Assembly (NCBI GenBank): GCA_030539275.1
Contig: JAUNSK010000028.1
Location: forward strand, 1 to 48,879
Origin: Oscillospiraceae bacterium
GTDB lineage: Bacteria; Bacillota; Clostridia; Oscillospirales; Ruminococcaceae
Reading direction: 5' to 3'
Length of the DNA stretch: 48,879 bases
Below, one piece after another: positions 1 to 48,879 of the stretch; positions within the stretch are counted from its first letter, which is position 1, and every line of letters begins with the position of its first letter. The notes beneath the pieces were generated by a model. It did no database searches. It saw only the letters and a list, made by a program, of their open reading frames with translations, and was not told where the DNA came from. A program made the translations under genes and the position numbers.

Positions 1-32
1 AAAAATAATTATTGAAAAACAATAAAAAAATA

Positions 33-61
33 TTGACAGATAATATAAGACATGATATAAT
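33..61 (+). promoter_or_regulatory. sigma-A promoter of the DUF2975/HTH genes
   Basis: TTGACA at 33-38 and TATAAT at 56-61 match both consensus hexamers with a 17-bp spacer. The start codon at 110 follows about 45 bases later behind a CAGGGGG ribosome site. Confidence 0.8.
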
Positions 62-109
62 AAGGCCAATGAAATAATAACAGCATATTTTTACAGGGGG
101 TTTCATTTT

Positions 110-568
110 ATGTGGACAAAGGTAAAATCACTGACATTGTCACGAATACTTGTTATAGCAATGTTCATACTTCTTATCGCAGGGCTGGTTTTTATTCCGT
201 ATATTTCAAAATGGTTTGAATGCATCTCAACAGGAAAAGGTTTTTTTGAGGGAAGCATATTTGTGCCTGTATGTATATTGTTGTATGTAAGCGACGTTTT
301 TGCGCTCACAGCTGTATCGGCACTCTATATTCTTCTGAGAAATATTGCATCGGATAAGGTATTTATCCCGACTAACACAAAGTGTCTGAGGATCATCTCC
401 TGGTGCTGTGTTATGGCCGGAATTACCTATATTGTTTTCAGTCCATGGAGATATGAGTTCCTGTTTGCTGCTTTTTTTGCAGAGTTTCTTGGTCTGATAC
501 TGCGAGTGCTTAAAAACGTGTTTGAAGAAGCAGTTGAGATCAAATCAGAAAATGATTATACAGTGTAA
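110..568 (+). CDS. DUF2975 family membrane protein
   Basis: This is a 152-residue integral membrane protein with about four hydrophobic segments (near residues 13-35, 48-70, 94-112 and 116-135) and short charged loops. Its length, topology and pairing with a small HTH gene fit the DUF2975 family; the Bacillus subtilis YoaS/YozG pair is the best-known example. The molecular function of the family is not established. The ATG at 110 has a G-rich ribosome site at 95-100 and a consensus promoter at 33-61. The next gene starts 11 bases after the stop, so the two are co-transcribed, which suggests that the membrane protein and the regulator act together. Confidence 0.8.
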   Translation: MWTKVKSLTLSRILVIAMFILLIAGLVFIPYISKWFECISTGKGFFEGSIFVPVCILLYVSDVFALTAVSALYILLRNIASDKVFIPTNTKCLRIISWCCVMAGITYIVFSPWRYEFLFAAFFAEFLGLILRVLKNVFEEAVEIKSENDYTV

Positions 569-579
569 GGTTGGTGCGT

Positions 580-798
580 ATGGCTATTTTAGTAAATCTG
601 GATGTAATGATGGCAAAGAGAAAAATATCTCTTAATGACCTGGCAGCAGAAGTGGGGATAACCACTGCAAATCTGTCTATATTAAAGACCGGTAAGGCAA
701 AGGCAGTCAGGTTTTCTACACTGAATAAAATATGTGAAGTCCTGAAATGTCAGCCCGGCGACATCCTTGAGTTCAGGGATGATGATGAGATATCCTGA
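580..798 (+). CDS. small Cro/CI-type HTH regulator (YozG-like)
   Basis: This protein of 72 residues is essentially one helix-turn-helix domain of the Cro/C1 type. The recognition region reads LAAEVGITTANLSILKTGKA and is followed by the typical FSTLNKICEVLKCQPGDILEF ending. The frame is open from a TTG at 571, but the ATG at 580 is preferred because an AAGG lies about nine bases before it and the TTG and GTG codons upstream have none. It follows the DUF2975 gene, the usual partner of this subfamily. It probably binds DNA as a dimer and controls its own operon, but no operator could be singled out. Confidence 0.82.
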   Translation: MAILVNLDVMMAKRKISLNDLAAEVGITTANLSILKTGKAKAVRFSTLNKICEVLKCQPGDILEFRDDDEIS

Positions 799-834
799 TA
801 TTTTATTTTTTTACAGACAAAGGAGACGATAATC

Positions 835-2394
835 ATGTCAGAATTAAATAAGGATATTGCCTGTGCACCGTCATCAGACAGTTTTGAGAAGATCATAGCA
901 GATATTGAAACATCAGCAGTTAAAAAAGAGATCTGCTATACAGCGGGGGAGCAGATACTGGCAGCAGTGGTGGCTGTATTTGCTTTTATATTTATAGAGA
1001 CTGCGGTATTCAATCCCGCGGGTTATATAACAAGTGCGTTGTTTATCAGCGGTATTACAGCTCTTATAATCTATCTTAAAAGAAACGGAGCACATTATAA
1101 TGCTCTGCAGATAACTGCAGCAGCTGTTATGTATTTATTCAGCCTGGTTTATACGATCACTGCAGATAATATGATCAAGGCTGTAAATACACTGTTTGAG
1201 TACATAACAGCTTCATATTTTGTATATTCTGCTCTCGGATCCCAGAAAAAAGTGAGCAGATATCTTCCGCTTGAACTGATGAAGTCATTTTTTTCATATC
1301 CGTTTTCAAACTTATTTAAACTTTTCGGTGCGCTTAGCTTCAGTCTGAAAAAAACAAAATGCGGACCTTCTGCAAAACGTGTGGCATTAGGACTGATCCT
1401 TGCAGTGCCTCTTACAATAGTCGTAGCATCACTGCTTATGTCAGCTGACAGTGGAGTGGAAAAAATACTTTCATATGTATCTGAGTATTTCTTTTCAGAC
1501 AACATATGGACAGTGATCTCGCGTCTTATTATTTCTGTTCCGGCAGGCTGCTGGATATTCGGACTTATCTATACCGCTTCACATAACAAGGATATGACCG
1601 GCTCAGCTGATGACGAATATGAAAAATCTCTTGACTCTGTGAGAAAAATCAATAACCTCGTAGTGTATACTGCAGTTTCTCCTGTATGTATTCTGTATGC
1701 TGTTTTCTTTATTTCACAGGCGACATATTTTCTGTCAGCATTTTCAGGCAGCCTTCCTTCATCTTACAGCTACGCTGAATATGCAAGAAGAGGTTTTTTT
1801 GAACTTTTTGCCATAGAAATCATAAATATGTGCATTATTCTGTTTATTAACCTGTGTACTGTAAAGAGCGGAAAGAACAAATCGAAGGCACTGACCTTCT
1901 ACACCGTGATGATATCATTCTTTACACTTGTAATTACAGCAACTGCAATGAGCAAGATGATAATGTACATCAGAAATTACGGGCTTACTCAGAAACGTGT
2001 TTATACGAGCTGGTTTATGCTGCTTACGGCCATTTATTTTATCATGGTGATAATAAAACAGATAAGACCCGGGTTCAATATGATGACAAGTGCAGCCGCT
2101 GTTTTCTGCATTATGTTTGGTATACTTTGTTTTTCAAGACCGGACAGCGTAATTGCAGCGTATAATCTTGAGTATTTTTCAGACAGTATGACATATTATG
2201 ACCTGACTGAGATGAGCGAAATGTCGGATGATGCAGTATGCGTTATTCTTGATGCGAAATACCAGAGCATTGTCAGTTCTATTTTATCTGATGATGAAGA
2301 TGATTTTAAAAGAGATACAGAGAAAAGACTTAACAGCAGCTTTTATGTGAGAACAAATTTATCAGATATATTGATCAGAGAGAAACTGAAATAA
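835..2394 (+). CDS. DUF4173 family polytopic membrane protein
   Basis: The product has 519 residues and roughly a dozen hydrophobic segments, starting with a charged N-terminal tail of about 40 residues and ending with a soluble tail of about 75 residues. Segment spacing and phrases such as the SYAEYARRGFFELFAIEIIN stretch match DUF4173, a family of unknown function whose genes often sit beside DUF2975/HTH pairs. An AAAGGAG ribosome site precedes the ATG at 835, which is 36 bases after the HTH stop, so the three genes are probably one operon. It ends at a strong hairpin terminator. No catalytic motif is visible, and its role is unknown. Confidence 0.8.
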   Translation: MSELNKDIACAPSSDSFEKIIADIETSAVKKEICYTAGEQILAAVVAVFAFIFIETAVFNPAGYITSALFISGITALIIYLKRNGAHYNALQITAAAVMYLFSLVYTITADNMIKAVNTLFEYITASYFVYSALGSQKKVSRYLPLELMKSFFSYPFSNLFKLFGALSFSLKKTKCGPSAKRVALGLILAVPLTIVVASLLMSADSGVEKILSYVSEYFFSDNIWTVISRLIISVPAGCWIFGLIYTASHNKDMTGSADDEYEKSLDSVRKINNLVVYTAVSPVCILYAVFFISQATYFLSAFSGSLPSSYSYAEYARRGFFELFAIEIINMCIILFINLCTVKSGKNKSKALTFYTVMISFFTLVITATAMSKMIMYIRNYGLTQKRVYTSWFMLLTAIYFIMVIIKQIRPGFNMMTSAAAVFCIMFGILCFSRPDSVIAAYNLEYFSDSMTYYDLTEMSEMSDDAVCVILDAKYQSIVSSILSDDEDDFKRDTEKRLNSSFYVRTNLSDILIREKLK

Positions 2395-2441
2395 AAAAAG
2401 ACATTTACGTAAGCATAAAAACTTACGTAAATGTCTTTTTT
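2395..2441. terminator. bidirectional intrinsic terminator
   Basis: A perfect 19-bp stem (2395-2413 with 2422-2440) encloses an 8-base loop and is flanked by A and T runs, so it works on both strands. It lies between the converging DUF4173 gene and the lipoprotein operon. Confidence 0.92.
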
Positions 2442-2461
2442 GTTATTGAATGATAAGCGGT

Positions 2462-3349
2462 TTACTGATTCATAGATGGATTTGTCATAAATGTGCCTTT
2501 AGAAATACTGTCAAATACTGAACCCTGGCTTATATCTGTCAGTTCCATAACTGATGAATCAAAACGGATCTTGAGGGTAAATGCACCGATCCCTGCGTGA
2601 ATGTTCTCAGCATTAAGGTTAAGCGTTACTGTTTCACCGCGGTTTGCACATGCATTTGAGAGATTTGCGTATGTATCATAGTCATCCGGTGAAGGATTGT
2701 CATCATATGCTGAGCCTGAACCTACACTGATTATTCCGCCGTCAAGGTTGGAATACTTTTTTTTGCTGTCATACTTGACGAAACTGCCGGTATCTGAATC
2801 ATCTCCGTGAAGCAGCTCAATATTGTAATCACCGTCAGGTGCGTCTTCTTTTATTTTAAATGTAACAGCGGCGAGCTGTCCTGCACCTACAGGCAAAGTA
2901 GCATCTTTTGAGTCACACAGCCAGGTCATTTTCAGCGTCTGCAGTACAGGATCCCTGTGTTCAGGTTCTGCTGAAGGTGCATCGGTCTGTGGTTTCTGGG
3001 TCTGTGTTTCGTCAATAGGTTTTTTAGTTTGCTCCGTAATTTTGTTTTCTGATATTACTATCTCAGTAACATCTATTCCATCTGCATCCGTTACAGTAAT
3101 TCCGTTTTTATCAGTAACACGGACTATTGAGGTTATGGCATTTACAGGTAAAGTCGTAGTATCAGCTGTGTCTGAAGTTTCAGCGGATGTCTTCGATGAC
3201 GCAGCTGAAGTTTCAGAGGTAATTGTATAATCGCCTGATGTAGTTTCTTTCTGAGAATTCTGAGGTATATTTTCCCTGCATGATGTAGCGTTCAAAATGA
3301 TAAAAGCAGCTGCCGTGATACAGACAGAATAAATACTTTTATTTTTCAT
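2462..3349 (-). CDS. lipoprotein with apparently circularly permuted cohesin-like domain (copy 3)
   Basis: This 295-residue protein begins with a lipoprotein signal ending in ATSC, so Cys24 is the likely lipidated residue. A Ser/Thr/Glu-rich linker (25-70) leads to a short repeat of the form VTDxxGxxVTDxxGxxVTE (77-96) and a Pro/Gln/Thr linker. Residues about 135-210 look like the C-terminal half of a cohesin (MTWLCDS, then AAVTFKIKEDAPDGDYNIEL, ending GGIISVG). Residues about 227-295 look like the N-terminal half (NRGETVTLNLNAENIHAGIG, then FDSSVMELTDISQGSVFD). The halves are therefore in reverse order, and the protein stops in the loop where the missing half would begin. A strong terminator follows at once, so the end is real. 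It is the last gene of a three-gene operon. Binding to dockerins is inferred from the fold only. Confidence 0.75.
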   Translation of the reverse strand: MKNKSIYSVCITAAAFIILNATSCRENIPQNSQKETTSGDYTITSETSAASSKTSAETSDTADTTTLPVNAITSIVRVTDKNGITVTDADGIDVTEIVISENKITEQTKKPIDETQTQKPQTDAPSAEPEHRDPVLQTLKMTWLCDSKDATLPVGAGQLAAVTFKIKEDAPDGDYNIELLHGDDSDTGSFVKYDSKKKYSNLDGGIISVGSGSAYDDNPSPDDYDTYANLSNACANRGETVTLNLNAENIHAGIGAFTLKIRFDSSVMELTDISQGSVFDSISKGTFMTNPSMNQ

Positions 3350-3392
3350 TATAAATAAGCTCCTAAGTTAATTAAAGAATTATGACTGTTTA

Positions 3393-4316
3393 TCAGCCTG
3401 TCAGGAAATCACCATTACCGGCTAACACTGTTCCTGCAGATATTTTTTCAATCGTCATAACGTCCTGGTTATAGCAAACCCATGTATTGAAAGCAAATAT
3501 ACCTGTGTTTCCTTTAATACTTACAGAAAGTGTAACAGTATCGCCGGGATTTCCGGCTGCGTTTGAAAAATCAACATGAGTACCACCGCTGTTGGAATCA
3601 TTCTTAGCTTTTGGTGAAGTGGCACCTACTGATATTATGCCGGGATCGGATAATATCGTAAGTTCCTTCGGAGTTTCCATATCACCATTGCAGAATGTGC
3701 CGTATGGACTGTCGCCGTCCTGCGGGTTTTTAAGCGATACACTATAATCACCGGAAGGTGCGTTATCATTTATTTTAAAAGTAACTGTAAATAGTTCTCC
3801 GTTGTCCATCAACTCACTGACTCTTCCGTTTGAATCTGTTCCCTGGCTGAAGTCATTTAACCAGACTACAGCTTTATATGAACCGGATGAATCAACCAGA
3901 TCTGTCTGTTCCTGCTTTTGAGTACCATCTGTATCTGCAGGGTCATTGCCTTTGACTGTAGTGACAGAGTTTGTCTGAGCTGCCTGAATATTTGGTTTTG
4001 CAGGTTTTCCGTCTGCCTGTGTTATTATGTTTTCCGACTTATCCATGATGACAGCCTGTGTAACCGGGTTTCCCTTTTCGTCAAGTACGTTTTCACCACT
4101 TGCATCTGTTACATTTATGACAGTTATTTTATTTCCGTCAAGATCGGTAACAGGAAGTGAAGTAACTGTGCCATCAGATGCTGCATTTTCAGATAAATCT
4201 GTCTGTAAAGCAGCACTGTTGTCAGAGTTTTGTCCGATATTATCTTTTTTGCATGATGAAAAACCTGAAACAGCCAGGCAAAAAACAGCTGCCAGGATTA
4301 TGATTTTTTTGTACAT
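3393..4316 (-). CDS. lipoprotein with apparently circularly permuted cohesin-like domain (copy 2)
   Basis: This paralogue has 307 residues. The signal peptide ends in FSSC (Cys22) and is followed by a Ser/Asn-rich linker and VTDxxG-type repeats (about 56-105). As in its downstream neighbour, the C-terminal cohesin half comes first (about 146-231: VVWLND, FTVTFKINDNAPSGDYSVSL, DPGIISVG). The N-terminal half comes last (about 246-307: FSNAAGNPGDTVTLSVSIKG, then DVMTIEKISAGTVL). The chain ends at GDFLTG, the point where a normal cohesin would continue into the VVWLND strand. Both halves keep recognisable core strands, so the domain could close on itself as a permutant. It lies 95 bases after copy 1 and 43 bases before copy 3. 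Confidence 0.75.
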   Translation of the reverse strand: MYKKIIILAAVFCLAVSGFSSCKKDNIGQNSDNSAALQTDLSENAASDGTVTSLPVTDLDGNKITVINVTDASGENVLDEKGNPVTQAVIMDKSENIITQADGKPAKPNIQAAQTNSVTTVKGNDPADTDGTQKQEQTDLVDSSGSYKAVVWLNDFSQGTDSNGRVSELMDNGELFTVTFKINDNAPSGDYSVSLKNPQDGDSPYGTFCNGDMETPKELTILSDPGIISVGATSPKAKNDSNSGGTHVDFSNAAGNPGDTVTLSVSIKGNTGIFAFNTWVCYNQDVMTIEKISAGTVLAGNGDFLTG

Positions 4317-4345
4317 GTTATTCTCCTTTAATGTATAAGGTGAGT

Positions 4346-4383
4346 TTCAGCGGAGCCTGCTGAAAAAAGCATGCTCCGCTGAA
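4346..4383 (-). other. intercistronic hairpin in lipoprotein operon
   Basis: An 11-bp perfect stem (4346-4356 with 4373-4383) with a 16-base loop lies between lipoprotein copies 1 and 2. No T-run follows on the minus strand, so it looks more like an mRNA-processing or stability element than a terminator. Confidence 0.5.
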
Positions 4384-4411
4384 TTAATCAGTACGTAAGT
4401 GATACTTCAGG

Positions 4412-5314
4412 TTATTTTACCACTATACTTCCGTTGATATATTTTGGTGTTGACTCAATGATAGACTTGTCATCAGCGATTGAGTTGCATAACACCTTTC
4501 CGTCAGCAACGCTGTCAAATTCCAGCGGATATTCTCCGGCAGGAACGGAATCCTTGACTTTAAGAGTAACTGTAGCGTATGTATTGTCCTCTGTTACCTG
4601 AGCTAATGACTGATCATAATAGAAGAAGACAAGAGTATCGATATCTGACTTGTTAGGCTTGTTGTATACAGAAATTGACATATTGTTTTTCTGATCTGAC
4701 ATTTTGTAGTCTGGATCTGACGGATCACCGCCCTTGTAATCAATAATATCAAAATAACGTTTATCGATATCAAGCCATGCTATCAGACCAGAGTAGCCGG
4801 TATTTTTAGTTACTTTGATCTGGAATGTTACTTCCTGTCCTGCGCTTGCTTCGATCTTCTGATCAATACTCAGAGTAGGACCGTCAGCTGACGTCTGGAT
4901 ATTCTGGGCAGCATCCTTCTGAGTTTCTTTAGTGGTTACAATTACGCCTCCGGCGCTTGTTGTAACAGTCGGCAGGTTTGGCTTTACATTGTTGCCCTTT
5001 GTATCAGTTATTACATTGTTGTCCTTATCAACGATGGCAAGCTGAGTAGATGCAGCGCCGCCTGACTGTGTTACAGGTTTTTTGTCGGTATCAGTTACTG
5101 TTACGGTAACGATCTTGCTTCCATCAGCATCCTTTTCAGGTATGGCTGCCTCTGTTGATGCTGCTGAATTATCGTTTTCAGAAGTTACTGATGTATCTTG
5201 TGTAACAACAACTGTGCTGTTGTCTTTTATTTTGTCGTTTTTACAAGCCGTCATACTGAATGAAAGTAAACAAATCAGTGATGCTGCTAATATTTTTGAT
5301 TGAGTCTTTTTCAT
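4412..5314 (-). CDS. lipoprotein with cohesin-like domain in normal order (copy 1)
   Basis: This 300-residue protein starts the operon. Its signal peptide ends in MTAC, giving Cys24 as the lipid anchor. A Ser/Thr-rich linker contains VTVTDTDxxPVTQ and IVDKDNNVITDTKGN repeats (about 70-110) like those of its two neighbours. Residues about 146-300 form one complete cohesin-like domain in the usual order: SIDQKIEASAGQEVTFQIKV, then YFDIIDYKGG, a middle segment, TYATVTLKVKDSVPAGEYPL and a final NGSIVVK strand. It therefore serves as the in-window reference for the two permuted copies. A surface-anchored receptor for dockerin proteins is plausible, but the fit to known cohesin types was judged by eye. 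Confidence 0.75.
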   Translation of the reverse strand: MKKTQSKILAASLICLLSFSMTACKNDKIKDNSTVVVTQDTSVTSENDNSAASTEAAIPEKDADGSKIVTVTVTDTDKKPVTQSGGAASTQLAIVDKDNNVITDTKGNNVKPNLPTVTTSAGGVIVTTKETQKDAAQNIQTSADGPTLSIDQKIEASAGQEVTFQIKVTKNTGYSGLIAWLDIDKRYFDIIDYKGGDPSDPDYKMSDQKNNMSISVYNKPNKSDIDTLVFFYYDQSLAQVTEDNTYATVTLKVKDSVPAGEYPLEFDSVADGKVLCNSIADDKSIIESTPKYINGSIVVK

Positions 5315-5386
5315 TTTGAGAGTCCTTTCAAATTGAATTATATAAAATTATAAAAAAATAACTTAAAACACCCATTTTCAATACTA

Positions 5387-5415
5387 ATTTTATATCATGC
5401 AGTTGGTATTGTCAA
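5387..5415 (-). promoter_or_regulatory. sigma-A promoter of the lipoprotein operon
   Basis: On the minus strand TTGACA (5410-5415) and TAAAAT (5387-5392) are separated by 17 bp. The lipoprotein operon therefore has its own promoter even though leuA lies upstream on the same strand. Confidence 0.75.
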
Positions 5416-5460
5416 GTAAATCAAATTTTTTTCAGCTTATTATCACAAAAAATAATGATA

Positions 5461-7137
5461 TTATTTGTCCTGGGATTCACAGTTAATAAGTTTGTTTACA
5501 CAGCTGAGAAGTGCATATACAGACGAAATGATAATATCGTTGTCTGTTCCTGAACCCCAGTAGTAATTGTTATTGCTGTCCCTGATGCATACGTATGATA
5601 CAGCAAGCGAGTTGGTGCTTACACTCAGAGCATGTTCGTTATATGACAGCAGAGAGTATTTAAGGTTAAGTCCGTCTTTTATTGCGTTGCTGACAGCATC
5701 AAGACGGCCGTTTCCGTGTCCGTTCAGGCGGATGCATTTGTTGTTTTTCATAAGGGTAACAACAGCGTCGATTCCCGAATTCTGAACATAGTGTGATTCG
5801 ACAAACCTGTATGGTTCGCTTATATTTACATAATGTTGTTTAAAGTGACTGAGTATCTCATCAGGCAGAAGTTCCTTGTGCTGCATATCGGAAATGCCTT
5901 TTATATAGTATCCGAAGTCAGAACGCATCTGGGCAGGAAGGTTAAATCCGAATTTGTTTTCAAGAATATATCCTATGCCGCCTTTGCCTGACTGGCTGTT
6001 GATGCGGATCACATCACTTTCATATTCCCGTCCCACATCCGAAGGATCAAGAGGCAGATAGGGAACATTCCAGATAGGACAGTCATGCTGTTCACGCCAT
6101 TTCATTCCCTTTGCAATAGCATCCTGATGTGAGCCGCTGAAAGCTGCGAATACAAGCTGTCCGCTGTATGGCTGTCTGGGGTTTACTGTCATTCTGGTCA
6201 GGCGTTCATAAAGCTGTGAGAGTTTAGGAATATTTGAGAAATCAAGCAGAGGGTCTACGCCCTGTGTGTACATATTCATGGCAAGGCTTATAATGTCTGC
6301 ATTTCCCGTTCTTTCACCGTTGCCGAAAAGAGTTCCTTCTATTCTCTGTGCACCGGCAAGAAGCCCCATTTCACTGTCAGCTATGGCACAGCCGCGGTCG
6401 TTGTGGGTATGAAGTGAAAGTATCACATTTTCGCGTGAGTTAAGATTATCAGACATCCACTCGATCTGGTTTGCATAAACATGAGGCATTGAGTGTTCGA
6501 CGGTGACAGGAAGATTGATTATGACCTTTCTGTCTTTGTCCGGCTGCCAGATATCGATAACACTGTTGCAGATATCAAGTGCAAAGTCAAGCTCCGTACC
6601 TGTAAAACTCTCAGGAGAGTATTCAAATATGTAATTGCCCTGGGCACGTGATGCATATTCACTGCAGAGCTTTGCACCGCTGACAGCAAGCTCGATTATC
6701 TCTTTGCGGCTTTTTCTGAACACCTGTTCACGCTGAGCTGCAGATGTGGAATTATATAAATGTATAATTGCATTTTTTGCACCATCGAGTGCTTCGAATG
6801 TTTTGGCTATAATATGTTCCCTGGATTGTGTAAGAACCTGAATCGTTACATCATCAGGGATAAGATTGTTTTCGATAAGTGCTCGGCAGAATGTATATTC
6901 TGTCTCTGATGCAGCAGGAAACCCGATCTCAATCTCTTTTAGTCCGAGATCTACCAGGGCTTTGAAATAATCTAGTTTTTCTTCAAGAGACATAGGTATA
7001 ACCAGTGCCTGGTTTCCGTCTCTCAGATCAACGCTGCACCATACAGGAGGCTTTGATATGTAATCCTTATTGATCCATCTGCTCTCAGTTTTTGGGGGCA
7101 GAAAGTATTGTCGTGTATATTTTTGATAATTTTTCAA
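5461..7137 (-). CDS. leuA: 2-isopropylmalate synthase (long form)
   Basis: The enzyme condenses acetyl-CoA with 2-oxoisovalerate, the first committed step of leucine synthesis. The 558-residue chain has the HMGL-type barrel: SVDLRDGNQAL near residues 35-45 holds the metal and catalytic residues, and LHTHNDRGCA near 242 holds the metal-binding His pair. A C-terminal part (about 430-558) matches the regulatory domain for leucine feedback. Length and the N-terminal YFLPPKTESRW segment fit the LeuA type 2 subfamily. The start is a TTG at 7137 with AGGGAG upstream and a 17-bp-spaced promoter close by. That leaves only a short leader, so there is no room for a T-box. No other leu genes are adjacent, and no clear terminator follows. 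Confidence 0.93.
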   Translation of the reverse strand: MKNYQKYTRQYFLPPKTESRWINKDYISKPPVWCSVDLRDGNQALVIPMSLEEKLDYFKALVDLGLKEIEIGFPAASETEYTFCRALIENNLIPDDVTIQVLTQSREHIIAKTFEALDGAKNAIIHLYNSTSAAQREQVFRKSRKEIIELAVSGAKLCSEYASRAQGNYIFEYSPESFTGTELDFALDICNSVIDIWQPDKDRKVIINLPVTVEHSMPHVYANQIEWMSDNLNSRENVILSLHTHNDRGCAIADSEMGLLAGAQRIEGTLFGNGERTGNADIISLAMNMYTQGVDPLLDFSNIPKLSQLYERLTRMTVNPRQPYSGQLVFAAFSGSHQDAIAKGMKWREQHDCPIWNVPYLPLDPSDVGREYESDVIRINSQSGKGGIGYILENKFGFNLPAQMRSDFGYYIKGISDMQHKELLPDEILSHFKQHYVNISEPYRFVESHYVQNSGIDAVVTLMKNNKCIRLNGHGNGRLDAVSNAIKDGLNLKYSLLSYNEHALSVSTNSLAVSYVCIRDSNNNYYWGSGTDNDIIISSVYALLSCVNKLINCESQDK

Positions 7138-7162
7138 GTTACACAGCTCCCTTCATTTAAAC

Positions 7163-7191
7163 ATTATAACATATAATATTCACATATACAA
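7163..7191 (-). promoter_or_regulatory. promoter of leuA
   Basis: On the minus strand TTGTAT (7186-7191) and TATAAT (7163-7168) have a 17-bp spacer. A 7-bp inverted repeat (7201-7207 with 7217-7223) lies just upstream of the -35 element and could be an activator or repressor site. Confidence 0.65.
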
Positions 7192-7318
7192 CCTTCATAT
7201 AGTCTGTATATATTCAACAGACTGATGGATATAAATCCTTGTTTTTTACAAAATATCTAAAAATAGTACAATTGATAATTTTTATACTCTGTCATAATTT
7301 TTTTTATGTTGTTGGCTA

Positions 7319-7370
7319 TTGTAAAATATTAATATTCGTGCTATTATTTATTATAGAATTGTTCTATAAT
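7319..7370 (+). promoter_or_regulatory. candidate promoter with operator-like dyad, sensory hydrogenase gene
   Basis: TTGTAA (7319-7324) and TATTAT (7342-7347) have a 17-bp spacer and read toward the hydrogenase-like gene. A perfect dyad, ATTATAGAA-TTG-TTCTATAAT, covers 7350-7370, where transcription would start, as expected for a repressor site. The rest of the 468-base gap between leuA and this gene (7138-7605) is AT-rich with no open frame that has a ribosome site. It leaves a leader of about 250 bases. The only other motif noted is a small ATACAA-G-TTGTAT palindrome near 7526-7538. Confidence 0.45.
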
Positions 7371-7605
7371 TTATATAAAAATAGTGATTAAAACCATTTA
7401 AAATATAAACTTTGTTCAAATGGTACTAATTCTTAAAGCGTTTTCATTGCATAATGTTAAAAACAGTAAGATGTTTTGTTTTCTGGGCAGCATGAATTAA
7501 ACTTTTACAGGCAGCACAGGACAATATACAAGTTGTATGCAAAAGATAAAATCAAATTATAGATCAGATGGACTGACTTAATAATAAAAACATGAGGTGA
7601 TTGCT

Positions 7606-9351
7606 ATGCAGATAATATCTGTAGATGAGACAAAATGTATAGGATGTAATAAATGTGTCAGAGTCTGTCCGGTTCATGAGGCCAACATAACAAAACTCAA
7701 ACCGGGTTCGACTGATGAATTTGTCACTAACGTAAGAGAAGATAAGTGTATAAACTGCGGTGAATGTGTCAAGTCCTGCAAACACGGTGCAAGAGTATAT
7801 GTTGACAATTCCGATCAGTTTTTCAGGGATATAAAAGACAAGACAGAAATGGCTATAATTGTTGCTCCTTCTATAAGGACTGCTCTTCCGGGCAATGCCT
7901 GGGGAAACATGCTGAATTACTTCAGAAACACCGGCAATGTCAGAGTCTATGACGTAGCATACGGTGCTGATATATGCACATGGGGTCATTACAAAATGAT
8001 TAAAGACAACAGGATAACAAAGTGCATCAGTCAGCCATGTCCTGCTATAGTAAATTACATAGAAAAATATAAACCTACGCTTCTCAGAAGTCTTTCTCCG
8101 GTTCAGAGCCCTGCATCATGTCTTGCAATATATCTGAAAAAGTATATAGGTCTTGATATGCCTATCTACCTTCTGAGTCCATGTATTGCCAAAACAAATG
8201 AAGCTCAGAGAGAAAATACTTTTGATTACAATGTAACATTCCAGAGTCTGATGAGTTATTTTGACGGCCGCGGTATTAATCTTGAAGCAGACATGGGAAC
8301 GGATTTCAAGTTTGACCTGGCACCGGGTATACTTGGACAGCTTTATCCACGTCCGGGCGGACTCAGGGACAACCTGGCAGCTCTTAATCCGGATCTGATA
8401 ATAAGAACATCAGAGGGTCCTCACAGCGTGTACAGAAGACTTGACAGATATGCAAAGATTGATGATGTTATGAGACCGGATGTTCTTGACGTGCTCAACT
8501 GTGAGTTCGGCTGCAATATGGGAACTGCTACCGTGGATAATCTGAATCTTGCTGATGTTGAGGGTACAATGGATAAGCTTGAGATCGCTGCACAGAAGGA
8601 AAGGGGAATGCTTCTTGGCAAGGACAAGCGATACAAGGAGTTTGATCACAAGCTGAACGTTGATGACTTCCTCTGTACATATGTAGACAGGTTCATCAAA
8701 GACAAGTATCCTTCAGTTACCGAAATAGATTCGATCTTCAACAGCATGCTCAAGGAAACTCCTGAGACACGTGAAATAAACTGTACTTCATGCGGATATG
8801 AAAGCTGTTACGATATGTGTGTGGCAATTTACAAGGGTCTTAATATAAAAGAAAACTGTGTATATTACATGAAGTACCAGATAAAGCAGAGCTATCAGAA
8901 TATATGCGTTCTGTATAAGACACTTCAGCAGGAGTCCACTGCACTTGCAGATATTATAAAAGGAATACTTGACAGTAAGAAAATAATTTCAGATGATGCT
9001 GATTCTGTAATTGTCAATGCTGAAAAGACAGTAGTTCTTCTTGACAAGCTTAAAGAAATACTTGATAATTTCTCAGGATATTTCCATGATATCAGTGTTG
9101 ATACAGTCAGTGAGACGGATCTTGAAAATGTCGAGGCTATCACAGACAAGATTCAGACGATCCTTCTCAGTTATAAGGACAGTGTTCTCAACGATATTGA
9201 GGTTGGAAACAAAATAAAATCAACTGTCAGTGAACTGAGTGAACATACAGATAATCTGAATCAACTTGTATCAGGAGTAACATCACGTCTGAGTACATTA
9301 TCAAATCAGTACCAGAACCGAATATCCGGTAAAGATGAGGATCAAAAGTAA
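7606..9351 (+). CDS. sensory-type [FeFe]-hydrogenase-like protein (HydS-like)
   Basis: The 581-residue chain begins with a two-cluster ferredoxin domain (CIGCNKCVRVCP near 12-23 and CINCGECVKSCK near 46-57), followed by an H-cluster domain. The three H-cluster motifs are altered from catalytic enzymes: ISQPCPA near 142, LSPCIAKTNE near 191 and LNCEFGCNMG near 299. The four cluster-ligand Cys remain, but the proton-transfer Cys of the usual TSCCP motif is replaced by Pro. A further four-Cys cluster domain (CTSCGYESCYDMC near 393) and a C-terminal coiled coil of about 150 residues follow. This resembles the sensory hydrogenase group (HydS) rather than an H2-producing enzyme. No PAS, kinase or phosphatase domain is present, so a partner would have to carry the signal. 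The ATG at 7606 is chosen over an in-frame GTG at 7597 because GAGGTG is its ribosome site. Confidence 0.8.
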   Translation: MQIISVDETKCIGCNKCVRVCPVHEANITKLKPGSTDEFVTNVREDKCINCGECVKSCKHGARVYVDNSDQFFRDIKDKTEMAIIVAPSIRTALPGNAWGNMLNYFRNTGNVRVYDVAYGADICTWGHYKMIKDNRITKCISQPCPAIVNYIEKYKPTLLRSLSPVQSPASCLAIYLKKYIGLDMPIYLLSPCIAKTNEAQRENTFDYNVTFQSLMSYFDGRGINLEADMGTDFKFDLAPGILGQLYPRPGGLRDNLAALNPDLIIRTSEGPHSVYRRLDRYAKIDDVMRPDVLDVLNCEFGCNMGTATVDNLNLADVEGTMDKLEIAAQKERGMLLGKDKRYKEFDHKLNVDDFLCTYVDRFIKDKYPSVTEIDSIFNSMLKETPETREINCTSCGYESCYDMCVAIYKGLNIKENCVYYMKYQIKQSYQNICVLYKTLQQESTALADIIKGILDSKKIISDDADSVIVNAEKTVVLLDKLKEILDNFSGYFHDISVDTVSETDLENVEAITDKIQTILLSYKDSVLNDIEVGNKIKSTVSELSEHTDNLNQLVSGVTSRLSTLSNQYQNRISGKDEDQK

Positions 9352-9361
9352 ATAAAAAATT

Positions 9362-9398
9362 AAAAAAATCTCCGTCCAGCAAGGACGGAGATTTTTTT
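9362..9398 (+). terminator. intrinsic terminator after the HydS-like gene
   Basis: A perfect 16-bp stem (9362-9377 with 9383-9398), a 5-base loop and a T7 run. It separates this gene from the kinase operon. Confidence 0.93.
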
Positions 9399-9483
9399 AT
9401 TATTTATTATTTAACATTTTATAGAAAATGTTTCAAATAAGACATTTTTTATAATTTTGATTAAAATTATAAATTCATATTTG

Positions 9484-9512
9484 TTGATTTGTGTAAAAAT
9501 AAATGCTATAAT
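9484..9512 (+). promoter_or_regulatory. promoter of the phosphorelay operon
   Basis: TTGATT (9484-9489) and TATAAT (9507-9512) with a 17-bp spacer, 35 bases before the kinase start. Confidence 0.7.
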
Positions 9513-9546
9513 ATTAATAAAATGTTGTCGGAAGGAATGAGGCAGA

Positions 9547-12500
9547 ATGAGTATAAAGGGGAAATACAAAAAGCTGTTGTCATTATTGGTCGTGCTGATT
9601 TTAATATTTGTGCCTGACGATGCCTGCTGCATGGCAGCCGGCGATGAGGAAAAGATCCTAAAAGTCGCATTTTATCAGCTTGACGGTTTTTTTGAATATG
9701 ACATTTCCCATAATCCGACGGGGTATGGTGTTGAACTGCTTGGTAAGATATCCGAGTATACAGGAATAAAATTTGAGTACGTTGACACTCCATCCTGGGA
9801 ACAGACAAAAGATATGCTGCTTGATGGAAAAGCAGATATCAGAATGCCCGGAAATATGCCGGCAGTTGCATCTGATACACTTGATTATTCAAGTCAGAGT
9901 ATTATGGACACGTTTCATTCACTCATGACACTGTCGCAGCGCAGTGACCTTTATTATGAGGATATGGATACTATAAGGACTCTGAAGATAGCAGTATCAG
10001 AAAATCTTTATATTAAGCAGTCAATATCGGATTTTATAAATGAAAACGGTATTCCATATAAAAATCTGCTTATTTATGATAACTATGAGCAGGTGCGTAA
10101 AGCTCTTGAGAATGGAGAGGCTGATGCAATAATATCAAATGTCATGGATATGACAGATGATATGAAGATACTTATGAGTTTTAATTCTGTTTCGAATTAT
10201 ATTAGCATGCTTAAAGGAAATCCGGATCTGAATACGATCAATGAAGGCATATGCAGGTTAAGGATAGATGATCCTGAATTTATTCCGAAGCTTTATAAAA
10301 AATGGTATCCTGACCGTGCTGCTGTACCGTTTACAAAAGAAGAAACTCAGTACATTGAAGACCACCCGACAATAACAGTCGGTAATCTTCACAACAGATA
10401 TCCGTTTTCAAGTCTTGATTACGAAACAGGCGAATTATCAGGAATAAATGAGGATATTCTTGATCTTATATCCGGTTACAGCGGACTGAATTTCAATAGT
10501 ATAGCTTTTGAACTTAAAGAGCAGCCTGTATCAGCTCTTAAAGCAGGAAAATGTGATATTGCTGCAGGCATACTTGAAACTGCTCAGTTTCATTCAGACC
10601 GTGATATTATTGTATCTGATCCGTTCTGTACCAGTTCCATTTCGATTGTCAAGCCTAAGAATTATATTTATTTACCGGATGAGCCGCAGACTGTTGCCGT
10701 TAAAACTGCCTTCCAGGGCATAGCTGATTATATAGGGACGAAGTATCCGCAGTATGAAATATTAAAATTTGATACAGACGAAGAATGTCTGGATGCACTG
10801 GTTAATTCTCAGGCTGATATACTGCTGCAGAATGTTTATGTTACGAATTATCTCCTGCAGAAACCAAAGTATGAAACACTTGAGATCCTTCCAACATCAT
10901 TTTTTACTGAAAAAAATTGTTTTGCCGTAAGATCATCTGATCCGGATTCACAGCTGCTTATATCTATTCTCAACAAATCAATAAAGAAGATCACTGAAGA
11001 TGAAACAGATGCTGTAATACTTAAAAACACTACTGCAAGACCATACAAGTTCACACTTGAGGATACATATTACAGATACCGCTATGCTATTATGATAATC
11101 AGCAGTCTTCTTATCATTTTATTATTTGTGCTGATATCAAACAATATTATGAGACGCAGACATGTTAAAAAAATGGAGGCCAAGAACATCCAGCTTGCTG
11201 AGGTGTACCGACAGACTCAGGTCGCATTAAGATCAAAGAGTGACTTTCTTGCAAGAATGTCACATGAGATAAGAACACCGATGAATGCCATAATCGGTAT
11301 TACAGAACTGGCCTATGATCATACAGACAGCCCGGAAAAGATCTGTGATGATCTTGATAAGATAGCTCTTTCATCAAGGCTGCTTTTATCTGTAATTAAT
11401 GATGTACTCGACATGTCATCTATAGAGGCCGGAAAAATGAAGATAGCCTGCACACTTTTTGACTTCAAGCAGCTGATAACGTCAATAACGACAATCTTTT
11501 ATGCTCAGTGCCGTAATAAAAAGGTTGACTTTGAGGTAAAGATCATTTCACCGATAGACGAACATCTTATGGGCGATCCTCTGAGACTTAATCAGATACT
11601 TATAAATCTTCTGTCAAACTCGGTCAAGTTTACTGATGAAGGCAATATTGTACTGACAATAGAGCAGAAGGCGTTAAAAGACAATAAAGTCTATATCAGA
11701 TTCATGGTATCCGACTCAGGATGCGGAATGAGTGAAGACATGCTTAAAAGAATTTTCCATCCATTTGAACAGGAAAACTCGCAGACGGCTATGGAACACG
11801 GAGGAAGCGGCCTGGGGCTTTCAATAGTGCGCAATCTTGTAACGCTGATGGATGGTGCAGTAAATGTCGAAAGCAAAAAGGGAACAGGTACAACGTTTAC
11901 AGTCGATCTGCCGTTCGGCGTTTCTGATACTGATAAGGCAGCTGTCCCCGGTTTTGAAAAACTCAGAATACTGGTAATTGACGACGAGCATAATGCACGT
12001 AATTATGCATCAGCAGTTCTGCAAAGAATAGGGGTGCGTTTTACATGTTCAGATTCAGCATCTGAAGCTCTCAGTATTATGAATGAAGCAGCAGCTGCGG
12101 ATGATCCGTATAATGTCTGTCTGGTTGACTGGAAGATGCCGCAGATAAACGGCATTGAGATCACAAGACAGATAAGGGCACATTATGATAAAAATAAGGT
12201 CGTAATAATTGCTGCGGCATATGATTACTCAGAAATTGATGAAAATACAAAAAACAATAGTGCAGACCTGTTTATAACAAAACCGCTGTTCCAGTCAACT
12301 CTGTTTGATATTCTGATGTCTCTTTCAGGCGGAAGACTTGTAAAAAAATCTGATAAAAACTCAAAGTTTGATTTTGGCGGAAAAAAGGTACTGCTGGCTG
12401 AGGACAATCAGATGAACCGCATTGTGGCCACAGGATTACTCGAAAAGGGGAATATAGTCTGTGATACAGCTGAAAACGGACTTGAGGCAGTAAATATGTT

Positions 12501-12789
12501 CGAATCATCGCCACCGGGAACATATTCGGCTATACTGATGGATATTCAGATGCCTGTAATGAACGGTTATGATGCAGTTAAAAAAATACGTTCATCATCT
12601 CATCCGCAGTCAAAGTCAGTGCCGGTAATAGCCATGACGGCAAATGCACTTGCCGAGGATGTTTCCAATTCACTGTCATGCGGGATGAATGCACATGTAT
12701 CAAAACCAATCGAGATAAATAACCTGTTTGAAACTCTGGAACGTATATGGTCGGAAGAAGGGGATAGTTATGGACGCACATATAATTAA
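9547..12789 (+). CDS. BvgS-like hybrid histidine kinase with two solute-binding sensor domains
   Basis: The 1080-residue membrane protein has a signal/anchor segment (about 8-24) and two tandem family-3 solute-binding domains outside the cell (about 35-255 and 270-490). One transmembrane helix follows (about 510-533). Inside are HisKA with MSHEIRTPMNAIIG (phospho-His near 571), HATPase_c with DSGCGM and GGSGLGLS near 753, and two receiver domains. REC1 has VIDDE and CLVDWKMP (Asp near 860); REC2 has LAEDN and LMDIQMP (Asp near 998). It probably senses an amino acid or similar small ligand and starts a phosphorelay. Unlike BvgS it has no C-terminal HPt; the next gene supplies one, overlapping its end by 20 bases. 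Confidence 0.92.
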   Translation: MSIKGKYKKLLSLLVVLILIFVPDDACCMAAGDEEKILKVAFYQLDGFFEYDISHNPTGYGVELLGKISEYTGIKFEYVDTPSWEQTKDMLLDGKADIRMPGNMPAVASDTLDYSSQSIMDTFHSLMTLSQRSDLYYEDMDTIRTLKIAVSENLYIKQSISDFINENGIPYKNLLIYDNYEQVRKALENGEADAIISNVMDMTDDMKILMSFNSVSNYISMLKGNPDLNTINEGICRLRIDDPEFIPKLYKKWYPDRAAVPFTKEETQYIEDHPTITVGNLHNRYPFSSLDYETGELSGINEDILDLISGYSGLNFNSIAFELKEQPVSALKAGKCDIAAGILETAQFHSDRDIIVSDPFCTSSISIVKPKNYIYLPDEPQTVAVKTAFQGIADYIGTKYPQYEILKFDTDEECLDALVNSQADILLQNVYVTNYLLQKPKYETLEILPTSFFTEKNCFAVRSSDPDSQLLISILNKSIKKITEDETDAVILKNTTARPYKFTLEDTYYRYRYAIMIISSLLIILLFVLISNNIMRRRHVKKMEAKNIQLAEVYRQTQVALRSKSDFLARMSHEIRTPMNAIIGITELAYDHTDSPEKICDDLDKIALSSRLLLSVINDVLDMSSIEAGKMKIACTLFDFKQLITSITTIFYAQCRNKKVDFEVKIISPIDEHLMGDPLRLNQILINLLSNSVKFTDEGNIVLTIEQKALKDNKVYIRFMVSDSGCGMSEDMLKRIFHPFEQENSQTAMEHGGSGLGLSIVRNLVTLMDGAVNVESKKGTGTTFTVDLPFGVSDTDKAAVPGFEKLRILVIDDEHNARNYASAVLQRIGVRFTCSDSASEALSIMNEAAAADDPYNVCLVDWKMPQINGIEITRQIRAHYDKNKVVIIAAAYDYSEIDENTKNNSADLFITKPLFQSTLFDILMSLSGGRLVKKSDKNSKFDFGGKKVLLAEDNQMNRIVATGLLEKGNIVCDTAENGLEAVNMFESSPPGTYSAILMDIQMPVMNGYDAVKKIRSSSHPQSKSVPVIAMTANALAEDVSNSLSCGMNAHVSKPIEINNLFETLERIWSEEGDSYGRTYN

Positions 12790-13138
12790 AAAGTATGGTA
12801 TAGATTATGATTCCGGTGTAAGACGTTTTATGGGGGACGTTGAACTCTATGAAACAGTCCTGACGGCATTTTTAAAAGATAAAATTCTTGATTATGCCAG
12901 GGCCGCATATCAGGAAAAAGAATATGAAAAACTTTTCGCGTTAGCTCATGAGATAAAAGGCTCCAGCAGTAATGCTGATATGTACGAATTGTATGCAGCC
13001 TCCTGTATTCTTGTTGAACTGCTGAGAAACGGTGAATATGATGAAGAAAAGATTACTCAGGCTTTCATCAACTTTGAAACAGCATACAACAGGGCCAGGA
13101 CAGGCATTATATCCGCGCAGGGAGGCGATCCATTATGA
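12770..13138 (+). CDS. stand-alone HPt phosphotransfer protein
   Basis: The 122-residue protein has the four-helix HPt pattern with LAHEIKGSSSNADMYEL. His60 is the expected phosphate carrier. The frame is open from 12728, but the ATG at 12770 is preferred: it follows a GAAGGGGAT ribosome site and matches the natural N-terminus of a single HPt domain. It overlaps the kinase end and shares an ATGA junction with the following gene, so all three are translated together. It likely moves phosphate from the kinase's receiver to the receiver of the giant protein downstream. Confidence 0.88.
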   Translation: MDAHIIKKYGIDYDSGVRRFMGDVELYETVLTAFLKDKILDYARAAYQEKEYEKLFALAHEIKGSSSNADMYELYAASCILVELLRNGEYDEEKITQAFINFETAYNRARTGIISAQGGDPL

Positions 13139-16100
13139 ACATCTCAGAAAACCGCAGTAAGATACTTGTTGTTGATGATTCATTTGCAAACAGAATGTTA
13201 TTATATAAAATATTCAGTACTGATTATGATGTCGAAATGGCCCAGAACGGACTTGAGGCCCTGACAAAGCTCAGGGGTACTGCAGGATTTTCAGCAGTGA
13301 TCCTTGATATCATCATGCCTGAGCTTGATGGGTACGGAGTTCTCAGAGCTATGAAGGAAGAAAAGAATCTGAGCAATATTCCTGTTGTAATTGTAACTGC
13401 CAGTGATGATATTGACAGTCAGCTGAAGGCTCTTGACCTCGGTGCTGTTGATGTTCTTATCAAACCTCTCAATTATCAGATCGTACTTCACAGAGTAAGA
13501 AATATTCTTTTGAGAAATGCAGCGATCAAGCTTGAAGAACAGAACAGGAGCTATCAGAAACTGCTGCATCAGTCCGAAATTGATGATGTGTCGGGCATAT
13601 ATAACAGCAAGGCATTCTGCAGAAAAGCCGGACAGCTTATCAGGGGAAACCCGGATATTAAGTATGTTATTGTCCGCTGGGACATAGACAGATTTAAAGT
13701 GTTTAATGATATCTATGGAATAAAAGAAGGTGACAGACTTCTTGCCCGTATAGGTTCATTATATCAGAACAATGAAGAGAACCAAAGAGTTTGCGGCCGA
13801 TGGGAAGCAGATCATTTTGTTATCTGCATGCAGTATGAAAAGTTTCAGACGTCAGAAATCGAAACATCCCTCAGAAATCTGTTTTCATCATATAATACTG
13901 ATTTTGAATTTATTGTAAGATTCGGTATTTACGTTGTGGATGAACCTGACCTTGATGTCGGACTGATGTGCGACCGGGCATTGCTGGCACTGCGTTCTAT
14001 AAAGGGAAGCTATGCAAAAAGAAGTGAGTATTATAATGATTCCATGAGAGCGGCTCTGATCGAAGAACAGCAGATCATCAGCGAGATGAAAAGTGCTCTG
14101 GATGACGGACAGTTTATTGTATATTTTCAGCCTCAGTATAATTATGCAACAAAACAGCTCCACGGGGCGGAGGCACTGGTAAGATGGAAGCATCCTGTAA
14201 GAGGACTTATCTCACCGGCTAAGTTTATTCCTGTTTTCGAACAAAACGGTTTTATAACGCAGGTGGATATTTATATGTGGGAACAGGTCTGCAGATATCA
14301 GAGAAGCTGGTTAGACAGAGGAATAAAAGCAGTTCCGGTTTCCGTAAACGTTTCACGTATTGATATCTATAATCACAGACTCTGCATGATCATTACACAG
14401 CTGCTTGAAAAATATAACCTTGACGTTTCACTTGTACGACTGGAAATTACGGAATCGGCCTATATGGATGACGCACGTCAGCTCATCAGCGTTGTTGACA
14501 GACTCAGGAGCTATGGATTTTACGTTGAAATGGATGACTTCGGAAGCGGATATTCATCACTTAACACACTTAAGGAAGTCCCTGTGGACATGCTCAAGCT
14601 GGATATGAAGTTTATGGATCATGACAGCAGTGATGACAAGAGCGGAAGTATTCTCAGCAGTGTAGTACGAATGGCACATATGATAAAACTGCCGGTAATT
14701 GCTGAAGGCGTGGAAACAAAAAAACAGGCTGACTATCTCAAGTCCATCGGATGCTTCTATATGCAGGGATATTACTTTGCAAAGCCAATGCCTGCAGATC
14801 AATATGAACGCGTACTGTGTGAGACCAGTCAGGAACTGAGTGTTGACAAGAGATTTAAAGATGATATTGCCGATGCCCAGCAGTTTCTGAATGCATCGAC
14901 ACAGGCAACGCTGCTGTTCAACAGCTTTGTAGGCGGCGCAGCTATTGTTGAATATAACGGAACAACGGTAGAAGCACTGAGAATGAATGACAAGTACTAT
15001 GAGGTAACAGGGCTTACTTATGAGGAGTATGAGAAATACGGTGATGTTTTTTTCAAGGGGCTTGATAAAGAGAATAAGAAAAGGCTTATTGAAGTCCTTG
15101 AACTTGCAATCACGAGCCGTGAAGAGAGTGCATGTGAGCTATGCTGTGAAACTCTTTCTGTATCTGAGAATAAAAAGTGGTTAAATGTCAGGGTACGTCT
15201 GCTCGCAGTTAATGATGAAAGATATATTTTCTATGTTGCCATTGATGACATTTCACAGAGAATGAATCTGATAGCATCAAATAAAAAGCTTACAGAGAAG
15301 CTGAGTGCAGTAATGGATAATGTCCCCGGAGGTATTATAGACTTTGAGATAAGCGACAAGATGACAATTACTTACTTTAACGACTCTGCTGCGGAGATGT
15401 TCGGATACTCAAAAGATGAATATGAGCTTTACTTTACAGCATCTCCTTTGAACGTCATACATAAGGATGACATGGAATCCTGCAGGAAATTAATTGATAA
15501 GATCGTTTCAGGTGTCACACACGAGTTATCCTTCAGATACCGTCACAAATGTAAGAACGGACAATGGAAATGGGTTCAGCTGACAGGCAGAATCGTAAGA
15601 AAAGACAAGGGAACTGTTTATATCAGCAGTATTATGCTTGATATTGATTCACAGATAAAGAGTGAAGAGAATGAGGCAGCACAGGCAGCAGAGATCAGAC
15701 GTCAGAAGTTTGTTCTCCAGACGCTGTATGATTCTGTACCATGCGGAATTACACAGTACAAATTTCAGGGTGAAAAGATGTCTATTGCAAGTTTTAACGA
15801 TGCCTCCTGGCGAATACTGGGTTATTCAAGCAGGCAGCATTTTATTGAAGAGATACATAAGAAAAGCAAATTCAAGGATATTCATCCGAAAGATCTGGGT
15901 AATATGATGACCCAGATAAAGAAACTGATCAGTTCACACACTAACAGGAGTGTAGATCTCGAACACAGGATCATACGTGTAGACGGTTCGATAAGATGGG
16001 TTCACACAGTTATTCAGAAGGTTTATTACAATAATGACAATGAGTATATTCAGACTGTTTTTCAGGATATTACTGAATTTAAAAAGGAAAGCATCAAGCT

Positions 16101-19100
16101 CATGAGCGATTCTCTTCTGAGTGTATATGATGAGGTGTATGAGTGTGATGTTGATCAGGATATCTGTATTCTGTGTTCATCACGAAAAAAACAGGTACAG
16201 CGTGAAAGCAGGATCGTAAGGCTGAGCGAATGTCTGGATTTCTTCAGAAATAATATAGTTCTTCCTGATGACACAAAGGTTTTACAGGATTTTACGGAGC
16301 TTATGAGGCTTCAGAATAAAACACTCAATAAAACGCAGGAATTCAGATACATCGGTTCGGAAAATGAAGTAAAGTGGGCATCAGTGGCTGTTATTTATGC
16401 CGGAGGCTCCACATATCTGATATGTCAGAAGGATATTACTGAGCAAAAGCATACCGAGGAGCTGGCAGTTAAAAATGCAGTCAGCTATGAACAAAATAAA
16501 ATACTTGAGGCAGAGCATGAGAGAAACAGCCTGTTTATCAGTAAAACAGGCATTGTTCAGTTTGAATATCTGTGCGCTGCAGATACTATGCAGATCGTAA
16601 GGACAGGGTCATCCGGCAGAACCGATGTTTGTGTAACAGAAAATTATACAAAGAATCTGCTGGAAAACAAGGCAGTCAGTTTATGTGACAGACAACTTGT
16701 TCAGGATGCTTTTCTTGCTGCCAGCGCCAGATGCATGTGCCGCACTCTGGAGTACAGGTCTGACAGATTTGACAATGGATATATTTTATGCAGGCTTCAG
16801 CTTTGTTCTGTTTCTGAAAGTAAAGGCAAACCGGACAAAATCATTGGCCATATTACAGATATACACAATGAGGTCAGACAAAAAGTGCTTGCAGATAAGT
16901 TAAGAAATATATCAGAGTCATCATCCCTGATGACAGGAGATGATTATGACAGTACAGCCATTGACGATGTGATAAGCTTCCTGAGTGATGCAAATGACAA
17001 GGAAAAGGCAGTATCTGATATACTTGAATCAATAGGCAGACAACTTAATGTAAGCCGTGTTTATATCATTGAAAGTGATGATGACGGAGTGCACTGCAAA
17101 AATACATTTGAATGGTGCAATGAAGGTATAACGCCGCAGATCAGTAATCTGCAGAATTTTGAGTATCCTGACGAAATTCATGAACAGGTTAAGGAATATC
17201 TTGATAATAACGGTGTTCTCAATTGTGCTGATATAGAAGAACTGCCTGAATGGTACAGGCAGGTACTGAGTGATCAGGGTGTAAGATCTGTACTGATGTG
17301 TGCGCTAAAGGACGGTGAAGGATACTGCGGATATATAGGATTTGATGAGTGCAGTGAAAAGCGTGAATGGTCAGCCAAGCAGGTCCACATACTTATGAGT
17401 GTTTCACAGATCATAGGTTTCTATCTTAACCGCCGCCGTTTCAGATTTGTAGTAACAGAGAAACTTATCTCAGACTTTGAAAAAAGCCCGGCCTATATTT
17501 ACATCGTAGATCCGGATACCTTTGAAGTGCTGTATATGAATCCTGCCGTAGCGGGTGAAATTCATACCACGCTTAAAAATGCTGAGTGCTTCAGGCAGAT
17601 ATTAAACGACAAACCATGCAGTAAGTGTCCGATAAAAATGTTTAAGTCAAACGGATTTCCGGTACCTGTTACAGTCAGGGTCAATTCGAGGGTCTGCATA
17701 ATGGTTGCGTTTGCATCGATCTGGAATGGCAAAAAAGTTTTTGTCGTATACGGTACTGACCAGAGAAGTTTCTTTGATGACCCTTGTGGCCAGCGAATTA
17801 TAGAATATCAGCAGGATCTTGTTAAGTACAGTCATACATTAAGCTGTTTATATGATGAAATATCTTTAGTGGATTTTGAAGCAGACAAATTTATTACGAT
17901 CAATACCAGACATGAGCCTGCCGGACAGGCAGTAACTATCAGCGAGGCAGTTGCGTTTTGGAGTTCAAAAATAGGCGATGAGAAGCAAAGAGAAGAATTT
18001 ATTTCGCTTGTTGACCTCAATCAGATCCAGAAATCATTTTCCCAGCATAAAGCACCTATTCTTGAATACAGAGTAAAGGTAAGTGATAACAGTGAACGCT
18101 GGATATCAAGTACAATGTTCCAGATAAGTCCTGTAAAATATCTTTGCTGCAATAAGGATATTACAGCGCATAAAAATGCAGAGAAAATGAAAGTTGATCT
18201 TCTGATACTCAAATCACAGAAGGCAGCCCAGGACAAGTACAGGGTAGTCGTTGATCAGACAAATACGGCTGTGTTCGAAATGAACTATGAGACAAAAGAA
18301 TTTACATGTTCAGATCTGTATTATAAATATGAAGTAAGCCGCAGACATCACGGCCAGATGCCGGATCACAGCCAGGACAGGACGCTTGTTCATAAGGATG
18401 ATCAGCATCTGCTTGACACTTTCCTTAATGATATCAGAAGCGGAGAGGATTATGCCGATACAGTCATTCGTATCAAGATGACAGACGGAACATTCAGATG
18501 GACCAGAATAGCCGGTACATTTATAAAGAATTCTGAAAATAAAATTATTAAGGCAATAGGTACATTTACGGATGTAGAAGAAGAGATCCGTGCAAAGCTT
18601 CAGCTTGAACAGACTAATGAACGAATGAAAAGAATAATAGACAATATCCCTGCAGGTGTAGCTATACTTGAGATACGTGATCAGGTCTATCCTATATTTG
18701 TGAGTGACAAAACCTGTCAGATGTTCGGGTTTACACGTCAGGAGTATAATATCAGAATTGCCAATGGTGAGCCGGTAAACTATTTTCCGCCCAGGGAGGA
18801 TACCGGAGGGAAACTTCCGGGTGAGATGAATGAAGATAATCCTGTGGTGTTTGATAAAATTCATGCAAGGAAAAAGAACTCAGAGCAGTTCTGGCTCAGA
18901 GCCATATGCAGTTTTGAAAAAAACAAGAGTGGTGTTATGAGATGCTATTGTATACTTCACGATATTACTGATGAGATAAAGCGTCAGCAGAATGACAGAT
19001 GGCTGGAGGAAAGATACAGAATACTAAGTGAATGCAGTGATATAATGACATTTGATTACTCACCGCAGGATGATACGATGAGGCGATCTGTAAAATTACC

Positions 19101-19878
19101 TGATGGTACGATAAATGATGAGATCCATAATAAATATCTGGAAAAATTCTCTCTTAATAAACGAATTTCATCAGAAAGCAAGGAAGTATTCAATACAGCA
19201 CTTCTTCAGGCATGTTCAGCTGCTGTAAATGGTACACATGATTTTATGGCAGACTTCGGCGCCGGGTACAGATGGTACAGAGCAAAGTATGTCAGTCTTG
19301 CTGATGATAACGGTGAGGTATACAGGGTTGTCGGCCGTATTGATGATATCAATGATATAATGATAAAAAAAGATCTGATGACAAGTGACTGTGATATTGA
19401 CAGGATCACAGGACTCAGAAAAAAGAAATCCGCATGTGAACTCATCAGAATGACAATTGCAGAAAAACCTGCTGACAGATTTGATGCTGTGTTGTTTATT
19501 GATATTGATAATTTCAGCCAGATAAATAAAAGCATAGGAACCTACGAGTCAGATATGATACTGAGCCGTATCGGCGAAATCCTCAAAAGCTGCTTCAGAA
19601 GCGGTGATATTGTTTCTCACTTCGAAAGTGATGAATTTATTGCTTACATGCCGTCGGTAGGAAACAGTTATCCGGCAGAAGTGAAGGCCAGAAACATCAT
19701 ACGCAAGATAAATTCGGTTGTCATGAAAAACGGAGATCCTGTATGTACGAGTATAGGAATTACAGGAATAATTGGTCCGGACCAAAGCTATGATGAAATA
19801 ATAAGACATGCATACAGCGCTCTTAAAATATCTAAGAAAAACGGCAAAAATACTTATACACTTTATAAAGAAAAATAA
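13135..19878 (+). CDS. giant REC-GGDEF-EAL-multiPAS-GAF-GGDEF signalling protein
   Basis: At 2247 residues this is the longest gene in the window, and it has no transmembrane segment. Domains in order: REC (1-125, phospho-Asp near 61 in ILDIIMP), GGDEF-like (about 145-300), EAL (about 315-565), some eight to nine PAS or PAS-like segments (about 586-1255 and 1445-2075) around a GAF domain (about 1277-1436), and a second GGDEF-like domain (about 2080-2247). The first GGDEF motif is replaced by GRWEADHF (near 222) and the last by HFESDEF (near 2163), so neither is likely to make c-di-GMP. The EAL motifs are intact: EALVRW near 344, EITES, MDDFGSGYSS near 466, AEGVET near 523 and QGYYFAKP. The likely activity is c-di-GMP hydrolysis controlled by phosphorylation and by ligands of the PAS/GAF domains. 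The PAS count is approximate. Confidence 0.88.
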   Translation: MNISENRSKILVVDDSFANRMLLYKIFSTDYDVEMAQNGLEALTKLRGTAGFSAVILDIIMPELDGYGVLRAMKEEKNLSNIPVVIVTASDDIDSQLKALDLGAVDVLIKPLNYQIVLHRVRNILLRNAAIKLEEQNRSYQKLLHQSEIDDVSGIYNSKAFCRKAGQLIRGNPDIKYVIVRWDIDRFKVFNDIYGIKEGDRLLARIGSLYQNNEENQRVCGRWEADHFVICMQYEKFQTSEIETSLRNLFSSYNTDFEFIVRFGIYVVDEPDLDVGLMCDRALLALRSIKGSYAKRSEYYNDSMRAALIEEQQIISEMKSALDDGQFIVYFQPQYNYATKQLHGAEALVRWKHPVRGLISPAKFIPVFEQNGFITQVDIYMWEQVCRYQRSWLDRGIKAVPVSVNVSRIDIYNHRLCMIITQLLEKYNLDVSLVRLEITESAYMDDARQLISVVDRLRSYGFYVEMDDFGSGYSSLNTLKEVPVDMLKLDMKFMDHDSSDDKSGSILSSVVRMAHMIKLPVIAEGVETKKQADYLKSIGCFYMQGYYFAKPMPADQYERVLCETSQELSVDKRFKDDIADAQQFLNASTQATLLFNSFVGGAAIVEYNGTTVEALRMNDKYYEVTGLTYEEYEKYGDVFFKGLDKENKKRLIEVLELAITSREESACELCCETLSVSENKKWLNVRVRLLAVNDERYIFYVAIDDISQRMNLIASNKKLTEKLSAVMDNVPGGIIDFEISDKMTITYFNDSAAEMFGYSKDEYELYFTASPLNVIHKDDMESCRKLIDKIVSGVTHELSFRYRHKCKNGQWKWVQLTGRIVRKDKGTVYISSIMLDIDSQIKSEENEAAQAAEIRRQKFVLQTLYDSVPCGITQYKFQGEKMSIASFNDASWRILGYSSRQHFIEEIHKKSKFKDIHPKDLGNMMTQIKKLISSHTNRSVDLEHRIIRVDGSIRWVHTVIQKVYYNNDNEYIQTVFQDITEFKKESIKLMSDSLLSVYDEVYECDVDQDICILCSSRKKQVQRESRIVRLSECLDFFRNNIVLPDDTKVLQDFTELMRLQNKTLNKTQEFRYIGSENEVKWASVAVIYAGGSTYLICQKDITEQKHTEELAVKNAVSYEQNKILEAEHERNSLFISKTGIVQFEYLCAADTMQIVRTGSSGRTDVCVTENYTKNLLENKAVSLCDRQLVQDAFLAASARCMCRTLEYRSDRFDNGYILCRLQLCSVSESKGKPDKIIGHITDIHNEVRQKVLADKLRNISESSSLMTGDDYDSTAIDDVISFLSDANDKEKAVSDILESIGRQLNVSRVYIIESDDDGVHCKNTFEWCNEGITPQISNLQNFEYPDEIHEQVKEYLDNNGVLNCADIEELPEWYRQVLSDQGVRSVLMCALKDGEGYCGYIGFDECSEKREWSAKQVHILMSVSQIIGFYLNRRRFRFVVTEKLISDFEKSPAYIYIVDPDTFEVLYMNPAVAGEIHTTLKNAECFRQILNDKPCSKCPIKMFKSNGFPVPVTVRVNSRVCIMVAFASIWNGKKVFVVYGTDQRSFFDDPCGQRIIEYQQDLVKYSHTLSCLYDEISLVDFEADKFITINTRHEPAGQAVTISEAVAFWSSKIGDEKQREEFISLVDLNQIQKSFSQHKAPILEYRVKVSDNSERWISSTMFQISPVKYLCCNKDITAHKNAEKMKVDLLILKSQKAAQDKYRVVVDQTNTAVFEMNYETKEFTCSDLYYKYEVSRRHHGQMPDHSQDRTLVHKDDQHLLDTFLNDIRSGEDYADTVIRIKMTDGTFRWTRIAGTFIKNSENKIIKAIGTFTDVEEEIRAKLQLEQTNERMKRIIDNIPAGVAILEIRDQVYPIFVSDKTCQMFGFTRQEYNIRIANGEPVNYFPPREDTGGKLPGEMNEDNPVVFDKIHARKKNSEQFWLRAICSFEKNKSGVMRCYCILHDITDEIKRQQNDRWLEERYRILSECSDIMTFDYSPQDDTMRRSVKLPDGTINDEIHNKYLEKFSLNKRISSESKEVFNTALLQACSAAVNGTHDFMADFGAGYRWYRAKYVSLADDNGEVYRVVGRIDDINDIMIKKDLMTSDCDIDRITGLRKKKSACELIRMTIAEKPADRFDAVLFIDIDNFSQINKSIGTYESDMILSRIGEILKSCFRSGDIVSHFESDEFIAYMPSVGNSYPAEVKARNIIRKINSVVMKNGDPVCTSIGITGIIGPDQSYDEIIRHAYSALKISKKNGKNTYTLYKEK

Positions 19879-19883
19879 TAAAA

Positions 19884-19928
19884 GCGTGTGCACAGGTTAA
19901 ATAGCCTGATGCACACGCCGATTTTTTT
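19884..19928 (+). terminator. terminator of the phosphorelay operon
   Basis: A GC-rich 9-bp stem (19884-19892 with 19910-19918), extended by four inner pairs, is followed by a run of T8. It can also serve the converging sipW-like gene in part. Confidence 0.85.
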
Positions 19929-19936
19929 TATCCGGT

Positions 19937-20434
19937 TTAACGGGTCTTTACATTTTTCTTTATAATTGTCTGAGCTGTCAGCAGAAAAATAAATATACTG
20001 ACTGTAATTATTACAGCTGTTTTCTTGTTTTTCGGCTCAGAAACCACAGAAGAGAGGTGCCCAAGATAAGGTATGCAGAAATCTGATGCCTTTCCTTTTA
20101 TAGCTGTAAAAGGAGTGATTCCGTCAGAGGTATTGTTCATATCACCTTTTGTGGAAACGACCCTGTTATTGAAATCTATATCTGTGATTCTGTGAGTAAC
20201 GGTCAGACCGTTAAGTTCAAAAGTTATTATGTCATCCTTCTGAAGTTGTTCGGGTTCAACGTTTTTTACGTAAATAAGGCTGCCTACCGGATAAACGTCA
20301 GACATGCTGGCTGTTTTTACTTCGTATGAAGAGTATCCGAACAGTTTCGGACCAAGAAAAAATCCTGCAGTAAAGATAAGTATTATGAAAATCAAGATGT
20401 AAAATATCCTGTCAATAACTTTGATGACAGACAA
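19937..20434 (-). CDS. SipW-type (S26B) signal peptidase I
   Basis: The 165-residue membrane peptidase has an N-terminal helix (about 8-27), a catalytic part outside the membrane and a C-terminal helix (about 139-157). TASMSDVYPVGS carries the probable nucleophile Ser43. VTHRI supplies His81, which replaces the Lys of ordinary bacterial enzymes, and TKGD supplies Asp98. This is the ER/SipW-like type that in Bacillus processes a few special exported proteins. The start is TTG at 20434 with AAAGGA upstream. It begins 13 bases after the hydF stop, so it ends the hydrogenase maturation operon; a functional tie to hydrogenase is not evident. Confidence 0.85.
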   Translation of the reverse strand: MSVIKVIDRIFYILIFIILIFTAGFFLGPKLFGYSSYEVKTASMSDVYPVGSLIYVKNVEPEQLQKDDIITFELNGLTVTHRITDIDFNNRVVSTKGDMNNTSDGITPFTAIKGKASDFCIPYLGHLSSVVSEPKNKKTAVIITVSIFIFLLTAQTIIKKNVKTR

Positions 20435-20447
20435 ACCGACACATCCT

Positions 20448-21647
20448 TTATATTAGTTTACTTATGTCAGGAAATATCTCAAGTGTCCTTTTTAAAATGC
20501 CGTTCATATATGATATTGCAGTACCGTAATTTGTGAAAGGGATACCGCTTTGTGAAGAGGTCCTGCATCTGCTGAGTACCTCACGGTCGTTGAGCATGCA
20601 CCCGCCGCAGTGTATTATCATTTTGTATGATGAGAGATCGCGGGGAAAACCGGTTCCTGATGAAAACTCATATACTGGTTTTACGCCGGTGTATTTTTCA
20701 ATCCAGCGCGGCAGTTTGACTGTTCCTATGTCGTTGCACTGTCTGTGGTGTGTACAGCCTTCTGAAATAAGTATCCTGTCAGAATCCTTAAGTGTATTCA
20801 GTGCATTCACTCCTGCAACAGCATCTTTAAGAATACCTTTATAATTTGCAAAAAGTATTGAGAACGAAGTCAGTGGAATATCCTCAGGTGTGTCTGCAGC
20901 TACACGTGCAAATGCCTGTGAATCTGTAACTACCATGCGCGGTTTCCTTGAAAGTGATCTCAGAGTATCAGTAAGCTGAGCAGGCTGAATTACAAGTGAA
21001 ATCGCATCAGAATCAAGAATGTCTCTGACTGTCTGCTGCTGAGGAAGAATAAGTCTGCCTTTCGGTGCTGATTCGTCTACAGGTGTAACAAGGATCACGA
21101 TATCTGAAGGCTTAAGAAGATGGCCTATGATGCGCTTGTCAGTTGTTTCAACTTTTGCTGCTGCTGCGATCAGATTTTTAAGCTCATGGATATTTGTCTT
21201 TTCAAGTGCACTGACATAAATTTCGTTTTCTGCGGCAGCAGGAACGATATCAAGCAGGTCTGTTTTGTTAAAAGCAACAATATAGGATATTTTCTTTTCT
21301 TTGAAAATCTTTATAAGCTCCTTGTCCTCAGCACAAAGTCCCGAAACTGCGTCTGCGATAAGTACGGCAACATCTGTTTTGTTAAGGATCTGATATGTCC
21401 GTTCAACTCTCAGGCTGCCTAAAGATCCAGTGTCGTCAATACCAGGCGTGTCTATTATGACAACAGGTCCGACAGGAAGAAGCTCCATTGCTTTTGTAAC
21501 AGGATCTGTAGTAGTTCCTTTAACGTCAGATACGACGCTGAGCGGCTGATTCGTTACAGCGTTTACTATACTGGATTTTCCTGCGTTACGTTTTCCGAAA
21601 AATGCTATGTGGATTCTTTCTGATGATGGTGTATCATTTAGACTCAT
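20448..21647 (-). CDS. hydF: [FeFe]-hydrogenase H-cluster maturation GTPase HydF
   Basis: HydF is the scaffold on which the two-iron part of the H-cluster is built before transfer to the hydrogenase. The 399-residue chain opens with a GTPase domain: FGKRNAGKSS P-loop near 16-25, a GTTTDP switch, IIDTPGIDD, and NKTD. The C-terminal cluster-binding domain has CTHHRQCND followed by IHCGGC, the conserved His/Cys set of HydF. A GGAGG site precedes the ATG. A hairpin with a U-rich tail lies between hydG and this start, which may tune its level relative to hydG. Confidence 0.95.
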   Translation of the reverse strand: MSLNDTPSSERIHIAFFGKRNAGKSSIVNAVTNQPLSVVSDVKGTTTDPVTKAMELLPVGPVVIIDTPGIDDTGSLGSLRVERTYQILNKTDVAVLIADAVSGLCAEDKELIKIFKEKKISYIVAFNKTDLLDIVPAAAENEIYVSALEKTNIHELKNLIAAAAKVETTDKRIIGHLLKPSDIVILVTPVDESAPKGRLILPQQQTVRDILDSDAISLVIQPAQLTDTLRSLSRKPRMVVTDSQAFARVAADTPEDIPLTSFSILFANYKGILKDAVAGVNALNTLKDSDRILISEGCTHHRQCNDIGTVKLPRWIEKYTGVKPVYEFSSGTGFPRDLSSYKMIIHCGGCMLNDREVLSRCRTSSQSGIPFTNYGTAISYMNGILKRTLEIFPDISKLI

Positions 21648-21668
21648 AAAAATATGCCTCCATCTGAA

Positions 21669-21710
21669 AAATACTGTACCGGCAGCAGCTTTTGCTGTAT
21701 GCCGGTACAG
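21669..21710 (-). terminator. hairpin plus U-run between hydG and hydF (possible attenuator)
   Basis: An 11-bp perfect outer stem (21674-21684 with 21700-21710), with a further inner CAGC/GCTG pairing, is followed on the minus strand by TATTTTT. It lies wholly between hydG and hydF, just before the hydF ribosome site. It has the form of an intrinsic terminator inside an operon. Confidence 0.65.
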
Positions 21711-21727
21711 AAGATGTGATTATCGGA

Positions 21728-23146
21728 TCAGAATCTGAAATCTCTGCTTCCCTTATCAATTTTTGAAAGGTTTTCAATTACGATCTTTTTAACCTTTTCG
21801 TTAGGTATGTTATTGATTTCTTTGCTTATAAGCTCTTTTCCTATTGCTCTTGTGCCCTCAGATGCATAATCGTCAAGATATTCATCAAGAGTCATGAGTG
21901 CATTAGGATGACAGCAGTTAAGGATCTGCTGATTTTTACAGAGTGTCATGAAACGGTCTCCCGTTCTGCCTTCACGGTAGCACGCTGTGCAGAAACTCGG
22001 AATATAGCCGAGATCCATTAGCCAGTGAACAACTTCGTCAAGTGTACGCTTGTCACTTGTATCAAACTGCGCAGAGTTTTCTTCCTCCGGTTCAGGTTCA
22101 CAGTAACCGCCGACACTTGTTCTTGATGCACCGCTTATCTGGGAAATACCAAGAGGCAGAACCTTTTCACGGCATGCCTTGCTTTCTCTTGTTGAAATGA
22201 TCATACCTGTATAAGGAACGGAAACACGAAGACAGGCAATGATCTTTGCAAATATCTCATCGTCAATTCCGTTGTCAAATACTGAAGGATCGATATCATC
22301 AGCACGTCTGATTCTCGGAACGCTTATTGTATGAGGTCCTACACCGTGAACTGCTTCAAGATGTTCAGCATGCATAAGAAGTGCTGCAAATTCGTATCTG
22401 TAAAGTTCAAGACCAAAGAGAACGCCAAGGCCTACATCATCGATACCGCCTTCCATTGCGCGGTCCATAGCTTCAGTATGATAAGCATAGTTGTGCTTAG
22501 GTCCCGTCGGATGAAGCTTTTCATAGCTTTCCTTGTGGTAGGTCTCCTGGAAGAGGATATATGTTCCGATGCCTGCATCCTTGAGCTTTTTATAGTTTTC
22601 AACTGTAGTTGCGGCGATATTTACGTTTACACGTCTGATAGCGCCGTTTTTATGCTTTATGCTGTATATTGTTTTAATACAGTCAAGTATATATTCGATA
22701 GGATTCATCTGCGGGTCTTCGCCTGATTCAATGGCAAGACGCTTATGACCCATATCCTGAAGTGCTATAACTTCATTGCGTACCTCTTCCTGAGTAAGCT
22801 TTTTACGTGTTATGTGCTTGTTTTTCATATGGTACGGACAGTAAACGCATCCGTTTACACAGTAGTTTGAGAGATAGAGTGGCGCAAACATAACGATTCT
22901 GTTGCCGTAAAAATCTTTTTTGATCTGATTTGCAAGAGCATAGATCTCATCGGTCTTTTCTTTGTTTTCGCAGGCGAGAAGAACGGAAGCTTCGCGGTGA
23001 CTGAGTCCCTTTCTTAACTTTGCTTTTTCAATGATTCTGTCGATAAGCTCTGTATTATCCTTGTTTTTCTGTGCGTACTCAAGTGTTTCAAGTACTTCAT
23101 CATGTGATATAAACTCTTCTGCTTTTAGTGATTTTGGATTATACAT
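21728..23146 (-). CDS. hydG: [FeFe]-hydrogenase maturase HydG (radical SAM tyrosine lyase)
   Basis: HydG cleaves tyrosine to supply the CO and cyanide ligands of the H-cluster. The 472-residue protein has the radical-SAM motif CVNGCVYC (Cys96, Cys100, Cys103) in a ThiH-like barrel. The C-terminal region contains CTACYREGRTGDRF, typical of the second, auxiliary iron-sulfur cluster of HydG, and NCCHPNALMTLDEYL. An AAAGGA site precedes the ATG. It lies 43 bases after the TM1266-type gene and 80 bases before hydF. Confidence 0.96.
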   Translation of the reverse strand: MYNPKSLKAEEFISHDEVLETLEYAQKNKDNTELIDRIIEKAKLRKGLSHREASVLLACENKEKTDEIYALANQIKKDFYGNRIVMFAPLYLSNYCVNGCVYCPYHMKNKHITRKKLTQEEVRNEVIALQDMGHKRLAIESGEDPQMNPIEYILDCIKTIYSIKHKNGAIRRVNVNIAATTVENYKKLKDAGIGTYILFQETYHKESYEKLHPTGPKHNYAYHTEAMDRAMEGGIDDVGLGVLFGLELYRYEFAALLMHAEHLEAVHGVGPHTISVPRIRRADDIDPSVFDNGIDDEIFAKIIACLRVSVPYTGMIISTRESKACREKVLPLGISQISGASRTSVGGYCEPEPEEENSAQFDTSDKRTLDEVVHWLMDLGYIPSFCTACYREGRTGDRFMTLCKNQQILNCCHPNALMTLDEYLDDYASEGTRAIGKELISKEINNIPNEKVKKIVIENLSKIDKGSRDFRF

Positions 23147-23189
23147 CTTAAAAAGTCCTTTCGTTTCCGGGTCAGAAAATGCTTCCCCG

Positions 23190-23456
23190 TTAAGTAATGT
23201 TTTTAACCTTTGAATAAAGGGTTTTGGTAGAAATTCCGGGAAGACGGCCTATTTTGCCGGACATCGCACTGATCACAGTTTCAGGGGCATCAACAGCTAT
23301 ACTGATAATACCGATATTGCTCTTCTTGTACGGTATTCCCATACGGCCTATGATGTATTCGCTGTAATTGTGAAGGATGCTGTTCAGTTCATCAGGCGGA
23401 TCATTGTTATCAACAATTATTCCGATAATGGCTACACGTGAACATGTGTTGTCCAT
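23190..23456 (-). CDS. TM1266-type iron-only hydrogenase system regulator
   Basis: This small 88-residue protein has an ACT/NikR-like fold pattern: RVAIIGIIVDNND at the start, YIIGRMGIPYKKSNIGIISI in the middle and SGKIGRLPGI near the end. Such proteins are regularly encoded beside hydE, hydF and hydG and are annotated as putative hydrogenase system regulators; direct proof of regulation is limited. It is the first gene of the operon, with AGGAAG before the ATG at 23456 and a near-consensus promoter about 35 bases upstream. Confidence 0.9.
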   Translation of the reverse strand: MDNTCSRVAIIGIIVDNNDPPDELNSILHNYSEYIIGRMGIPYKKSNIGIISIAVDAPETVISAMSGKIGRLPGISTKTLYSKVKNIT

Positions 23457-23488
23457 TCATTCACTTCCTAAAAATATTTTACTTAAAA

Positions 23489-23517
23489 ATTATATCATAC
23501 GACAAATAATACGTCAA
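23489..23517 (-). promoter_or_regulatory. promoter of the hydrogenase maturation operon
   Basis: On the minus strand TTGACG (23512-23517) and TATAAT (23489-23494) have a 17-bp spacer. No clear operator dyad was seen around it. Confidence 0.8.
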
Positions 23518-23606
23518 TGCGGCAAAGAAAAAAATGAAGATAAATAAGTTGTAAATTAAAAAGGAGGGTTTGTTTTAACAAAAATAATATTCCGTCACAA
23601 ACATAT

Positions 23607-23635
23607 TTGCCATAAGATAACATTTATGGTATAAT
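23607..23635 (+). promoter_or_regulatory. promoter of the VanW-family gene
   Basis: TTGCCA (23607-23612) and TATAAT (23630-23635) with a 17-bp spacer, about 40 bases before the start codon. Confidence 0.75.
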
Positions 23636-23673
23636 TAATAACAGAGATAATAAAACATAAAAGGGGGACAAAT

Positions 23674-24519
23674 ATGAAACGACATAAACTTTTCTGCGAA
23701 ATTTCTCCGCTTACCTATTCAATTTCAGTTGCCAGATGCTGTATTATAAGATGGCTTACGGATATGATGTCTCATAAAAAATTTGCAAAAGAAAAAAGAG
23801 GAACACATCTTCCGGTGCTTATTTACTCTCATAATTCACTTATGCGCAGGAAGCTTGGCAACAGCGAACCGGAACTGCAGGAAAACAAGGTAGTAAATCT
23901 GACTCTTTCTGCACCGCGTGTTTCAGGTATTGTAATTAAACCCGGCGAAGAATTCTCTTTCTGGAAACTGGTCGGGCCATGCAGCAGACGCAGGGGATAC
24001 ATGGAGGGTCTTGTAATCAGTTCAGGAAAAACTGATAAAGGGACCGGAGGAGGAATGTGCCAGTTTACAAATCTCATTCACTGGCTTGTTCTGCATACGC
24101 CTCTAGAGATCACAGAGCACCATCATCATGACGGCGTTGATCTGTTCCCGGATTACGGAAGACAGGTGCCGTTCGGTACAGGTACTTCTGTTTTCTTTAA
24201 TTATCTTGACTACAGATTTAAAAATAATACACAGTATGAATATCAGATCATCGTATATACAACGAAAAAGTATCTGCACGGTGAAATAAGATCTCAAAGA
24301 CCTCAGGAATTAAAATATCATATTTCATCAGAGGATGAATGCTTTGTCAGAGAGGATGACGGGATCTACCGCACAGGAATCGTGAAACGCAGAAGTATAG
24401 ATAAGAAAACAGGCAATACAGTATCAGAAGAGGTAATAAAAGAAAATCATGCAAAAGTTATGTATGATACATCGGGACTTCAAGTAGTAACGAAAGAAAA
24501 ATCAGGCTCTGTGCAGTAA
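23674..24519 (+). CDS. VanW family protein
   Basis: The 281-residue protein contains the VanW core: VNLTLSAPRVSGIVIKPGEE, FSFWKLVGP, GGGMCQFTNLIHWLVLHTPL, and EHHHHDGVDLFPDYGR. VanW occurs in some vancomycin-resistance clusters but is widespread in Firmicutes and its biochemical role is unknown. No vanHAX genes are nearby, so resistance should not be inferred. No signal peptide is evident. A GGGGGA site precedes the ATG. The gene stands alone, with its own promoter and a terminator overlapping its stop codon. Confidence 0.9.
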   Translation: MKRHKLFCEISPLTYSISVARCCIIRWLTDMMSHKKFAKEKRGTHLPVLIYSHNSLMRRKLGNSEPELQENKVVNLTLSAPRVSGIVIKPGEEFSFWKLVGPCSRRRGYMEGLVISSGKTDKGTGGGMCQFTNLIHWLVLHTPLEITEHHHHDGVDLFPDYGRQVPFGTGTSVFFNYLDYRFKNNTQYEYQIIVYTTKKYLHGEIRSQRPQELKYHISSEDECFVREDDGIYRTGIVKRRSIDKKTGNTVSEEVIKENHAKVMYDTSGLQVVTKEKSGSVQ

Positions 24520-24536
24520 ATGTGCAGGGCTTTTTT
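24506..24536 (+). terminator. terminator of the VanW-family gene
   Basis: A 10-bp stem with three G-U pairs (24506-24515 with 24521-24530), loop GTAAA and T6. The 5' arm is inside the coding end and the loop holds the stop codon. Confidence 0.75.
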
Positions 24537-24546
24537 ATAATTTTGC

Positions 24547-24576
24547 TTGTTTTTTTTGTCTCTTCAGTGTTATAAT
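24547..24576 (+). promoter_or_regulatory. probable promoter of the yqeG operon
   Basis: TTGTTT (24547-24552) and TATAAT (24571-24576) with an 18-bp spacer. Confidence 0.5.
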
Positions 24577-24613
24577 TGATTCATATGGTTTTTGAGGATG
24601 GTGAAATAAAAAT

Positions 24614-25120
24614 TTGTTCAAAGTAGATATTGCACTTAGCTCTGTAAAGTCAATAACACCGGAGTTGCTGAAAAAATACAATATATCCGGACTTCTTCTG
24701 GATCTGGACAATACACTGACAACACATGATAATCCAACGCCGGGAGAAGGGATTATCGAATGGATCGCATCAATGAAGGCGTCAGGAATAAAAATGATAA
24801 TTGTTTCAAATAATTATTATGAAAGGGTAAAGCCTTTTGCAGATAATCTCGGACTTGATTTTGTTCCAAGAGGAGCCAAACCGTTGTCAAAGGGATTTAT
24901 CGAAGCGAAAAAACGTATGGATATTCCTTTTGAAAATCTGGCTGTTGTCGGTGATCAGATATTCACGGATGTTCTCGGGGCTAATATGAAGAGGCTGAAA
25001 TGCATCTATGTATTTCCTATTGAGCATGAGAAAAAGGGATTTCTCAGGTTTAAACGAAGAATAGAAGTACCTTTTTTGCCTAAAAAACTGTATGATGCAA
25101 AATCAGATGAAAAGGTGTGA
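24614..25120 (+). CDS. yqeG: YqeG family HAD-type phosphatase
   Basis: The 168-residue soluble HAD-superfamily protein has LLLDLDNTLT near 29-38 (the nucleophile Asp motif), IIVSNNYYERV (motif II Ser), KPLSKGF (motif III Lys) and VVGDQIFTDVLGANM (motif IV). The subfamily is YqeG, found across Firmicutes and related to phosphatidylglycerophosphate phosphatase; its substrate here is not known. The start is a TTG at 24614 after a GAGGATGG segment. The aroQ gene starts 7 bases after its stop, so the two are co-transcribed. Confidence 0.88.
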   Translation: MFKVDIALSSVKSITPELLKKYNISGLLLDLDNTLTTHDNPTPGEGIIEWIASMKASGIKMIIVSNNYYERVKPFADNLGLDFVPRGAKPLSKGFIEAKKRMDIPFENLAVVGDQIFTDVLGANMKRLKCIYVFPIEHEKKGFLRFKRRIEVPFLPKKLYDAKSDEKV

Positions 25121-25127
25121 AATGTTT

Positions 25128-25577
25128 ATGAATATTCTTGTGATACATGGTCCTAATCTTAATCTTCTCGGTGAAAGAGAACCGGGAATATACGGAGAAG
25201 AAACATATGACAAGCTAAATAATGATATAAAAACAGCTGCTGATGGTCTTGGCATCAGCTGTGAGATATTTCAGTCAAATCATGAAGGAGCGATAATAGA
25301 CAAACTTCATGAAGCCAGAAAAAGCTGCAGCGGAGTAGTAATTAATGCAGGAGCATATACTCATTACAGCTACGCTATCAGAGATGCTATAGCCGCAATA
25401 AGGATTCCATGCATAGAAGTACATATCAGTAATGTATTCGCACGTGATGAGTTCAGGAGCAAATCAGTTATTGCGCCTGTCTGTGCAGCGTCTGTTTCCG
25501 GTTTCGGCAGAGACAGCTATATCCTTGCGGTAGAAGGACTGGTCAGAATGATTGAAAGAAGGTCAGACAATAAATGA
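25128..25577 (+). CDS. aroQ: type II 3-dehydroquinate dehydratase
   Basis: It dehydrates 3-dehydroquinate to 3-dehydroshikimate in the shikimate pathway. The 149-residue length is typical of the type II enzyme. NILVIHGPNLNLLGEREPGI holds the active-site loop, QSNHEGAIIDKLHE the acidic catalytic residue, INAGAYTHYSYAI the substrate loop and EVHISN the catalytic His. Two close ATGs at 25122 and 25128 are possible; the second gives the family's usual N-terminus and better spacing from the AAAGGTG site. Its stop overlaps the next start in ATGA. Confidence 0.95.
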   Translation: MNILVIHGPNLNLLGEREPGIYGEETYDKLNNDIKTAADGLGISCEIFQSNHEGAIIDKLHEARKSCSGVVINAGAYTHYSYAIRDAIAAIRIPCIEVHISNVFARDEFRSKSVIAPVCAASVSGFGRDSYILAVEGLVRMIERRSDNK

Positions 25578-26641
25578 CAAATATTGAAAAGCTGATGCAG
25601 ATGATTCCTGACAGCAATACATGTTCACTGGTGTCATCAGACATCAACATAAGATATTTTACAGGAATGAAAAAATGTGAAGGTCTGCTTGTATGTTTTT
25701 CTGATGCAGCTTATCTCATGGTTGACTTCAGATATATTGAAAAGGCGTCAGCAAATGTGAAAGACTGCAGCGTGATCGAAATGAAGGACAGGACTGTTGT
25801 GCTGTCCGAACTGCTCAGAAAGCATTCCACGGCTTCGGTTCAGATAGAATCAGACAATATGACAGTCAGCGAACTGAACAAATTCAGACAGTCTTTCCCT
25901 GAAGTTAAAATAGATTCATCAAATACACTCAGCAAAAATATCAGCAGTCTCAGGATAATAAAATCACGTCAGGAGGCCGATAATATTAAAACTGCACAGA
26001 AAATAGCCGAGGAAACATTCGATTATATTCTGGGCATACTTACTGAGGGAATGACAGAGCAGGAAATTGCTCAGCAGATGGACTACAGAATGAAGAGCCA
26101 GGGAGCTGAGGACATATCATTTGATACTATAGTTCTGACAGGCAAAAACACTTCAATGCCTCATGGTGAACCGGGCAGTACAAAACTTATGAAAAACCAG
26201 TTCCTGCTTATGGATTACGGCGCAGTTGTAAACGGCTGTCACAGTGATATGACACGTACAGTTTATTTCGGAACTCCGGATGAAGAAGAAAAAAGAGCAT
26301 ACAATACAGTGCTTCAGGCACAGCTTACAGCACTCGAATGTCTGGTCCCAGGCATAAGATGCAACGAGCTTGATTCGGCTGCAAGAAAGTATATAGATTC
26401 ACACGGCTACAAGGGAACCTTCGGCCATTCACTCGGACACGGTGTAGGCTATGAAATACATGAGGCGCCTGTTGTATCACAGAGATGCAGTGATGTGCTG
26501 GAAGAGGGAATGGTCATTACGATAGAACCCGGCATATATATTCCGGGTACGTTCGGGATAAGAATTGAAGATATGGCATATATTACAAATGATTCGTATG
26601 AAAACCTTACTCATGTACCAAAACATTTAATACAAATATAA
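25574..26641 (+). CDS. M24B aminopeptidase (Xaa-Pro peptidase family)
   Basis: The 355-residue chain has a creatinase-like N-terminal domain (about 1-125) and the pita-bread M24 catalytic domain. Metal ligands are visible as LMDYGAVVNGCHSDMTRT (two Asp), GHSLGHGVG (His), TIEPGIYIPG (Glu) and GIRIEDMAYIT (Glu). It probably removes N-terminal residues next to proline in the cytosol. The order aroQ, M24 peptidase, efp is common in Clostridia. Translation is coupled to aroQ through an ATGA overlap. Confidence 0.92.
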   Translation: MTNIEKLMQMIPDSNTCSLVSSDINIRYFTGMKKCEGLLVCFSDAAYLMVDFRYIEKASANVKDCSVIEMKDRTVVLSELLRKHSTASVQIESDNMTVSELNKFRQSFPEVKIDSSNTLSKNISSLRIIKSRQEADNIKTAQKIAEETFDYILGILTEGMTEQEIAQQMDYRMKSQGAEDISFDTIVLTGKNTSMPHGEPGSTKLMKNQFLLMDYGAVVNGCHSDMTRTVYFGTPDEEEKRAYNTVLQAQLTALECLVPGIRCNELDSAARKYIDSHGYKGTFGHSLGHGVGYEIHEAPVVSQRCSDVLEEGMVITIEPGIYIPGTFGIRIEDMAYITNDSYENLTHVPKHLIQI

Positions 26642-26659
26642 ATATTTTTTAAATAACTA

Positions 26660-26688
26660 TTGCAAAAAAGCCAGATTTATTGTAAAAT
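26660..26688 (+). promoter_or_regulatory. promoter of efp
   Basis: TTGCAA (26660-26665) and TAAAAT (26683-26688) with a 17-bp spacer, so efp can be made independently of the genes before it. Confidence 0.65.
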
Positions 26689-26748
26689 ATAAAGAAGTAA
26701 TGAATAGAATTAATAAAGTAAGTTATATTTATTTGGAGGTATTAATTT

Positions 26749-27306
26749 ATGATTTCAGCTGGAGATTTCAGAAACGGTGTTACATTCGAAATGGATGGCA
26801 ATGTCGTACAGGTTATCGAATTTCAGCATGTAAAACCGGGTAAGGGTGCAGCTTTTGTAAGAACAAAGTTCAAGAATGTTATTACAGGCGCAGTTGTTGA
26901 AAGATCCTTTAATCCAACAGAAAAGTTCCCTACTGCTTATGTTGAAAGAAAAGATATGCAGTATTTGTATTCCGAAGGTGATCTTTATTACTTTATGGAT
27001 TCTGAGACATATGAGCAGCTTCCTATCAATTCAAGCAAACTTGGTTCAAGCTTTGCATTTGTCAAGGAAAACATGGAAGTTAAAGTACTTTCATACAAAG
27101 GAAATGTTTTCGGAGTTGAACCTCCGTTCTTTGTAGAACTTGAAATAACTGAAACAGATCCAGGTTTCAAGGGCGATACAGCAACAAATGCTACAAAACC
27201 AGCAATAGTTGAAACAGGCGCAGAAATCAAGGTTCCGCTTTTCATCAATCAGGGTGATAAGGTAAGAATCGATACAAGAACCGGCGAATACATGGAACGT
27301 GCTTAA
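26749..27306 (+). CDS. efp: elongation factor P
   Basis: EF-P binds ribosomes stalled on polyproline and helps form the peptide bond. The 185 residues match the three-domain family in length. The tip loop reads [10 protein letters not shown], with Lys32 at the position modified in many bacteria. Domain III contains [20 protein letters not shown], the conserved ending. GGAGG precedes the ATG. A small hairpin without a T-run lies between efp and the next gene. Confidence 0.97.
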
Positions 27307-27399
27307 TCTGCCTGTTTTTGATTAATCTTTATGATCAACGGCTCCAGGTATTATTGCCGGAGCAGTTATAATATTTGATTTAAAAGGAGGATTTTTTCT

Positions 27400-27864
27400 A
27401 TGAAGCTTACTGAAAAGATGTCTTATCTAAAGGGATATCTGGATGCTACAGATATCGACACTTCTTCAAAGGAAGGCAAGATTCTTGTACAGATGGCAGA
27501 GGTTATGCAGGATGTTGTAGCTTATGTTGAGGACCTTCAGGGTCAGGTAGACGAGCTGACAGAACTTGCAGAGATTCTTGATGAAGACCTCGGAAATGTT
27601 GAAGAGGACATATATGACCTCGATGACGAAGATGATGAAGATGACGATGATGAATACGATGATGAGGATTTAGATGAGGATGAGCTTTACGAAGTAGTAT
27701 GTCCTACTTGCGGAGATTCAATCCTTCTTGATGAGGGTATGCTTAGTGAAGGCTCAATGGCTTGTCCGGGATGCGGAGAAGAGCTTGAGTTTGATATGGA
27801 CGATATCGAGCTTGAAGATGTTGAGGACGACCTTGAAGGCGATGACCTTGACAAAGGCATATAA
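27400..27864 (+). CDS. acidic zinc-ribbon protein (CD1247 N-terminal domain type)
   Basis: The 154-residue protein begins with a helical part (about 1-70: KMSYLKGYLDATDID, then an EDLQGQVDELTELAE coiled-coil stretch). An extremely Asp/Glu-rich segment (about 70-100) follows, then a zinc ribbon with CPTCG and CPGCGEELEF. The N-terminal part matches the CD1247-type domain common in Clostridia. Function is unknown; zinc binding is inferred from the two CxxC pairs. AGGAGG precedes the ATG, and a strong shared terminator follows. Confidence 0.8.
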   Translation: MKLTEKMSYLKGYLDATDIDTSSKEGKILVQMAEVMQDVVAYVEDLQGQVDELTELAEILDEDLGNVEEDIYDLDDEDDEDDDDEYDDEDLDEDELYEVVCPTCGDSILLDEGMLSEGSMACPGCGEELEFDMDDIELEDVEDDLEGDDLDKGI

Positions 27865-27875
27865 CGGATAATCAT

Positions 27876-27914
27876 AAAAAGGGTATTGCAGATCTTTTCT
27901 GCAATACCCTTTTT
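27876..27914. terminator. bidirectional terminator
   Basis: A perfect 17-bp stem (27876-27892 with 27898-27914) with A and T ends lies between two converging genes. Confidence 0.93.
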
Positions 27915-27929
27915 CCTTTTATATATTTC

Positions 27930-28775
27930 TCAGGTTTTCTCAAGTGTACACACAACCAGATGAAACGGATCAAGAAAACGTTTTGTAATACTGCTGTTTC
28001 CGACACCGGCACTAACGATCATCTGCGTACCTTTATATTCATACGAGCCGCGTGTATATTCCGGGAAAAATCCCTGGCCGGGAGCATAGAGTCCTTTTAT
28101 AAATGGAAATCGTATAAGACCTCCATGTGCATGACCACAGAAGACAAGGTCTGCCTGACAGCCGTTCACGCGTGAAAGATCCGTGATTTTTTCAAAATCC
28201 TCAGGATAATGATGCAGCCATACTGAGAAAGCATCTTCATGAGGATAACGGTCCAACATACTCCGGGCAGCATCGGAAGAAGGATCAGACACTGTTCCGG
28301 TTATAAGAACCTTGTCAGTTCCTCTTGAAATGTATGTAAAATCATCTTCGAGAACAACTATATTGTTTTTGTCTGCACATCCGCGCATCTTGTCAAGGAG
28401 CCTTGAGTCAATCCTGTAATCATGATTTCCCCATACAAGATAACAAGGCGCAGTTTCCGATATTTCCTCAAGAAAATCATCTGCCGCATCGATGTCAGTA
28501 CAGAATGAATCTGAGATATCACCAGTGAGAAAAATATAATCAGGATCTATGGAGTCTATAATACTTATAAGTCTTTTGCGGAAGTTACTGCCCTGGTTAT
28601 GATAATCTGATATCTGTACTATTTTGCAGTTATTGAAGCTTTCGGGTATATTGCCGCTTGAAAAAGTAATATTTTCAGTCTGAATATATGTGTTTGAACG
28701 AATTAATTCTGCAATACAAAGTATCAGTACGACAGCCATTACAATCAGGATTTTTTTTCTGTGCCTGCGTTTCAT
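27930..28775 (-). CDS. membrane-anchored metallophosphoesterase
   Basis: The 281-residue protein has a basic N-terminus and one hydrophobic anchor (about 8-24), then a calcineurin-like phosphoesterase domain. Metal-binding motifs appear in order: QISDYHNQ, LTGDISDS, WGNHDYR, LHHYPED and CGHAHGG. It resembles the YkuE-type group of Firmicutes, some of which act on lipid-linked phosphates at the membrane; its substrate here is not known. It runs toward the shared terminator at 27876 and lies 146 bases after gdhA. Confidence 0.9.
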   Translation of the reverse strand: MKRRHRKKILIVMAVVLILCIAELIRSNTYIQTENITFSSGNIPESFNNCKIVQISDYHNQGSNFRKRLISIIDSIDPDYIFLTGDISDSFCTDIDAADDFLEEISETAPCYLVWGNHDYRIDSRLLDKMRGCADKNNIVVLEDDFTYISRGTDKVLITGTVSDPSSDAARSMLDRYPHEDAFSVWLHHYPEDFEKITDLSRVNGCQADLVFCGHAHGGLIRFPFIKGLYAPGQGFFPEYTRGSYEYKGTQMIVSAGVGNSSITKRFLDPFHLVVCTLEKT

Positions 28776-28840
28776 TTATCATTATCCTTTCTCAGGCCCT
28801 CATCAAAAAATGGTATAAGGCTTAAGTTGTATATAATAAC

Positions 28841-28877
28841 AGTTGTGGCATCAGACTGAAGGTCCGATGCCACAACT
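28841..28877. terminator. hairpin between gdhA and the phosphoesterase gene
   Basis: A perfect 12-bp stem (28841-28852 with 28866-28877) with a 13-base loop. T-runs follow on the plus strand (28882-28896), while on the minus strand, the direction of gdhA, only an AT-rich tail follows. It probably ends gdhA transcription, but weakly. Confidence 0.6.
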
Positions 28878-28921
28878 AACGTTTTTTGTGTTTTTTACTT
28901 TTATTTATACAATAATATAAA

Positions 28922-30292
<1,371 letters not shown>

Positions 30293-30343
30293 TTATGCTT
30301 CATATTATTAAGTAAATCATAATAAAAAACACTTATGTTAAAC

Positions 30344-30372
30344 ATTATAGTGCATTTAAAATTAAAAATCAA
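30344..30372 (-). promoter_or_regulatory. promoter of gdhA
   Basis: On the minus strand TTGATT (30367-30372) and TATAAT (30344-30349) with a 17-bp spacer. Confidence 0.7.
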
Positions 30373-30519
30373 GATATGAAATATATTTTCTTTATTTTCA
30401 AAACAAAAACTGAAAAAAACTTAAAAAAATAAAGTGCAGACATAATATATAATTTATGTAATAAAATTCTTGTTTCTGTATTAAAATATACTGCAATAAA
30501 AATATGTTTAAAATATAAC

Positions 30520-30548
30520 TTGACTTTTTATTATTAAAAAGGTAGAAT
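30520..30548 (+). promoter_or_regulatory. promoter of rnpB
   Basis: TTGACT (30520-30525) and TAGAAT (30543-30548) with a 17-bp spacer place the start about where the RNA begins. Confidence 0.78.
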
Positions 30549-30558
30549 AGAAACATAT

Positions 30559-30904
30559 ATGAGTAAGCTATGCGGTAGCATGAACGCTTTAGTTTATGAG
30601 GAAAGTCCGGGCATCACAGGACAGGATAGCTGTTAACGGCAGCCGGGGGCGACCCTAGGGCTAGTGCAACAGAGATATACCGCCCTGCTTTTGCAGGGTA
30701 AGGGTGGAAAGGTGAGGTAAGAGCTCACCAGAGTACAGGAGACTGTGCTGCTATGTAAACCCTATCCGGTGCAACGTCTATTGGTGCAGTTCATCATAAC
30801 ACCTGTCCGGTGGATGGACTGTAATGACGGCTTGAAGTCTGCGGCGACGCAGATTCTAGATAAATTACCGCACACGACAGAACCCGGCTTATCGGCTTAC
30901 TCAT
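30559..30904 (+). ncRNA. rnpB: RNase P RNA (class A type)
   Basis: This RNA is the catalytic subunit that trims the 5' ends of tRNA precursors. The ends pair over 10 bp (ATGAGTAAGC at 30559-30568 with GCTTACTCAT at 30895-30904) as helix P1. The conserved GAGGAAAGTCCGGGC lies near 30599, and its P4 partner ACAGAACCCGGCTTAT lies near 30878. AGGGTGGAAAGGTG and GGTAAGAGCTCACC also match conserved regions. The length of about 346 bases fits class A. A 66-codon open frame across its 3' half is not a gene. Confidence 0.95.
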
Positions 30905-30941
30905 TATATAAATATAGTATAATAATAAAGGAGCTGTTTTT

Positions 30942-31535
30942 TTGAAAAAACACACGCTTGCTGCGCTCATTACTGCTGTTGTGCTTCTTGCTGCTGCAGG
31001 GGCGGGTCTTGTTTATTATTTTAATATACAAAAAAATTCTGATGCCAGTACAAGTTCATTTGATGAACACGCCGGTATGAAAACCTACAGAGCATCAACG
31101 CTTAAGGGACTGAGTCTTTATGTTCCTGATGATTACACAGAAAATGAAGAAGAATATTTCGATGTAAGCTATAAAAAGTCTGATGCCCGTATCGGTCTGA
31201 CATGGGAGGAAACAGACAATGACATTGTCAACTATTCAAGTAATGCAATAGATCAGTATAAAAGTATAGCTGACGGATTTACGCTTATAGATGAGCATGA
31301 TGAGGATATATCCGGTACGGCTGTTCACGTTGTAGAGTTCGGCTACATGCTTTCACTTGACAGCGGGGATAAAAATTATTCATGTATTGCTGCTTATGCT
31401 CTGAACGGTAAAACAGCTTACGTGCTTACATGTACCTGTGAAGCAGATAACTTCAGTACATACCGTGATGATTTCGTAAGAACATACAGAACAATGCAGC
31501 TTGTTCCTGATCTTGGTGAAACACAGACAAGCTGA
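30942..31535 (+). CDS. membrane-anchored exported protein, PsbP/DUF1795-like
   Basis: The 197-residue protein has one N-terminal hydrophobic segment (about 5-27) that could be a signal peptide or anchor; no lipobox Cys is present. The outer part has LKGLSLYVPDDYTENEEEYF and ends in a RTYRTMQL strand, the pattern of small PsbP-like domains in Firmicutes, though this assignment is tentative. Start is TTG at 30942 with AAAGGAG upstream. It begins 38 bases after rnpB without an intervening terminator. A TATAAT at 30918-30923 could be its own -10, but the -35 is poor. It ends at a strong terminator. Confidence 0.7.
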   Translation: MKKHTLAALITAVVLLAAAGAGLVYYFNIQKNSDASTSSFDEHAGMKTYRASTLKGLSLYVPDDYTENEEEYFDVSYKKSDARIGLTWEETDNDIVNYSSNAIDQYKSIADGFTLIDEHDEDISGTAVHVVEFGYMLSLDSGDKNYSCIAAYALNGKTAYVLTCTCEADNFSTYRDDFVRTYRTMQLVPDLGETQTS

Positions 31536-31570
31536 AAATAAGTTTATGATATTTATATAGAAGAAAATGC

Positions 31571-31610
31571 TGACTGCCGCAGATTTATATTATTTGCGGC
31601 AGTCATTTTT
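31571..31610 (+). terminator. intrinsic terminator
   Basis: A perfect 11-bp GC-rich stem (31571-31581 with 31595-31605) with a 13-base loop and T5. Confidence 0.9.
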
Positions 31611-31747
31611 ATAACTTTCTTCAATATAACCGGCAGTAAATTATGTTTTAAAGGAGCAGACTCAAAAAGTATACGATTTTAGTCTTGTTTTGTTACACAT
31701 TACATAATAAAGCTAGGCGGTGCTTGTAACTTTGAACATATTAATAA

Positions 31748-31931
31748 TTGAATAATAATTTTAAGTAGTGTATAATAATATAGAAGAATGTATATTTTGT
31801 TAGATATAAAAGGAAAATAATACTCTTTGGCAGGTACAGACTTTACATTAATTTTCTAATATACAATTCTTACAGACCAAATGCAAAATAATTACTATAT
31901 CATTATTAAAAGTCGATAAGGAGCAGGTCAG
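31748..31931 (+). promoter_or_regulatory. adhE promoter and leader
   Basis: TTGAAT (31748-31753) and TATAAT (31771-31776) have a 17-bp spacer. The start site near 31783 leaves an untranslated leader of about 150 bases before adhE. Its first bases (31785-31796) can pair with 31858-31870 through a 12-bp stem with one bulge. The stretch 31611-31747 before the promoter is AT-rich, and I see no gene or obvious operator (no clear Rex-type site) in it. Confidence 0.6.
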
Positions 31932-34553
31932 ATGGAAAACCAGAATAATTACGAAATCGTAGACAGCGTTGAAAAGCTGGAAAAGGCACTGGCAAGAGTA
32001 AGGGAAGCGCAGAAAAAGTTTTCAACTTACACACAGGAGCAGGTTGACAAGATTTTTAAGGCTGCCGCAATAGCAGCAAACAAAATGAGGATACCGCTGG
32101 CAAAGCTTGCTGTAGAAGAAACTGGGATGGGCATAGTAGAGGATAAGGTAATAAAGAACAACTATGCTGCAGAGTACATTTATAATGCATATAAAAATAC
32201 ACAAACTTGCGGTGTACTTGAAGAAGACAAGGCATACGGCATAAAGAAAATAGCTGAACCGATAGGTGTTATCGCAGCAGTTATTCCGACTACAAATCCT
32301 ACATCAACAGCAATTTTTAAAACAATGATAGCTCTGAAGACAAGAAACGGAATTATTATAAGCCCTCATCCGAGAGCAAAGAAGAGTACAATTGCTGCTG
32401 CCAAGGTTGTTCTTGAAGCTGCTGTAGCAGCAGGTGCACCGGAAGGAATTATTGACTGGATCGACGTTCCTTCACTTGACATGACAAACCTTGTAATGAA
32501 GGAAGCAGATATTATTCTTGCAACAGGCGGTCCCGGAATGGTTAAGGCTGCTTATTCAAGCGGTAAGCCGGCAGTCGGAGTAGGTGCCGGAAACACACCT
32601 GCTATCATTGATGATACTGCAGATATTCTTCTTGCTGTAAACTCAATAATTCATTCAAAGACATTTGATAATGGTATGATCTGTGCTTCAGAACAGTCAG
32701 TTATTGTTCTTGAGAGCATATATAAGAAAGTCAGAAAAGAATTTGCTGACAGAGGATGTTACATTCTTAACGAGGATGAAGCTGAAAAGGTAAGAAAAAC
32801 AATCCTCATCAATGGTGCGCTTAACGCTAAGATCGTAGGACAGTCAGCATATAAGATTGCATCACTTGCAGGTGTAACAGTACCTCAAACAGCAAAGATC
32901 CTTATCGGTGAGGTTACAAGCGTAGATATTTCTGAAGAATTTGCTCATGAAAAGCTTTCACCGGTTCTTGCAATGTACAAGGCAAAGGATTTCAGTGATG
33001 CAATGAATAAGGCTGAGAGACTTATTGCAGACGGCGGATACGGTCATACTTCAAGTGTATATCTTAACGCTGTTACTGAAAAAGAAAAGATAGATGAATT
33101 TACTCAAAGAATGAAAACCTGCCGTATACTCATCAATACACCTTCATCACACGGCGGTATCGGTGACCTTTATAACTTCAAGCTCACTCCTTCACTTACA
33201 CTCGGATGCGGATCATGGGGCGGCAACTCTGTTTCGGAAAACGTTGGTGTAAAACACCTGCTTAATGTTAAAACAGTTGCTGAGAGGAGAGAGAATATGC
33301 TTTGGTTCAGAGCACCTGAAAAGGTTTATATAAAGAAGGGCTGTCTGCCTGTAGCACTTGAGGAATTAAAGAATGTAATGGGTAAGAAAAAGGCATTTAT
33401 CGTTACTGACTCATTCCTTTACAACAACGGATATACAAAACCGATCACAGATAAACTTGATGAAATGGGAATAGTACATACAACATTCTTTGATGTTGCA
33501 CCAGACCCATCACTTGCATCTGCTATGGAAGGCGCAGAAGCTATGAGAGCTTTCCAGCCAGACTGCATCATCGCAGTAGGCGGCGGTTCAGCTATGGATG
33601 CCGGCAAGATCATGTGGGTTCTCTACGAACATCCGGAAGCAGACTTCATGGATATGGCTATGCGTTTCATAGATATCAGAAAGAGAGTATACACATTCCC
33701 TAAGATGGGCGAAAAGGCTTACTTTATAGCAGTTCCTACATCAGCTGGTACAGGTTCTGAGGTTACTCCTTTTGCCGTTATCACAGATGAAAAAACGGGC
33801 GTTAAATATCCGCTTGCTGACTATGAGCTTATGCCTAAGATGGCAATCGTTGATGCAGACATGATGATGAATGCACCTAAGGGACTTACAGCTGCATCAG
33901 GCATCGATGCCGTATCACACGGACTTGAAGCATATGCAGCAATGCTTGCAACAGATTTTACAGACGGTCTTGCACTTCGTTCACTCAAAATGATATTTGA
34001 ATACCTTCCAAAGGCATATGACAACGGTCCTAATGAGCCGGTTGCACGTGAAAAGATGGCTAATGCAGCTACAATGGCAGGTATGGCATTTGCAAATGCA
34101 TTCCTCGGTGTTTGTCACTCAATGGCACATAAGCTCGGCGCCTTCTGGCATATTCCTCACGGTATCGCAAATGCTCTTATGATCGATGAGGTAATGAGAT
34201 TCAACGCAAGCGAATGTCCGTTAAAGATGGGTACATTCTCACAGTATGATCATCCTCATACACTCGCACGTTATGCAGAAGTTGCAGATTACCTTGATGT
34301 AAAGGGTAAGAACGACGAGGAGAAACTTGAGAATCTTATCGCTAAGATCGACGAACTCAAGGAAAGAGTAGGCATCAAGAAAACTATCAGGGATTACGGT
34401 ATAGATGAGGCAGCTTTCCTTGAACGCCTTGATGAAATGACAGAGCAGGCATTTGATGATCAGTGTACTGGTGCTAACCCGAGATATCCTCTTATGAGCG
34501 AGATCAAGCAGATGTACCTTAATGCATACTACGGAACAGACGCAAAAAAATAA
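31932..34553 (+). CDS. adhE: bifunctional acetaldehyde/alcohol dehydrogenase AdhE
   Basis: AdhE reduces acetyl-CoA to acetaldehyde and then ethanol, re-oxidising NADH during fermentation, usually as long cytosolic filaments (spirosomes). The 873 residues are full length. The aldehyde dehydrogenase half (about 1-440) shows NGMICASEQS with the catalytic Cys. The iron-dependent alcohol dehydrogenase half (about 455-873) shows GGGSAMDAGK for NADH and the metal ligands around HGLEAY and CHSMAHKLGAFWHIPHG. GGAGCAGG precedes the ATG. It stands alone between two terminators, with a long leader that could carry regulation. Confidence 0.97.
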   Translation: MENQNNYEIVDSVEKLEKALARVREAQKKFSTYTQEQVDKIFKAAAIAANKMRIPLAKLAVEETGMGIVEDKVIKNNYAAEYIYNAYKNTQTCGVLEEDKAYGIKKIAEPIGVIAAVIPTTNPTSTAIFKTMIALKTRNGIIISPHPRAKKSTIAAAKVVLEAAVAAGAPEGIIDWIDVPSLDMTNLVMKEADIILATGGPGMVKAAYSSGKPAVGVGAGNTPAIIDDTADILLAVNSIIHSKTFDNGMICASEQSVIVLESIYKKVRKEFADRGCYILNEDEAEKVRKTILINGALNAKIVGQSAYKIASLAGVTVPQTAKILIGEVTSVDISEEFAHEKLSPVLAMYKAKDFSDAMNKAERLIADGGYGHTSSVYLNAVTEKEKIDEFTQRMKTCRILINTPSSHGGIGDLYNFKLTPSLTLGCGSWGGNSVSENVGVKHLLNVKTVAERRENMLWFRAPEKVYIKKGCLPVALEELKNVMGKKKAFIVTDSFLYNNGYTKPITDKLDEMGIVHTTFFDVAPDPSLASAMEGAEAMRAFQPDCIIAVGGGSAMDAGKIMWVLYEHPEADFMDMAMRFIDIRKRVYTFPKMGEKAYFIAVPTSAGTGSEVTPFAVITDEKTGVKYPLADYELMPKMAIVDADMMMNAPKGLTAASGIDAVSHGLEAYAAMLATDFTDGLALRSLKMIFEYLPKAYDNGPNEPVAREKMANAATMAGMAFANAFLGVCHSMAHKLGAFWHIPHGIANALMIDEVMRFNASECPLKMGTFSQYDHPHTLARYAEVADYLDVKGKNDEEKLENLIAKIDELKERVGIKKTIRDYGIDEAAFLERLDEMTEQAFDDQCTGANPRYPLMSEIKQMYLNAYYGTDAKK

Positions 34554-34587
34554 CATATTTAAAATGAAATTCTTGATATGACCATAT

Positions 34588-34629
34588 AAATCCTGGGCTA
34601 TAAATTAGCTCGGGATTTATTTATTTTTT
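34588..34629 (+). terminator. terminator of adhE
   Basis: A 13-bp stem with two G-U pairs (34588-34600 with 34606-34618), loop TAAAT and a T-rich tail. Confidence 0.8.
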
Positions 34630-34641
34630 ATAAAAAAGTGC

Positions 34642-34670
34642 TTGTCATACAGTCTTTTTTGTGATATAAT
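34642..34670 (+). promoter_or_regulatory. promoter of the APH-like kinase gene
   Basis: TTGTCA (34642-34647) and TATAAT (34665-34670) with a 17-bp spacer. Confidence 0.72.
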
Positions 34671-34761
34671 GAATACACGGAAATAAAAAAACCGTCAAAT
34701 TGCAGTTTATCAGCTAGATATTAGTGCAAATTCTATTATTTTTCGCAAGGAGGAGATTTGT

Positions 34762-35511
34762 ATGAATCTTAACAATGTTATCGCCGAAAGGGCTGAAAAA
34801 AAGATATACCGGGATGGAGATAAAGTTATTAAGCTTTTTAATGAAGGCTATTCAAAATCAGATATATTAAATGAAGCATTGAATCAGGCACGTGTTGAGG
34901 AGACAGGCATTAACATGCCTAAGGTCATTGAAGTAACGATGATAGAAGAAAAATGGGCTATAGTTTCTGATTATATTGACGGAACACCGCTTTCTGAACT
35001 TATCGAAATGCATCCTGATAAGCTTGATGAATATCTGGATATGTTTGTAGATCTTCAGATGTCTGTACATGAGAAAAAAGCTCCCCTCCTTAATAAGCTG
35101 AAGGATAAGATGAACAGAAAGATCACAGAAACAGACCTTGATGCTACTACAAGATATGAGCTTCATACACGTCTTGAAAGCATGCCGAAACACAATAAGG
35201 TTTGTCATGGCGATTTCAATCCTTCAAACGTTATTATTGCAAAGGACGGAACTCCGTATATAATTGACTGGGCACATGCAACACAGGGAAATGCGTCTGC
35301 TGATGTTGCAAGAACATATCTTCTGTTTTCACTGGCCGGCAAAAAAGAACTGGCAGACAAGTATCTTGATCTTTTCTGTAAAAAAAGTGATACGGCAAAA
35401 CAGTACATTCAGAAATGGCTGCCGATAGTAGCAGCATCACAGTCAGTAAAGGGAAAACCTGAAGAACGCGATCTGCTTCTCAAGTGGGTAGACGTTGTAG
35501 AGTACGAATAG
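34762..35511 (+). CDS. aminoglycoside-phosphotransferase-fold small-molecule kinase
   Basis: The 249-residue kinase-fold protein has the ATP-site Lys in KVIKLF, the hinge VSDYIDGTPLSEL, the catalytic loop VCHGDFNPSNVI (Asp and Asn) and the metal-binding Asp of YIIDWAHA. The short APH-like group it resembles is widespread in anaerobic Firmicutes; its substrate is unknown and need not be an antibiotic. AAGGAGGAG precedes the ATG. It is a single-gene unit with its own promoter and terminator. Confidence 0.82.
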   Translation: MNLNNVIAERAEKKIYRDGDKVIKLFNEGYSKSDILNEALNQARVEETGINMPKVIEVTMIEEKWAIVSDYIDGTPLSELIEMHPDKLDEYLDMFVDLQMSVHEKKAPLLNKLKDKMNRKITETDLDATTRYELHTRLESMPKHNKVCHGDFNPSNVIIAKDGTPYIIDWAHATQGNASADVARTYLLFSLAGKKELADKYLDLFCKKSDTAKQYIQKWLPIVAASQSVKGKPEERDLLLKWVDVVEYE

Positions 35512-35534
35512 ACAATTGAATTAAACATAATATC

Positions 35535-35566
35535 AAAGGATGTGCAGTGTTCTGCACATCCTTTTT
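35535..35566 (+). terminator. terminator of the APH-like kinase gene
   Basis: A perfect 13-bp stem (35535-35547 with 35552-35564), loop TGTT and T5. Confidence 0.93.
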
Positions 35567-35622
35567 ACATTACCGGCATCCGGTAATCCATCAGTGACAG
35601 TGTCTCAGGTATTATTACTTAT

Positions 35623-35672
35623 AAAAACACAAAGCAGCCCTGACATTATCTTTGTCAGAGCTGCTTTGTGTA
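35623..35672 (-). terminator. terminator of the CHAP/dockerin gene
   Basis: A long stem (35628-35646 with 35654-35672, one mismatch), loop TTATCTT. On the minus strand it is followed by TTTTT. Confidence 0.88.
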
Positions 35673-35725
35673 TATGTGACAGCAATTAACTTTAAGTCCG
35701 GTTCGTGTACATGCTGAATTCTGCT

Positions 35726-37129
35726 TTACTTGACATTTGCCAGTGCACAGACTGCATCGCTGATATTTACTGTGCTGTCGTTGTTGATGTCAAATTTCTG
35801 AAGATCTTCAGAAGTGCTTTCTGTTGTGTTCATTGAAAGATATGTTGTGATCTCAGTACTCAGTATATCGTTTACATCGGGACTATTCTGCGCTGAACCG
35901 ACGTTATTCATACTTTTTGAGTCAGTTATCGGGGCTGCAACATAGACCTGGTATGAAGCTGAAAGTGAGCCGTAATGAATAGTTACATCTGTCATTCCTG
36001 TTGATTCAAAATCGTAAACTGGTGATAGCTTTGTAAGATCAAGAGTTTCTATCTTATTTCCGTCAATACTGAGAGCTATGTCAGTAAGATCGAGTATTTC
36101 ATCGGGATAGTACTGTGTTTTTGCTTCACTGCTGTCAACTGTAAGCTGATCAGCTCTTCTGGTGGTTTCAAGATCTGTCAGTCCTGTCATTCGTTTGATG
36201 TCAAAAAGCTGAGAAGGATCTTTTTTATACTGGTCCATGTATATGCTGCCGTTATCAGAAACTGTAATAACGTTTTCAGTGTCATCAGCAGCACTTAATG
36301 TGTACTGACCATCACTGCCGTCATATATAGTCCATAGTGAATTTTCACTTTCATCTGAGTCACTCAGATAAATACTGTCACCGTTTCTTGTAAGTACTTT
36401 ATTGTATACAGATGACCAGAGCCTGTATGATCCGTCACCTGCAGGTTCAAATCTGAAATCCTGTTTTACAGTTTCGTAGCATTTTGAAGAAACAACAGGC
36501 TGTACATCTTCATTTACTGTAATGTATTTATTTGTGTTTTGTGAATATAACTGAAATGTGTCTCCGTAAAATTTTCCTGATGCATCATCTATATATATGT
36601 ATCCAAGAAATCTGTATCTTGACATATGATCTGAACTGTCATTCTGGTATGTATATAATGCAAAGCTAAGCTGCTGCCACTGTGATTCACTTGTTGTGAT
36701 AAAACCGCTTTCAGTATGTACCTGTTCTACAACAGCTACATGTCCGTTAATGTTATCGTAATTATCCCAGCATGCAACAGCACCGAGTTTAGGCTGGGAT
36801 CCATATGCATAATAACCGTTATTGATATTGTAGGTATACCATCTTCCGGCGTTTCCGTTTGTAAGTTTAGGTTTTTCACCAAGAAGTTCAAATGCTCTGC
36901 CCCATGCATAGGCTGTACAGTTCGGGATGCCGTAACCAATGCTTGCAAATGCGTTTTCATTGCTGTAGTAATACCTGTATTCTTCAGCAGAAGTATCATT
37001 TGACGGTTCTGTAAGTCTTGATACATAGTTATCAGCTGTGAAAGCATGAATTGTTGTTGTATTAGATAAAAGAATTATTATTGAGGTTGTAAAAGAAACG
37101 AATAATTTAGCCGATTTTGACAAATGCAT
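35726..37129 (-). CDS. secreted CHAP amidase/peptidase with ricin-like and dockerin domains
   Basis: The 467-residue protein has a signal peptide (about 1-30). A CHAP domain follows with catalytic Cys71 in NCTAYAWGRAF and His130 in NGHVAVVEQ, as in enzymes that cut peptidoglycan peptides. Residues about 185-315 form a ricin/RICIN-like beta-trefoil (repeated QLYSQ, RLWSS, YTLSA strands). About 325-390 looks like a bacterial Ig-like module (DIALSIDGNKIETLDL). The C-terminus is a dockerin with a degenerate first repeat and a clear second calcium loop, DINNDSTVNISDAVCAL. The ATG at 37129 with AGGAGG is preferred to an in-frame TTG at 37147 that lies ahead of it. It may attach to cohesins at the cell surface and remodel or attack cell walls. 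Confidence 0.85.
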   Translation of the reverse strand: MHLSKSAKLFVSFTTSIIILLSNTTTIHAFTADNYVSRLTEPSNDTSAEEYRYYYSNENAFASIGYGIPNCTAYAWGRAFELLGEKPKLTNGNAGRWYTYNINNGYYAYGSQPKLGAVACWDNYDNINGHVAVVEQVHTESGFITTSESQWQQLSFALYTYQNDSSDHMSRYRFLGYIYIDDASGKFYGDTFQLYSQNTNKYITVNEDVQPVVSSKCYETVKQDFRFEPAGDGSYRLWSSVYNKVLTRNGDSIYLSDSDESENSLWTIYDGSDGQYTLSAADDTENVITVSDNGSIYMDQYKKDPSQLFDIKRMTGLTDLETTRRADQLTVDSSEAKTQYYPDEILDLTDIALSIDGNKIETLDLTKLSPVYDFESTGMTDVTIHYGSLSASYQVYVAAPITDSKSMNNVGSAQNSPDVNDILSTEITTYLSMNTTESTSEDLQKFDINNDSTVNISDAVCALANVK

Positions 37130-37175
37130 AAAAAAACCTCCTAACAAGTATGTAATTTATGTCTATTATGCTTAT

Positions 37176-37204
37176 ACAATACTACAGCCAGTGCAATTTG
37201 TCAA
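37176..37204 (-). promoter_or_regulatory. promoter of the CHAP/dockerin gene
   Basis: On the minus strand TTGACA (37199-37204) and TATTGT (37176-37181) with a 17-bp spacer. Confidence 0.7.
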
Positions 37205-37329
37205 TAAGAAAGTAATAATATTTAAAATTTATATTAAAATAGCATACTTTGTACCATATTTGTTTGTCTGATATCACAAAACCAGGCTATTAAACAGAGG
37301 TATAAAAATATTATTGAAATTCGTATAAG

Positions 37330-37358
37330 TTGACAAAGATGAGTTGAAATAATATAAT
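37330..37358 (+). promoter_or_regulatory. promoter of the lipoprotein gene at 37402
   Basis: TTGACA (37330-37335) and TATAAT (37353-37358), both perfect, with a 17-bp spacer. Confidence 0.82.
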
Positions 37359-37401
37359 TAAAAAAACACTAAAAATATATGGCAAAGGATTGTGAAAATA
37401 A

Positions 37402-38061
37402 ATGAACAAAAAATTGATTGCGGCAGCTGCAGCCTGCAGTATACTGGTTCTGACTTCTTGTGCCTCAAAAGATAACTCAGGTTCTGAAATATCCGGAACT
37501 GACGCGTCATCACAGACAGTTCAGGATACACCGGCCGGTTCAGCTGACGGCAGTTCCGAAGCTGCAGGAACTGATGAACTTCAGATCGATTCCAAGAGAT
37601 ACAACACTGACTATGACACACTCAAAAAGGTAACTGATGATCTTTTTAAGAAATATTATGACGGGATACAGAATGAGGACTATGACAAGTGTTTCGGGGT
37701 TTTTCCGGACTTTTACAGAAAAGCTTTAGCCCGGGAATCAGTAGAGTATAATCAGACTGATGATGAGTATATAAAGCAGATACATAATGATATTGTCAAG
37801 GATTACGGGGATGATTATTATGCATACCAGGAAATAACAGGAATACTTCAGCTTTATGATGATTCTCTTAAATCAACCGAGGATACTATTAATAAGACAT
37901 TTAATACAGAACTCACCGTCGAAGATGCATATTCCGTATACTGCAAACAGGTAACAAGAGGCAAGCTCAAGAAGGATTCTTCAGAGGAAATTATGTATTT
38001 GCTGCTAAAAATAGACGGAGAATACTATCTGTACGACAACTACTTTGAAAGTGCGCAGTAA
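37402..38061 (+). CDS. lipoprotein of unknown function
   Basis: The 219-residue protein has a lipoprotein signal peptide ending in LTSC (Cys20), a Ser/Gly/Ala/Asp-rich linker (about 21-60) and a soluble acidic domain (about 65-219). The helical repeat of Tyr/Asp residues (DLFKKYYDGIQNEDYDKCF) suggests an NTF2-like or similar small domain; I do not recognise a named family. The ribosome site is a modest AAAGGA about 12 bases before the ATG, under a consensus promoter. A GC hairpin without a T-run (38076-38094) follows. Confidence 0.72.
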   Translation: MNKKLIAAAAACSILVLTSCASKDNSGSEISGTDASSQTVQDTPAGSADGSSEAAGTDELQIDSKRYNTDYDTLKKVTDDLFKKYYDGIQNEDYDKCFGVFPDFYRKALARESVEYNQTDDEYIKQIHNDIVKDYGDDYYAYQEITGILQLYDDSLKSTEDTINKTFNTELTVEDAYSVYCKQVTRGKLKKDSSEEIMYLLLKIDGEYYLYDNYFESAQ

Positions 38062-38186
38062 CGTGGATTTCAGGGCCGCAACCGGGAGTTGCGGGTATGG
38101 AAACTGGAATGTATGGACGTCTTTTCTCATCTGATATATACTTAAATACATAAGATAAAGCACAAAAAAATACAGGGGGTATATGT

Positions 38187-39041
38187 ATGAACATAGAAAC
38201 AGCCAACAAGCTGCTCAGATTAAGGAAGAAAAACGGATATTCACAGGAAGAACTCGCCGAAAAGCTTGGAATAAGCAGGCAGGCAGTATCAAAATGGGAG
38301 AGAGCTGAGGCATCACCGGATACAGACAATCTCATACAGCTTGCAAAACTTTATAATATTTCACTGGATCAGCTCTTTGAGATCGATGCAGTAAACTCTG
38401 TTCCGATAAGTTCCCAGGAAAGCAGAAGATCTAATATCAGTCTCAGAAAAGACAAATCAGATAAAGATAATAGTATGAGAGTTGCATATCCTGAGGGAAG
38501 CAACGGAGCAAAGGAGATATATCCCGGAGCATCCGCACAGCAAAAGTCACAGCCTGTATATCAGGATACACAAAAGAAACAGCAGACAGACGGGACATGT
38601 GACTTTGACAAATATCAGTACAAATATGAATATAGTACAAAAAGTCAGAAATCAGCATCTACAGGCACAAACGCCAGCTTCAACACAAATTTTACAACTT
38701 CTCCTGCTCCTGCACCGCTTGCAGTAAGCGAACAGAGTCTGCCGTACAAGGCACTGATGGCATTTCCTTTCCCTCTGGTCGTTGCAGCGTTATATCTGAT
38801 GCTCGGTGCATTCTTTAATTTCTGGCATCCGTCATGGATGATGTTCCTGACGATTCCGCTTTACTATACTACTATAGAGGCAGTAAGAAAAAAGGATCTT
38901 AACATTTTCTGTTTTCCTGTTTTAGTAGTGTTCGCTTATCTTACAGCGGGATTTCTGCTTAATCTCTGGCATCCGGCCTGGATACTTTTTATGACAATTC
39001 CGTTTTATTACTGGATTATCAATATTAAAAAGAGTAAGTAA
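38187..39041 (+). CDS. XRE-family regulator with membrane-embedded C-terminus
   Basis: The 284-residue protein starts with a Cro/C1 HTH (about 6-60: GYSQEELAEKLGISRQAVSK, then a WERAEASPDTDNL stretch). A low-complexity Ser/Gln/Tyr/Thr linker (about 75-180) leads to a hydrophobic tail (about 187-280). The tail holds two copies of the unit NFWHPSWMMFLTIPLYY / NLWHPAWILFMTIPFYY, so it probably has four membrane passes. DNA-binding proteins tethered to the membrane are seen elsewhere in Firmicutes; the signal is unknown. CAGGGGG precedes the ATG. Confidence 0.85.
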   Translation: MNIETANKLLRLRKKNGYSQEELAEKLGISRQAVSKWERAEASPDTDNLIQLAKLYNISLDQLFEIDAVNSVPISSQESRRSNISLRKDKSDKDNSMRVAYPEGSNGAKEIYPGASAQQKSQPVYQDTQKKQQTDGTCDFDKYQYKYEYSTKSQKSASTGTNASFNTNFTTSPAPAPLAVSEQSLPYKALMAFPFPLVVAALYLMLGAFFNFWHPSWMMFLTIPLYYTTIEAVRKKDLNIFCFPVLVVFAYLTAGFLLNLWHPAWILFMTIPFYYWIINIKKSK

Positions 39042-39089
39042 TTATTTTATTATATGTTAAAGAAATAAACACTTTTTTTGCTAAAACAA

Positions 39090-39118
39090 TTGCATTTATA
39101 GCTGAATTAGAGTATAAT
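39090..39118 (+). promoter_or_regulatory. promoter of fba
   Basis: TTGCAT (39090-39095) and TATAAT (39113-39118) with a 17-bp spacer. Confidence 0.75.
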
Positions 39119-39164
39119 ATATAGTGTTGACTATTTATCTTTATTTTATGGAGGACGTGTAATA

Positions 39165-40028
39165 ATGTTAGTATCAGCTAAGGAAATGCTCACTAAAGCA
39201 AGAGACGGCAAATATGCTGTAGGTCAGTTCAATATTAACAATCTGGAATGGACAAAGGCTATTCTTCTTACAGCCCAGGAGCTTCAGTCACCAGTTATTC
39301 TTGGTGTTTCTGAAGGTGCAGGCAAATATATGGCAGGCTACAAGACAATCGTAGGTATGGTTAAGGGTATGATCGAGGAACAGAACATCACAGTTCCAGT
39401 TGCTCTTCATCTTGATCACGGCTCATTTGAAGGTGCAAAGGCATGTATCAATGCTGGTTTCTCTTCAATCATGTTCGATGGTTCACACTATCCGATCGAA
39501 GAAAACATTGCAAAGACAACAGCTCTTGTAAACTGCTGTGATATTCTCGGAGTATCACTTGAAGCAGAAGTTGGTTCTATCGGCGGTGAAGAAGACGGCG
39601 TTATCGGTGCCGGCGAATGTGCTGATCCTGACGAATGCAAATCAATTGCAGATCTCGGCGTAACAATGCTTGCTGCCGGAATAGGCAATATCCATGGTAA
39701 ATATCCTGAAAACTGGGCAGGACTCAGCTTTGAAACTCTTGCAGCTGTTAAGGAAAAGGTTGGCGACATGCCTCTCGTTCTTCACGGCGGCACAGGTATC
39801 CCTGAAGATATGATCAAGAAGGCTATCTCACTTGGCGTTGCTAAGATCAACGTTAATACAGAATGCCAGCTTTCATTTGCTGCTGCAACAAGAAAGTATA
39901 TCGAAGAAGGCAAGGATCAGAGCGGCAAGGGATTTGACCCAAGAAAACTTCTTGCTCCTGGTTTCGAAGCTATCAAGGCTACTGTTAAGGAAAAAATGGA
40001 GCTTTTCGGATCAGTAGGAAAAGCTTAA
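39165..40028 (+). CDS. fba: class II fructose-1,6-bisphosphate aldolase
   Basis: It splits fructose 1,6-bisphosphate into two triose phosphates in glycolysis. The 287 residues show the zinc and substrate motifs of class II enzymes: LHLDHGS near 81-87, LEAEVGSIGGEEDG, IGNIHGKYPENW, VLHGGTGIP and KINVNTE. GGAGG precedes the ATG. It is a single-gene unit. Its codons are dominated by preferred choices, as expected for an abundant enzyme. Confidence 0.96.
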   Translation: MLVSAKEMLTKARDGKYAVGQFNINNLEWTKAILLTAQELQSPVILGVSEGAGKYMAGYKTIVGMVKGMIEEQNITVPVALHLDHGSFEGAKACINAGFSSIMFDGSHYPIEENIAKTTALVNCCDILGVSLEAEVGSIGGEEDGVIGAGECADPDECKSIADLGVTMLAAGIGNIHGKYPENWAGLSFETLAAVKEKVGDMPLVLHGGTGIPEDMIKKAISLGVAKINVNTECQLSFAAATRKYIEEGKDQSGKGFDPRKLLAPGFEAIKATVKEKMELFGSVGKA

Positions 40029-40056
40029 TTATAATACAGTTTAATTACTGTAACTT

Positions 40057-40096
40057 AAAAGACAATGTGGTTTTAAACGCTGCATTGTCTTTTTTT
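40057..40096 (+). terminator. terminator of fba
   Basis: An 11-bp stem (40057-40067 with 40083-40093), a 15-base loop and a T7 run. Confidence 0.88.
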
Positions 40097-40291
40097 AATT
40101 TAATATTTTTTGTCGTAAATGATATGATTTTTAGAAAATATATGTGTACAAATAAATTAAAATGTGATACAATATATTTCGTATGGTACTATAATACCTG
40201 CATATCAGGAAAATTCAGAAAGCATAATCTGAATCCGGTCAGCATACCGGAATGATTGTCAATACATATAAACGGAAAGGAATACTATCAT

Positions 40292-42028
40292 ATGAAGAAG
40301 CTTATGTTGGGTAATGATGCTTTTGCAAGAGGGCTTTATGAAGCTGGCTGTAAAGTTGTATCAAGTTATCCCGGAACACCATCCACAGAAATAACCGAAG
40401 CCGCTGCTAAGTATGAAGAAATATATGCAGAGTGGGCTCCTAATGAAAAAGTTGCAATGGAGGTTGCACTCGGTGCTTCTATAGCAGGTGCAAGATCGTT
40501 TTGCGGTATGAAGCACGTAGGACTTAATGTTGCTGCAGATCCTCTCTATACTGCGTCTTATACAGGCGTGAACGGAGGAATGGTTATAGCTGTAGCTGAT
40601 GACCCGGGAATGCATTCTTCACAGAATGAGCAGGATTCACGTCATCATGCTATTGCATCAAAGGTACTTATGCTTGAACCTTCTGACAGCGGAGAATGCA
40701 AAAGATTTGTAAAGAAGGCTTTTGATCTTTCAGAAAAATATGATACTCCGGTTATCGTAAGAATGTCAACAAGAGTAGCACATTCACAGAGCAGTGTTGA
40801 GCTTGATGACAGAGATGAAAAAGACCTTATCAAATATGAAAAAAATCCTCAGAAGTTTGTAATGATGCCTGCATATGCAAAAAAACGTCATGTTGTTGTT
40901 GAGGAGAGAATGAGAAGACTTACAGAATATGCAGAGACCTCAGATCTCAACAGCGTTGAAATAAATTCTTCAAGAACAGGTGTTATTACAAGTGGTGTTG
41001 CATACCAGTATGCAAGAGAAGCACTTGGAGACACTGTATCATATCTTAAGCTGGGTATAGTAAATCCTCTTCCGAAGAGACTGATAAGTGATTTTGCTGA
41101 AAGATTTGATGAGATATATGTTATAGAAGAACTTGATGATATAATTGAAACTGAGTGCAGAAAGCTTGGCTTCAAGGTTATAGGAAAAGAAAAATTCGGA
41201 TACATAGGTGAACTTTCTCAGGCAATAATAGCAGAAAAAATGCTTGGAAAAACAACAGAGGTTCTTAATCTTAAGGAAGAAATACCTGTAAGACCCCCTG
41301 TTATGTGTGCAGGCTGCCCTCACAGAGGACTGTTCTACTGTCTGTCAAAATTAAAGCTTAATGTACTGGGCGATATCGGATGCTACACACTTGGTGCATC
41401 AGCTCCTCTTAATGCGATGGATGCAACCATCTGTATGGGTGCTTCAATATCAACACTCCACGGCTTCAATAAGGCTATGGGAGAAGAGGGCGAGAAGAAT
41501 ACTGTTGCTGTTATCGGAGACAGTACATTTATGCACAGCGGAATGACAGGCCTTGTAAACATCGCATACAATGCTACAAATTCCACTGTAATCATTCTTG
41601 ATAACTCTATCACAGGTATGACAGGACATCAGCAGAACCCTACTACAGGTTACAATCTTAAGGGAGATGTTGCCTCAAAGGTCTGCCTTGAGGATCTGTG
41701 CAAAGCTATAGGTATTAACAGAGTAAGAGTCGTTGATCCGTATAATATGGCAGAGACAGAAAAGGCTATAAAGGAAGAACTTGCAGTCAGTGAACCTTCT
41801 GTAATCATTTCACGCCGTCCATGTGCTCTCCTTAAGTATGTAAAGCATAAGCCGGCACTCAGAGTTGATACAGACAAGTGCAAGTCATGCAAGGCATGTC
41901 TCAGGATCGGTTGTCCTGCTATTTCAATTCAGAATTCCAAGGCATGCATTGACCATACACAGTGTGTAGGCTGCGGAATCTGTCAGGAAATGTGCAAGTT
42001 TGATTCTATAGTAGGAGGAAACGAATAA
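40292..42028 (+). CDS. iorA: indolepyruvate ferredoxin oxidoreductase, alpha subunit
   Basis: IorA with IorB converts aryl pyruvates to aryl-acyl-CoA with ferredoxin, and can run in reverse to make aryl pyruvates from aryl-acetyl-CoA. The 578-residue chain has the pyrimidine-binding domain (SSYPGTPSTEI), a TPP-binding domain (PVMCAGCPHRG, then GDSTFMHSGMTGLVN) and a C-terminal two-cluster ferredoxin (CKSCKACLRIGCP and CVGCGICQEMCK). The frame is open from 40256, but the ATG at 40292 has GGAAAGGA upstream and gives the family's MKKLMLGNDA start. A TATAAT at 40190-40195 with a weak -35 may be the promoter. Its stop overlaps the iorB start (TAATG). Confidence 0.94.
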   Translation: MKKLMLGNDAFARGLYEAGCKVVSSYPGTPSTEITEAAAKYEEIYAEWAPNEKVAMEVALGASIAGARSFCGMKHVGLNVAADPLYTASYTGVNGGMVIAVADDPGMHSSQNEQDSRHHAIASKVLMLEPSDSGECKRFVKKAFDLSEKYDTPVIVRMSTRVAHSQSSVELDDRDEKDLIKYEKNPQKFVMMPAYAKKRHVVVEERMRRLTEYAETSDLNSVEINSSRTGVITSGVAYQYAREALGDTVSYLKLGIVNPLPKRLISDFAERFDEIYVIEELDDIIETECRKLGFKVIGKEKFGYIGELSQAIIAEKMLGKTTEVLNLKEEIPVRPPVMCAGCPHRGLFYCLSKLKLNVLGDIGCYTLGASAPLNAMDATICMGASISTLHGFNKAMGEEGEKNTVAVIGDSTFMHSGMTGLVNIAYNATNSTVIILDNSITGMTGHQQNPTTGYNLKGDVASKVCLEDLCKAIGINRVRVVDPYNMAETEKAIKEELAVSEPSVIISRRPCALLKYVKHKPALRVDTDKCKSCKACLRIGCPAISIQNSKACIDHTQCVGCGICQEMCKFDSIVGGNE

Positions 42029-42600
42029 TGTCTGTAAAATCAGTTATGATCGTAGGTGTCGGCGGACAGGGTTCATTGCTGGCATCCAGAATACTCGGAA
42101 ATGTTCTTATTTCACAGGGATTTGATGTTAAGGTAAGCGAAGTTCACGGTATGTCTCAGAGAGGCGGATCCGTTGTTACATACGTAAAATACGGCGAAAA
42201 GGTTTATTCACCTGTAGTAGAAAAGGGTGAAGCAGATGTCATAATTTCATTTGAGCAGCTTGAAGCTGCCAGATGGGTGCCGTATCTGAAAAAAGGCGGA
42301 CATCTTATCGTATCAACTCAGATGATAGATCCTATGCCCGTTATTTCAGGAACAGCAAAGTATCCTCAGGATATAATCAGCAAAATTTCTGATCTTGGTA
42401 TTGATGTTATCGCTGTAGATGCACTCACAAAAGCTGAGGAAGCAGGAAATGCAAAGGCATCAAATGTTGTTCTTATGGGAGTTGTTTCAACGAAGCTTGG
42501 TTTCGACAAGGATGTATGGTATCAGGCACTTGAGCAGTGTGTACCGGCAAAATTCCTTGAAATGAACAAAAAAGCATTTGAATTAGGGGTGAACTGCTAA
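42028..42600 (+). CDS. iorB: indolepyruvate ferredoxin oxidoreductase, beta subunit
   Basis: The 190-residue gamma-domain subunit of the enzyme above shows IVGVGGQGSLLASRILGN at the start, SEVHGMSQRGGSVVTYVKYG, and ADVIISFEQLEAARW. Its ATG shares a base with the iorA stop, so the two are translationally coupled in the 1:1 ratio the complex needs. Confidence 0.94.
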   Translation: MSVKSVMIVGVGGQGSLLASRILGNVLISQGFDVKVSEVHGMSQRGGSVVTYVKYGEKVYSPVVEKGEADVIISFEQLEAARWVPYLKKGGHLIVSTQMIDPMPVISGTAKYPQDIISKISDLGIDVIAVDALTKAEEAGNAKASNVVLMGVVSTKLGFDKDVWYQALEQCVPAKFLEMNKKAFELGVNC

Positions 42601-42601
42601 A

Positions 42602-43012
42602 ATGGGAGCATGGGGTTACAGTGTTTTTGATGATGACAGTGCACTTGATTTTTATGATACATTAGTTGAGAACGAAGATGGTGATGCTTTTATAGATCAG
42701 ATCGAAGAGGTACTGAACAATGCCTGCGAATCTGATTATCTGGAGGTAGATGAGGGCAATGCAGTTCTGGTAAGCAGCTGTATTATTGATGCCTGCATCA
42801 ATAATACAGAGTATAAATTTCCGTCTGATGAATACTCACAGCTTATTTCAGAAAACCATAAAGCAAAGCTGAGATCATTACGAACGACTGCCGTTGATGC
42901 TATAAATGCCGTTTTGTCAGAAAATTCAGAGCTTAATGAATTATGGTATGAGACAGAAACATATGAGGATTGGAAAAATAGTATTCAGAAAATAAAAGAA
43001 AACCTGATGTAA
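42602..43012 (+). CDS. DUF4259 domain protein
   Basis: The 136-residue acidic protein begins MGAWGYSVFDDDSALDFYDT, the signature of DUF4259, and continues as a helical domain. The family has no known function. It starts one base after the iorB stop and lies 30 bases before the acyl-CoA ligase, so it is inside the iorAB-paaK operon, where such a protein is not usually found. No signal peptide or membrane segment is seen. Confidence 0.85.
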   Translation: MGAWGYSVFDDDSALDFYDTLVENEDGDAFIDQIEEVLNNACESDYLEVDEGNAVLVSSCIIDACINNTEYKFPSDEYSQLISENHKAKLRSLRTTAVDAINAVLSENSELNELWYETETYEDWKNSIQKIKENLM

Positions 43013-43042
43013 TAACAATATACTAAATTGGAGGGAATTTTT

Positions 43043-44347
43043 TTGGAACGCTACTGGGATAAAAGTATAGAATGTGCTCCTCTTCATGAACTCAGATCAC
43101 TTCAGAGCTTCAGACTTTCTCAGACTGTAAGAAGGGTGTATGAGAATGTTCCGTATTACAGACAAAGAATGGATGAGGCAGGAGTTAAGCCGGAAGATAT
43201 TGTTTCGGTAAAGGATCTTCATAAACTTCCGTTTACTTGTAAACAGGATCTTCGTGATACATATCCGTATGGATTGTTTGCTGTAGGTATGGACAAAGTT
43301 GTAAGACTTCATGCTTCTTCAGGAACTACCGGAAAACAGATCGTTGTAGGTTATACCAAAAACGATCTTAATACATGGGAAGAATGCTGCGCCAGAGCTC
43401 TTACAGCTTTCGGCTGTGACAATACAGACTTTATGCATGTTTCATACGGCTATGGCCTGTTCACAGGCGGACTTGGAATGCATTACGGTGCTGAGCATGT
43501 AGGAATGACTGTTATCCCTGTATCTGTCGGAAATACAAAACGTCAGATAACAGTAATAAAGGATTTCGGATCAACTGCAATATGCTGTACTCCTTCATAT
43601 GCCCTTCACCTTGCAGAAACCATGGAGGAAATGGGACTTACTAAGGACGATATCAACCTTAAGGTCGGAGTTTTCGGTGCAGAACCATGGACTGAGGAAA
43701 TGAGAACACAGATCCAGGATAAACTCGGAATAAAAGCTTATGATATTTACGGACTTTCTGAGGTCATCGGACCAGGTGTTGCCTACGAGTGTTCAGCACA
43801 GACAGGTATGCATATTAACGAAGATAATTTTATACCTGAGATAATAGACCCCGATACAGGCGAAGTACTTCCGGACGGCGTTCAGGGAGAACTTGTGTTT
43901 ACATGTATCACAAAAGAAGCATTCCCTCTTATCAGATACAGAACCAGGGATATTGCTGTTCTGAAACGTGAAAAATGTTCATGTGGAAGAACATTTATCA
44001 AGATGATGAAACCGGCAGGACGTTCTGATGATATGCTCATCATCAGAGGTGTAAATGTATTCCCGTCACAGGTAGAAAGTGTTCTGCTTTCACTCGGAAA
44101 CACATCCCCGTATTACCAGCTCATAGTTGACAGAGTTAATAACTCAGATACACTTGAGATCCAGGTTGAGATCTCTCCTGAAATGTTCTCGGATACAGTA
44201 AGAAGCATCGAGGATCAGGAAAGCATTATAAGAGCAGCAGTTGAATCAACACTTGGTATTGCTGCAAAAATCAAGCTTGTAGAGCCAAAATCCCTTCAGC
44301 GTTTCGAAGGCAAGGCTGTACATGTAATCGACAAGAGAAAAAAATAA
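43043..44347 (+). CDS. paaK: phenylacetate-CoA ligase
   Basis: It activates phenylacetate or related aryl acids with ATP and CoA. The 434 residues show the adenylate-forming motifs [37 protein letters not shown] and the C-terminal [18 protein letters not shown] hinge. The TTG at 43043 is preferred to an earlier in-frame TTG at 43028, because GGAGGG (43030-43035) lies exactly between them at the right distance. In anaerobes this gene commonly follows iorAB, so aryl-CoA made here can be carboxylated to aryl pyruvate for aromatic amino acids, or the reverse. Confidence 0.93.
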
Positions 44348-44380
44348 ATATTTAAACAATATGTGAAATGAGGTGTTTTT

Positions 44381-44812
44381 ATGCTTAAGCAGATTTCAAT
44401 ATTTGTAGAAAACAAACCCGGAAGGTTATCGAGTGTAACCAAAATACTCAGCGAAAACAAGATTGACATCAAGGCTCTGTCTATAGCTGATACAAAGGAT
44501 TTCGGAATTCTTCGCCTGATCGTAGATAATACGGACAAGGCAGTCGATGTCCTCAAAAAAGCAGGCTGTACTGTTACACAGACAAGTGTAATAGGAATGA
44601 GTGTTGAAGACAGACCGGGCGGACTGGCAGATATAATGAGCATTCTGTATGAGAACGGAATAGGCGTAGAATATATGTATGCTTTTGTCAGTAAGCCTGA
44701 TGAAAACACCGCATTTGTTATTCTCAGAGTTGAGAATAACGATAAGACAACATCTGTACTTGAAAAGAACAATATCAGGCTTCTTTCATCTATTGATGTA
44801 AAAAATATGTAA
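44381..44812 (+). CDS. tandem ACT-domain protein
   Basis: The 143-residue protein is made of two ACT domains (about 1-70 and 70-143): KQISIFVENKPGRLSSVTKI and VIGMSVEDRPGGLADIMSIL, each with the ligand-loop Gly. ACT domains usually bind amino acids, and such stand-alone proteins commonly follow paaK and iorAB in anaerobes. It may sense an aromatic or branched amino acid and tune the pathway; the ligand is unknown. It starts 33 bases after paaK. Confidence 0.9.
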   Translation: MLKQISIFVENKPGRLSSVTKILSENKIDIKALSIADTKDFGILRLIVDNTDKAVDVLKKAGCTVTQTSVIGMSVEDRPGGLADIMSILYENGIGVEYMYAFVSKPDENTAFVILRVENNDKTTSVLEKNNIRLLSSIDVKNM

Positions 44813-44841
44813 AGTAAAATTATGCAGGGAGATACCGCCAA

Positions 44842-46101
44842 ATGAATATTTTTGATCAGATGGAATCTGATGTCCGCAGTTATTGCAGAAGCTTCCCGGT
44901 TGTGTTCAATAAAGCAAAAATGTCTGATATGTTTACTGATAACGGTGACAAGTATATCGACTTTTTCTGTGGAGCAGGTGCACTTAATTACGGTCATAAT
45001 AATGACTATATAATTGACAGGATCATTGACTACCTGAGAAACAGCGGAATAATGCACTCACTTGATATGCACACAACTGCCAAGGCAGAGTTTATGAAGT
45101 GTTTCTGTGATAAAATACTTAAGCCAAGAAATCTTGACTATAAGCTCATGTTCTGTGGTCCTACAGGCACAAATGCAAATGAAGCAGCACTGAAGATCGC
45201 AAGAAAATATACAGGACGAACAAATGTATTTTCATTTATGGGAGCATTTCATGGAATGTCTCTTGGAAGTCTTGCACTTACAAGTTCTGATTTTTCAAGA
45301 GATGGTGCAGGAGTTCCTCTTGGCAATGTAACTTTCATGCCGTTTCCTTTTGGCTTTAATGAGACGTTTGACACAATAGGCTACATTGAAAATGTACTTA
45401 ATGATGATCATTCAGGCATTGAAAAGCCAGCGGCAATTTTCTGCGAAACAGTACAGGCTGAGGGCGGTATTATACCGGCTGACAAGGAGTGGCTTGTACG
45501 CCTGAGAGATCTCTGTACAAGACATGGAATTCTTCTCGTTTGTGATGAGGTACAGGTTGGCTGCGGAAGGACCGGTACATTCTTCTCATTTGAACGTGCA
45601 GGAATAGCTCCTGATATGGTGTCTCTGTCAAAGTCAATAAGCGGAAGCGGACTCCCTATGTCACTTCTTCTGATAAAACCTGAATATGACTGCTTTAAGC
45701 CAGGTGAACACAATGGTACATTCAGAGGCAATCAGCTTGCTTTTGTAGGCGCAAAGGCTGCAATTGATTTTGCTGTAGAGACAGGCCTTTATGAGAAGGT
45801 AAATCAGAAGGGAATCATTATTGAAAAATTTGTCAGAGAGAATATTCTTCCTCTCGACAGCTCTTTTGAGTACAGAGGAATAGGACTTATCCACGGCATT
45901 GATTTTTCAAAATCATCTGTTGAGGATGCTTGCGGAAAAATCGCTCATGAGTGCTTCAGCAATGGCCTCGTAATAGAGCGTGCCGGACGCCGTGATGATG
46001 TTCTGAAGATCATGCCTGCACTTACTATTGAAGAAGACGAGCTTATGGAAGGACTTAAGATAATTGAGACTTCTGTTAAAAATGTTTTCGGATTCAAATA
46101 A
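44842..46101 (+). CDS. class III aminotransferase, EctB-like (diaminobutyrate--2-oxoglutarate type)
   Basis: The 419-residue PLP enzyme of fold class III shows FFCGAGALNYGHNN, GPTGTNANEAALKIARKYTG, FHGMSLGSLALT, ETVQAEGGI, CDEVQVGCGRTG and LSKSISGSGLPMS with the Schiff-base Lys. Overall it is most like EctB, which makes diaminobutyrate from aspartate semialdehyde. No ectA or ectC is present, so ectoine synthesis is unlikely, and another amino donor or acceptor is possible. It is the last gene of the iorAB-paaK operon, 29 bases after the ACT gene, before a strong terminator. Confidence 0.82.
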   Translation: MNIFDQMESDVRSYCRSFPVVFNKAKMSDMFTDNGDKYIDFFCGAGALNYGHNNDYIIDRIIDYLRNSGIMHSLDMHTTAKAEFMKCFCDKILKPRNLDYKLMFCGPTGTNANEAALKIARKYTGRTNVFSFMGAFHGMSLGSLALTSSDFSRDGAGVPLGNVTFMPFPFGFNETFDTIGYIENVLNDDHSGIEKPAAIFCETVQAEGGIIPADKEWLVRLRDLCTRHGILLVCDEVQVGCGRTGTFFSFERAGIAPDMVSLSKSISGSGLPMSLLLIKPEYDCFKPGEHNGTFRGNQLAFVGAKAAIDFAVETGLYEKVNQKGIIIEKFVRENILPLDSSFEYRGIGLIHGIDFSKSSVEDACGKIAHECFSNGLVIERAGRRDDVLKIMPALTIEEDELMEGLKIIETSVKNVFGFK

Positions 46102-46127
46102 AAGTTTTTAAGGATAATCCTTTTTTA

Positions 46128-46172
46128 CAGGAGCCATGCAAATAAATGATTTGCATGGCTCCTGATTTTTTT
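46128..46172 (+). terminator. terminator of the iorAB-paaK operon
   Basis: A perfect 15-bp stem (46128-46142 with 46150-46164), a 7-base loop and T8. Confidence 0.94.
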
Positions 46173-46342
46173 TATTACTTTTGTTCTCTAAAATTTTTAT
46201 TTATTTCTTTTATACTTCGTGGTTAAGGCAATGATCAGTCCATGAATAACCGTGCTGCATTTTTATGATATCTTTAAGATAATAGTGTGACAAAGGCAGG
46301 TTTAACAGGAGGAAAATAATAATCTGTTGGAGGTTTGATATT

Positions 46343-47311
46343 TCATTGTAATTGATCAGTGCTTACAGGATCATCTGAGGATTTTATATAAATAATAATT
46401 TTCTTTTCGTCATAGAGCATGTACGAAATAACGTACTCATTTCCCGGATTATTTATATATTTATCATATTGATCCTTAAGAACGATCGAGACTACTATAT
46501 CAGGTGACTTGCTGTTATCTGAGGATCGTATTTCTGCTGGATCTTTGTACCTATAGTATGGTTCACCCATGCACATATCATAGATATAGTAGTTTGAACT
46601 GCCGACGTTTTCATTTATATAATTTATCAATTGCGAGAATTGAGACAGCTCGATTGATGTAAGAGTTGTTTTATTTGCCTGGGTAATCACCATATCAGGA
46701 TCATTGCCGGAGTTCACTCCGGAATCAGGGTTATCTTCACACATTGAACGATAATAACCAGTGTCTGTGAAAGTAATTTTAAAATAACCTTTGAATGCGT
46801 CTTCATATCCTGCTGCTTCATAGCCTACAGTCAGAGGTGAATTAACAGCAGCGATGGAATCTGCAAAGCTTAACAGTTCGCTTTGCGTACTAAACAGAAT
46901 TTCTGTATCCTGCGTCTGATCCTGCTTATTTTCAGCAGATAAATCATCTGGTTTCTCAGTACTAACACTGGTCGCCTCTGATGTTGCCGTATCTGTTGTG
47001 TCCGGAGTGATACCTGCTTCGGATTCGTTACCGGGATCGCTTAATGTATTTCGGGTACTCAGCTTAATTACTGCACAACTCATTATTATAAGTGCGAAAA
47101 CCGCAACGGCAGCAGGAAAGAAAACTTTGTTTTTCCTGACAGCATTTACTGTGACGGTACTTTTGCCGCTTTTAACTGCAGCGTTGCCTTCAAACGGGTC
47201 TTCACTTTCATCTCCGGCCTGAATGTCCATCTTAACAGAAAGGCGCATAATAAAATCATCATCCAGTTTCTTTCTGTTCATTCTCGTGAGATACTCATCC
47301 TTAAACTGCAT
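46343..47311 (-). CDS. probable anti-sigma factor, single-pass membrane protein
   Basis: The 322-residue protein has a cytosolic N-terminal part of about 60 residues (KDEYLTRMNRKKLDDDFIMR), one transmembrane helix (about 63-84), a Thr/Ser/Glu/Asp-rich linker and an outer domain (about 140-322) of unknown type. It follows the sigma gene with an 11-base overlap and has AAAGGAG before its ATG. Topology and coupling are those of an ECF sigma/anti-sigma pair. No zinc-binding HxxxCxxC motif is present. The 170 bases beyond its stop (46173-46342) hold no gene that I can see. Confidence 0.75.
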   Translation of the reverse strand: MQFKDEYLTRMNRKKLDDDFIMRLSVKMDIQAGDESEDPFEGNAAVKSGKSTVTVNAVRKNKVFFPAAVAVFALIIMSCAVIKLSTRNTLSDPGNESEAGITPDTTDTATSEATSVSTEKPDDLSAENKQDQTQDTEILFSTQSELLSFADSIAAVNSPLTVGYEAAGYEDAFKGYFKITFTDTGYYRSMCEDNPDSGVNSGNDPDMVITQANKTTLTSIELSQFSQLINYINENVGSSNYYIYDMCMGEPYYRYKDPAEIRSSDNSKSPDIVVSIVLKDQYDKYINNPGNEYVISYMLYDEKKIIIYIKSSDDPVSTDQLQ

Positions 47312-47795
47312 AATCCATATCTCCTTTCATCATATCCTTAAGCTTTACTCTTGCTCTCAGAAGCTGCATTTTGACTGCGGCTTCAGTACAGTCTGTTATA
47401 TCTGCTATTTCTTTTACACTGTATCCTTCAAAGTAAAATAGATGAATAACATTTCTGTACTTCTGAGGCAGATTTTTAACGGCGTCGCAGATGTCATATT
47501 CATCCGTGTTATACTCAAATGCTTTTACTGTTTTTTCATCGAGTGACGTTGTCCTGACTGACCAGGCGGATTTTTTAAGATCCAGACATTTGTTTATAGT
47601 TACACGCACAAGCCAGGATTTCTCGTGTTCACTTGATTCAAATATTTTTTTGACTCTTGAATACTTAAGGAATACCTCCTGTACTATATCCTGTGCATCC
47701 ATGTCGTTTCTTGTATGAAGCCATGCTATTCTCAGTATCATATCTCCGTACTGCCTGATCACTTTTTCAAATCTTTTCTGTCTTTTTGTGTCCAT
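47301..47795 (-). CDS. ECF-type RNA polymerase sigma factor
   Basis: The 164-residue protein has region 2 (RIAWLHTRNDMDAQDIVQEV, then FLKYSRVKKIF) and region 4 (LPQKYRNVIHLFYFEGYSVK, EIADITDCTEAAVKMQLLRA), with no regions 1 or 3, as in the extracytoplasmic-function group. GGGGAGG precedes the ATG. The probable anti-sigma gene overlaps its end. A TGTTAC-N17-CGTA pattern upstream (47838-47864, minus) could be an autoregulated ECF promoter. Confidence 0.92.
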   Translation of the reverse strand: MDTKRQKRFEKVIRQYGDMILRIAWLHTRNDMDAQDIVQEVFLKYSRVKKIFESSEHEKSWLVRVTINKCLDLKKSAWSVRTTSLDEKTVKAFEYNTDEYDICDAVKNLPQKYRNVIHLFYFEGYSVKEIADITDCTEAAVKMQLLRARVKLKDMMKGDMDYAV

Positions 47796-47837
47796 TATAA
47801 AAGCCTCCCCCCTGAAAAATATTTTTTATATTAAAGA

Positions 47838-47864
47838 TACGAGTCAGGTAATAGGAAAGTAACA
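47838..47864 (-). promoter_or_regulatory. candidate ECF-dependent promoter
   Basis: On the minus strand TGTTAC (47859-47864) and CGTA (47838-47841) are 17 bp apart, resembling ECF promoters of Firmicutes, about 45 bases before the sigma gene. It was found by eye only. Confidence 0.35.
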
Positions 47865-47963
47865 TAAATATATTAAAATAATTATACCATTTACTGTAGC
47901 TTTTTTCGATTCTATAAAGTATAATTTATGTAAAATTATAAACAGTAGGAGGAGAAAACTGGA

Positions 47964-48473
47964 ATGAAAAAGTTTACAAAACAGATATCAGCACTTCTGG
48001 CACTGGCAGCTGTCGGCTCAGTTACAGTGGTTCATGCTTCCACGCTTGGCAATGGAATCGCTGAGCCTGGAAATTACGATTATCAGCCGGATTCGTATGA
48101 AGATACACCTATGGCCGGAGTAGCGCCATATACTCCTACGGTCGGCACGTTTGTAGAAACAACGCCAGAACAGACTACAACAACGTCAATAGGGACTTGG
48201 GTTGAAACAACACCGGAACAGGAAACAACTACAACAAGGATGACTACGTTAGCAGGAGCAGTTGGACCTGGGGAATATGACGCTATACCCGGGGATGTGT
48301 ACTATGATATGGTAGTCGACATGACAGATCTGACAACACTTTCTTTATGGCTTCTTGGTGATGTAAGTTATGGCTCAGTACATGACTGGTCAGCGGGAGA
48401 TGTCAATGGGGACGGTGACATTAACATTGCGGATCTTGCACAGCTTAAGTATATACTGATGAATCCGGAATAA
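47964..48473 (+). CDS. small secreted dockerin protein
   Basis: The 169-residue protein has a signal peptide (about 1-25, ending HAS), a proline- and tyrosine-rich segment (PGNYDYQPDSYEDTP) and two Thr-rich repeats of the form VGTFVETTPEQTTTT / IGTWVETTPEQETTTT. The C-terminal dockerin (about 108-167) has a first calcium repeat that is poor (GDVYYDMVVDMTDLTTLSL) and a second that is canonical (GDVNGDGDINIADLAQLKYI). There is no catalytic domain. It may compete for or cap cohesin sites, or be a scaffold accessory. AGGAGGAG precedes the ATG. The 182 bases after it hold AT-rich inverted repeats but no clear terminator. Confidence 0.85.
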   Translation: MKKFTKQISALLALAAVGSVTVVHASTLGNGIAEPGNYDYQPDSYEDTPMAGVAPYTPTVGTFVETTPEQTTTTSIGTWVETTPEQETTTTRMTTLAGAVGPGEYDAIPGDVYYDMVVDMTDLTTLSLWLLGDVSYGSVHDWSAGDVNGDGDINIADLAQLKYILMNPE

Positions 48474-48655
48474 TATAAGCATAGTCACAAAAATAATCTG
48501 ATGATTATACATAAGTCATAAATATGCCGATTACAGTCAGATGATAATCAGGACGCCTGTACAGATCAGATATCTCAGAAACGGTCTGCTTACAGAAACA
48601 TGTCCTGATGTTCTGATTATTAAAACGAATATATAGTTTGAAAGAGGGATAGAAA

Positions 48656-48879
48656 ATGAGAAAGTTTACAAAGCAGATATCAGCACTTCTGGCACTGGCA
48701 GCTGTCGGCTCAGCTACAGTGGTTAATGCAGCTGCTCAGAACAATAGTATCGTTTCTCCTGGAAATTACGATTATCAGCCAGACTCATATGAAGAAACAC
48801 CACTGGCAGGAGATGTAGCATACACTTATCCGGTCGGTACGTTTGTAGAAACAACGCCGGCTGAGACAACAACAACGCC
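48656..48879 (+). CDS. small secreted dockerin protein, second copy (partial, runs off the window)
   Basis: An ATG at 48656 with AGAGGGAT upstream opens a frame to the window end, giving 74 residues: a signal peptide nearly identical to the gene before it (RKFTKQISALLALAAVGSAT) and then SPGNYDYQPDSYEETP and VGTFVETTPAETTTT. The DNA of the signal peptide region differs at only a few positions from 47964-48030, so this is a recent tandem duplicate or is kept alike by gene conversion. A C-terminal dockerin is expected beyond the window but not seen. Confidence 0.8.
   Translation, partial: MRKFTKQISALLALAAVGSATVVNAAAQNNSIVSPGNYDYQPDSYEETPLAGDVAYTYPVGTFVETTPAETTTT

Follow-up and report, generated by a model that had tools for sequence, protein, structure and literature searches.

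Cohesins, protein-binding modules that have been studied in depth and have found use in protein engineering, adopt a nine-stranded jelly-roll sandwich. According to the available text of PMC5429695, their strands form two sheets, 9-1-2-7-4 and 8-3-6-5, with strands 1 and 9 running parallel. The dockerin sits on sheet 8-3-6-5, and the connection between strands 4 and 5 is variable, including a helix in some cohesins that is absent in ScaA and ScaB3. In R. flavefaciens, the anchoring scaffoldin ScaE carries a sortase signal, and each strain has one to three single-cohesin proteins without a dockerin (PMC4081043, in the part available). A standalone cohesin has been proposed as a molecular shuttle (cited in PMC12484212, in the part available). 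R. albus is described as having 58-90 dockerin proteins but at most one cohesin, an adaptor, a situation termed puzzling (PMC4081043, same part); this lone cohesin also appears in the accessible text of PMC4300822, where cohesin-like domains are reported outside cellulosomes as well.

The window (the whole 48,879-nucleotide stretch analysed) holds three lipoprotein genes that follow each other along the minus strand in the order copy 1, copy 2 and copy 3, as seen in the ORF listing. Copies 2 and 3 almost certainly end in a circularly permuted cohesin module, in which the C-half comes first, followed by a linker and then by the N-half. The cluster is laid out as follows:

5387-5415, minus strand: promoter-like site TTGACA-17-TAAAAT upstream of copy 1 (11/12 matches, from a consensus scan only)
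4412-5314, minus strand: copy 1, sister lipoprotein of 300 aa with its cohesin in normal order (half-models: N-half before C-half)
3393-4316, minus strand: copy 2, lipoprotein of 307 aa with a C-terminal circularly permuted cohesin (intact ORF; Pfam Cohesin; AF2)
3627-3893, minus strand: copy 2, cohesin C-half (strands 5-9), leading the module, with approximate boundaries (half-model 69.5 bits; strands within domain residues 4-89)
3582-3626, minus strand: copy 2 linker between the halves, 15-16 aa (16 aa by motif; AF2 model without strand or helix here)
3396-3581, minus strand: copy 2, cohesin N-half (strands 1-4), closing the module (half-model 82.9 bits; Pfam Cohesin profile 5-56)
2462-3349, minus strand: copy 3, lipoprotein of 295 aa with a C-terminal circularly permuted cohesin (intact ORF; Pfam Cohesin; AF2)
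2723-2953, minus strand: copy 3, cohesin C-half (strands 5-9), leading the module, with approximate boundaries (half-model 82.8 bits)
2675-2722, minus strand: copy 3 linker from the old C-end (strand 9) to the old N-end (strand 1), 16-17 aa (17 aa by motif; AF2 model without strand or helix here)
2465-2674, minus strand: copy 3, cohesin N-half (strands 1-4), closing the module (half-model 76.8 bits; Pfam Cohesin profile 7-59)
2394-2441, minus strand: terminator-like hairpin after copy 3 (20-pair stem and T tail)

On inspection, all three copies show a lipobox, a stalk of low complexity in which VTD motifs occur, and, at the C-terminal end, a domain of about 160 aa. Copies 2 and 3 start with an apparent signal peptide and lipobox Cys, the latter (C24 of copy 3) being invariant in 19/19 aligned proteins. 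The promoter-like site before copy 1 and the hairpin downstream of copy 3 make it probable that the cluster is transcribed as a single unit, the background being 13 promoter sites found versus 9.6 expected in the consensus scan and nine terminator-like sites found versus 1.8 expected in the region. The chain of copies 2 and 3 stops after the N-half, leaving no room for a sortase sorting signal, and no Pfam domain other than Cohesin was found above cut-off in either protein. Scaffoldins have several cohesins, or a cohesin together with a dockerin, an X-module or a sortase signal; copies 2 and 3 have one permuted cohesin each. On the same contig, a 169-aa protein (47964-48473, plus strand) contains a type I dockerin at residues 109-163, which makes it a local candidate partner for the cohesins encoded there. 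The window also encodes a 2247-aa signalling protein (13135-19878, plus strand) with response-regulator receiver, EAL, several PAS, GAF and GGDEF domains, and near it a 1080-aa sensor kinase (9547-12789) with solute-binding, kinase and receiver domains.

The earlier note, made from the sequence alone, had described two lipoproteins with circularly permuted cohesin-like domains and, upstream, a sister gene with the same parts in normal order. Both descriptions hold. The two ORFs are intact and a single rotation gives an end-to-end cohesin match, while in the upstream gene the half-models read N before C. The motifs follow the order given there, with MTWLCDS or VVWLND, VTFKI, APxGDY and GIISVG preceding GxTVTL and then SSVMELTDISQG or QDVMTIEKISAG. 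Pfam Cohesin (PF00963, curated cut-off 24.1) matches copy 3 with E 5.4e-10 and 40.0 bits, and copy 2 with E 7e-6 and 26.7 bits. Each match is in two stretches, the better of which lies at the C-terminal end of the protein even though it covers the beginning of the profile (7-59 in copy 3, 5-56 in copy 2). Copies 2 and 3 are therefore similar to PF00963 without having its contiguous N-half and C-half. All 21 collected permuted domains (set A2) match this profile at E ≤ 1, the best at 3e-17, and no NCBIfam family matched more than 5/19 proteins. Half-models were built from permuted rows and applied to permuted and normal groups that had been drawn up beforehand. The C-half precedes the N-half in 41/41 permuted proteins, and the N-half precedes the C-half in 28/28 normal cohesins. 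Since the order is swapped in all 41, these domains constitute a permuted variant of PF00963 and not ordinary members.

The position of the cut was located by a scan of 52 rotations, in which a profile of the 21 permuted domains was compared with a profile of nine copy-1-type domains. In the order as found, the score is 66.6 over 67 columns. It reaches its maximum, 113.6 over 143 columns and spanning 2-159 of 160, when the cut falls in the linker, and declines gradually as the cut moves away from it. One rotation thus restores full-length alignment to the parent family, as in a natural permutant. Rotation gains less against three other cohesins encoded in the same genome (from 53.8 over 61 columns to 62.8 over 148), and the copy-1 family, when rotated, scores at most 23.3 against other cohesins of its own genome.

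Among solved cohesins, PDB chains 1aoh, 3kcp, 5lxv and 4ums are matched. In natural order, a 21-row profile aligns with cohesins in reversed pieces: 1aoh_A is matched in two pieces (60.7 bits), and in 3kcp_A query 88-143 corresponds to chain 8-64 and query 17-79 to chain 93-153. After re-ordering, a 15-row profile aligns with 1aoh_A in one piece, 8-143 against 5-147 of 147, with 68.9 bits and E 3.3e-18. With 11 domains in natural order, the profile scores 57.6 bits for 1aoh, and its best stretch covers only part of the domain in each of the 24 chains listed. Re-ordering adds only modestly to the bits but makes the best matches fully contiguous, the row sets (21, 11 and 15) being different; in 3l8q_A and some others only the N-half is aligned even after re-ordering. 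The autonomous cohesin chains 4n2o and 4wkz are matched by the natural-order profile in two stretches, the better ones at model positions 62-116 and 63-116, and a profile of the linker alone did not recover a natural-order match across the linker to “autonomous cohesin” chains. Chance resemblance to cohesins was also considered, and is ruled out by the 21/21 Pfam matches, the rotation scan and the one-piece match to 1aoh. The permuted domains thus share both half-domains with the cohesins of scaffoldins and match them end to end after rotation, but their halves are swapped, their ends lie between strands 4 and 5, where the cut is placed, and a new linker of 13-17 aa leads from strand 9 to strand 1.

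The earlier note had spoken of two genes in one genome. This is correct for the window's genome but too narrow, as the permuted form is a conserved family found in at least nine genera. Copy 2 is matched in 15/149 genomes and copy 3 in 13/149 (E ≤ 1e-5, the window's own genome included). At the same threshold, the permuted profile matches 89/396 genomes of the family, and a near full-length permuted form is present in 44/396, from nine genera and again counting the window's genome. A genome counts as a carrier here if nearly the full length of the profile is matched, with 80 bits or more, in a frame of some 200-400 aa. In one genus (g28), 13/16 genomes have the permuted gene, including 7/7 good-quality ones, and a tenth genus (G174) has a more divergent permuted copy. 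In long frames, weaker spanning matches (about 35-63 bits) arise as an artefact where cohesins stand in tandem and a C-half is followed by the next N-half; the artefact was seen for loci L118 and L106, inferred for the other long frames, and excluded from the permuted count. Weak spanning matches in short frames (for example G174:C3, 214 aa, and G273:C35, 337 aa) were left out of this count as well. Outside the family, no genome among 295 sampled from the order was proved to have a permuted cohesin (E ≤ 1e-15). The only one from another family to match encodes a protein that reads as tandem normal cohesins. No match was found when copy 2 was compared with plasmids.

Could these be truncated or decayed tandem-cohesin genes that have lost their outer halves and make no working domain? 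Tandem-cohesin genes do exist in the genus and the order, and permutations classically arise when a two-module gene loses its outer halves. However, homologues running on into a full second domain, which the earlier note had named as the mark of truncation, are absent: 34/34 homologues, examined at 30 loci out of the wider carrier set, end 0-21 aa after the N-half, and the form is spread over nine genera. The dN/dS ratio is 0.12-0.33 for five between-genome permuted pairs (three of them among the same three genomes) and 0.53 for the sixth, a recent tandem pair. Truncation or pseudogene status is rejected on the common end point and these ratios, and decay is hardly credible. The genes are intact and conserved without truncations, as those of a natural permutant would be. 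Some permuted lipoprotein genes have been duplicated in tandem, in G010 (L064, 7315-9417), where the two domains differ by a dS of 0.10, and in G268 (L144, 3870-5876), where two 290-aa proteins have at least their first 32 residues in common.

Structure prediction, which the earlier note had proposed for both domains, gives one compact domain per copy and no pair of unrelated half-folds. With an input alignment of 9 sequences, taken from the window and three named contigs, the best AlphaFold2 (AF2) models have a pLDDT of 86.7 and a pTM of 0.84 for copy 2, and 86.3 and 0.83 for copy 3; the remaining models are weaker, with mean pLDDT down to 78.0 and 72.7, respectively. The domains are nearly all-beta, and the strand order fits 5-6-7-8-9-1-2-3-4, cohesin numbers being assigned by order alone. 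In the copy 3 domain, the C-half strands are at 4-13, 23-34, 41-49, 55-60, 65-71 and 73-77. Copies 2 and 3 are thus predicted to fold as a closed single domain. Since strands 1 and 9 are parallel in cohesins, such a closed permutant needs a linker running back across the sheet, and the variable 4-5 connection makes that loop a plausible site for new ends. The linker is 13-17 aa long in 35/41 permuted proteins, the 35 being those parsed by motif; of the other six, five lacked a motif match and one was wrongly parsed as zero. A Foldseek search with the copy 2 model yielded nothing from the PDB at E ≤ 0.001, and the best 50 of 761 matches include no cohesin; this search is sequential and is expected to miss a permutant, and the miss is no positive evidence for permutation either.

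The two halves might instead pair between molecules, the C-half of one completing the N-half of another to build dimers or chains. Intermolecular pairing is conceivable, since the C-half, linker, N-half order also occurs between the tandem modules of a 2353-aa frame. It is nonetheless improbable: the AF2 monomers are compact with high pTM, the linker has the near-constant length that closure in cis would need, and 10/44 carriers have a single permuted-profile match in all, so that no partner copy is needed, a homodimer being conceivable.

The 2353-aa frame encodes a scaffoldin of G010 (L118, 885-7500) in which copy-1-type cohesins are mixed with a second cohesin type. Its cohesins resemble copy 1 (195-200 bits), and copy 1 may be a lipid-anchored relative of these modules. 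Copy 1 itself scores 252 bits against profile A8; Pfam gives no Cohesin match for it as a protein, and 25.8 bits in the genome search. Copy-1-type cohesins were found in this genus alone, in 6/396 genomes at E ≤ 1e-12. The C-half, linker, N-half unit found between neighbouring modules of tandem cohesins such as those of L118 provides a ready source for a permuted gene. The number of events is another matter. A domain tree, from which nine near-duplicate rows were dropped, shows no single permuted clade and needs six order changes, and in an earlier tree with all 69 rows the permuted rows were not grouped either. In AU tests, p-AU is 0.048 for all permuted domains as one clade, 0.069 for permuted domains with copy 1, and 0.18 for the permuted domains of this genus with copy 1. 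The trees establish neither a single permutation event nor its direction. In their light copy 1 may be the parent of the permuted form, a descendant that was rotated back, or a cohesin unrelated to it.

The surroundings of the permuted gene are partly conserved. It has leuA within 2 kb in the window (with copy 1 in between) and in G015, G268, G065, G154, G185 and G260, a neighbourhood that spans five genera in all. In seven other loci of the genus (L058-L061 and L064-L066), the cluster sits between hydF and gapA. A 180-aa membrane protein (MKNISYRVALGGI...) is encoded beside the permuted gene of G154 and beside the truncated copy of G241 (L132, L129 and L130); it also occurs in the G260 stretch, 54% identical, and is a further conserved synteny of the permuted gene.

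A link with dockerins appears when genomes are compared. The window's genome has 144 dockerin matches at E ≤ 0.001, one of them within the window. Dockerins were then counted in 80 relatives, made up of 44 carriers (the 43 found above besides the window's genome, and G006) and 36 non-carriers. Matches at E ≤ 1e-5 were found in 44/44 carriers, with numbers from 28 to at least 69, the scoring cap, and in 8/36 non-carriers, with seven at most; two of the 36 (G258 and G271) have weak ordinary-cohesin matches to the permuted profile. Among 45 further genomes with weaker profile matches (G258 and G271 included), 42 have dockerins, and four reach at least 28: G003 (63), G174 (46), G183 (61) and G226 (57). 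No permuted match was found by the permuted-profile search in G183, G226 and the fragmented G003, dockerin-rich as they are. The sole exception in the other direction among the genomes counted is G241, with a contig-truncated permuted gene and 19 dockerins; otherwise the permuted form is confined there to dockerin-rich genomes. These counts cover 123 relatives out of 396, and descent confounds the link with dockerin number.

The permuted cohesin fold might bind something else, such as polysaccharide, peptidoglycan or another lipoprotein, its dockerin-rich hosts being due to shared descent. The dockerin-rich G183 and G226, which lack a permuted match, speak for such a ligand, and so do the neighbours leuA, hydF and gapA, which are no cellulosome genes. 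Three observations make it rather unlikely. The difference in dockerin number between the carriers and non-carriers tested is sharp, and the re-ordered domain aligns end to end with cellulosomal cohesins. In addition, G065 and G275 have 37 and 65 dockerin matches, and their only Pfam cohesins are the permuted protein and one cohesin-dockerin adaptor. These two belong to a set of 18 carriers examined for cohesins, of which four (G065, G037, G275 and G154) give two matches each to Pfam Cohesin, one being the permuted protein, and the other 14 have 5-23. As PF00963 is reported to undercount ruminococcal cohesins (PMC11557425, in the text available), “only two cohesins” is a lower bound. Even so, the two-cohesin carriers show the same pattern as R. 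albus, with many dockerins and hardly any cohesins. A piece of R. albus plasmid has matches in 22/30 genomes of genus g152, the longest about 75% identical, and this for genus g152 only.

The explanation that we consider likely as a whole is a lipid-anchored permuted cohesin acting as a dockerin receptor at the membrane. The chain would run from strand 5 through strand 9, cross back by the linker of 13-17 residues, and continue with strands 1-4, and the two halves of each chain would combine in cis as a single cohesin-like beta-sandwich. The protein would be anchored to the membrane by its lipidated Cys, on the outer face and at the end of a flexible stalk. Dockerin binding, itself probable, would take place on sheet 8-3-6-5, with enzymes or cohesin-dockerin adaptors as partners, and the cellulosomal parts would then be held at the cell surface or handed on during assembly. 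Since strand 5, where the stalk would enter in place of strand 1, is the edge of the dockerin-binding sheet, the domain would hang by a different edge and its orientation at the membrane would be altered. Whether this is the main anchoring role in cohesin-poor species is a more tentative matter. It is possible, if doubtful, that in dockerin-rich, cohesin-poor ruminococci of the R. albus pattern the missing surface receptor for dockerin proteins is a permuted lipid-anchored cohesin, which would replace the scaffoldin alone or with one cohesin-dockerin adaptor. Such a receptor would be overlooked, because domain searches see its half-modules in the wrong order.

Functionally, the closest described system is ScaE, since this protein and, as we infer, the permuted lipoproteins both fix cellulosome parts to the cell envelope. 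ScaE does so by a sortase signal, and the available text mentions no permutation of it; copies 2 and 3 instead have a lipobox and a permuted module. The shuttle cohesin, which we take to be CohG of R. flavefaciens, is not to our knowledge permuted or lipid-anchored. As it is presented in the accessible text, it is autonomous and may carry dockerin proteins to the surface, as proposed here for the permuted lipoproteins. The single-cohesin proteins of R. flavefaciens, compared by their published description only and in the part available, have one cohesin beside a region of unknown function, as in copies 2 and 3, but no permutation is mentioned; some of them could be copy-1-like or even permuted. 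Searches of open-licence PubMed Central texts brought up no natural circularly permuted cohesin, and the main texts available for PMC4081043, PMC5301203, PMC11557425 and PMC12484212, supplements aside, contain no word beginning with “permut”. Individual permuted proteins may already be listed in supplements as odd or single cohesins.

A conserved permutant indicates that the cohesin fold tolerates, and evolution keeps, new ends in the 4-5 loop, a property of use in design. Cohesin censuses made with ordinary profiles may miss or discard permuted proteins. The permuted family also makes it testable how dockerin-rich, cohesin-poor species such as R. albus (PMC4081043, in the part available) hold their enzymes at the surface. 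If the proposal is true, Ruminococcus-related fibre-digesting gut bacteria would have an overlooked way to hold plant-degrading enzymes at their surface.
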